From: a virus
Reading direction: 5' to 3' (one strand)
IMG/VR virus record: IMGVR_UViG_3300023301_000046
Location: 1-34,377 of that record
Length of the DNA: 34,377 nucleotides
This document shows positions 1-34,377 of this stretch, piece by piece. The notes under the pieces are model-generated. The model was given only the letters and a program-made list of their open reading frames with translations, was not told where the DNA came from and did not search any database. Position 1 is the first letter of the stretch. Each line of letters opens with the position of its first letter. Made by a program: the position numbers and the translations under genes.

Positions 1-19
1 CTAAAAGAGGTTAAAAGTC

Positions 20-160
20 ATGAATCAGACAATTAGTTTTATAGAAAATACATCAATTCTATTTCAAATTGATGTTGAAAATGAGCATATAGGGGCGGAT
101 TTTATTTGCTTACCTGGTGATGATGACTACGACGATTTTTATGACAATGAAGAAGAATAG
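20..160 (+). CDS. small acidic hypothetical protein (46 aa)
   Basis: An open frame of 46 codons begins at ATG 20, with AAGAGG about 9 bases upstream as ribosome-binding site, and ends TAG two bases before the primase start. The product is very acidic at its C-terminus (a run of Asp/Tyr followed by DNEEE). I do not recognise a family. The tight spacing suggests co-translation with the primase. Very acidic small early proteins are common in phages and some mimic DNA or bind host proteins, but nothing here shows such a role. Confidence 0.6.
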   Translation: MNQTISFIENTSILFQIDVENEHIGADFICLPGDDDYDDFYDNEEE

Positions 161-162
161 TC

Positions 163-825
163 ATGGCTTTTATAGGATTTAATCCATGCCCTAAATGTAA
201 TTCAAAAGACAACTTAGCGGAATATACAGAAAACTTTTACTGTTTTGGGTGTGGATATTCTAAACCTAAACGAAGTTTAAAGCGATTTGAGGCGTTAAAA
301 AGTGATAGCGTATATAAAGGTATTGCTTTGACAAAAGAATTGCACCATGAGGCTAGAAAGTGGCTTGTAGGGTATGGATTAACGTCTGAAGAGATGGAAT
401 TATTCGCATATAATGTTGATAATGACATTTTAGTGCTTTCTTATAGCGAAAATCACTGGCATGGGAGATGCTTTGCACCTAATAGTAAAAGGAAATATGA
501 TGGACGAGGTGACAAGCCTTGCGTAATATACGGAAATAATCCTGAAACGTGCGTGATTGTGGAAGATATTGTAAGTGCCGTAAAGGTGGCACGCCAGTTT
601 AGTGCCGTTGCAATGCTAGGTGCAATGCTTGCAGAAAAGCATGTAAGCGCATTAAAGCAGTTTAGTGAGGTGGTACTATGGAATGATAGAGATAAAGCGC
701 GAGAGAGTGTAAGAAATGCGCGTAGTATAGGTGAATTGCTAGGTGTAACCGTGAAAGTGGTTATAAGTACTAAAGACCCTAAAGAATATAGTAATAAAGA
801 TATATATAACTTTATAAAGACTTAA
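163..825 (+). CDS. TOPRIM DNA primase (T7 gp4 N-terminal type)
   Basis: A 220-residue protein that should synthesise RNA primers for lagging-strand replication. The N-terminus holds a Cys4 zinc ribbon (CPKC near residues 9-12 and CFGC near 27-30), the template-recognition module of phage primases. The middle and C-terminal part looks like a TOPRIM fold: VIVEDIVSAVK supplies the conserved Glu and LWNDRDKA the acidic pair. The helicase half of T7 gp4 is absent; a separate helicase gene lies at 1,630, so primase and helicase are independent proteins here. The ATG follows the upstream stop by two bases with only a weak AGAAGAA-like ribosome-binding site, which suggests translational coupling. Confidence 0.88.
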   Translation: MAFIGFNPCPKCNSKDNLAEYTENFYCFGCGYSKPKRSLKRFEALKSDSVYKGIALTKELHHEARKWLVGYGLTSEEMELFAYNVDNDILVLSYSENHWHGRCFAPNSKRKYDGRGDKPCVIYGNNPETCVIVEDIVSAVKVARQFSAVAMLGAMLAEKHVSALKQFSEVVLWNDRDKARESVRNARSIGELLGVTVKVVISTKDPKEYSNKDIYNFIKT

Positions 826-838
826 GTATTAAGTCTTT
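816..838 (+). terminator. hairpin terminator at the end of primase
   Basis: A perfect 9-bp inverted repeat (AAAGACTTA / TAAGTCTTT, loop AGTAT) overlaps the primase stop codon and runs into TTTTATATAT. The stem is GC-poor, so termination may be partial. It separates the primase unit from the promoter at 960. Confidence 0.5.
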
Positions 839-959
839 TATATATATATAATATAAAATACTATGTATTTTATATATATATTAATATATATATATATAAA
901 TATATAGAGTATAACAGATATTTAGATTTATGTAAAGATATTTAATAACTTAAATAGCA
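839..959. repeat. AT-only TA-repeat tract with a short hairpin
   Basis: Almost pure A/T with long alternating TATATA runs and an inverted repeat AAAATAC-TAT-GTATTTT. A closely similar tract, including a comparable AAATAC-TTT-GTATTT hairpin, occurs at about 33,420-33,585. No open frame of credible length is present. It is probably a melting or spacer region upstream of the promoter at 960. Confidence 0.6.
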
Positions 960-988
960 TTGTGTCACTTTAAGGTTTAATGTATAAT
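960..988 (+). promoter_or_regulatory. putative early sigma70-type promoter
   Basis: TTGTGT, 17 bases, then a perfect TATAAT at 983-988, about 34 bases before the next gene. The spacer end and downstream flank (AAGG.TTTA near the -10, then GCTCA after it) closely match the promoter before the PqqA-like gene at 12,580-12,608, supporting a shared early promoter type. Confidence 0.65.
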
Positions 989-1021
989 GCTCATTACCAC
1001 TTATAGGAAAGGATGATAATC

Positions 1022-1366
1022 ATGGCTGGATGTTTTGGTAATAGTGCCGAAGATAGATATAGAGAACGAGAGCTTAACCGTTATTTGGATAGCCAAGATG
1101 AAGCTGACGACCGCGACGAGCGCATAGCTGAATTAGCTGAAGAAATTGAAGCCGATGAACGATTGTTAGCTGACTTGTTATGTACTAATAACAATAACTC
1201 ACAGTTTATATATAATATATTTCAAGCGTTTAATAATTACAGAAGCTCACCATTAAGCCATTCACAATACCATGATTTTGGAATTGACATTGTGGGTATT
1301 ATGCGTGAATACATAGACCTCGTCGCTAAACAACATGCTGAACACTTATACGAGAAGGATAACTAA
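1022..1366 (+). CDS. hypothetical early protein with acidic helical N-terminus
   Basis: A 114-residue protein if started at ATG 1022, chosen because GGA at 1011-1013 then gives normal spacing; ATG 1013 is a possible alternative that overlaps the Shine-Dalgarno. The first half is highly charged (many Asp, Glu, Arg) and probably helical or coiled coil; the second half is less charged and ends in a His/Glu-rich helix. It is the first gene after the promoter at 960 and is followed within two bases by another small gene. No family recognised. Confidence 0.7.
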   Translation: MAGCFGNSAEDRYRERELNRYLDSQDEADDRDERIAELAEEIEADERLLADLLCTNNNNSQFIYNIFQAFNNYRSSPLSHSQYHDFGIDIVGIMREYIDLVAKQHAEHLYEKDN

Positions 1367-1367
1367 A

Positions 1368-1484
1368 ATGAGTGATTACAACCATAAAAAATACATATGT
1401 TTTAGTAAAAATAACGAGCGTGAAGAGGTGATTGCTATTGATGAAGAGCTAAGACATGCACCCTTTAAAGGAGAAATAAAATGA
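1368..1484 (+). CDS. small hypothetical protein (38 aa)
   Basis: A 38-codon frame starting two bases after the previous stop and ending in an ATGA overlap with the next gene. Its own ribosome-binding site is weak (GAAGGAT about 10 bases upstream). The 3' part of the frame contains the AAAGGAGA that serves as Shine-Dalgarno for the next gene, so it may mainly provide translational coupling. The product is charged and has no recognised family. Confidence 0.5.
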   Translation: MSDYNHKKYICFSKNNEREEVIAIDEELRHAPFKGEIK

Positions 1485-1621
1485 AATATTTACTAATAGC
1501 ATTAACATTGTTAGCAACAACGGCAACTGCAAGTGATTGTGTTTGGAATTTTTACACAGTGAATGGCGTAACCTATTCATGCATGACTTGCGGTAACATT
1601 ACATCATGCAATAAATCATAG
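1481..1621 (+). CDS. small secreted cysteine-containing peptide (46 aa)
   Basis: The frame begins in an ATGA overlap, with AAAGGAGA at good spacing. The N-terminus is a classical Sec signal peptide: MK, a hydrophobic core (YLLIALTLLA) and a small-residue end (TATA-S) with predicted cleavage near residue 17 or 18. The mature part, about 28 residues, carries four Cys (20, 34, 37, 43) that could form two disulfides in the periplasm. Cys-bearing exported peptides of this size in early phage regions are sometimes superinfection or cell-envelope effectors; that role is a guess. The helicase follows 8 bases downstream. Confidence 0.7.
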   Translation: MKYLLIALTLLATTATASDCVWNFYTVNGVTYSCMTCGNITSCNKS

Positions 1622-1629
1622 GGGGTTTT

Positions 1630-2850
1630 ATGGTTGAATACAGGATATTGAAGTGCTTTGTAGAAGACATCACTTTGTATGATAAGTATTACAGTAGTTT
1701 AAACTTGGAATTCATCAAGCAAAACTACCCTATAATGAATAAACTTTTTAAGAGTTTGCCAGCCAGTAGCTTTACAGAACTAGAAGCAAAATACCTAACG
1801 AATTACCCCGTTTTAAAGGAAGGTGACCGCTTAGTATTAAGAGAGAATTTAAACACCATAGAGGCTTCAGAAAGTGCCTTGGAGGGCGTGTTAGAATACT
1901 TAGAAGGACATTTAAGCAGGGCATGGGCAAGTGATGTGGCTTTAATGGCTTTAGATGTTGCCGAAGGCAAGCAAAGTGTAGAAAAGCTTAACGAGATATT
2001 AGCTAAACAATCTCAAAGTACAATTGTTACGGCAGACGTTGAACTAATATCCACTAGCATTACCGAGCTAACTAAGATTGATGAATTAGAGCCAGGGTTG
2101 AATTGGCAATTAAAATGCTTAAGGCAATCACTAGGTGCAATAAGAAAGGGTAATTTAGGGCATATCGCTGCACGGATTGAAACAGGTAAAACTGCTTTAT
2201 GGGTGAGTGAAGTTATATATATGGCACAGCAATTACCTGAAGATGAAAATGTAACAATATTTTTCAACGAGGAAAATTCAGAGGATGTAGTGTGGAGGTT
2301 GTATAGCTCGCTTACTGGTAAGCCATATAAAGAGATTAAGAATAATCTCACACACTATGAAGAGATATGGAACACTAAAATAGGGAAACGTATTAAGTTT
2401 GTACCGCCAGAGTATTCTACTAAGCGACATATTGAAGCTATTATGGAAGCGCATAAGCCTAGTTTAGTGGTTATAGACAATTCGGATAAAGTATTAGGCT
2501 TTGACGGTGACCGAGAGGACTTACGCTTACATGCAATTTATAAATGGGCTAGGCAGCTCGCACAAAAGTATTGTCCGATTATAAGTGTAGGTCAAGCGGA
2601 CTTTAGTGGTGCGAATCAAAGGGTGATTACTGAAAGCCAATTGGCAGGGGGTAAGACAGGTAAACCTTCAGAGCTTGACTTTCTAATTACGATAGGTAAA
2701 ATAGATAAAGATGGGTATGAAGATGTTAGGTTTATATCAACACCGCGTAATAAGCTTAGGGGTGATGCAACAACCGTTGACACTATGAGGCACATTAAAG
2801 GGGTGGATGTTATGTTAAATCCACTGATTAGCAGATACACAGATATGTAA
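1630..2850 (+). CDS. replicative DNA helicase (DnaB / T7 gp4 type)
   Basis: A 406-residue RecA-fold helicase that should unwind the fork ahead of the split DNA polymerase. Walker A is visible as ARIETGKT at residues 181-188, Walker B as LVVIDN at 279-284, followed by an H4-like motif (ISVGQADFSGANQ) and a candidate arginine finger (RNKLRGD). The N-terminal 150 residues are helical and contain no primase. AGGGGG lies just before the ATG. The position after the primase with small genes between is typical of small podoviruses in which gp4 functions are split. Confidence 0.9.
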   Translation: MVEYRILKCFVEDITLYDKYYSSLNLEFIKQNYPIMNKLFKSLPASSFTELEAKYLTNYPVLKEGDRLVLRENLNTIEASESALEGVLEYLEGHLSRAWASDVALMALDVAEGKQSVEKLNEILAKQSQSTIVTADVELISTSITELTKIDELEPGLNWQLKCLRQSLGAIRKGNLGHIAARIETGKTALWVSEVIYMAQQLPEDENVTIFFNEENSEDVVWRLYSSLTGKPYKEIKNNLTHYEEIWNTKIGKRIKFVPPEYSTKRHIEAIMEAHKPSLVVIDNSDKVLGFDGDREDLRLHAIYKWARQLAQKYCPIISVGQADFSGANQRVITESQLAGGKTGKPSELDFLITIGKIDKDGYEDVRFISTPRNKLRGDATTVDTMRHIKGVDVMLNPLISRYTDM

Positions 2851-2870
2851 CTGCCATCTAATAGTTTACA

Positions 2871-2991
2871 GTTCAAATACTTAAGTGTATTTTGAACATA
2901 CGAGAATCACTCGTTAGTAGCAGGTTCATTTCTAGAAAAACTATACACTTTTTCTAGAATCTTATTAAAGTAATTGGTGATTTTCTTTAAT
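2871..2991. repeat. four consecutive inverted repeats in an intergenic region
   Basis: The 169-base gap after the helicase holds four non-overlapping inverted repeats: GTTCAAATAC/GTATTTTGAAC (2871-2897, one bulge), ACGAG/CTCGT (2900-2914), TTCTAGAAAAA/TTTTTCTAGAA (2930-2959, perfect 11 bp, loop of 8) and ATTAAAG/CTTTAAT (2964-2991). None is followed by a clear T-run on the + strand. They could be a structured RNA leader, an operator array or an origin. Confidence 0.55.
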
Positions 2992-3019
2992 AGACAATAT
3001 TATTATTAAAAGGGATTAT

Positions 3020-3316
3020 ATGAAACATGTACATGCGGAATGGGTAAGGCTATGGTTAGATGGGGTGGACGTTGAATACAAAACTTTTTCAAAGTGGTGG
3101 TCTGTTACTAACCTTGCAGATTTTGACAAGTATGGAACTGAATTCAGATTTAAGCCCGCCCCTAAGCCAAAAATAATTAAGCATGTTACTTTACAACTTG
3201 AAGAGGATGTTGTCACACTCTATAGTGATTTAGAGTGTTGGTCACATTGCCATACCCTAAAATTAACATTCAATGGTGAAACTGGAAATCTAATCACAGC
3301 GGAGGTGTTGAAATGA
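3020..3316 (+). CDS. conserved phage protein with HAE.(..)WLDG N-terminus
   Basis: A 98-residue protein. The N-terminal half (HAEWVRLWLDGVDVEYK, a W-rich stretch, then EFRFKP) matches a pattern I know from many phage accessory proteins of unknown function, in which a His-Ala-Glu start and a Trp-Asp-Gly are followed by a YR.KP-like strand. AAAAGGGA precedes the ATG. It is the first gene after the inverted-repeat cluster and overlaps the next gene as ATGA. Confidence 0.75.
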   Translation: MKHVHAEWVRLWLDGVDVEYKTFSKWWSVTNLADFDKYGTEFRFKPAPKPKIIKHVTLQLEEDVVTLYSDLECWSHCHTLKLTFNGETGNLITAEVLK

Positions 3317-3411
3317 ATAAACATTTAGAAGCAGGATTACTCATTACACTTGTGGTTTTATCGTTTCTTTCGGGGTATGCTCTTGGCACACAGCAGCTAT
3401 TTGGAGTATAA
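3313..3411 (+). CDS. single-pass small membrane protein (32 aa)
   Basis: A 32-codon frame starting in an ATGA overlap, with a strong GGAGGTG ribosome-binding site at normal spacing, and ending one base before the methyltransferase ATG. Residues 7-25 (AGLLITLVVLSFLSGYALG) form one predicted transmembrane helix. Function unknown. Its terminal codons contain the GGAG that primes the methyltransferase start. Confidence 0.65.
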   Translation: MNKHLEAGLLITLVVLSFLSGYALGTQQLFGV

Positions 3412-3412
3412 A

Positions 3413-4384
3413 ATGAATGTATTAAGTTTATTTGATGGTATGAGTTGTGGGCAGATTGCCTTAAACAATTTAGGCATAAAAGTGGATAACTATTATGCTA
3501 GTGAAGTTGATAAGTATGCTATGCAGATTGCTAAGAAAAACTTCCCAAATATCACCCACATAGGGGATGTTACTAAAGTTATAGGGAGTGAGTTACCTAA
3601 GATTGACTTACTTATAGGTGGTAGCCCTTGCCAGGGGTTCAGCTTTGCAGGGAAACAGCTTAACTTTGATGACCCACGGTCAGCTTTGTTTTTTGAGTTT
3701 GTTAGATTGTTAAAAGAGTGCAAGCCTAAATACTTTATGTTAGAAAATGTAAGAATGAAACAAGAGTTCCAGGATGTTATATCTGAGCATTTAGGTGTTA
3801 AACCTATAATGATTAATTCAGCCTTAGTGTCGGCACAAAATCGGGTTAGGCTTTATTGGACTAACATACCTAATGTTGTGCAGCCGAACGATAAAGGCAT
3901 TGTGCTTAATGATATTATTGAAAATATTGTCGTTGATACAGTCAAAGACACAGCTAGAAATCGCAAACACTACAAGGAACTTAATCAAAAGTCACTATGT
4001 ATGTTAGCAACAATGTATAAAGGGGCGGGGAATACTGGAATGACTTTAGTCCCACAAATATTATGTGGTGCATGGAGGGGTAGATACCTTATTGATGGTA
4101 AAAGGCAAGACCATAAAGGAAGTGTCGTGGGTAAAACGGAACAACGGTTAGAAATTAGAGATGATGGTAAAACCAACACCATAACTACAGTACAAAAGGA
4201 TAATGTTGCCACTAAAGGGGGGGTGTATTACAGAAAGCTTACACCATTGGAGTGTGAACGCCTACAAACAGTTCCTGATGGTTACACAGATGGTGTCAGC
4301 AATAGCCAAAGGTATAAGATGTTAGGTAATGGGTGGACAGTTGATGTAATTGCACACATATTTAAGAATATGGAAACTATATGA
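3413..4384 (+). CDS. DNA (cytosine-5) methyltransferase
   Basis: Transfers methyl from S-adenosylmethionine to C5 of cytosine in DNA. Starting at ATG 3413 (TTGGAG at good spacing) the protein has 323 residues and opens directly with motif I, LSLFDGMSCG; an upstream in-frame ATG at 3350 would overlap the small membrane gene. Motif IV with the catalytic Cys is SPCQGFSF (C73), motif VI is ENV (111-113), motif VIII is AQNRVRLYW (141-149), and the C-terminal motifs IX/X are LTPLECERLQ and MLGNGWTVDV. No restriction partner is encoded nearby, so it is an orphan, probably protecting phage DNA from host restriction. It overlaps the polymerase gene as ATGA. Confidence 0.93.
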   Translation: MNVLSLFDGMSCGQIALNNLGIKVDNYYASEVDKYAMQIAKKNFPNITHIGDVTKVIGSELPKIDLLIGGSPCQGFSFAGKQLNFDDPRSALFFEFVRLLKECKPKYFMLENVRMKQEFQDVISEHLGVKPIMINSALVSAQNRVRLYWTNIPNVVQPNDKGIVLNDIIENIVVDTVKDTARNRKHYKELNQKSLCMLATMYKGAGNTGMTLVPQILCGAWRGRYLIDGKRQDHKGSVVGKTEQRLEIRDDGKTNTITTVQKDNVATKGGVYYRKLTPLECERLQTVPDGYTDGVSNSQRYKMLGNGWTVDVIAHIFKNMETI

Positions 4385-5535
4385 TTAAGGCAGTGGACTT
4401 AGAAACGTCAATCTATAACAAAGGCAACTTTGCAGACACACGTAACTATGTGTGCTTTGCTGGGGTTGGTGATACAATATGGGATATTGAATATTATAAG
4501 GATGAACCATATGGGCATAAATTAGTAGAAATACAACAAGCGATTGATGAAGCCACGTTGTTGGTGTTTTGTAATGCTAAGTTTGACATCCACCACTTAA
4601 AGAATTTAGGTATCACCTGTAGCCATAAGAGGATATGGGACTGCTCTTTAGTAGAATATATGTTGTCAGGGCAAACTATGACATACCCATCAATGAATCA
4701 AATGGCGGATATTTACAGCTTGGAACAGAAACCAGACATTAAAACTAAATATTGGGAAGAAGGGATACAAACCTGTGACATTCCGTATGATGAGATAGCA
4801 GACTATTTACAGCACCATGACTTACCTACAACATTAGCTATTTATAACCACCAGAAAGCTAGGTGTGAGATGCAAAGTGTACAGTTCCAAAGGTTAGTGT
4901 CAGTGCACAATCAAGATACACATTGTTTAGCTGAGATGGAACATAATGGCTTGTTTTTTGATGAAAAACAGTGTATAATGTCAAGTACAGAATTAGAAAT
5001 AGAGATAAAGAAATTACAGCAAGAATTGACTGATTATCATGACGTACCTGAGTTTAATACAGCCAGTGGTGACCATATGTCAGCATTGATTTACGGTGGG
5101 GTGATTACAATCCCACGAAAAGTGTTAGTTGGTGTTTATAAGACTGGTGACCGAGTAGGGCAAGATAAGTATGGGTGGCAAGATTTTGTATTTAACTTAC
5201 CAACCCAGTTTAAGCCTTTAGCTAAGACAGAATTAAAGAAAGCAGGGTTTTGGCAGACAGGTGCAGACATTCTTAAACAACTAAAGTGTCGTGATAATGC
5301 AGGGAAACATCTCATAAAGATTATCTTATCATTGGCAAAGCTAGAGAAATTATTAGGGACATATTACAAAGGACTGCCAGCTTTAAGAGAGAAAATGAAT
5401 TGGAAAGGTGATTATTTATATGGCAATTTGAGCCAAGTGTCAGTTGTTACAGGGCGATTATCCAGCAGCAAACCTAATCTTCAGAATATATCAGGTGAAA
5501 TGAAAAACATTTTTAGGAGTAGATATGGCTATTGA
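4381..5535 (+). CDS. DNA polymerase I family, N-terminal half (exonuclease and start of polymerase)
   Basis: A 384-residue N-terminal part of a family A DNA polymerase. The proofreading 3'-5' exonuclease is at the start: VDLETS (DxE), NAKFDIHHL, and exo III as YLQHHDLPTT. The polymerase domain then begins (LAEMEHNGLFFDE, NTASGDHM) and runs through the template/primer-contact motif (GRLSSSKPNLQNIS) to FRSRYG, where the frame stops. The palm catalytic motifs A, B and C are missing and are found in a second gene at 6,628, so this is one half of a split enzyme expected to assemble as a heterodimer. The stop is not within a damaged stretch: the break falls exactly between two conserved blocks. Confidence 0.9.
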   Translation: MIKAVDLETSIYNKGNFADTRNYVCFAGVGDTIWDIEYYKDEPYGHKLVEIQQAIDEATLLVFCNAKFDIHHLKNLGITCSHKRIWDCSLVEYMLSGQTMTYPSMNQMADIYSLEQKPDIKTKYWEEGIQTCDIPYDEIADYLQHHDLPTTLAIYNHQKARCEMQSVQFQRLVSVHNQDTHCLAEMEHNGLFFDEKQCIMSSTELEIEIKKLQQELTDYHDVPEFNTASGDHMSALIYGGVITIPRKVLVGVYKTGDRVGQDKYGWQDFVFNLPTQFKPLAKTELKKAGFWQTGADILKQLKCRDNAGKHLIKIILSLAKLEKLLGTYYKGLPALREKMNWKGDYLYGNLSQVSVVTGRLSSSKPNLQNISGEMKNIFRSRYGY

Positions 5536-5716
5536 AAAGAAACTTAGTAGTTATAAAGCTTTTAAGCAAGCAATGGATATAGTCCGTGAGTATGATAAAG
5601 ATGATTGTGCATATATTGCCAATCTAATTCTAAAACATAAAGAGGGTTCACCACGACCAGAGGAGACAGGCTTGATTACTGGTTACTACAAACCATTGAC
5701 ACAAGGGGAAGTGTAA
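5525..5716 (+). CDS. hypothetical protein, first gene inside the split polymerase
   Basis: A 63-residue protein. Its Shine-Dalgarno (AGGAG) and start lie inside the last codons of the polymerase N-half, overlapping it by 11 bases in another frame. Mostly helical and charged with Pro/Gly-rich C-terminus. Its stop shares one base with the next ATG. No family recognised. It is one of five genes filling the 1.1-kb polymerase break. Confidence 0.65.
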   Translation: MAIEKKLSSYKAFKQAMDIVREYDKDDCAYIANLILKHKEGSPRPEETGLITGYYKPLTQGEV

Positions 5717-6069
5717 TGAAAGAAGAACAAACTATTTATACATTAAAGCTTCATGAACATATAGTGACTAGCGATAGCTTAATTATAACAAGAGTCCCTG
5801 GAGGGTGGATTTATGAGTATAGTATTGTTGATAGTCTTGTCTTTGTACCTTTTAGTGGTGAATTTATGGGAGGTAAAGTAGATATTACATTCACGCAAGA
5901 GCCTGTATATGAGTATCAGTGGCTAGTTGACCACGGTGATGACAAGCTTATAATAACTAAATGGCACAGAACAGAAGAAGAGGTATTAAGCACGTTCCGT
6001 AAGTTTTCTCATTATGATTTAGTTATTGTAGAACGCCTCGACAAGTATAAACGGGAAGTAAAGGGGTAA
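5716..6069 (+). CDS. hypothetical beta-rich protein inside the split polymerase
   Basis: A 117-residue protein with AAGGGGAAG before the ATG, overlapping the previous stop by one base (TAATG). The sequence alternates short hydrophobic strands and looks beta-rich in the first 80 residues (ITRVPGGWIYEYS, LVFVPFSGEF), ending in a basic helix. No HNH, GIY-YIG or LAGLIDADG motif is visible, so it is not an obvious homing endonuclease. Function unknown. Confidence 0.7.
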   Translation: MKEEQTIYTLKLHEHIVTSDSLIITRVPGGWIYEYSIVDSLVFVPFSGEFMGGKVDITFTQEPVYEYQWLVDHGDDKLIITKWHRTEEEVLSTFRKFSHYDLVIVERLDKYKREVKG

Positions 6070-6073
6070 TAAA

Positions 6074-6259
6074 ATGGATGACATATATAAAAACATATTA
6101 ATAGGCAGCCTTACACTGTTTATTATTTTAATGGGTGTGGTGGAAGGAGTCCAACATAACGAGGCAACCCTAGGGCAGATTAGTAAATATGAATGTACCC
6201 AAGCTAAAGTATCTAAAGGTAAAGCTATTTGCACTACGCTAGAACTAAAGGAGGAGTAA
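6074..6259 (+). CDS. small membrane-anchored protein (61 aa)
   Basis: Starts 4 bases after the previous stop with AAAGGGG at normal spacing. Residues 7-24 (NILIGSLTLFIILMGVVE) form a single transmembrane helix; the remaining 37 residues contain two Cys and are probably on one side of the membrane. Followed directly by the next gene. Family not recognised. Confidence 0.65.
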   Translation: MDDIYKNILIGSLTLFIILMGVVEGVQHNEATLGQISKYECTQAKVSKGKAICTTLELKEE

Positions 6260-6260
6260 A

Positions 6261-6458
6261 ATGGATAATGAAGAAATGGAAAACGAAGATATGGGTAATG
6301 AAGAAGAGAAACATTTCTACTTTACATGTGTGGAGTTTAGTGATTGTATTAAACGGTATGGTGTAGCAGAAACCATGCTTAATGAGGGGATTAGTATGGA
6401 TACTTTTGAAGCATTCTACAAATTCTTTAATGCTAAGTATAATGACAATAAATTATGA
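6261..6458 (+). CDS. small acidic hypothetical protein (65 aa)
   Basis: A strong AAAGGAGGAG precedes the ATG. The N-terminal 18 residues are an acidic repeat (MDNEEMENEDMGNEEE) made of near-duplicated Met-(Asp/Glu/Asn) units; the rest (FTCVEFSDCIKRYG and onwards) looks like a compact helical domain. Overlaps the next gene by ATGA. Function unknown. Confidence 0.65.
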   Translation: MDNEEMENEDMGNEEEKHFYFTCVEFSDCIKRYGVAETMLNEGISMDTFEAFYKFFNAKYNDNKL

Positions 6459-6613
6459 AAAAAGAGCTTGTCACTGGTAATATAGTTTATGCACTTCAGA
6501 ATCTTTTACAAGGGCTGAAAGACAAAAAACCACATAGTGAAATTATAGCACAGTGGGATAAAGAGCGAGGCACTGATTGGATACTTCGTACCAAACAGTT
6601 AAAACACATTTAA
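6455..6613 (+). CDS. hypothetical protein (52 aa), last gene inside the split polymerase
   Basis: A 52-codon frame starting in an ATGA overlap with the previous gene and ending 14 bases before the polymerase C-half. No good Shine-Dalgarno of its own, so translation is probably coupled. The product is basic and helical (QGLKDKKPHSEIIAQWDKERG). No family recognised. Confidence 0.55.
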   Translation: MKKELVTGNIVYALQNLLQGLKDKKPHSEIIAQWDKERGTDWILRTKQLKHI

Positions 6614-6627
6614 GTTAAGGATAAGAA

Positions 6628-7332
6628 ATGATATTTCAGTGTGATGCAGCAGCCTTAGAAATTCGTGTAGCTGCTTTTCTTTCACAAGATGAAGTGTTAA
6701 TACAAGAGTTTATTAATGGTGAAGACCTACACACTTCCAATCAGATAAAGTTTGGACTCCCTGATAGGGGAATTGCTAAAGTGTTAAATTTTAGAATTTT
6801 ATATGGAGGCAATGAGTTTAGTTTTGCACAAGACCCAGACTTTACATCGGTAAGCAAGTCTAGGGAGTATTGGAAAGAAGTAATTGAGGCTTATTACACT
6901 AAGTATGCAGGAATTAGTGCATGGCATAAGAAGATAATTAAAACAGTAATTGAAACAGGTGAGTTGAGTACACCACTAGGTAGGTTTTTTAAGTTTCAAA
7001 AATATGGTGGAGAGTACACACCCACTACAATAAAGAACTACCCTGTGCAAGGCACTGGAGCAGATATAATGGCACTCGTTAGGGTTAGTGCTTATAATAG
7101 GTTAAAGAAGTTAGACCTACCTGACTGCTTATTAGTCAATACGGTACATGACTCTATAATCTTAGATTTTAAAGATGCAGGGTTGATACCAGTGTTAAAT
7201 GATATGTTTCATGGGGTGTTTAAAGACATTCCAGCAAATATAGAGAAGGTGTTTGGAGTTAAGTTTAATGTCCCCATGACTTGTGAAAACCAAGTTGGCA
7301 GTAATTGGGGTGATATGGTCGTAGTTAATTAA
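6628..7332 (+). CDS. DNA polymerase I family, C-terminal half (palm and fingers catalytic motifs)
   Basis: A 234-residue protein that begins almost at motif A: M-IFQC-DAAALEIR. Motif B (O-helix) is RGIAKVLNFRILYGG, and motif C is VNTVHDSIILD, holding the second catalytic Asp. The usual HDE of motif C is HDS here, a substitution worth noting. It ends with the family's terminal block (NVPMTCENQVGSNWGDM). It starts at ATG 6628 with AAGGATAAGA upstream. Together with the gene at 4,381 it makes a full family A polymerase; neither half alone has both exonuclease and palm. Confidence 0.9.
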   Translation: MIFQCDAAALEIRVAAFLSQDEVLIQEFINGEDLHTSNQIKFGLPDRGIAKVLNFRILYGGNEFSFAQDPDFTSVSKSREYWKEVIEAYYTKYAGISAWHKKIIKTVIETGELSTPLGRFFKFQKYGGEYTPTTIKNYPVQGTGADIMALVRVSAYNRLKKLDLPDCLLVNTVHDSIILDFKDAGLIPVLNDMFHGVFKDIPANIEKVFGVKFNVPMTCENQVGSNWGDMVVVN

Positions 7333-7341
7333 GGAGTTTAT

Positions 7342-7854
7342 ATGCAAGTTACAGTTGTTAATGTTAGCCGAGAAGACCGCCCAAATAAAACAGGAGGCAC
7401 ATATGGGGTTTTAACAGTAGCCTTTCGTAATGCTGAGGGCAAATTAACAGAAAAAAAGTTAATGTCTTTTCAGAATCCGCAAGTGTTCAAACACTTTGAG
7501 AGGGTATCACCTGGTGACTTAGTTGAGGTTACTTCAGTAAAGGTTGGTGACTATTGGCAATGGACAGCTATCGGTGTGGCAACAGTAGTAGCACCAGCAG
7601 ATTCTACAAGTAAGGCAACAGCTGCCCCACCTAAGTCAAATTATGAGACGTCAGAGGAACGTGCTGACCGCCAACGATTGATTGTCCGCCAGTCTAGCTT
7701 AAGTGCTGCTGTGAATGTATTGACAGTTGGTGCAAAGGCATTGGATAAAGAAGCAGTTAAGGCACTAGCGCGTGATTTTGAAGAGTGGGTGTTTCGTGTT
7801 GACACACCTAAGATTGATAGCTTTGACACAATGGAAGATGACATTCCCTACTAA
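7342..7854 (+). CDS. single-stranded DNA-binding protein
   Basis: A 170-residue protein with a beta-rich N-terminal OB-fold-like region (residues 1-80, with VTVVNVSREDRPNKTGGTYG and LVEVTSVKVGDYWQW), a Thr/Ala/Pro-rich linker, and an acidic C-terminal tail ending DTMEDDIPY. That tail is the hallmark of SSB proteins (compare DDDIPF of the bacterial protein), which use it to recruit replication partners. Strong AAGGAG ribosome-binding site; located just after the polymerase half. The fold call is from pattern, the tail is direct. Confidence 0.8.
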   Translation: MQVTVVNVSREDRPNKTGGTYGVLTVAFRNAEGKLTEKKLMSFQNPQVFKHFERVSPGDLVEVTSVKVGDYWQWTAIGVATVVAPADSTSKATAAPPKSNYETSEERADRQRLIVRQSSLSAAVNVLTVGAKALDKEAVKALARDFEEWVFRVDTPKIDSFDTMEDDIPY

Positions 7855-7882
7855 TGTCCTCTAAAAAGTTAATTATAATTTT

Positions 7883-7902
7883 GGAGGTGGTAACCTGCCT
7901 CC
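7883..7902 (+). promoter_or_regulatory. hairpin containing a Shine-Dalgarno-like GGAGG
   Basis: GGAGGTGG pairs with CTGCCTCC across a 4-base loop (8 pairs, two of them G-T wobbles). It lies in the 79-base gap before the exonuclease start at 7,934. The GGAGG inside the stem has no start codon at normal distance, and no T-run follows. It may be an mRNA processing or translational control element. Confidence 0.35.
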
Positions 7903-7933
7903 ACATTATTGCAGGAATATGGAGGCATTGGTA

Positions 7934-8662
7934 ATGATAGGACTAATAGATGCAGATTTAATTGCTTATAGGTGTTCTGTTTCACAAGATGAATGGAGTA
8001 ATGTCGCGGAAAAGATGAAATTCCTTATACAAGAACTCACAGAACAAACTAAGTGTGAAAGCTACAAGTACTACTTATCAGGAAGTAATAACTTTAGAAA
8101 GCAACTCTACCATGAATATAAAGCTAATAGAACTGCACCTAAGCCCACTCATTTACAATCAGCTCGTGAGTGGTTAGAAGTGAATTATTTAGCGGAGAGT
8201 GTGGAAACACTAGAGGCGGATGACTTGCTAGGAATGTATCAAGACGACCAAACAGTTATTATATCTTTAGATAAGGATTTATTACAAGTTATAGGTAAGC
8301 ATTACCAGTGGGCTATTGAGGGTGGTCCAGCTGATAAACGGTGGCGGAAAGAAGAGAAGTGGAGTGATATAGACGAATTTAGTGCCTTACAAATTTTGTA
8401 CACACAAATCCTTACAGGGGATAGCACAGACAACATTAAAGGTGCAAAAGGTATTGGCAAAGTAAAAGCCGTGGAAATGTTAGAAAATTGTATAGATGAA
8501 ATAGAGTTTATAGATAAGTGTTTAGGTGCGTATGGTAGCGAAGAAGAATTCCTTATGAACGCAGGGTGTGTATATGTTTTAAGACACCCTAATGATAGTT
8601 ATTTAAAACGATATGAGAGGATTACAGATGCTAGTAACAATTCAGAAAGTAAAGATGGTTGA
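7934..8662 (+). CDS. 5'-3' exonuclease (FEN / T7 gp6 type)
   Basis: Degrades RNA primers and 5' ends during replication and recombination. Started at ATG 7934 because GGAGG lies 8 bases upstream and the protein then opens with IGLIDADLIAYR, the first metal-binding block; an in-frame ATG at 7919 is the alternative. Further FEN motifs: LEADDLLGMY, SLDKDLLQV, and GDSTDNIKGAKGIGKVKA, the last combining the GD..DN metal site with the helix-3-turn-helix. Length 242 residues is normal for small-phage versions. It overlaps the next gene. Confidence 0.88.
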   Translation: MIGLIDADLIAYRCSVSQDEWSNVAEKMKFLIQELTEQTKCESYKYYLSGSNNFRKQLYHEYKANRTAPKPTHLQSAREWLEVNYLAESVETLEADDLLGMYQDDQTVIISLDKDLLQVIGKHYQWAIEGGPADKRWRKEEKWSDIDEFSALQILYTQILTGDSTDNIKGAKGIGKVKAVEMLENCIDEIEFIDKCLGAYGSEEEFLMNAGCVYVLRHPNDSYLKRYERITDASNNSESKDG

Positions 8663-8822
8663 TGTAAAATTATCCGAAGAGGATGTTGAAGCGATTGTTG
8701 CTAAATTTATGAAGGACCACTATTGGGAAACATTATCGCATGTTAACGACGAAAAAGAAATCCAAGACGCCTGGAAAGAGGTCTACTACTACATCGCAGG
8801 TAAGCACTTGGACACAAGGTAA
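8628..8822 (+). CDS. hypothetical small helical protein overlapping two neighbours
   Basis: Started at ATG 8628, which has AGAGGATT at normal spacing; ATG 8655 (MVDVKLSEEDVEAIV) is an alternative that overlaps the exonuclease stop by only 8 bases. The core looks like a small helical phage protein (LSEEDVEAIVAKFMKDHY and DAWKEVYYYIAG). It overlaps the exonuclease by 35 bases and the HNH gene by 83 bases, in different frames. Family uncertain. Confidence 0.6.
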   Translation: MLVTIQKVKMVDVKLSEEDVEAIVAKFMKDHYWETLSHVNDEKEIQDAWKEVYYYIAGKHLDTR

Positions 8823-9153
8823 GTTTGACACCTTTATAAGGTCACTACTACGAGGTGGGTTTAGGAAATACCCACCAAAGTATGAAGTGTTAAAAGAAGC
8901 AGCAGTTGGTAAAAAGATTAACCCAGCAAGTAAACGACTAGCAGAGCATTATAGGTGTGCCACTTGTAAGAAAGACTACCCACAGAGAGAAGTGAATGTA
9001 GACCACATACAACCAGTAACAGACCCTGTAACAGGCTTTCAAGGATGGGATGTATATGTTAAGCGTATGTTTTGTTCTAAGAGTAATCTACAAGTACTAT
9101 GTTCAGCTTGTCATGATATTAAAACAGCAGAGGAAAGGGAGTTACGGAAATGA
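8740..9153 (+). CDS. HNH endonuclease
   Basis: A 137-residue protein. The nuclease core is clear: CATC (zinc), VNVDHIQPV (catalytic His of HNH), SNLQVLCSAC (second HNH Asn and zinc CxxC) and HDIKT (last His). The N-terminus is Lys/Thr-rich, then FDTFIRSLLRGG and YPPKYEVLKEA, as in stand-alone phage HNH proteins that sit among replication genes. The only in-frame start before the conserved part is ATG 8740, which lacks a Shine-Dalgarno and lies within the preceding gene. It may process DNA for recombination or act as a free-standing homing enzyme. Confidence 0.85.
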   Translation: MLTTKKKSKTPGKRSTTTSQVSTWTQGKFDTFIRSLLRGGFRKYPPKYEVLKEAAVGKKINPASKRLAEHYRCATCKKDYPQREVNVDHIQPVTDPVTGFQGWDVYVKRMFCSKSNLQVLCSACHDIKTAEERELRK

Positions 9154-9263
9154 CTAAAATTAAACCCACCCCAGTACTATGGTGTCTAGCTAGTTGCACT
9201 AGGCTAGTTAACACTTTAATAGCTTGTAAGACTTGTCCACACAATCCTAAAAATAAGGAGTAA
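9150..9263 (+). CDS. tiny four-cysteine protein (37 aa)
   Basis: A 37-codon frame starting in an ATGA overlap with the HNH gene (GGGAG upstream) and ending just before the AAGGAG of the next gene. Cys are arranged as WCLASC and ACKTCPH, which could form a small zinc site. Function unknown. Confidence 0.5.
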   Translation: MTKIKPTPVLWCLASCTRLVNTLIACKTCPHNPKNKE

Positions 9264-9267
9264 TAAA

Positions 9268-9555
9268 ATGCTATACGAAAGAGAATATGTAGCTTGGTTA
9301 TACTCTACAAATAAGGTTAAACATAAAGCCATGTTAATTGATTATTTAGAGAATTGGGAGATGTATGACAAATTCTTAGCAGCCACAGGTTTAGAAGACA
9401 TTGCTAATGGTTGGAATGAAGATAGGATTGATATTATAGGACAGAACGGTAGCTCAGGAACTCACTACCATACAATATGTAATATATGCGGTATTTTGTA
9501 TGTACACAAACTGGAGTGCGCTTACACAGGTTGCCCCCGCCCTTACGGAGATTAG
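9268..9555 (+). CDS. hypothetical protein with C-terminal Cys-rich finger
   Basis: A 95-residue protein with AAGGAG at good spacing. The N-terminal two thirds look helical (LYEREYVAWLYSTN, DYLENWEMYDKFLAATG). The C-terminus carries CNICG followed by ECAYTGCP, a likely zinc-binding finger. It ends two bases before the metallophosphoesterase start. No family recognised. Confidence 0.7.
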   Translation: MLYEREYVAWLYSTNKVKHKAMLIDYLENWEMYDKFLAATGLEDIANGWNEDRIDIIGQNGSSGTHYHTICNICGILYVHKLECAYTGCPRPYGD

Positions 9556-9557
9556 AT

Positions 9558-10331
9558 ATGAGTAAACGTATATTAGTAATTCCAGATAGTCAGATTAGAC
9601 CGGGTGATACATATGAGTTTTTAAGTAACATTGGTAAGTATGCTGTAGACTTACTACCTGACTACATAATTCACTTAGGTGACTTTGCAGATATGCCATC
9701 ACTGTCTAGTCATGACAAGGCTGGTTCTAAAAGCATGGAAGGGTTGCGCTACAAAGCAGATATAAATTCAGTTAAAGATGCAATGAAGGTGTTGCTTGCA
9801 CCAATTAAAGAACACCAAGCTGCCTTAAAGCAAAACAATAGGAAACGTTGGAATCCTAAATTGATTATGTTGTATGGTAATCATGAGCATAGGATTAACC
9901 GAGCAGTACATAATGACCCAAAGTTAGAAGGATTGATTAGTTTAGATGACTTAGAATATGAGAAGTTTGGATGGCAAACAGTGCCATTCTTACAACCGAT
10001 TAATGTAGAAGGGGTGATGTTCTGCCACTACTTTGTATCAGGTGTAATGGGAAACCCATGTACTTCAGCTAAAGCCATCTTAAATAAGCACCACCAAAGC
10101 TGTATTGCAGGACATCAACAAGGTAGGGATATTGCCTTTGCAAGACGAGCAGACGGACAAGAGATGACCGCAATGATAGTAGGCAGTGGATACGACCATG
10201 ACGAGGCATACTTAAACTCACAGACTAATAACCACTGGCGAGGTGTTGTAGTGTTAAACGAAGTTAATAATGGACAGTTTGACGAGATGATGATTTCATT
10301 ACGTTATTTGAAAGGTAAATATGGCAGCTAG
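9558..10331 (+). CDS. calcineurin-like metallophosphoesterase
   Basis: A 257-residue hydrolase with the metal ligands in order: IPDSQ (first Asp), HLGDFAD (GDxxD-like), LYGNHEHR (GNHE) and a late AGHQQGRD (GH). The start is ATG 9558, with ACGGAG upstream and the first beta strand right after it; a longer in-frame extension would overlap the previous gene. Such enzymes in phage replication regions may remove phosphates from nucleotides or nucleic-acid ends; the substrate cannot be read from the sequence. It overlaps the DUF3310 gene by 11 bases. Confidence 0.87.
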   Translation: MSKRILVIPDSQIRPGDTYEFLSNIGKYAVDLLPDYIIHLGDFADMPSLSSHDKAGSKSMEGLRYKADINSVKDAMKVLLAPIKEHQAALKQNNRKRWNPKLIMLYGNHEHRINRAVHNDPKLEGLISLDDLEYEKFGWQTVPFLQPINVEGVMFCHYFVSGVMGNPCTSAKAILNKHHQSCIAGHQQGRDIAFARRADGQEMTAMIVGSGYDHDEAYLNSQTNNHWRGVVVLNEVNNGQFDEMMISLRYLKGKYGS

Positions 10332-10533
10332 TTTAAAACAAGTAGGTGGCACACACTATAAAGACTTTGAAATTCAACCAGCGGAGTTTTGTCATAAGAA
10401 CAAGATTCCCTACCTAGAAGCAACGGCTATTAAGTATTTATGCAGATGGCGGATGAAGGGCGGTATTCAAGACTTAGACAAAGCAATTCACTTTATTGAA
10501 CTACTAAAGGAGTATGAGGCACACTATGATTAA
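10321..10533 (+). CDS. DUF3310-family protein
   Basis: A 70-residue protein showing the whole signature of DUF3310: VGGTHY near the start, IQPAEFCHKN, a middle AIKYLCRWRMKGG, and DLDKAIHFIELL at the end. Members are common in phages next to nucleotide metabolism genes and are sometimes annotated as nucleotide-kinase-like; function is not settled. It lies two genes before the ribonucleotide reductase. Confidence 0.88.
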   Translation: MAASLKQVGGTHYKDFEIQPAEFCHKNKIPYLEATAIKYLCRWRMKGGIQDLDKAIHFIELLKEYEAHYD

Positions 10534-10705
10534 TCTACATGAATTATATGAGAAATTGATAGAGCAAATAGGTGAAGAGGATTTAGTAGATGTATTAGAG
10601 CTTACTACAGAAGACTTAGTAAATGCTTTTAAAGATAAGATTGAAGATAATTATGAAACGTTATTAGAGATGTTAGACCTAGCCGAAGAAGATGATAACG
10701 AATAG
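10526..10705 (+). CDS. small acidic hypothetical protein (59 aa)
   Basis: Started at ATG 10526 because GAGG lies 6 bases upstream; the upstream ATG 10514 sits too close to AAGGAG. The product is helical and very acidic, ending LAEEDDNE. It overlaps the DUF3310 stop by 8 bases and ends 10 bases before the reductase. Function unknown. Confidence 0.65.
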   Translation: MINLHELYEKLIEQIGEEDLVDVLELTTEDLVNAFKDKIEDNYETLLEMLDLAEEDDNE

Positions 10706-10715
10706 AGGAAGTAAT

Positions 10716-12563
10716 ATGGATAAAAGTCAAGCAATACTAAGTGAAATAACGGTGTTTAATAAATATGCTAAGTATGTACCTGAGTTACAGCGTAGAGAAA
10801 CATTTGAAGAAATCGTAGACCGTAATATGGCAATGCACATTCGCAAATATCCTATAATGAACGAGGAAATTAAAGATGCTTACAAGTTTGTATACAACAA
10901 GCAAGTATTACCTTCGATGCGTAGCCTACAATTTGGCGGAGTTCCTATTGAGCTCAGTAATAACCGTATCTTTAATTGTGCATTTTCTAACGCTTCCCAC
11001 CCTGCTATTTTTAGTGAAACTATGTTTAATCTGCTTGGAGGGAGTGGGGTGGGTTATAGTGTACAAAGACACCATGTGGAACAACTACCTGCTATCTGTG
11101 GAACGTCAGAAAAAACAAGACGCTTCTTAGTAGGTGACTCAATTGAGGGTTGGGCTGACTCGGTTAAAGTGCTGATTAAGGCATATACATTAGGCAAGTC
11201 TAAACCTGTGTTTGATTACCGAGATGTTCGCCCTAAAGGTTCTAGACTTATTACCAGTGGTGGCAAAGCACCAGGACCAGCTCCACTTAAGTTCTGCTTA
11301 GTCAAGTTAGAAAGTGTTTTACAGAACGCCACAGGGCGTAGTTTAACACCAATTGAAGTGCATGATATGATTTGCTATATTGCAGATGCAGTGTTAGCGG
11401 GTGGTATTCGCAGAGCTGCTTTGATTAGCTTGTTTAGCAAAGATGACTTAGATATGTTGTCAGCTAAGGCAGGTAAATGGTATGTATTAAACCCACAACG
11501 TGGTAGAGCAAATAACTCAGCAGTTTTAAAACGTGGTGAGGTTACTAAAGAGCAATGGGACACTTTGTGGAAAAAAGTAGAGGCAAGTGGTAGTGGTGAG
11601 CCAGGTGTGTTTTGGACAAACGATTATGACATGGGGACTAACCCCTGTGCAGAGATTGCCCTACACTCTAACCAATATTGTAACCTTGTAGAAATTAACG
11701 GCAATGCCGTCACTAACCAAGATGAATTAAATGCTGTAGTTAGGGCGGCTACATTGATTGGCACACTACAAGCAGGATACACAGACTTTCACTATCTACG
11801 GAATGCTTGGAAAGAACAAACTGAAAAAGAGGCATTACTTGGTGTAAGTATTACAGGGATTGCTAACACTGTATTACTAGGGCTTGACTTAAAAGAAGCT
11901 TCAGCTATCTCTATTGGGGAGAACGTTCGTGTGGCTAATATTATTGGTATTAACAGTAGCGCAAGAATTACTACGGTTAAGCCAGCAGGAACAACGTCAT
12001 TAGTTTTAGGCAGTTCTAGTGGCATACATGCTTGGCATAATGACTACTACATTAGACGTATGCGCGTGGGTAAGAATGAACCATTGTACCAATATATGAT
12101 GGACACTGTGCCATCTATGGTTGAAGACTGCTACTTTAATCCTCACTTAGAAGCTGTGATGACTTTCCCACAGAAAGCCCCTGAAGGTGCAATCTTACGG
12201 ACAGAACATTTTATGCACACACTAGAGCGTGTTAAACGATTTAATAAGGAGTGGGTCGGTGGAGGGCATGTATATGGTAATAATCAGCATAACGTTTCTT
12301 GTACTATTTCTTTAAAGGACAATGAGTGGGGAGAATGTGGGCAGTGGATGTGGGACAATCAAAACGACTACACAGGGATTAGTGTATTACCGTATAATGG
12401 TGGAACGTATGTACAAGCACCATTCACAGATTGCACTAAGGAGGAGTTTGATAATATGTACAAACTATTACAAGAAATTAACTTAACTAATGTAAAAGAA
12501 ACTGACGATAATACAGTGGCTAAAGAGGCAATTGCTTGTGCAGGTGGTTCTTGCGAGGTATAA
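10716..12563 (+). CDS. adenosylcobalamin-dependent (class II) ribonucleotide reductase
   Basis: Converts ribonucleotides to deoxyribonucleotides using a B12-generated thiyl radical, supplying dNTPs for phage replication. Started at ATG 10716 (AGAGGAAG upstream), giving 615 residues. It resembles the monomeric RTPR-type class II enzymes: LPSMRSLQFGG, RIFNCAF with the first redox Cys (88), NLLGGSGVGYSVQ, NPCAEIAL with the radical Cys (311), a redox Cys exactly 11 residues on (322), and KPAGTTSLVLGSSSGIHAWH. The C-terminus ends ACAGGSCEV, the swinging thiol pair. No NrdB-like subunit is encoded. It is last in the early block before the PqqA-like unit. Confidence 0.92.
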   Translation: MDKSQAILSEITVFNKYAKYVPELQRRETFEEIVDRNMAMHIRKYPIMNEEIKDAYKFVYNKQVLPSMRSLQFGGVPIELSNNRIFNCAFSNASHPAIFSETMFNLLGGSGVGYSVQRHHVEQLPAICGTSEKTRRFLVGDSIEGWADSVKVLIKAYTLGKSKPVFDYRDVRPKGSRLITSGGKAPGPAPLKFCLVKLESVLQNATGRSLTPIEVHDMICYIADAVLAGGIRRAALISLFSKDDLDMLSAKAGKWYVLNPQRGRANNSAVLKRGEVTKEQWDTLWKKVEASGSGEPGVFWTNDYDMGTNPCAEIALHSNQYCNLVEINGNAVTNQDELNAVVRAATLIGTLQAGYTDFHYLRNAWKEQTEKEALLGVSITGIANTVLLGLDLKEASAISIGENVRVANIIGINSSARITTVKPAGTTSLVLGSSSGIHAWHNDYYIRRMRVGKNEPLYQYMMDTVPSMVEDCYFNPHLEAVMTFPQKAPEGAILRTEHFMHTLERVKRFNKEWVGGGHVYGNNQHNVSCTISLKDNEWGECGQWMWDNQNDYTGISVLPYNGGTYVQAPFTDCTKEEFDNMYKLLQEINLTNVKETDDNTVAKEAIACAGGSCEV

Positions 12564-12579
12564 TCAATGATTATCTGTA

Positions 12580-12608
12580 TTTACTTAAGCAAGGCTTTAT
12601 GATATAAT
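12580..12608 (+). promoter_or_regulatory. putative promoter of the PqqA-like gene
   Basis: TTTACT, 17 bases, then perfect TATAAT at 12603-12608, about 32 bases before the ATG. The surrounding AAGGCTTTATGA before the -10 and ACTCA after it match the promoter at 960-988 apart from single-base changes and one gap. This gives the gene its own early-type promoter after the reductase stop. Confidence 0.65.
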
Positions 12609-12640
12609 ACTCACTCAATAAACCCAATTGGAAAACTACT

Positions 12641-12712
12641 ATGTGGAAAACACCATCAGCTACAGAAATGCGATTTGGCTTTGAAGTTACAATGTATGTA
12701 ATGAACAAGTAA
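12641..12712 (+). CDS. pqqA: PQQ precursor peptide PqqA
   Basis: A 23-codon gene whose product lines up without gaps with bacterial PqqA, also typically about 23 residues: MW-K at the start, P5, R11, G13 and the core GFEVTMY, with E15 and Y19 at exactly the positions of the Glu and Tyr that the radical SAM enzyme PqqE joins to make pyrroloquinoline quinone. The core RFGFEVTMY is like that of Pseudomonas and Acinetobacter PqqA. No pqqB, C, D or E is present in the window, so the peptide would have to be processed by host enzymes. The gene is a self-contained unit: own promoter, weak GGA ribosome-binding site, and a terminator six bases after the stop. PQQ serves methanol and other periplasmic dehydrogenases. 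The identification is by motif memory, but the agreement is strong for so short a peptide. Confidence 0.88.
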   Translation: MWKTPSATEMRFGFEVTMYVMNK

Positions 12713-12717
12713 AAAAT

Positions 12718-12739
12718 AAGGGGGCAAATAAGCCCCCTT
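12718..12739. terminator. bidirectional intrinsic terminator between the convergent arms
   Basis: A perfect 8-bp GC-rich stem (AAGGGGGC / GCCCCCTT) with loop AAATAA, flanked by an A-run on the left and TTT-AGTTT on the right, so it can stop transcripts from both sides. It lies between the PqqA-like stop and the stop of the left-pointing gene at 12,747. Confidence 0.9.
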
Positions 12740-12746
12740 TAGTTTA

Positions 12747-14861
12747 CTAATTTTCTAGGTTTGGAACACTCTCAGTAGCAACACCCCGCATAATTTGTTG
12801 GCTTGTTGGGGCTTTGTTTAATGTTGCCTTAAAGCCATCCCGCATAGATGGGGACATCTTAGCCATCATAGCTTCTGCTAATTTAGCAGTTTGTCCTTTA
12901 GGAATTACCTCTAAGAAATCTGCCATTTTAGTAGGGTCTAGCATCAACTCACTAATTTTAGCATCAAACTCAGACTGACTACCACGTCTTAATCTATCTA
13001 TTACAGTGTTAGTTAAACTTAGAGCGCGTATCAACAAGCCCCTAACTTGAGTGTCTTCCCCTGAAGGCCCTTTAGTACTTTCCACAGTTTTGCCTAAAGC
13101 ATCCCCTTTAGCTTGCCTATTTAAATCCATTTTTACGCGGTTTACCGCAGACATTTGGTCTACAGTAAGGAGGTCTTCTAATTTTGAATATCTAGGATTA
13201 CCTGTAGCACGCTTAATAAGACTTGTTGACTCATTGACTGCGTTAACAAACATACCAGCCTTTTCTACATCACCAAAAGACACTCCTAACTTATTCTGTA
13301 AATTAGTACCGACTTCTAGTTGGTCTATCTTTTTACTTTGTTTTGCAAAAGAAGTTAAATATTCTGACCACAGCTGACTACCAGACGCTTTATTTATTTC
13401 AATGTCTATTAGTTTTTTTAAGTCACCCTCCACTTTAGCAGCTTGCGCCCCAAAACTTGTATTTGTATTACTTTTAGTAGTAATAAACTCGGAAATATCG
13501 TCAGCAGTTTCTTTACGAATATTATATAAGTCAGCACTATTTATAATACCGTTACTATTTGAATGGCGTACTAGCTTGCCACGCACCTTTAACAAAGTAG
13601 AAGAAAGCATTTCATTTGATTTCTCTCCTGGAGTTCTCAGAGATGTATCTATTTTTTTAACAAGTGAATCTATAGTTAAAGGATAATACCCTTGACTTTT
13701 GATACTCTTTATTTGTCCTTTTATAATTTCTTTTTCTGCTTCACCTAATGGTATTGTTTTTGTACCTCCGCCTCCTAACGTAGTTGGCACTTTGCGAATT
13801 GGGGCTTGTCCAAGACCTGCGTTTAGTTTAGCTTCTAGTAAACTACCAGTTTCCCCATATATATTAGCACTCACCAAAGCACGCTCTCTCATAGGAGCTG
13901 TAGTTCTTAATCTTGCTTGTTTAGCAGCCTCAATATCCAATTTAGTTCCGAATGTATCTTTTAAGTCATCAAGCCTTGCTTCTGCTTGCTCTTGGAATCT
14001 TTCAGTAAATTTAGCCGAATTTTGCTCACTCTTTGCCACTCTACTTTGTTCTCTAGCTAAATTACCACCAAAAGTAGTGCCACCCAAGCTGTCCGCAACT
14101 GTAGGTCTACTTCCTGAAACAATGTCACCCTGAGACCTTAACTCATTAATAACATTCTGCTTATTTTCACCAGTTAAATTAGACAAATACTTAAACAAGG
14201 ATGCTTCTTTAGCAGATTTAGTGATTGGAAGTCCTGATATAAAAGACCCAAGCCCTTTAGAAAGGTAAGCAGCCCCTGGAATAGCTCCAGACAAAGCCCC
14301 ACCTAAACCTAATTGAAAGTTCTTTTCACTCCAAAAGTCTTCATCTAAAACAGGGATTGACACGCCTGATAGAGCAGCCCCAGACACGGCTTGTTGACCA
14401 ATCCGACCTAAAACATTAGCAGCATTTGCATTAGGGATTAATTTGTTTAATGGTGAGACTATAGCCCCAATAAACGCAAGGGCATCAATCCCATCTTTAC
14501 CTTGAGAAGCCCTCCCTGCTTGGTAGGCTTTGTTTTCATCTTGAACTAACTGATTTGTGCCTTGACGTACATCACTACCAAAGATACCTGTATTACCTAA
14601 TAATTGATTAATAGCTAAGGCAGGGTCAATTACTGCCCCTTTAACTACACTATAGAGAGGTGAACCAGGTCCAACCATACGAGAAACCATACTTGGTTCT
14701 TCCACAGGTGCAGGAGGTGTCCTCCCCTTAATCTTAGCAGTAAACTCCTCGAAAGGTATGTCACTATAAAATTTAGAATGAAGCCCTGTTACTAATTGCT
14801 CATCGGACAGGTCACTGTAATCAGGGTATTTTTTTCGAACATCATCAATTGAAATTTCCAT
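12747..14861 (-). CDS. large internal virion / DNA ejection protein
   Basis: A 704-residue protein, the last gene of the late arm. The N-terminus (IDDVRKKYPDYSDLSDEQLVTGLHSKFY) is a short helical motif I know from podovirus injection proteins and other large virion proteins. It is followed by a Gly/Ala-rich stretch (about residues 130-200) that could be membrane-active, then long charged helical segments. T7-like phages carry three internal core proteins here, and the place at the end of the tail block supports that role. No lytic transglycosylase motif is evident. Confidence 0.65.
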   Translation of the reverse strand: MEISIDDVRKKYPDYSDLSDEQLVTGLHSKFYSDIPFEEFTAKIKGRTPPAPVEEPSMVSRMVGPGSPLYSVVKGAVIDPALAINQLLGNTGIFGSDVRQGTNQLVQDENKAYQAGRASQGKDGIDALAFIGAIVSPLNKLIPNANAANVLGRIGQQAVSGAALSGVSIPVLDEDFWSEKNFQLGLGGALSGAIPGAAYLSKGLGSFISGLPITKSAKEASLFKYLSNLTGENKQNVINELRSQGDIVSGSRPTVADSLGGTTFGGNLAREQSRVAKSEQNSAKFTERFQEQAEARLDDLKDTFGTKLDIEAAKQARLRTTAPMRERALVSANIYGETGSLLEAKLNAGLGQAPIRKVPTTLGGGGTKTIPLGEAEKEIIKGQIKSIKSQGYYPLTIDSLVKKIDTSLRTPGEKSNEMLSSTLLKVRGKLVRHSNSNGIINSADLYNIRKETADDISEFITTKSNTNTSFGAQAAKVEGDLKKLIDIEINKASGSQLWSEYLTSFAKQSKKIDQLEVGTNLQNKLGVSFGDVEKAGMFVNAVNESTSLIKRATGNPRYSKLEDLLTVDQMSAVNRVKMDLNRQAKGDALGKTVESTKGPSGEDTQVRGLLIRALSLTNTVIDRLRRGSQSEFDAKISELMLDPTKMADFLEVIPKGQTAKLAEAMMAKMSPSMRDGFKATLNKAPTSQQIMRGVATESVPNLEN

Positions 14862-14869
14862 AATTTACC

Positions 14870-16198
14870 TTAGCGAAGCCCAAGAGGGTCATTTGAAGGG
14901 GTGGCAGCTCTAGACACAGAAGAAGACTTATACCCAGCCAGTGTTCCGTTATTTTCAAAATAGTTAATTGTGTCAGCTTTAATCTTAAGACTGCTTTTTA
15001 TTGCATTTCTTAGACTTTTAACTCTTTCTAAATTGTCTGCCAACTTTGCGGCAGGATTCCAAGCCCTAGCTAACAGTTGCTCACCTTCTTTCTGAGCAAA
15101 TTGCCCTCCAAGTACTTCTCTAAGATTACTTTGGGCAACTGAAGCTACTAAATCCCTAGCTTTGAGAGCGTTTGCACTGTAGTTGGACAATATCATATCA
15201 CCTGACATATTGGCAGCAGCTACTCCTGTACCCGATAGGTTTGCCCCGCCTTCAGCTAATGTAATCACTTCATCTAGTTTTTTTATTTGGTCATTGACAG
15301 CCGTTTCTGCACCCGTAGCAAGCCACTTACTATACACCGTACCAAAGGCTGCGTCAGCTCGTTTTTGACCTGTAGTTAATGCCGGGCCTGTACTTGATAA
15401 CTTACTTTGAGCAAGTTCTAACTTAGTAGCTCTATTAATATTGGCTATTTGTAGCTGTATGTCGCGTCTGCCTTGTTCAGAAAGTCTTTTATCCTCTAAG
15501 CGCTGTTGAAGTAACAGTTTATCTGCCTCAGCTTTAACTTGGGCAGCTTCTACCCGAGCATCTTGGTTAGCTTTAGCTATCTGCGCGCGTTCAGTTGATG
15601 CTAGAGCTGTGTCAGGTTTAGCATATTTCCGTACAACTGCTAAATATTCTTCCTGAGATGCGTCAGGAGGTAGGGTAGCTAATGCAGCTCTAAATTCATT
15701 TTCTCTAGTGTTTTCAAGAGTGTCTTGGGCAGCTTGGGCATCAAGCCTACGCCCTTGTGATTGCTCATTACCCACTCTAGCAGTATTTAATCTAAAGTCT
15801 TGCATTGCTTTTTCACCTGCAACACCAACTTGAATAGCTTCTCGTTGGAAGCCCCCTGCCATCAAGTTTTTTTGTAAGGTAGGATACAAAGTGGTTGGGT
15901 CGTTAGTACCCACTTCTTGCTGTGTTGCTGCCATAATCTGTTCTAGCTGTGTAGCACGTTGCACTTGTGGGCTTTGCATACCAAACAAACCACCAACCGC
16001 ATTGAACAACTCACCTCCTAAGGCAGCTTGCGCCCCTTGTTGTTGCATGTAGGCTTGTTGACGTTGAGGGTCTGCAAATGTATTAACAGTTGCTGCCCCA
16101 TACAATCTACCAAAGTCTAGATTACGTTGCTGGTCTGCTAACCTAGCATCTTGTGTAGGGGTGTTTAGCCCAAATATACTACTAATAATATCAGCCAT
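14870..16198 (-). CDS. internal virion protein, coiled-coil rich
   Basis: A 442-residue protein beginning MADIISSIFG. It is dominated by Gln/Ala-rich helices, with a long coiled coil around residues 140-260 (many Glu, Gln, Arg, Leu). The C-terminal part (SKWLATGAETAVNDQIKKLDEVI and onwards) resembles C-terminal regions of podovirus internal core proteins by composition only. Located between two other internal-virion-type genes. Confidence 0.6.
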   Translation of the reverse strand: MADIISSIFGLNTPTQDARLADQQRNLDFGRLYGAATVNTFADPQRQQAYMQQQGAQAALGGELFNAVGGLFGMQSPQVQRATQLEQIMAATQQEVGTNDPTTLYPTLQKNLMAGGFQREAIQVGVAGEKAMQDFRLNTARVGNEQSQGRRLDAQAAQDTLENTRENEFRAALATLPPDASQEEYLAVVRKYAKPDTALASTERAQIAKANQDARVEAAQVKAEADKLLLQQRLEDKRLSEQGRRDIQLQIANINRATKLELAQSKLSSTGPALTTGQKRADAAFGTVYSKWLATGAETAVNDQIKKLDEVITLAEGGANLSGTGVAAANMSGDMILSNYSANALKARDLVASVAQSNLREVLGGQFAQKEGEQLLARAWNPAAKLADNLERVKSLRNAIKSSLKIKADTINYFENNGTLAGYKSSSVSRAATPSNDPLGLR

Positions 16199-16210
16199 GA
16201 TAATCCTTAA

Positions 16211-17278
16211 TTAAAAGCTAGGTCCAAGAGTACCACCACCAAAGTTAGCTGGACCACCAAATCCACCCATACCTATATTACTATTAAAAGGGCTGTATGA
16301 AGAATTAGCTGCACCAACACCATTAAAAAAGCCATTGTTACCAAAGACAGAGCCTAAGCCAGATGTAGGACTACTACCCCCCATACCACCAAATAGGCTA
16401 CCACCACCTGTCATTTTTGCCAAACCTATTTGCAACCCAGCATTAGCAAGACCGCCTAAAAAGCCCCCACCACTACCTGCTTGCGCTCTAGCATTTTCCG
16501 TGGCTTGTTGTTGTTGCTGTGCTTGCATTTGTAAACTAGCAGCATTTATAGCTGTATTTAGATTATTAGCACCTAAACCCTCTATACCTGTCCCTAAGCC
16601 AAATATACTATTAGCTTGTTGGAAAGGTTGCATACGGAGTTGCTCACCTGTTTGTATTTGTTGCGCACCTGCCTCTTGTAAACCTAAAGCACGTCTAATA
16701 TCATTATTCATTTGGTCACGCCCAAACGTTTGTGCTTGTATTGCTAAATTACCATCTTGTTGGTTTCTAGCTTGTAAAAGAGCAAACTGCTCAGGGTTTA
16801 CAAACCCACCATTAAATGCTGTAGCTGCCCCACTTCTACCTGTCTTAAACAATTGGTCAGCTAATTGAGAAGCCTCAATAGCCCTGTTAGGGGCTTGTAG
16901 GTTTTGAATGTCATTAAAATATTGAGAAGCAATGTCATTAGGATTAACACCCACTGCTTGGTTTAATTGGTTAGTACCTATCCCAAACAACCCTTGTCCT
17001 TGTCCAACCATTCCTTGTGCGAATTGTTGTTGTTGGGCTGAAGGTAGGAACTGATTAGTTGCACCATAAAACTCGTCACGCAGGGCAGAAAGACGTGGGT
17101 CTAATGTGTAACCATATTGCCCTGTCTGTGGGTTAGCGGTAGCTGTTCCAAATCCTGTAGATATATTTGCAGGGGAAAGGGCAACACGCCTTGGTTTCTT
17201 AGCCCCACCAATATAGAAAGTGGTAAGGTCAATCCCCACAAAAGGACTAAATATATCATACCATTTAAATTCGTTCAT
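16211..17278 (-). CDS. Gln/Gly-rich internal virion protein
   Basis: A 355-residue protein. After an opening IF..FVGID segment comes a Gln/Asn-rich helical middle (SAQQQQFAQGM, QAQQQQQATENARAQ), then a low-complexity Gly/Phe/Asn/Ser tail from about residue 265. In T7-like order it would take the place of the gp14-type ejection protein. It overlaps the previous gene as ATGA. The low-complexity tail could be membrane-inserting or a flexible filler inside the head; this cannot be decided from sequence. Confidence 0.55.
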   Translation of the reverse strand: MNEFKWYDIFSPFVGIDLTTFYIGGAKKPRRVALSPANISTGFGTATANPQTGQYGYTLDPRLSALRDEFYGATNQFLPSAQQQQFAQGMVGQGQGLFGIGTNQLNQAVGVNPNDIASQYFNDIQNLQAPNRAIEASQLADQLFKTGRSGAATAFNGGFVNPEQFALLQARNQQDGNLAIQAQTFGRDQMNNDIRRALGLQEAGAQQIQTGEQLRMQPFQQANSIFGLGTGIEGLGANNLNTAINAASLQMQAQQQQQATENARAQAGSGGGFLGGLANAGLQIGLAKMTGGGSLFGGMGGSSPTSGLGSVFGNNGFFNGVGAANSSYSPFNSNIGMGGFGGPANFGGGTLGPSF

Positions 17279-17691
17279 AAGTTTCTCTCAATTACAGTGT
17301 AAGTTTCGTTAAAATTATACCGTTGTCTACAAAGTCTTGCTACACTCTTTCTACATGATGCTTGTGCTTTAGTTGCCCCACACTGTTTAGCATAGTCAAA
17401 CATTAATTCCATGTGTTCTTTAGATGTCTTACCACCTGTAGCTTGTATATAAAACACAGAATCATTGGCTGTGTAAGTAAACGTAAATATGTTAGCACCC
17501 ACCACTTCATCATTTTCAAGAAACAATAATAAAGTGTGTTGCCCATTTACTAAAGCTAATTTAGCTTCTTGCATACAATAATCACCATGAGCGTATTGCA
17601 TTGCTTTTTGTAAATAGTGTTCACATTTTAATAGTGCTTGGTGTACATAAGCTACAGGCACTACAGCTATTGTTTTCACTACGCTACCCAT
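17275..17691 (-). CDS. GNAT-like protein (T7 gp13 position)
   Basis: A 138-residue protein with a GNAT-type layout: a central strand LLLFLENDEVVGANIF, a second strand with FYIQATGGK where the acetyl-CoA loop would be, and a C-terminal CGATKAQASCRKSVARLCRQRYNFNETYTVIERN that matches the last acetyltransferase strands. Podoviruses often carry such a degenerate GNAT protein in the internal virion block. The pyrophosphate-binding loop (Q/RxxGxG/A) is not canonical, so enzymatic activity is doubtful. Confidence 0.6.
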   Translation of the reverse strand: MGSVVKTIAVVPVAYVHQALLKCEHYLQKAMQYAHGDYCMQEAKLALVNGQHTLLLFLENDEVVGANIFTFTYTANDSVFYIQATGGKTSKEHMELMFDYAKQCGATKAQASCRKSVARLCRQRYNFNETYTVIERNL

Positions 17692-18332
17692 GATATTGTT
17701 AGTTTACCTGCTTGTCCTGCCGTACCAAAACCCAACCCATTACTTTGGTAAGGACCGCCATTACCGCCATTAGCCCCACCATTGGTAGACGTACCGCCAG
17801 CAGGGTAGCCACCATTATTAGCACCATTTCTACCTACACCTCCAGCAGCTCCTGGAGTGTTTCCAATACCACCGCCACCACCTCCAAGTGCTGAAAAAGA
17901 AAGAGTAGTTACTGACGTAGTACCACCTGCAACTCCAATATTGTTTGTACCACCAGCTGCACCAGCAGCCCCAACCGTAACTGATATAACTTGCCCTGGT
18001 GTAACTGCGGTAGGACCTACAGTAATTAAGTTAGAGCCACCACCACCATAACCAGGTCCATCGTTGCTTGCCCCACTGTCACCGCGCCCACCTCCGCCAC
18101 CACCTCCTGAGCCCACAAGTGTAACCGAATAAACTCCATCAGGAACAGTCCAATCTACAGTGCCTACACTAAATACATTGCTAGTTGAAACAGTTCCAAA
18201 TACCAACTGCCAAACCCCTGCCACTTTTACATACGCTCGTCTAATGGGTCGCCAAATACCACTTTCTTTTACATATAGCCCATGTATGTCTTGAAAAACA
18301 CCTGCTACTTTTACACTTGTTTTAGTTGGCAT
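17679..18332 (-). CDS. glycine-rich tail fibre / adhesin-like protein
   Basis: A 217-residue protein. I start it at ATG 18332 (AGAG upstream, 8 bases after the preceding stop) rather than at an upstream TTG. Two copies of a short repeat lie at the N-terminus (KVAGVFQDIHGLYVKESGIW and RAYVKVAGVWQLVF). The rest is a jelly-roll-like strand pattern with very Gly-rich loops (runs of 5-7 Gly), as in phage receptor-binding tips with polyglycine sandwich domains. Probable role: host recognition. Confidence 0.7.
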   Translation of the reverse strand: MPTKTSVKVAGVFQDIHGLYVKESGIWRPIRRAYVKVAGVWQLVFGTVSTSNVFSVGTVDWTVPDGVYSVTLVGSGGGGGGGRGDSGASNDGPGYGGGGSNLITVGPTAVTPGQVISVTVGAAGAAGGTNNIGVAGGTTSVTTLSFSALGGGGGGIGNTPGAAGGVGRNGANNGGYPAGGTSTNGGANGGNGGPYQSNGLGFGTAGQAGKLTISWVA

Positions 18333-18340
18333 AGTAAGCT

Positions 18341-18769
18341 CTAGTATTGATACCAAATATCATCATCATTACCGCCTGAAGCAACTAAAGTAGACACTGT
18401 CCTAGCACCCACTGAATTGCTCCCAACTACATTTGTATTGACAGTTGTTCCTGATATTGTGCCACCTGTTATTGCAACGGCACTTGCCGCCTGTGTACTC
18501 ATTGTACCTAAAGCACCTGTTGCTGCCACCACTGCACCACTTACAAAAGCAGTTGTTGCCACTCTATTAGTATTATTGCCAGGAGCTTGTGTAGGGGCAT
18601 TTGGGTTGCCTAAAAATGTAGGGCTAGATAAGTCAGCTTTAGTAGCTACAGCCGTTTGTAAGGCATTAAACTCATCATTAATTTCACTACCCTTAATAAT
18701 TTTATTAGGGTTACCTGTAATTAAGCTATCCTTAGCTGAGAAGTCTGTGCTTTTTATGTAATTAGACAT
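18341..18769 (-). CDS. tail fibre-associated protein with fibre linker motif
   Basis: A 142-residue protein. The middle carries the pattern SPTFLGNPNAPTQAPGNNTNRVATTAFV, widespread in tail fibre and tail needle proteins. The N-terminal region (NPNKIIKGSEINDEFNALQTAVATKADL) is typical of fibre proteins that attach to the tail tube. The C-terminus is Ala/Gly/Thr/Val-rich. It overlaps the preceding gene by one base. Probable structural linker between tail tube and tip protein. Confidence 0.7.
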   Translation of the reverse strand: MSNYIKSTDFSAKDSLITGNPNKIIKGSEINDEFNALQTAVATKADLSSPTFLGNPNAPTQAPGNNTNRVATTAFVSGAVVAATGALGTMSTQAASAVAITGGTISGTTVNTNVVGSNSVGARTVSTLVASGGNDDDIWYQY

Positions 18770-20355
18770 TATAGTAATTTTCCTATTTTAAAGAACACTT
18801 CTGCTTTTTGAATACTAACAGGTGCGCCATTAACTTCTGATTCAACTCCAAACTTAATCACTCGCCCACTACCACCCAAGTGTACGCGTACTTCTGATAT
18901 TACTAAGCCACCACTATACTCACCAATGTCATACTCCGATACATTAAAGTTAGACGGAATAGTAGTCTGATTACCTGACGTTGTGCGAGGTATAAACCTA
19001 GTAGAGTAATCAAACCCATACTTAATTACAAAGTCTTGTGTTTCATTACCAATAATAGTTACAGATGCTTTCTTTAAGAACTTAAGTGTAGAAGCCGCAC
19101 CACTGTCTGTACTTGTAGTAAAATATACCATACGGTAAGAAGCTGTATTATCTGAATATCCTCTATACCGAGCAATACCACCAAAAGTGGCTAAATACAA
19201 TTCTCTATCCCCAGCAGACAAATATGATTTAAAATTCATATCAGTCCATGTAGTGACTCGTGAAGCCCCATTAGGTAAAGAAGACCTAGTGTCAAAACAA
19301 TACACTAAGTCTGTAGCTGGAAAAGATAGTAAATAAAAGGCATCTCGCTCAAAGTAAGCACTTTTAATATTAGCTACGATTTCATTGTTAAGTGATTCTG
19401 TTATGTCATCTCTAATGTTTAAAGATAGTTCACGCATAGGCATAGACTTTTCTTGCACAGTACGAGCAAAGCTACGCACACCACTTTTAGATAAGTATAT
19501 TAAGTCCGTACCTGTCTTTTGAACTGAGTCACGCGCAACACACCCTACACCTGTAATAGTATCAGATAATGTAATATTAGCCGGGTCTTGTGCATTAGCA
19601 TAAATTAATATGTTATTTTTACAAAATATAACTAAGAATCCGTTATGATTAGATAAAGCTACAATTTCGTCTGAATTACCTACTACTGACGCAATGTCTA
19701 ATATCCCTGCCCCTGCCCCTGCAAAGTCTGTTCCATGTAATAAACGTGAGTAGTAAATTGTGTGTCTATCTTGTGTTAAGTCTGCACACCACAATCTACC
19801 AAAAGACGATAGTACAATGTTAGGGTCAAAAGAAGTGGTAGTTAAGCCTGTTGGCACAAGCCCTACATCACCCACTCTTTGAAATATATAATCACTTGCA
19901 GGTTGATTCCATACAGTTAATGGTGTACCACGTTGTGCAAAGAAAGCCTGTGTTTCTGCACCAGCACCTAATCCAAAGTTTAAGCTAGCCACTTGCCAAT
20001 TGTCTGTATCACTCACTAAAGTAATATCAGCACTATCAGCCGTGTTTCTTAATTTCTTTTCTACTAAAACATCTAACCCTGTAAATAGTTTACCATCACC
20101 TGCTGACAAGTAAGTAGTAGTGCCTGTAGTATCTTTAAATTGAAATATTGTTGTTAGCTCGTTAGCTGCTAAAGTAGAGCTATTTGTAGTAACTACTTGC
20201 CAACCTTTACGGCTACCAAGTCTACCAAATTTATCAATAATACAATTAGTGGCTTGAGTGGCGTAACCACTCTCTAAATTCACTTCACTCTCTTGGCTAT
20301 TAAGCCCTAAAAAGCCAGGTGCAGATATACCAGCTACTTGTAACCTTCCACTCAT
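18769..20355 (-). CDS. tail tube/nozzle protein B-like (T7 gp12 type)
   Basis: A 528-residue protein. ATG 20355 is chosen (ATGA overlap with the preceding gene) over an upstream TTG. The start, with APGFLGLNSQESEVNLESGYATQATNCI and FGRLGSRKGW, is the characteristic beginning of podovirus nozzle proteins, and beta-propeller-like repeats follow (FGRLWCADLTQDRHTIYYSRLLHG, LSNHNGFLVIFCKNNILIY). The order next to a gp11-like gene supports the call. Confidence 0.82.
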   Translation of the reverse strand: MSGRLQVAGISAPGFLGLNSQESEVNLESGYATQATNCIIDKFGRLGSRKGWQVVTTNSSTLAANELTTIFQFKDTTGTTTYLSAGDGKLFTGLDVLVEKKLRNTADSADITLVSDTDNWQVASLNFGLGAGAETQAFFAQRGTPLTVWNQPASDYIFQRVGDVGLVPTGLTTTSFDPNIVLSSFGRLWCADLTQDRHTIYYSRLLHGTDFAGAGAGILDIASVVGNSDEIVALSNHNGFLVIFCKNNILIYANAQDPANITLSDTITGVGCVARDSVQKTGTDLIYLSKSGVRSFARTVQEKSMPMRELSLNIRDDITESLNNEIVANIKSAYFERDAFYLLSFPATDLVYCFDTRSSLPNGASRVTTWTDMNFKSYLSAGDRELYLATFGGIARYRGYSDNTASYRMVYFTTSTDSGAASTLKFLKKASVTIIGNETQDFVIKYGFDYSTRFIPRTTSGNQTTIPSNFNVSEYDIGEYSGGLVISEVRVHLGGSGRVIKFGVESEVNGAPVSIQKAEVFFKIGKLL

Positions 20356-20993
20356 GATGGATACCAAATAGTTTCATCAGGGCGGTTAGCGGCATCAAAA
20401 GCAATGTAGTCACTTACAAGCCGTTGGTATTTACCTTCTTGCTCACCACTACCACCATCATCACCACGTTCTGATATAGCTCTACCTAAAGCCCCCTCTA
20501 CAATCATTTGGTATGGCATTTTAATAATGTCACCATCGCTCACTAAATCTTCTTGTGGAATAATAGCACTAAAATATACTTCGTAAACACCATCAGGGAT
20601 TGGGAATAAATTTACTAAGTTATCACCCTCAACCGAAACACCATTTAAATTATAATATTGTGGTTTTGCAAAGCCAGCTGTACCTGCTAAATATGCACGG
20701 TTAAACCATGTAGTTGATTTTAAGAACACTTCGTTTTTAGATGTTTCATCATAAACATCAATAATCCGTGAACGGACATTTACACCTATTAACTGATAGC
20801 TGTATAAATTCGGAACAGTTGCTACAACTACTGACGTGCGTAAGTGAGACCAATTCCAAGAGTCTTCTACTTCACGTTTAACTACGTTAACCAACTCACC
20901 AATAAGTTTACTATACGGTGACTCTTGGACAGACGTAACTTCCTCTTCCCGAAGTCGAACTAAAACTTTATTAACTAATTCTAAATATGTCAT
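20352..20993 (-). CDS. tail tubular protein A-like (T7 gp11 type)
   Basis: A 213-residue protein with the expected pattern: helical N-terminus (TYLELVNKVLVRLREEEVTS), VEDSWNWSHLRTSV, strands with NLYSYQL, then a domain with LFPIPDGVYEVYFSAIIPQEDL and a C-terminal helix with a conserved Arg/Gly region. It forms the adaptor ring between portal and nozzle. It is the first gene after the late promoter at 21,013-21,041. Confidence 0.85.
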   Translation of the reverse strand: MTYLELVNKVLVRLREEEVTSVQESPYSKLIGELVNVVKREVEDSWNWSHLRTSVVVATVPNLYSYQLIGVNVRSRIIDVYDETSKNEVFLKSTTWFNRAYLAGTAGFAKPQYYNLNGVSVEGDNLVNLFPIPDGVYEVYFSAIIPQEDLVSDGDIIKMPYQMIVEGALGRAISERGDDGGSGEQEGKYQRLVSDYIAFDAANRPDETIWYPS

Positions 20994-21012
20994 GGTTTAC
21001 CCTTTTAAATAC

Positions 21013-21041
21013 ATTATACCACACAATGTACATAAAGTCAA
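21013..21041 (-). promoter_or_regulatory. late promoter before the tail block
   Basis: On the minus strand: TTGACT (21036-21041), 17 bases, TATAAT (21013-21018), with TGTGTGG just before the -10 (extended -10 TGG). Nearly identical to the promoters at 28,752 and 33,326. It drives the tail tube and internal virion genes. Confidence 0.85.
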
Positions 21042-21046
21042 TTTAT

Positions 21047-21295
21047 TTATTTACACCCACTAATAACAGCGGACAGCTCACCTGTGTAGCTTTCATACTT
21101 TAAGTATTCAGCAGTAATCTCTAATACATAGTCAGGGGCAGATAAAGATTTTAAATGTGCATGGGATAAAAAATCAGGTGACACTACGTCAGCCGAAATA
21201 CACGGAACACTAACAGGCACTATTACTTCTTTAGGAATTTGTACACTGGCACAAGAAACTAAAAATAAACATAAACTAATCAAAAATACATTCAT
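21047..21295 (-). CDS. o-spanin lipoprotein (Rz1-like)
   Basis: An 82-residue protein with a lipoprotein signal: hydrophobic core FLISLCLFL and lipobox VSCA, with the lipidated Cys at residue 15. Pro-rich, mostly extended sequence follows (VQIPKEVIVPVSVP), as in outer-membrane spanins. It overlaps the end of the Rz-like gene by four bases. Together they would fuse inner and outer membranes at the last step of lysis in a Gram-negative host. Confidence 0.78.
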   Translation of the reverse strand: MNVFLISLCLFLVSCASVQIPKEVIVPVSVPCISADVVSPDFLSHAHLKSLSAPDYVLEITAEYLKYESYTGELSAVISGCK

Positions 21296-21645
21296 AATAG
21301 TCCTTGTGCAGCAGTAACCGCAGTTTCACATGTTAAAGGTGTTCCTGTGAGCTTCTGTAACGCGTTAATCTTAGTCAGCCTAGCCTGTCCTATTGCTTTA
21401 GCTTTTTGTAAAGCGAGAGACCCCTTAGCAACACGCCTAGCACTATCCTCTGCTAATTCCTTGACTGCTCTGTTCTGTTTTTCAATAGAAACAGACAAAA
21501 TAACTACTTGTGACTTACTTTCAGCTAATTCTGCTCTTAAACTATTCACTTGGTAATACTTAATTGCCAATACCACTAACATCAAGAAAAACAATGCACC
21601 AATAAAATAATATTTATAGCTGTCAAACAAATTATATATTCTCAT
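21292..21645 (-). CDS. i-spanin (Rz-like)
   Basis: A 117-residue protein with one N-terminal transmembrane helix (about residues 13-30, YFIGALFFLMLVVLAIKYY) followed by a helical coiled-coil region (SLRAELAESKSQVVILSVSIEKQNRAV), the standard layout of inner-membrane spanins. It overlaps the endolysin gene by four bases upstream and the Rz1-like gene downstream. Confidence 0.78.
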   Translation of the reverse strand: MRIYNLFDSYKYYFIGALFFLMLVVLAIKYYQVNSLRAELAESKSQVVILSVSIEKQNRAVKELAEDSARRVAKGSLALQKAKAIGQARLTKINALQKLTGTPLTCETAVTAAQGLL

Positions 21646-22049
21646 GGCATAAACACCCTATTGCGAGTTGGTCGTGATTGTAAGTGACACCATGTGTCTG
21701 TAAATCGTGGGTCTTCCATATATAGGTTACGAGCTATCAATACATGTTGATGGCGCATAAGCCAATTCTTTAGATTGTCTTTAGGGTCGTAAATATCTAC
21801 ACCCTGTCCAGTCTTATGGCTAGACTTGCTCGCACCGATTGGGAATGATTGTGGTCTAAAGCCACCTCCTGTTTCACCACTGACAAACGTTTTAGTTTTA
21901 GGGTTGGTTGGCAAAACTCCACCACTTGCCTGATAATCTGTAAGCAAAGCATTAACACGATTAAGCATGTCCAAAGCATTGCCTGTCACTGTTTTAGTTA
22001 CATCAGCATGTAATTCCCATACACCATAATAATCTTTTAATGTAATCAT
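21642..22049 (-). CDS. peptidase M15-type endolysin
   Basis: A 135-residue zinc peptidase expected to cleave peptidoglycan cross-bridges or stem peptides. The zinc ligands fit M15: SSHKTGQGVDIYDP supplies His78 and Asp85, and TWCHLQ supplies His122. The preceding GGGFRPQSFPIG resembles the family's substrate-binding strand. No signal peptide, so release depends on a holin. It is followed by the two spanins. Confidence 0.82.
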   Translation of the reverse strand: MITLKDYYGVWELHADVTKTVTGNALDMLNRVNALLTDYQASGGVLPTNPKTKTFVSGETGGGFRPQSFPIGASKSSHKTGQGVDIYDPKDNLKNWLMRHQHVLIARNLYMEDPRFTDTWCHLQSRPTRNRVFMP

Positions 22050-22213
22050 TGAGTTTCCCCTACTTGGATAGTCACTTCACCATCTTCTAAGTAAAATATA
22101 ATTAAGCCATTACTACAAGTAATAACCACTTCTTGCTCTTCTTCATCAATTGAAATGCCTTCAATAGATTGCCCTAACAAAGCTTTACAAGCAAGTACTG
22201 GGTCAGTAATCAT
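22046..22213 (-). CDS. small hypothetical protein in the lysis cassette (55 aa)
   Basis: A 55-codon frame with a strong GAGGAG ribosome-binding site, ending in an ATGA overlap with the endolysin gene. It is acidic and predicted beta-strand-rich (ISIDEEEQEVVITCSNGLII, FYLEDGEVTIQV). No membrane segment. Function unknown; position suggests co-expression with lysis genes. Confidence 0.65.
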   Translation of the reverse strand: MITDPVLACKALLGQSIEGISIDEEEQEVVITCSNGLIIFYLEDGEVTIQVGETQ

Positions 22214-22226
22214 AAATCACTCCTCA

Positions 22227-22448
22227 TTAATAGTTTAATTTCTTAACTAACATATAGATTAACTTTTCAATGTAAATCATTACTATCGCAATACAGATAA
22301 GCGAACTGCCGTGACCACTCATTGCCACAAGCCCACCGACTGATAGTATGCCAAGACCTAATTTACAAATAACTCCGTCTGTACAAAATTCAGGTCTAAG
22401 TTCAACAAATATTGGTAGAAGGACAATTAATAAATAGATAACTTGCAT
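22227..22448 (-). CDS. small two- or three-pass membrane protein, holin candidate
   Basis: A 73-residue protein. I use ATG 22448, right after the previous stop, rather than an upstream TTG. Hydrophobic segments at residues 2-16, about 30-47 and 48-66. Position before the endolysin suits a holin or antiholin, but other membrane proteins in this cassette are equally possible. Confidence 0.6.
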   Translation of the reverse strand: MQVIYLLIVLLPIFVELRPEFCTDGVICKLGLGILSVGGLVAMSGHGSSLICIAIVMIYIEKLIYMLVKKLNY

Positions 22449-22449
22449 A

Positions 22450-22773
22450 TCAACTACCAAAAAACTTTACCCTAATAGCTTCTAAAAGCTTAGGGATTTG
22501 TTTAAATATCTCTTGGATTGTCTGTATCATAAATAAGCCGCTTATCACTTGTATGCTGTAAGCAAAGTATGAAAGAGCTTCAATGTGAAAATACTCAATA
22601 ACTGCTTTTGAAAGTGTAAAGGCAATAAACGTACCGATAATAAAAGTTGCCCACGACTTCTTTTTATTTAGCTCATTGTCGCTTGAAATAAAAGCATAAA
22701 TTGAACCTGCAATCACTGGAACGGTTGTCCAAAACCATCCGCTAATCTTTGCGACTGTTAGCTCATTAATCAT
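22450..22773 (-). CDS. membrane protein, holin candidate
   Basis: A 107-residue protein when started at ATG 22773 (AAAGG at good spacing); ATG 22791 is an alternative without Shine-Dalgarno. Three predicted transmembrane helices: GWFWTTVPVIAGSIYAFI, WATFIIGTFIAFTLSKAVI, and FAYSIQVISGLFMIQTI. Ends in a basic tail. This resembles three-helix phage holins more than the other cassette members do. Confidence 0.62.
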   Translation of the reverse strand: MINELTVAKISGWFWTTVPVIAGSIYAFISSDNELNKKKSWATFIIGTFIAFTLSKAVIEYFHIEALSYFAYSIQVISGLFMIQTIQEIFKQIPKLLEAIRVKFFGS

Positions 22774-23002
22774 CTTTAACCTTTTTAACATTGTCTAATT
22801 CATCTTGTTTAAGCCATGTGAACGTGCCTACAAATAATTCTTGTCTTGTTGCAGCAAACCAAATTAAGCGTAATCGGTTAATCAAATTACTAGCATCTGT
22901 AGGGGCTTTGCTTTTACGAACAACTTGAATGAGAATAAACAAGCCGACCGCAAAAAACGGCAACATAAGCAGAATGATAATAAGTAATAGAGTGCTAATC
23001 AC
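22766..23002 (-). CDS. small membrane protein in the lysis cassette
   Basis: A 78-residue protein if initiated at GTG 23002, which has AGGTGA at proper distance; a TTG at 23023 is also possible. One very hydrophobic helix (STLLLIIILLMLPFFAVGLFILIQVV), then a basic and helical soluble tail. Overlaps both neighbours by 8 bases. Could be a pinholin- or antiholin-like regulator; unproven. Confidence 0.55.
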   Translation of the reverse strand: MISTLLLIIILLMLPFFAVGLFILIQVVRKSKAPTDASNLINRLRLIWFAATRQELFVGTFTWLKQDELDNVKKVKDD

Positions 23003-23327
23003 AGTGGTCACCTGTGTGGTCAAATGGGCTTAAGATACTTTTACAGATATACCGCGCCAACCAGCCACGATAACCAGCTTTGTCAATGTGCCGTTTTAAG
23101 CGTGTAGTCACTGTGAGTTGTTTAGGATATTCAACAAAAATCAAGCTAAATAATATGACGTTATGTACAACATCAAATAGCCACGACACTGCTACAAAAG
23201 GCACACATAACACCCACAATATGCCCATTATTTTCTTTTCGTAATGAGCGCGAATCATGCCAATGCTGGCAACATAAAGAATAAAGAATAGGTATAAGTC
23301 AGCAAGTAAAAGTAAGAAATAAATCAT
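22995..23327 (-). CDS. membrane protein of unknown function (110 aa)
   Basis: Starts in an ATGA overlap with the preceding gene. At least two transmembrane segments at the N-terminus (FLLLLADLYLFFILYVASI; ILWVLCVPFVAVSWLFDVV) and a third weaker one (VILFSLIFVEY), then a basic C-terminal domain with several Arg, Cys and His. No family recognised. Confidence 0.6.
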   Translation of the reverse strand: MIYFLLLLADLYLFFILYVASIGMIRAHYEKKIMGILWVLCVPFVAVSWLFDVVHNVILFSLIFVEYPKQLTVTTRLKRHIDKAGYRGWLARYICKSILSPFDHTGDHCD

Positions 23328-23740
23328 TTAGCAAAGCCCTCAACACTTAAACCTACAAGGGCGTCTAAATCCGTAACGCCACCAACCAATTGGGTAATGT
23401 CGCGTAATCGTTGTTTTTCAGCAACCACTTCACTTGTGCTAGCCCCTTCTTCTAATTTGCGCTGAAACGCTAAATCTTGAGCTTGCAACAATGGCAGTCT
23501 TTCAGCGCGTAACCTGTCTTTTGTTATTTCTTGCGCTTTTGTAATATCAATTAAAACTTCACTGCCCCCCAAATCCCAAGCATTGCGAAATGCTCGGTCA
23601 CTAGGAATCGAATCATCTTCTACCAATTGATAAAGCACACCGTCAGGCACACTAATTTTAGCAACTTCTTCAATTGACAATTCACCTGTAGAATGAACAA
23701 CTGAAACGCCACCATTATCATTTTTATATATAATTTTCAT
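23324..23740 (-). CDS. tail-fibre-linked protein, possible fibre assembly factor
   Basis: A 138-residue protein with a pattern known from many aquatic phages next to fibre genes: DRAFRNAWDLGG, IDITKAQEITKDRLRAERLPLLQ, and a helical C-terminus with KQRLRDITQLV. Mostly helical and charged, unlike the beta-rich fibre genes around it. A chaperone or attachment role is inferred from place only. Confidence 0.65.
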   Translation of the reverse strand: MKIIYKNDNGGVSVVHSTGELSIEEVAKISVPDGVLYQLVEDDSIPSDRAFRNAWDLGGSEVLIDITKAQEITKDRLRAERLPLLQAQDLAFQRKLEEGASTSEVVAEKQRLRDITQLVGGVTDLDALVGLSVEGFAK

Positions 23741-23748
23741 AATTGTCC

Positions 23749-24249
23749 CTATCTAAAAACTGCCATATACACGTTGGTCGCATCTGCCGCAGAGCCAGCA
23801 TTTGCGAGAAGCCTAATGCTCGTAGTTAAATTAACTACTGCCGTAGTGCCATTGTTAAGTAATGCCCCATCCCAATTAGAAATCCATCTGCTATTTTGTG
23901 GGCTCATACCAAAAGTGGCACAGTAATTTGCATCAGGCATGGCGGTGGTGAAATTAACTGTGTAATCACCCACACCGTTATCTGTGATACTCGCCACGTT
24001 TCCGCTAGCTCGAATAGCTACCGTTCCAGTGCCGTTAAAGTTTACCCAAGCACGACATTGAAACGCTGGTAAGGCATTGACTGTGCTTATTGATCCTAAA
24101 ATAGAGGCATTACCACTTGCATCCACCGTTAACCCATTGACTTGCGCACCAGCCGTATTACCCACTTTAAGTACAAAAGTACCGTCACCAACTGCTGGGT
24201 CAATGCTTAGCGGTGATGTGCCTGTGGCTACGAATATATTAGTTGGCAT
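23749..24249 (-). CDS. short tail fibre-like protein
   Basis: A 166-residue beta-rich protein. The middle contains CRAWVNFNGTGTVAIRASGNVASITDNGVGDYTVNFTTAMPDANY, in pieces a sequence pattern common in phage tail fibre and receptor-binding proteins. The N-terminus (VATGTSPLSIDPAVGDGTFVLKVGNTAG) looks like an attachment part. Second of a series of short fibre-like genes here. Confidence 0.75.
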   Translation of the reverse strand: MPTNIFVATGTSPLSIDPAVGDGTFVLKVGNTAGAQVNGLTVDASGNASILGSISTVNALPAFQCRAWVNFNGTGTVAIRASGNVASITDNGVGDYTVNFTTAMPDANYCATFGMSPQNSRWISNWDGALLNNGTTAVVNLTTSIRLLANAGSAADATNVYMAVFR

Positions 24250-24286
24250 TTAGAATCCTTGTTTTAATTTCTATTCTATTCATTAT

Positions 24287-24952
24287 TTACTCCCAACTTA
24301 TGTTTACAGAGCCAGCATCAAATACATCTGTGCCGTTGACGGTGGTTAAACGAACTCGGTCTAAAGCACCTAAAAGGTTTGGCGTATTACCACCATTACT
24401 AGTTCCAGAACCAGTCATCGCTAAAGTTCCCAATCCAATCCATGTATTCGAACTAATATGAAAAAGCATTAAACCGCCAGAATAAGTTGTGGCAGCTGCT
24501 GCGGCAGACATAAGGACTAAACCAGTTGTACTGTTGGCAAATAAATTTGAAAATTGGTGTGCAGATGAGTAATAACCATTGTTGGTGATAGAACCGCTAC
24601 CAACTTGTACTTGATAGGGGCTAACGCCATTTGTACTGACACCATTAAGCATTACAGTAATGCGTTTAGCCCAGCTAGGGATTCCTGTAAAATCAATGGC
24701 TGTGCCACTTGTTGTGGCAACGGCTGTGCCTAAAGTAATGCCAGAAGTAATTTCTGCCCAGTTAGTATTTAATACATGTCCTGCACCAGTGGTCAGACGT
24801 TTCCAGCCAATCAATCTAACATTAGCCCCTACAGCACTACTAATTACAATTTGCCCTGCCGTAAACGTTCCTGTTGTTGGGATTGTGGCGCTTGAATTTA
24901 TAACATTACCGTCAACAAACTGAACACCGTTATCTGATAAACTACTAGCCAT
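24287..24952 (-). CDS. tail fibre-like protein
   Basis: A 221-residue beta-rich protein. The C-terminal LDRVRLTTVNGTDVFDAGSVNISWE is a pattern I know from many phage fibre tips. The middle (RITVMLNGVSTNG, GLMLFHISSNTWIGLG) suggests a jelly-roll domain. Overlaps the preceding gene start by one base. Probable receptor-binding component. Confidence 0.75.
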   Translation of the reverse strand: MASSLSDNGVQFVDGNVINSSATIPTTGTFTAGQIVISSAVGANVRLIGWKRLTTGAGHVLNTNWAEITSGITLGTAVATTSGTAIDFTGIPSWAKRITVMLNGVSTNGVSPYQVQVGSGSITNNGYYSSAHQFSNLFANSTTGLVLMSAAAAATTYSGGLMLFHISSNTWIGLGTLAMTGSGTSNGGNTPNLLGALDRVRLTTVNGTDVFDAGSVNISWE

Positions 24953-25455
24953 TATGCCACCCTCACAATTGTAAAAATTGCCCTAGTTGTACTACCACCA
25001 GCAACACCGCTTGTATGTGGTCTAATTACATCGGTTACAGACAAAAAGCCAGTCCAAGCAGTGGATTTTTCGTCAGTTGTATTTGTAGAAGTAGTTATTA
25101 ATTTATTTGCCATACTTATAGTGTCAACGCTTGTTGTAAGCTGTGCGCTGTTTAGAAATATTCCTAAAGTAAATGCAGATGCCGCAGCATCACTATAACT
25201 AATCGCATAAACTCCTGTGACGTTAATAGTAAACGTACTACCAAGCGTGGCTGAATCCGCGTAGGTTATATCCGTACCTTGAGTAAACTGAGTTGTCGTA
25301 AAGCGTCTAATTCTAGTATTAGTAGAGCCAAAACCATTGGCTGTGTGTACCCACACCATACTAGGTAATATTGACCCATTAACTACTGCTACTTGTGAAC
25401 TTGGTAATGGAGTTTGAAATGTAGCACTTGCTGAACCATCTATAATTGTAGGCAT
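24952..25455 (-). CDS. C1q/TNF-like fibre head protein
   Basis: A 167-residue protein with strands typical of C1q-like trimeric heads: a strand with FTINVTGVYAISYSDAAAS, FTLGIFLNSAQL, and STAWTGFLSVTDVIRPHTSG, ending in a short strand IFTIVRVA. It overlaps neighbours by one base on both sides, so the fibre genes are translated together. Confidence 0.7.
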   Translation of the reverse strand: MPTIIDGSASATFQTPLPSSQVAVVNGSILPSMVWVHTANGFGSTNTRIRRFTTTQFTQGTDITYADSATLGSTFTINVTGVYAISYSDAAASAFTLGIFLNSAQLTTSVDTISMANKLITTSTNTTDEKSTAWTGFLSVTDVIRPHTSGVAGGSTTRAIFTIVRVA

Positions 25456-26327
25456 TATAAAACCACTAACCTTTCACCAGACGCAACCGTCAAAGTAATA
25501 CCGCTATTAACTGTAAGAGGACCAACACATGATGCAGATTTACCTGTTGGAATTATGTAATTGACTGTAACCACTCTACTGTTTTGAATGAACACTTCGT
25601 CAGAACCTCCCCCTGTAGCCCCACCACCTACAGCTCCCCATACAGTTCCGTTATACACTTCGGGTTTAATCAGTGTGTTGTTAAAACGTAAATGCCCTGC
25701 TATAGGCGTACCAGGTCTTTGGGCAGTTGTACCTGTAGGTAGTATTGCTGCCCCTGTACCGCCTGTTCTACTTACTACAGAACTAGACGTTGCTCTTGAG
25801 TCTACATCGGACTGAAGCTCGTTTAAAGCAGTTTGTAAATTATTGGCTGTAAGGTTGCCAGCAGGAGTGTTCCCAATTAGAGCTGCTCCCCCTACTGCCG
25901 CAAGGGTCGCTAGTTGTGCTTTTTCAACATCAAGTTCGTTTAGTGCAGCTTGAACATTTGATGCAGATAGATTACCTGCTGGGGTTGATGCAACGGTTGT
26001 TGCAGTTTGGATTGTTTCATTAGCAAACACTAAACTACCTGACCCATTAGTAGTAAGCACTTGATTAGCTGTCCCATCTACAGTGGGAACTGTGAACGTA
26101 TTTACAAACGCTTGTAGGTTTGCATCATAAGCAAAAACTGTAGTAGATATAGCACTTGGGTCTAAATAGTCTGTTCCTGCTAGAGCAGGTTGAAAAGGAC
26201 CTGCCCCATTCCCCTTAATTATCCCTGTAAGCGCACCAACACCTGTACCACCATTAAGTACATCTAGAATGTAGGTGGCTAGGGTTGAGCCTCCTGGGCT
26301 ACCATCTCTTCTAAATATACCTGCCAT
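25455..26327 (-). CDS. tail fibre protein with repeated linker units
   Basis: A 290-residue protein. The N-terminal part has TLATYILDVLNGGTGVG and GIIKGNGAGPFQPALAGTDYL, typical of collagen-free fibre shafts. It contains a near-duplicate unit: SNVQAALNELDVEK and NNLQTALNELQSDV, each preceded by TPAGNL. The C-terminal domain (GHLRFNNTLIKPEVYNGTVWGAVG) is a fibre end motif. Largest member of the fibre block. Confidence 0.75.
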   Translation of the reverse strand: MAGIFRRDGSPGGSTLATYILDVLNGGTGVGALTGIIKGNGAGPFQPALAGTDYLDPSAISTTVFAYDANLQAFVNTFTVPTVDGTANQVLTTNGSGSLVFANETIQTATTVASTPAGNLSASNVQAALNELDVEKAQLATLAAVGGAALIGNTPAGNLTANNLQTALNELQSDVDSRATSSSVVSRTGGTGAAILPTGTTAQRPGTPIAGHLRFNNTLIKPEVYNGTVWGAVGGGATGGGSDEVFIQNSRVVTVNYIIPTGKSASCVGPLTVNSGITLTVASGERLVVL

Positions 26328-26329
26328 AA

Positions 26330-26470
26330 TTATTCCTTAGTTGGTTTTACTACAACTTTAACTTCTTCTTCTACTACTTGTTTGTACTCAGGGTGGACTA
26401 ACATTGAGGCAATATCTACTGCTTGTGTAAACTCATAAACCAAACCTGTATTAATCTCTTTAAATTTCAT
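26330..26470 (-). CDS. small hypothetical protein after the capsid gene (46 aa)
   Basis: A 46-codon frame with a near-perfect GGAGGATTT ribosome-binding site. The product is mixed-charge, with a C-terminal Val/Glu/Lys repeat (QVVEEEVKVVVKP). It lies between the terminator-like hairpin behind the capsid gene and the first fibre gene. Function unknown. Confidence 0.65.
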   Translation of the reverse strand: MKFKEINTGLVYEFTQAVDIASMLVHPEYKQVVEEEVKVVVKPTKE

Positions 26471-26493
26471 AAATCCTCCAGTGTAAATTAAAT

Positions 26494-26516
26494 AACCCCC
26501 TATTGCTAAGGGGCTA
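26494..26516 (-). terminator. imperfect terminator behind the major capsid gene
   Basis: On the minus strand AGCCCCT can pair with GGGGGTT (four G-C pairs plus A-T and G-T pairs), loop of about eight bases, followed by ATTTAATTT. The stem is imperfect, so partial termination is likely, lowering fibre and lysis transcripts relative to capsid. Confidence 0.55.
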
Positions 26517-26529
26517 TTGAGTTACACTT

Positions 26530-27456
26530 CTATGCTGGTACTGCTAAAGCAAACGCGCCCAAATTACGGAGTTCTGCGACACCATACAATGTATCAGCTG
26601 TATAAAGCGTAGCAAGATTAACTTGCATGTATTGTGTTTGTGAACGAACGTTCATTTGTGTAATACAAACAGCAGAATCACGGTGACCCATTAAAGCAAT
26701 ACGGCATGGGGTAGTGCCTAAAGTTGTATCTGCGTTAGAAGTAACAAATACTGGTACACCATATAAGTTACCAACTTCACCTGTACGAATTGTATTTGAA
26801 CTACCTGCTTCACCTACAGAATTATACTCAGTGTATCGTACAATACCATTTAAAGTGTTGCGTGTTGATGGTGGAACAATTAAGAAACGATTATCAGGTG
26901 GAACATCTTGGTCATCAAGACGTTGGATAGTACGGCGGATTGCTGCATCAGTAAGAGCGCCTAAACCTGTGTTAGCACCTGCTACATATGCAGTAGTACC
27001 ATCTGCACCTGAGAAAGCACCATTATAAGCTGCTGTACCTGAACCACTATTAAAGCCACGACCAAGCTGTAAAATTGATGTGTCCATACGACGTGCTAAA
27101 GCATAACCAGCGTCTTCAGTGTAATGACGACGCATTGACGCTAAAGCTTGGATTTCTGTAATATCCTCAATGAATTTAGAATATTCGTAATGCTCGTTAA
27201 TAATAACAGGAATAACAGAAGAAGTGTCCGAACTGATAGTAACAGCTGATAAAGATGTTTTTAAACTAGCAGTGCCACGGCTAGGACTAGGGATATTAAC
27301 TGTATCACCTTTTTTACCTACCCACGGCATTTTTTTAAATAGATTAGCTGCTACAAGTGATTGTTTATAAGTTGCAACAATTTCATCTGACCACAACTCA
27401 GGGATAAATGCTGCTTGTGTGGTTGGGGTAGTTCCGCCTACAATTGAATAAGACAT
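26530..27456 (-). CDS. major capsid protein
   Basis: A 308-residue protein following the scaffold gene. The start (AAFIPELWSDEIVATYKQSLVAANLFKK, then GDTVNIPSP) and the later RRIQRLDDQDVPPDNRFLIVPPS-like stretch (present as RTIQRLDDQDVPPDNRF) and GVPVFVTSN are typical of HK97-fold capsid proteins of small podoviruses. The length fits. Its place downstream of scaffold and upstream of a terminator supports the call. Confidence 0.88.
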   Translation of the reverse strand: MSYSIVGGTTPTTQAAFIPELWSDEIVATYKQSLVAANLFKKMPWVGKKGDTVNIPSPSRGTASLKTSLSAVTISSDTSSVIPVIINEHYEYSKFIEDITEIQALASMRRHYTEDAGYALARRMDTSILQLGRGFNSGSGTAAYNGAFSGADGTTAYVAGANTGLGALTDAAIRRTIQRLDDQDVPPDNRFLIVPPSTRNTLNGIVRYTEYNSVGEAGSSNTIRTGEVGNLYGVPVFVTSNADTTLGTTPCRIALMGHRDSAVCITQMNVRSQTQYMQVNLATLYTADTLYGVAELRNLGAFALAVPA

Positions 27457-27480
27457 ATTAAATTTCCTTTTATATTTACT

Positions 27481-28233
27481 TTAAATTACCCTGTTCTCTG
27501 CGTAAGCCAGCATAATTTCAGCTGACCGTGCCGCATAGCGGTCTGGGTCGGTAGTCATTAGTTTCATAATATCTTCGCGGTAGTAACGTTTTTTAGACGC
27601 ACCCTCAGTAGACCCTTGTGTTGTTACACTTGCAGCTTTTAAAGACCTATCACGGTCTAATTTAGCTGTGTCTACTACATTCTTAGTAACTCCTTGACGT
27701 TCTTTCCAATTAGTTAATAAGTCGTCTGCTGCATCATAATCCAAATATGTTTCTGCACGAGCTAACATTTCAGTACGAATTCGTGAGGAGTCAACCCATG
27801 CTTTAAAGGCAGGGTCTTGTGCTGTTTCTAAGTAATTTGGGTGTGACGTATTTAATTTACTTAAAAGAGCTTCACGTTTCATAGCTAGAGATGTTTCTTT
27901 AGCAGAAACTACACTAGGGTGATTATCAATTGCTTTTTTAATAGCAGCTTCAGGGTTTGAATAAAAATCCACTTCTTCCACGGGTTCTTCTTGCACAGGC
28001 TGTTTAAGTGATTGTGTCTTGATAAAGTCATCAACAACTCTTCGTAGGTCACCCACTTCACTACCTTGTTTACCAATTAACTTTTCAGCCTCTTGGTGCA
28101 TCATGATAATATCTGCGGTTGATTTCCCACGATACTTTTCAGGTGTATTATCAACTACCTCTGGAACTTTGTCCAAAGCTAATTCTTCTACACCACTGAT
28201 TCGTTCATCTAAAACTTCATTTACAATAGCCAT
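27481..28233 (-). CDS. capsid assembly scaffolding protein
   Basis: A 250-residue, acidic, largely helical protein with a Pro/Glu-rich linker in the middle (QPVQEEPVEEVD) and a basic C-terminal segment with many Lys/Arg, the typical scaffold layout. The motif PEKYRGKSTADIIMMHQEAEKLIGKQGSEVGDLRR is shared with podovirus scaffolds from memory. It lies directly before the capsid gene. Confidence 0.82.
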   Translation of the reverse strand: MAIVNEVLDERISGVEELALDKVPEVVDNTPEKYRGKSTADIIMMHQEAEKLIGKQGSEVGDLRRVVDDFIKTQSLKQPVQEEPVEEVDFYSNPEAAIKKAIDNHPSVVSAKETSLAMKREALLSKLNTSHPNYLETAQDPAFKAWVDSSRIRTEMLARAETYLDYDAADDLLTNWKERQGVTKNVVDTAKLDRDRSLKAASVTTQGSTEGASKKRYYREDIMKLMTTDPDRYAARSAEIMLAYAENRVI

Positions 28234-28273
28234 ATATTACTTCTCCGATACTTTTAAAGTATTTATGAAAGGA

Positions 28274-28492
28274 TTATTCACCCTTGCTTTGTTGAGGTTT
28301 ATGCCTTTTTTCCCAAGCTAAAGCTGCGCCTGGGAAATCACCTGTAATTCCCTCTAGTGATATGGTAGGTTTGCTAAATATTTTATTAGCTCTACCACCA
28401 CATAAAGGACATTCTGTTTCTTGTTTATACACCGTAAGTTCGGAATGTACATTGTTACAATCAGTACATCTAAACTCAAAGAACATTTTCAT
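28274..28492 (-). CDS. FmdB-like zinc ribbon protein
   Basis: A 72-residue protein started at ATG 28492 (AAGGG at correct spacing); a longer in-frame start at 28519 lacks support. The zinc ribbon is FEFRCTDCNNVH and ECPLCGG (two CxxC), as in FmdB-type regulatory proteins; a short basic tail follows. Overlaps the upstream gene by 17 bases. Role in the phage unknown. Confidence 0.75.
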   Translation of the reverse strand: MKMFFEFRCTDCNNVHSELTVYKQETECPLCGGRANKIFSKPTISLEGITGDFPGAALAWEKRHKPQQSKGE

Positions 28493-28718
28493 CTTGTAAC
28501 CCTTCGTATGCTTGCTCACTCACTTGTTTTAAGGTTAGTATCCAATTAAGAATATCTAGTTGCCCTTTCCGCATGTGTAAATCCTCTAAAGAATTTATAT
28601 TCAACAAGTTGTCATACACTTCTTTCATTTTAGAAACATCGTCTATTAAGTCTGCCCATCCTCGCGAGAGCATTAAATCAAATCTATCTTCATAGTATTT
28701 TTGTAATTCAGGAGTCAT
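28476..28718 (-). CDS. small helical virion-block protein (80 aa)
   Basis: First gene after the promoter at 28,752. Predicted all-helical (PELQKYYEDRFDLML, VSKMKEVYDNLLNINSLEDLHMRKGQLDILNWILTL). Found by position between portal and scaffold, where podoviruses often have small head proteins. Family not certain. Confidence 0.65.
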   Translation of the reverse strand: MTPELQKYYEDRFDLMLSRGWADLIDDVSKMKEVYDNLLNINSLEDLHMRKGQLDILNWILTLKQVSEQAYEGLQDENVL

Positions 28719-28751
28719 ACTTGACTTTTTCCTTATTTTATTGTATTATAG

Positions 28752-28780
28752 ATAATACCACAAATATGTAAAGTTGTCAA
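28752..28780 (-). promoter_or_regulatory. late promoter before the capsid block
   Basis: On the minus strand: TTGACA (28775-28780), 17 bases, TATTAT (28752-28757), with TTTGTGG before the -10. Same design as the promoters at 21,013 and 33,326. About 34 bases upstream of the 80-residue gene. Confidence 0.82.
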
Positions 28781-28796
28781 GATAATTCTGTATTAC

Positions 28797-28907
28797 TTAT
28801 TTTTTACCTGCCTTTTTAGCTGGTTTTTTAGATGCCTTTTTCTTAGGCATACCATAGTCCATATTTTCGTGCATTTTTTTAGCGTCTTTACATGAGATTT
28901 CTGACAT
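28797..28907 (-). CDS. tiny lysine-rich basic protein (36 aa)
   Basis: A 36-codon frame with AAAGGA at good spacing. The last 16 residues (PKKKASKKPAKKAGKK) are a Lys/Ala/Pro repeat like histone H1 tails, the first 20 are mixed (MSEISCKDAKKMHENMDYG). It sits after portal and before the next promoter in the late arm. A DNA-binding or DNA-condensing role is plausible from composition only. Confidence 0.65.
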   Translation of the reverse strand: MSEISCKDAKKMHENMDYGMPKKKASKKPAKKAGKK

Positions 28908-28954
28908 ATTGTTTCCTTTTATTAAATTGATAATGTAATTTTACTACTAATACC

Positions 28955-28979
28955 TTTAACTACTTTTATTGTAGTTAAA
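28955..28979. repeat. perfect inverted repeat between portal and the Lys-rich gene
   Basis: TTTAACTAC / GTAGTTAAA (9 bp) with a 7-base loop. No T-run follows on the minus strand, so it is not a standard terminator; it may be an mRNA stability or processing hairpin after the portal gene. Confidence 0.4.
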
Positions 28980-28994
28980 TCTAACTCTAATAAA

Positions 28995-30935
28995 CTACTT
29001 AGCGTCATTTTTATCACTCATTTGGAGTTCAACCACTTTCATGTTTTGGTCAAGGTCCGCTTCTTTAAGCATTAGCTCGGCAATTTGTACACGTTTAGCA
29101 AAAGACTTATCTTCATCATCTTCGTTAAGGTTTGTAGTAAGGACTTGCATTATTTTAGCTTCAGCCTCTTTAGGGCGGAGCTGTGTGTCCACCACAATAG
29201 ACTCAGTTTCAGCTTTTGTTTTCATAACTTCAGCTTCTTTACCTGCCAAATCTAATTGGGCATTTTGCATCATCAACTGTTGTTCCATTTGTTGGAGTTG
29301 TTCTGCTTGTGGGTCAGGTTGACCACTAGCTTCAATTTGTTTTAGCAATTGTTCTTTATTAGGCAATGAACTTGTTTTAATAACGCCTTGCATTAAGATA
29401 GGCATTAGTGGACTGTCAGGTCCTAAAGTTTTCATTAGGTTAATAAACTGTAATTGCTCTACTTCACGCGCAAGCATACCTAATGACCCTGCTGGCACAA
29501 ATTTAAAGTCTTTTACAGGAAAGTTTTCAGCATCAAACTGCATAAACCTCCATGCTGACTTCTCAATAAAGGGAATTAAGAACGTTTCTTGGAAGTTTAC
29601 GAGTGTTTTCTTGTTTTTCTTAATAATACCTGATAAAGCAATAGACATTACTCCACCTACAGGCTGTGTTTGCATAGAAGTAGTGTCTAATGTTCCTGTT
29701 GCTTGTAATAACATGCGCTCATAGTTGGCAGCTGCTGCGGCATTTGAGCCATCAGTCTGTCCAAACTTGAATGGTAATAAGATTTCATTTGGATTACCGT
29801 TAGTTAAGATAGTTTTACCAGGTCGTATCTCAAATTTAGCACCTCTTGGCATACGAGTGGCATCCATTGCCATCATAGGCACTGTAGTGAGTGCTAATGA
29901 GTCCATTTCACTACGCAATAGGGCATCCATACCCATTTGCATGTTATAACCCTTCTCAGCAATGCCTCTACCATAGAACTTACCAGGCACTGTGTCGTCT
30001 TGGAAAGCTACAATTGGTCGGTCTTTCATCATGTACGGTGAAAGCTCTGCTTTTAGCAACTCGGAATCGTTTGCAATAACAACAATAGCTTCTACTAGAT
30101 TACCATACTCTTTTAAAAGTAAAGATTTATCTTCATCTTCTTCAAACAACTCTACTATTTCATCTTCATCTTCATTTAGTAAAGCCTCAGGCACTAAACC
30201 GTAATAGCGTAGCACTTTAACTTTACCTTGATGGTATGGGTCATCTATGTTGTTAGGTTCTAGGTCAATATCAGTGGTAGTGGTTTCTGCCACATCAGTT
30301 TCAAGATAAGTCCCATCTTCCACTGCTTTAGCAATAATATGGGCAGATACAAACTCTTCAATAGCTACACCAAGAGCATCTTCAATTGTAGATGATGTTG
30401 GGTCAATAATAAAGTTACGAGGGTTAATTGGATTAAGAGTTACTACAACTTTAACAGAACTTTCTGTACCAACAGCCGTTGCATCAATGTCAGGCATAGG
30501 CTGAGTGGCTGGAACAAGCTCTTCTACTTCTTTAATTACAATCTCGCCAATTCCTGTGCCGTAAATAGACGCCATCAGTAAAACATCAGAAACACTCTTA
30601 CGGAGTTTATTCTTTTTAAAGCACTCTTTCATGTATGCTTTAACAAACTCAATGTCTGTTTTATCTTGGTCTTTTACGTCATCTTCAATGTCAAATAAGT
30701 CAGCACCTGCTCCCCATAGTGCTTCTTCAATTTCAGAAGTGTGGGACTCAATTGCTTGTTGTGTAGCAGGGGATATAATTTTAGAACGTTCTGACTCACG
30801 ATGTTTATCTGCACCATCCCAAACACCTCGCCACACACGTTCGTAACGATTCCAATTCGGTAGATAATTGTCATCACGGTTTTGCTTCCAATCATCCGTA
30901 TGCTCTAAAATCCAAGTAACTAATTTTTTATTCAT
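28995..30935 (-). CDS. portal (head-tail connector) protein
   Basis: A 646-residue protein. The N-terminus (NYLPNWNRYERVWRGVWDG, ERSKIISPATQQAIESHTSEIEEALWG) and the middle (IGEIVIKEV, INPRNFIIDPT, YYGLVPEALL, VAFQDDTVPGKFYGRGIAE) are typical of podovirus portals. The C-terminus is a Gln/Glu-rich helical tail, likely the inner barrel. It follows large terminase directly. Confidence 0.87.
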   Translation of the reverse strand: MNKKLVTWILEHTDDWKQNRDDNYLPNWNRYERVWRGVWDGADKHRESERSKIISPATQQAIESHTSEIEEALWGAGADLFDIEDDVKDQDKTDIEFVKAYMKECFKKNKLRKSVSDVLLMASIYGTGIGEIVIKEVEELVPATQPMPDIDATAVGTESSVKVVVTLNPINPRNFIIDPTSSTIEDALGVAIEEFVSAHIIAKAVEDGTYLETDVAETTTTDIDLEPNNIDDPYHQGKVKVLRYYGLVPEALLNEDEDEIVELFEEDEDKSLLLKEYGNLVEAIVVIANDSELLKAELSPYMMKDRPIVAFQDDTVPGKFYGRGIAEKGYNMQMGMDALLRSEMDSLALTTVPMMAMDATRMPRGAKFEIRPGKTILTNGNPNEILLPFKFGQTDGSNAAAAANYERMLLQATGTLDTTSMQTQPVGGVMSIALSGIIKKNKKTLVNFQETFLIPFIEKSAWRFMQFDAENFPVKDFKFVPAGSLGMLAREVEQLQFINLMKTLGPDSPLMPILMQGVIKTSSLPNKEQLLKQIEASGQPDPQAEQLQQMEQQLMMQNAQLDLAGKEAEVMKTKAETESIVVDTQLRPKEAEAKIMQVLTTNLNEDDEDKSFAKRVQIAELMLKEADLDQNMKVVELQMSDKNDAK

Positions 30936-30938
30936 TAT

Positions 30939-32198
30939 CTAATACCCTGAAAAGTCTGCATCCATTGGTTCGTATTCATCTTCTTCTAAATCTGACGTGT
31001 AGTCTACAACCTGTATTTGGTCAATATAGGCTAGTGAGTCAATCAAGTCATCATGCAATTGTGAGTTAGGAAAGTTAAGCAATTGGTCTAAAAATTCATT
31101 ATTCCAACTACCATAGTTTAGTGTCACTTTACCGTTCTCAAACCTACCTTGTAAAGCCCACACAATCCTATCTGTTTTCTTTTGATTACCGTGTGTTACA
31201 TCATGTATTTTAAAGAAACGATTACTACGTCTCATTAGGTCAGTTAAGTAGGGTAGGGTGGCGTTCTTTAAACTTCCCTTTTCAATACCAACTGACGTTG
31301 GTTCGTATTTAGTAACTGCACTCATAATCTGTTTGCAAGTTTCTTGAATATCCCATCTGCCATGTATAATATCAGCAACCCACCAACCACCGTCATGTAC
31401 TTTAACTACGGAAATAGCTGTTTCATCTAGCTTTTTATTTTTACTACCAGACTCTTTGTCCACATTGATAAACCCAGCCAAATCAACTGCAATGTAAAAA
31501 CGACCGTCTTTAGGCTCTTCATCATCATATTCAATCCACTCTTCTTTAAATAAATCTCTACTAGCTGCTTCAAAGCTAGACATAAACTCTTGTCTAAAAG
31601 CAAAGCTAGACATACTGCCCTTAGCAGCATCAATTTCTGTTCTTAGTATTAGTGGATTGTCGTAAGACGTGTAGTGGAATGAAGTCCACTCTCTATCTCG
31701 CTTACTTTCCCCTAGCTTAAAAATATCATAAAAGTGGTTACGCCCTTTAGGCGTTCCAATAAACAAAGCACCACCTTGCACATCAGCTAATGCTGGGCGA
31801 ATAATCTGTTCCCACACATTGGCTTTCATATCCGCATATTCATCTAGCACTACATATGCTAAACCAACACCCCTCAAGGTGTCAGGTCTGTCCGACCCTT
31901 TAAGATAAATCTTACGATCATTCACTAGCGTAAGCACTGCTGTGTTCTCTAAAGCACTAGCAATCACCTCATGCCCTAGCTCTTTTAACATACCCCACAT
32001 AATATCTTTAGCTTGCTGAAACGTAGGTGCAATGTAGAACACATCTTTTTCTTTACTTTGCAAAGCTTGGATTAACAACACCCAAGCAGCTAATCGTGAC
32101 TTACCAAATCGTCGCCCTGCGGCAACCACTTTAAACCTTGTTGTGTCATTAAACACTTCTTGCTGTTTAGCATGTAATGCTACTACGAGTTTGGTCAT
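30939..32198 (-). CDS. terminase large subunit
   Basis: A 419-residue DNA packaging motor. ATPase: Walker A AAGRRFGKS (residues 28-34 GRRFGKS) and Walker B AYVVLDEYAD (116-120 VVLDE), with YLKGSDRPDTLRGVGL in between as in terminases that recognise their own DNA. The nuclease shows FYIAVDLAG (first Asp) and LHDDLIDSLAY (last acidic pair). The length is on the short side for the family but domains appear complete. Confidence 0.92.
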   Translation of the reverse strand: MTKLVVALHAKQQEVFNDTTRFKVVAAGRRFGKSRLAAWVLLIQALQSKEKDVFYIAPTFQQAKDIMWGMLKELGHEVIASALENTAVLTLVNDRKIYLKGSDRPDTLRGVGLAYVVLDEYADMKANVWEQIIRPALADVQGGALFIGTPKGRNHFYDIFKLGESKRDREWTSFHYTSYDNPLILRTEIDAAKGSMSSFAFRQEFMSSFEAASRDLFKEEWIEYDDEEPKDGRFYIAVDLAGFINVDKESGSKNKKLDETAISVVKVHDGGWWVADIIHGRWDIQETCKQIMSAVTKYEPTSVGIEKGSLKNATLPYLTDLMRRSNRFFKIHDVTHGNQKKTDRIVWALQGRFENGKVTLNYGSWNNEFLDQLLNFPNSQLHDDLIDSLAYIDQIQVVDYTSDLEEDEYEPMDADFSGY

Positions 32199-32203
32199 TT
32201 ATA

Positions 32204-32677
32204 TTATTTTAAAAACATCATACGTTTTAAAGCTTCTTGTTGTTCCATAGTTGGGACACCACCTGAGGGGTCACCTGACAAAAGCCTTGCAAGTATAGTA
32301 GCCCTTTGGTCTTGCAAAGACCCTGTTGCGTATGATGTCCCTGCTAAATTACTTTCTTGCTCTCTTGTTAAACTAACGTTAGGTGTTCCCATTTTTCTCA
32401 TGTACAATCTAGCAGATTCATTTACCATAACTGCTCTTTTTTCTGCATCAGTTAGTGAAGAGTATGGATTAATAATTATGTTACCATCTTCTGTTGCCAT
32501 TCCTGTTACTGTCGGGTTATTTTTAAAATAGTCGTCTTCACTCTTAAACAAGGCACGAGGTTGTTGCTGTTGCATACCTTGTTGAAACTTCTTATCTGCT
32601 ATTTCAGGATTGAAATCCGTATACAAGTTAGTCGGTTTTTCCATTGCTTTTTTAATAATTGTAACTGGGTTAAACAT
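32204..32677 (-). CDS. hypothetical packaging-block protein (157 aa)
   Basis: Sits between the two terminase genes. The centre (DDYFKNNPTVTGMATEDGNIIINPYSSLTDAEKRAVMVNESARLYMRK) resembles a small domain I associate with podovirus genes next to terminase, of unknown function. The C-terminus has RATILARLLSGDPSGGVPT and a basic end. Overlaps the upstream gene by 8 bases. Confidence 0.7.
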   Translation of the reverse strand: MFNPVTIIKKAMEKPTNLYTDFNPEIADKKFQQGMQQQQPRALFKSEDDYFKNNPTVTGMATEDGNIIINPYSSLTDAEKRAVMVNESARLYMRKMGTPNVSLTREQESNLAGTSYATGSLQDQRATILARLLSGDPSGGVPTMEQQEALKRMMFLK

Positions 32678-33122
32678 CTTCTACCTCATATTCAGCATCA
32701 ATGGTTTCTGTAACAATGGCTTGTCCCACGCCTGTAATACTAATCTCAATCTTGTTGCCCAACCCTTTAGCTTTTGACATATAATCCGCTGGTATAATTC
32801 TATCCATCACTAATTTTAAACAAGCCATTTGGTCATTGTCATCGTCATTTAAAGCCTTGTCTAACACTTTCTGTACAACGTGTTGCCCTTTTCTACCAAG
32901 CATCTCTGCAAGTATTTCTTGGTTACGCGCTTTCTTTCTTTCAGGTAAAATGGCTGTAGACTTTTTCTTGTATATTCTTCCCTTGGAAGGGTTTACAATT
33001 GGGGCTAAACCATCTTTAGCTCTTGCAATGTTTTCTCGAATTAAGCTAGGTCGCCCTACACGTTTTTTAGCTCTTGTTTTCTTAGGCTCTAGCGTTTTTA
33101 AGCTAATATCAAATTCAGTCAT
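32670..33122 (-). CDS. putative terminase small subunit
   Basis: A 150-residue protein. The N-terminal half is very basic with a KKRVGRPSLI motif (AT-hook-like GRP), suited to DNA binding. The second half has a helix (QEILAEMLGRKGQHVVQKVLDKAL) and MACLKLVMDRIIPADY, a pattern seen in phage proteins that serve as small terminase, followed by KIEISITGVG. The assignment rests on this pattern and the place two genes before the large subunit. Confidence 0.65.
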   Translation of the reverse strand: MTEFDISLKTLEPKKTRAKKRVGRPSLIRENIARAKDGLAPIVNPSKGRIYKKKSTAILPERKKARNQEILAEMLGRKGQHVVQKVLDKALNDDDNDQMACLKLVMDRIIPADYMSKAKGLGNKIEISITGVGQAIVTETIDAEYEVEDV

Positions 33123-33297
33123 GAATCACCAAGTCTGTAGGGTTGTCACCCAAGTCAGCTAACAAGGAAATGTAATACAACTTACGACGACCATTGTCGG
33201 GGAAGTGAATGTTCAAAGCATGCTTGGCATCTCTTTTCTGCAAAAGAATGCCGTCATATTTAAAAACATCAAGTAGTTGTAATTCACTAAAAAACAT
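33115..33297 (-). CDS. first gene of the late arm, hypothetical (60 aa)
   Basis: Started at ATG 33297. The frame is open further up to ATG 33327, but that codon overlaps the -10 box of the late promoter (33326-33331), so it cannot be on the transcript. A weak GAG lies 7 bases upstream of 33297. The product has a hydrophobic start and a basic middle (LLQKRDAKHALNIHFPDNGRRKLYYISLL). Function unknown. Confidence 0.6.
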   Translation of the reverse strand: MFFSELQLLDVFKYDGILLQKRDAKHALNIHFPDNGRRKLYYISLLADLGDNPTDLVIHD

Positions 33298-33325
33298 TAG
33301 AAGCTCTATTTCATTTATTAAAAAC

Positions 33326-33354
33326 ATTATACCACAACTTATTTAGTTTGTCAA
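33326..33354 (-). promoter_or_regulatory. consensus late promoter of the packaging block
   Basis: On the minus strand: TTGACA (33349-33354), exactly 17 bases, TATAAT (33326-33331): a perfect sigma70 consensus with extended -10 (GTTGTGG before it). Expected start of transcription near 33,319. Strongest promoter in the window; implies host RNA polymerase reads the late genes. Confidence 0.92.
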
Positions 33355-33854
33355 GAACAAACTGTTACCAAGTGATAAGTGAGCCGTAGAGCTTACTTAG
33401 AACGCTATATGTTTTTATTATTATTATATTGTTTTTATATATATATAATAAAAAACTATTATTACATATAGTTTTTTATATAATTATTATATATAAATAC
33501 TTTGTATTTATATTATATATATATATATATATTTATATTGTTTTTATATTATATATTATTATATATATATATATTATATATACGCGAATAACTAATCTTA
33601 GTGAGGTGTCATCACCGAACCTAATTAAACATCATTTAAAACCCTGTGGCTTGTTATAAATGCCTTACCTATGTAATGGTATTGATTTAGAATTATAATC
33701 GCACCTTACCCCCTTCCTGTTAATCCTAGGGGTATTCCTATACCTATTCTCACACTGTATTTCTATTATATTATACACTCCCCCTATTTTACCCCTCGCT
33801 AATAAATTGGGATACAGCTAAATATACAATATATTTCCAACACACTCCCCCCCC

Positions 33855-33939
33855 TATAGACTATACAGTATAGTATAGTAGACACAACATATAGACACTA
33901 CATATAGTGGTGTATAGGTTGGTATAGCATGGGGTATAG
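33855..33939 (+). repeat. cluster of TATAG repeats
   Basis: Eight copies of TATAG on the + strand within 85 bases, some as TATAGTATAG, with CTATA copies between. It lies between the C-rich and G-rich stretches. Iteron-like, but spacing is irregular. Confidence 0.5.
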
Positions 33940-33983
33940 GGGTGCAGTGGTACACATATGACTCCAGTCAATAACATGGTCCA

Positions 33984-33995
33984 ATTGTTAACAAT
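33984..33995. promoter_or_regulatory. perfect 12-bp palindrome (operator-like)
   Basis: ATTGTTAACAAT is fully self-complementary. In the control region it could bind a dimeric regulator; no repressor gene is visible in the window. Confidence 0.35.
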
Positions 33996-34023
33996 ACATT
34001 TAAGTAATTGAATTTAGTAATTA

Positions 34024-34032
34024 TTATCCATA
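34024..34032 (+). other. DnaA-box-like site
   Basis: TTATCCATA differs at one position from the classical DnaA box TTATCCACA. Only one good copy was noticed, in AT-rich surroundings, so this is weak support for an origin here. Confidence 0.3.
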
Positions 34033-34150
34033 AGTAAAACTTATCAATATATCAATCACTATAATTAAAATTGTGTGTATTTAATTCTCAATCTATACTA
34101 TTCGTGCACCTGCGCGCAATTAATAAGGAATACTTATCAATCATAGTGTT

Positions 34151-34168
34151 ATCATTTAAACAAATGAT
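34151..34168. promoter_or_regulatory. inverted repeat before the right-arm gene
   Basis: ATCATTT-AAAC-AAATGAT, a perfect 7-bp inverted repeat that ends where the -35 of the weak promoter candidate at 34,191 (TATACT) would lie. Could be an operator or a transcript hairpin. Confidence 0.4.
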
Positions 34169-34196
34169 TAGGTGTTCTGTCATATTGCTTTATACT
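34168..34196 (+). promoter_or_regulatory. weak promoter candidate of the right arm
   Basis: TATACT at 34191-34196 as -10, with TTAGGT 17 bases upstream as a poor -35, about 45 bases before the gene at 34,242. The element GCTTTA before the -10 recalls the promoters at 960 and 12,580. Tentative. Confidence 0.35.
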
Positions 34197-34241
34197 TCAG
34201 TTATAGATTCATTACGTAGTTAAACCACTAGGAGAATTATA

Positions 34242-34337
34242 ATGGATAGAACAAGTAAAGCATTATTATTAATATCGTGTATAATGGGCTTATGCGTATG
34301 GCTTCCTATAGCCTTTTACGTTGGCATTATACATTAA
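34242..34337 (+). CDS. tiny single-pass membrane protein (31 aa)
   Basis: A 31-codon frame with AGGAGA at normal spacing. Residues 7-29 (ALLLISCIMGLCVWLPIAFY and on) form one transmembrane helix with two Cys. First right-pointing gene after the control region, so probably expressed immediately after entry. Function unknown. Confidence 0.65.
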   Translation: MDRTSKALLLISCIMGLCVWLPIAFYVGIIH

Positions 34338-34368
34338 CTCAACTAACATACACAAAAGGAATATCATC

Positions 34369-34377
34369 ATGATTATT
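34369..34377 (+). CDS. start of a further gene cut by the window end
   Basis: ATG ATT ATT preceded by AAAGGA at normal spacing, then the window stops. If the molecule were circular and joined to base 1, the frame would end after 14 codons within the first gene, so it would be a very short leader-like peptide. Confidence 0.35.

What the first reader, a model, noticed from the sequence alone, without database searches (positions are those of the whole stretch)
12580..12740. Phage-borne pqqA: PQQ precursor peptide as an independent transcription unit
The 23-codon gene at 12,641-12,712 agrees with bacterial PqqA in length and at key positions (MW-K, P5, R11, G13, E15, V16, T17, Y19), including the Glu and Tyr that PqqE cross-links. 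It has its own promoter and a strong terminator, the layout of an accessory metabolic gene (moron). No other pqq gene is present. The phage could raise precursor supply for the host PQQ pathway and so keep PQQ-dependent dehydrogenases, such as methanol dehydrogenase, running during infection. Other readings: the peptide acts as a decoy that occupies PqqD/PqqE, or it is passively acquired. At 23 codons it is easily missed by gene callers.
Basis: partly seen in the sequence, partly recalled or inferred. Interest (0 to 1): 0.95.

Follow-up and report, generated by a model that had tools for sequence, protein, structure and literature searches.

The report
Phage-borne cofactor precursor peptide gene
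This phage carries a 23-codon gene for PqqA, the peptide that bacteria convert into the redox cofactor PQQ. The same tiny gene, unannotated or called on the wrong strand in every record checked, occurs in every methanol-bacterium phage found in the phage collection searched and in roughly 1,600 environmental virus contigs, so these phages probably feed their host's methanol-oxidation machinery.

Summary
Window 12641-12712 (+) encodes MWKTPSATEMRFGFEVTMYVMNK, a PqqA at 40.1 bits (cut-off 21.1) in Pfam and 39.1 (cut-off 20) in NCBIfam. The window is a podovirus-like phage; no PqqD, PqqE or PQQ dehydrogenase was found in it.

In 50,697 phage records, tblastn finds pqqA in all nine Methylophilaceae-phage records found (P19250A, Venkman, MEP301, MEP401/402, four Melnitz), one spring-water phage and two doubtful Acinetobacter contigs. 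It is unannotated or called on the wrong strand in all records examined. In IMG/VR, 120 of 120 sampled motif hits are about-23-aa pqqA ORFs; a codon-frequency estimate gives about 1,600 contigs (about 650-5,900). No variant was found at the cross-linked Glu or Tyr. In the window's own phage lineage the gene sits in at least five places, implying repeated gain or relocation.

Hosts carry 1-12 pqqA copies but almost always one pqqE. Best reading: the phage supplies the one pathway component that is consumed, keeping PQQ supply going during infection. Expression and processing are untested. Viral pqqA was reported for a Lake Baikal virus (2020) and listed for reservoir viruses (2026); prevalence, recurrence and absence from annotation are new.

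The parts
12641..12712 (+). pqqA: 23-aa PQQ precursor peptide MWKTPSATEMRFGFEVTMYVMNK
   Evidence: PF08042 40.1 bits and TIGR02107 39.1 bits; conserved in viruses
12680..12697 (+). Codons 14-19, FEVTMY: contain Glu15 and Tyr19, which correspond to Glu16 and Tyr20 of Methylorubrum PqqA, the pair cross-linked by PqqE
   Evidence: translation; PqqE chemistry (PMC10906245); no viral variants of the kinds searched
12580..12608 (+). sigma-70-like promoter TTTACT-17-TATAAT with TG before the second hexamer
   Evidence: 10 of 12 matches; not significant alone; supported by the pattern over 285 viral copies
12718..12739 (.). bidirectional terminator hairpin between pqqA and the convergent late operon
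   Evidence: -20.9 kcal/mol, z -4.6 on the + strand; -21.2, z -4.0 on the - strand; longer T-run on the - strand
10692..12563 (+). upstream gene: class II-like ribonucleotide reductase, end of the early/replication block
   Evidence: PHROG 367, E 2.4e-120; Pfam RNR barrel domain and RNR-II insertion domain
12747..14861 (-). downstream convergent late gene, 704-aa protein of unknown function (likely virion protein)
   Evidence: weak PHROG of unknown function; only four distant relatives, 40-44% identical

Best explanation
The gene is a functional, host-derived pqqA carried by a phage of Methylophilaceae (OM43, LD28 or Methylotenera-like methylotrophs). Shown here: family identity, invariance of the cross-linked Glu and Tyr in the viral copies searched, purifying selection, near-restriction to phages of this host group among annotated phages, many lineages and many genomic positions, and in other phages a transcription-unit-like layout. 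Inferred: during infection the peptide is made and the host's PqqD, PqqE, PqqF/G, PqqB and PqqC convert it to PQQ. PqqA is the one component of the pathway consumed with every PQQ made, so it would run out first once host transcription stops, whereas the enzymes persist. One 72-bp gene would then suffice to keep PQQ supply, and so XoxF-type methanol dehydrogenase and the cell's energy supply, going.
For: HMM identity. Host group: the signature EMRFGFEVTMY in GTDB genomes falls almost entirely in Methylophilaceae, and the window gene is 65/69 nt identical to Methylotenera MAG copies. Every Methylophilaceae-phage record found in INPHARED has it; apart from one spring-water phage and two doubtful 'Acinetobacter phage' contigs no other record hits, even with a Pseudomonas-type PqqA as query. 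Hosts have 1-12 pqqA copies, yet pqqE is single in eight of ten genomes, double in one and not found in one partial genome; 3-12 pqqA against a single pqqBCDE set is also published (PMC4109929): gene dosage points to PqqA as the limiting, consumed component. Host genomes encode PQQ alcohol dehydrogenases; the phages do not. No viral variants at E15 or Y19; pN/pS 0.20. Autonomous layout across 285 viral copies: terminator-like hairpins in 127/278 v 5/834 shuffles; promoter-like sites in 60% of copies without a same-strand upstream gene v 17% of the others, Fisher p 7e-14 (related contigs inflate this).
Against: No transcript, peptide or PQQ measurement. Hosts already carry several pqqA copies, so an extra copy needs a reason such as shut-off of host transcription, which is assumed. 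PQQ dehydrogenases already loaded with cofactor may outlast an infection. Twenty-five larger relatives by portal or RNR showed no pqqA; their hosts are unknown and many are fragments, and that search had no positive control.
Confidence: 0.75

Rival explanations
1. Decoy: the peptide occupies host PqqD and PqqE to slow PQQ synthesis and divert host metabolism.
For: A short peptide that keeps the PqqD/PqqE-binding sequence could act this way; phages often inhibit host enzymes (general knowledge).
Against: A pure decoy need not keep the reacting Glu and Tyr, yet no variant of the kinds searched was found against an estimated more than a thousand intact copies. 103 of 285 viral peptides are identical to a host PqqA, and a peptide the host enzymes accept as substrate adds product.
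Confidence: 0.07
2. Passive hitch-hiker: a small, common, multi-copy host gene picked up by chance with no benefit.
For: Hosts have up to 12 copies, so pick-up would be easy; the gene is tiny.
Against: Purifying selection, invariant E15 and Y19, presence in all nine Methylophilaceae-phage records found, and own regulatory signals do not fit neutral cargo.
Confidence: 0.05
3. Attachment or recombination site: the host pqqA-like stretch is an attP or homologous-recombination target, not an expressed gene.
For: Temperate phages often carry a piece of a host gene at attP (general knowledge); pqqA is multi-copy in hosts.
Against: Whole ORF from start to stop with synonymous divergence from hosts (65/69 nt, longest exact run 39 nt); positions differ within one phage lineage and include late-operon sites; no integrase turned up among the window proteins scanned.
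Confidence: 0.03
4. Different product: PqqE cross-links the phage peptide but the product is used for something other than PQQ, such as a signal or an inhibitor of competing phages.
For: PqqA is formally a RiPP precursor; one paper reports co-expression of a PqqA-like family with defence systems (PMC11118758).
Against: Phage peptides are nearly or fully identical to host PqqA and the phage records tested bring no PqqD or PqqE, so the host pathway would make the same product.
Confidence: 0.04

Closest known systems
PqqA of Methylophilaceae (PF08042, TIGR02107), scattered stand-alone copies
   Same: Length, signature EMRFGFEVTMYV[MC]N[KR], stand-alone gene far from pqqE; up to 65/69 nt identity to the window gene.
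   Different: Lies in a phage genome; T3 replaced by K3.
pqqA of the predicted Lake Baikal methylophage VP_266 (PMC7678222, 2020)
   Same: Viral pqqA in a predicted phage of Methylophilaceae; same proposed role.
   Different: That T4-like virus was reported together with a viral methanol dehydrogenase; the window phage and seven phage records tested here carry pqqA without dehydrogenase, PqqD or PqqE.
pqqA, pqqD and pqqE listed as viral phosphorus-cycle genes in reservoir sediments (PMC13188868, 2026)
   Same: Viral pqqA named in a gene list.
   Different: Read there as phosphate solubilisation; no methylophage link and no stand-alone recurrent gene in the passages read.
Cyanophage psbA as an auxiliary metabolic gene (from general knowledge)
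   Same: Logic: the phage replaces the fastest-consumed host component to keep host energy metabolism running.

Membership tests
PqqA (PF08042, TIGR02107) | Match to the family models above the curated cut-off | tested here: met
   40.1 v 21.1 bits; 39.1 v 20 bits
PqqA (PF08042, TIGR02107) | Glu and Tyr four residues apart for PqqE cross-linking | tested here: met
   E15 and Y19 in the window; no viral variants of the kinds searched (chemistry PMC10906245)
PqqA (PF08042, TIGR02107) | Short peptide of roughly 22-29 residues | tested here: met
   23 aa
PqqA (PF08042, TIGR02107) | Adjacent to pqqBCDE (usual, not obligatory) | tested here: not met
   No PqqD or PqqE in the window; not a defining requirement in Methylophilaceae, whose own extra copies are scattered (PMC4109929)
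PqqA (PF08042, TIGR02107) | Is cross-linked by PqqE with PqqD and becomes PQQ | not testable with these tools
   needs enzyme assay
Phage auxiliary metabolic gene | Located in a bona fide phage genome | tested here: met
   Terminase, portal, capsid, primase, helicase, DNA polymerase and RNR around it; seven phage records opened
Phage auxiliary metabolic gene | Homologous to a metabolic gene of the host | tested here: met
   65/69 nt to Methylotenera MAG copies; host group by signature
Phage auxiliary metabolic gene | Kept by selection | tested here: met
   pN/pS 0.20; codons 9-19: 68 synonymous v 8 non-synonymous pairwise differences
Phage auxiliary metabolic gene | Expressed and changes host metabolism in infection | not testable with these tools
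   no infection data held

The most novel reading that the evidence does not exclude
Carrying a stand-alone pqqA is a general rule for phages of Methylophilaceae, gained repeatedly by unrelated phages and free to settle anywhere in the genome. It defines a class of auxiliary gene that supplies a consumable ribosomal substrate instead of an enzyme, overlooked because gene callers skip 23-codon genes. Presence of this gene would then mark methylotroph viruses in environmental data.
Probability: 0.55. Interest if true: 0.82.

Novelty: new variant of a known kind. Interest (0 to 1): 0.74.

Why it matters
Phages of abundant coastal and freshwater methanol oxidisers would control, with a 72-bp gene, the supply of the cofactor on which methanol oxidation depends. 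It makes testable whether PQQ supply limits methanol oxidation in infected cells, links viruses to the methanol (C1) cycle, gives a short host marker for unassigned virus contigs, and shows that AMG surveys based on standard gene calling miss a gene present in all nine Methylophilaceae-phage records found in the phage collection searched.

Tried and rejected
1) Reading absence from relatives: 25 larger contigs related by portal or RNR had no PqqA match, but the search had no positive control and hosts are unknown, so no rate is claimed. 2) Same-position conservation: the neighbouring 704-aa protein has only four distant relatives, none with pqqA in the stretch held. 3) Attachment-site idea: rejected (no integrase among the window proteins scanned, positions vary, full ORF under coding constraint). 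4) Proving the window's own promoter: not possible, the match is near chance for the region. 5) Later methylophages MEP431-434 and Venkman EXVC038S: guessed accessions were absent or were other phages, so untested. 6) A tree of PqqA: not attempted, 23 residues carry too little signal; nearest-neighbour counts favour other phages over hosts (167 v 54, 64 ties) but cannot separate phage-to-phage transfer from repeated capture. 7) The two 'Acinetobacter phage MD-2021a' hits were not followed; they may be bacterial contigs.

Full report
1. The observation. The window is a 34,377-base virus record. ORF 12641-12712 (+) reads MWKTPSATEMRFGFEVTMYVMNK. It matches Pfam PqqA over the whole model at 40.1 bits (cut-off 21.1, E 3.4e-10) and the NCBIfam 'equivalog' model for PQQ precursor peptide at 39.1 bits (cut-off 20). 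This is not chance. The record holds a phage: primase, DnaB-like helicase, DNA polymerase A (split in two ORFs), exonuclease, class II-like RNR, cytosine methylase, terminase, portal and capsid. No PqqD, PqqE or PQQ alcohol dehydrogenase was found in it.

2. Local anatomy. pqqA lies between the RNR gene (stop 12563, same strand) and the convergent late operon (last gene 12747-14861, minus). A promoter-like site with 10 of 12 matches and a TG lies at 12580-12608, but 1.5 such matches are expected by chance in the region. The hairpin 12718-12739 folds at -20.9 kcal/mol, z -4.6, and is about as stable on the other strand, which has the longer T-run. So it closes both pqqA and the late operon. Nothing terminator-like separates RNR from pqqA. 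The gene may be its own unit, the last gene of the early block, or both.

3. How widespread. tblastn of the 23 residues against 50,697 annotated phage records (INPHARED) hits P19250A, Venkman, MEP301, MEP401, MEP402 and four Melnitz isolates, that is, all nine Methylophilales/Methylophilaceae-phage records found, plus a podovirus from Manatee Spring and two 'Acinetobacter phage' contigs that look doubtful. A Pseudomonas-type PqqA as query gives the same list, so phages of the many other PQQ-using hosts appear to lack it. In the seven records opened, pqqA is unannotated, or a hypothetical protein is called on the opposite strand over it. Papers on Melnitz, MEP301, Venkman and MEP401/402 do not mention pqqA. 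MEP431-434 and EXVC038S, which exist in the taxonomy, could not be found in the collection.

4. Metagenomic viruses. One exact codon spelling, 4 of those 120, occurs in 54 contigs in the whole collection, which gives about 1,600 contigs (binomial range about 650 to 5,900, own arithmetic). Longest proteins of contigs from different clusters include phage portals (SU10- and P22-type), T4-type capsid and terminase, DNA polymerase and tail fibres; one contig (L050) looked more bacterial. By shared proteins (at least half of the smaller gene set), 288 loci fall into 51 groups, with the window, P19250A, MEP401/402, Melnitz and the Venkman/MEP301 group apart. Many loci are fragments, so 51 overstates the number of lineages. 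Venkman's 12 kb around pqqA and the Manatee Spring phage share DNA only at pqqA.

5. Positions. Within the window's own group of 18 loci pqqA lies: after RNR, convergent with late genes (window); divergently upstream of primase (L018, L266, L314, L325, L374, L401, L408); downstream of RNR on either strand (L064, L402, L404); near the small terminase gene (L049, L114, L344); between portal and a small late gene (L075); beside the capsid gene (L084, L357). Gene order is otherwise alike, so pqqA was gained or moved repeatedly.

6. Selection. Between seven distinct phages pooled pS is 0.51 and pN 0.10 (ratio 0.20); in codons 9-19 there are 68 synonymous and 8 non-synonymous pairwise differences (pairs are not independent). 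Scans built to find copies with a non-G-initial codon at Glu15 or a non-T-initial codon at Tyr19, in the EMRFGF..VTM context, found none. These are the residues that PqqE joins (Glu16 and Tyr20 in Methylorubrum numbering; PMC10906245). W2, P5 and R11 are invariant in 285 copies; W2 and P5 lie outside every search pattern used.

7. Regulation. Over 285 viral copies, flanking genes are same/same 102, opposite/opposite 91, same/opposite 46. A simple terminator-like hairpin follows in 127 of 278, against 5 of 834 shuffles. A promoter-like site of at least 9/12 is present in 60% of copies without a same-strand upstream gene, 17% of the others and 32% of shuffles. The gene thus tends to bring its own promoter where it cannot use a neighbour's. 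Related contigs are counted more than once.

8. Host. The signature EMRFGFEVTMY in GTDB genomes is nearly confined to Methylophilaceae. Ten such genomes carry 1 to 12 pqqA copies; pqqE is single in eight, double in one and not found in one partial genome. This agrees with the published 3-12 pqqA per genome against a single pqqBCDE set (PMC4109929). Three genomes checked hold PQQ alcohol dehydrogenases. The window gene is 65/69 nt identical to Methylotenera MAG copies.

9. Mechanism. Established knowledge: PqqA is the substrate; PqqE with PqqD cross-links it, then protease, PqqB and PqqC finish (PMC10906245), so one peptide is used per PQQ. Inference: when host transcription stops, enzymes last but the substrate does not, so a phage needs only pqqA. 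The host's own many pqqA copies point to the same bottleneck. A decoy is less likely because reacting residues are kept. Expression, processing and benefit are not shown.

10. Novelty. Viral pqqA was reported for a Lake Baikal virus together with methanol dehydrogenase (PMC7678222) and listed among reservoir virus genes (PMC13188868). New here: a stand-alone pqqA in every methylophage record found, in many lineages and positions, invariant at the reactive residues, and missing from annotations. No claim is made about papers outside the searched library.

Noticed in passing
window 4381-5535 and 6628-7332: DNA polymerase A is split into two ORFs with about 1.1 kb of small ORFs between; relatives in the same group also have two polymerase ORFs, mostly with a shorter gap.
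   Followed up: partly
window 12747-14861 (-): 704-aa late protein with only four distant relatives in IMG/VR at 40-44% identity.
   Followed up: no
L035 (PqqA MKWSKPTYQKLRLGFEVTMYFKQV), L011, L020, L025, L031, L116: Viral contigs with PqqA of a different, non-Methylophilaceae type (L035 with an SU10-type portal, L116 with a Mom protein), suggesting that phages of other PQQ makers also carry pqqA.
   Followed up: partly
L008 3998-4069 (Melnitz): In Melnitz pqqA sits just upstream of a tRNA-Leu gene, inside a wrong-strand hypothetical call.
   Followed up: no
L237: A contig binned in a bacterial genome shares 18 ORFs with pqqA-bearing phages; it is probably phage DNA in that bin.
   Followed up: no
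L147, L150, L217, L227, L235: Marine Methylophilaceae genomes carry a tandem pair of pqqA about 200 bp apart, one of a divergent ...VCN[KR] type.
   Followed up: no
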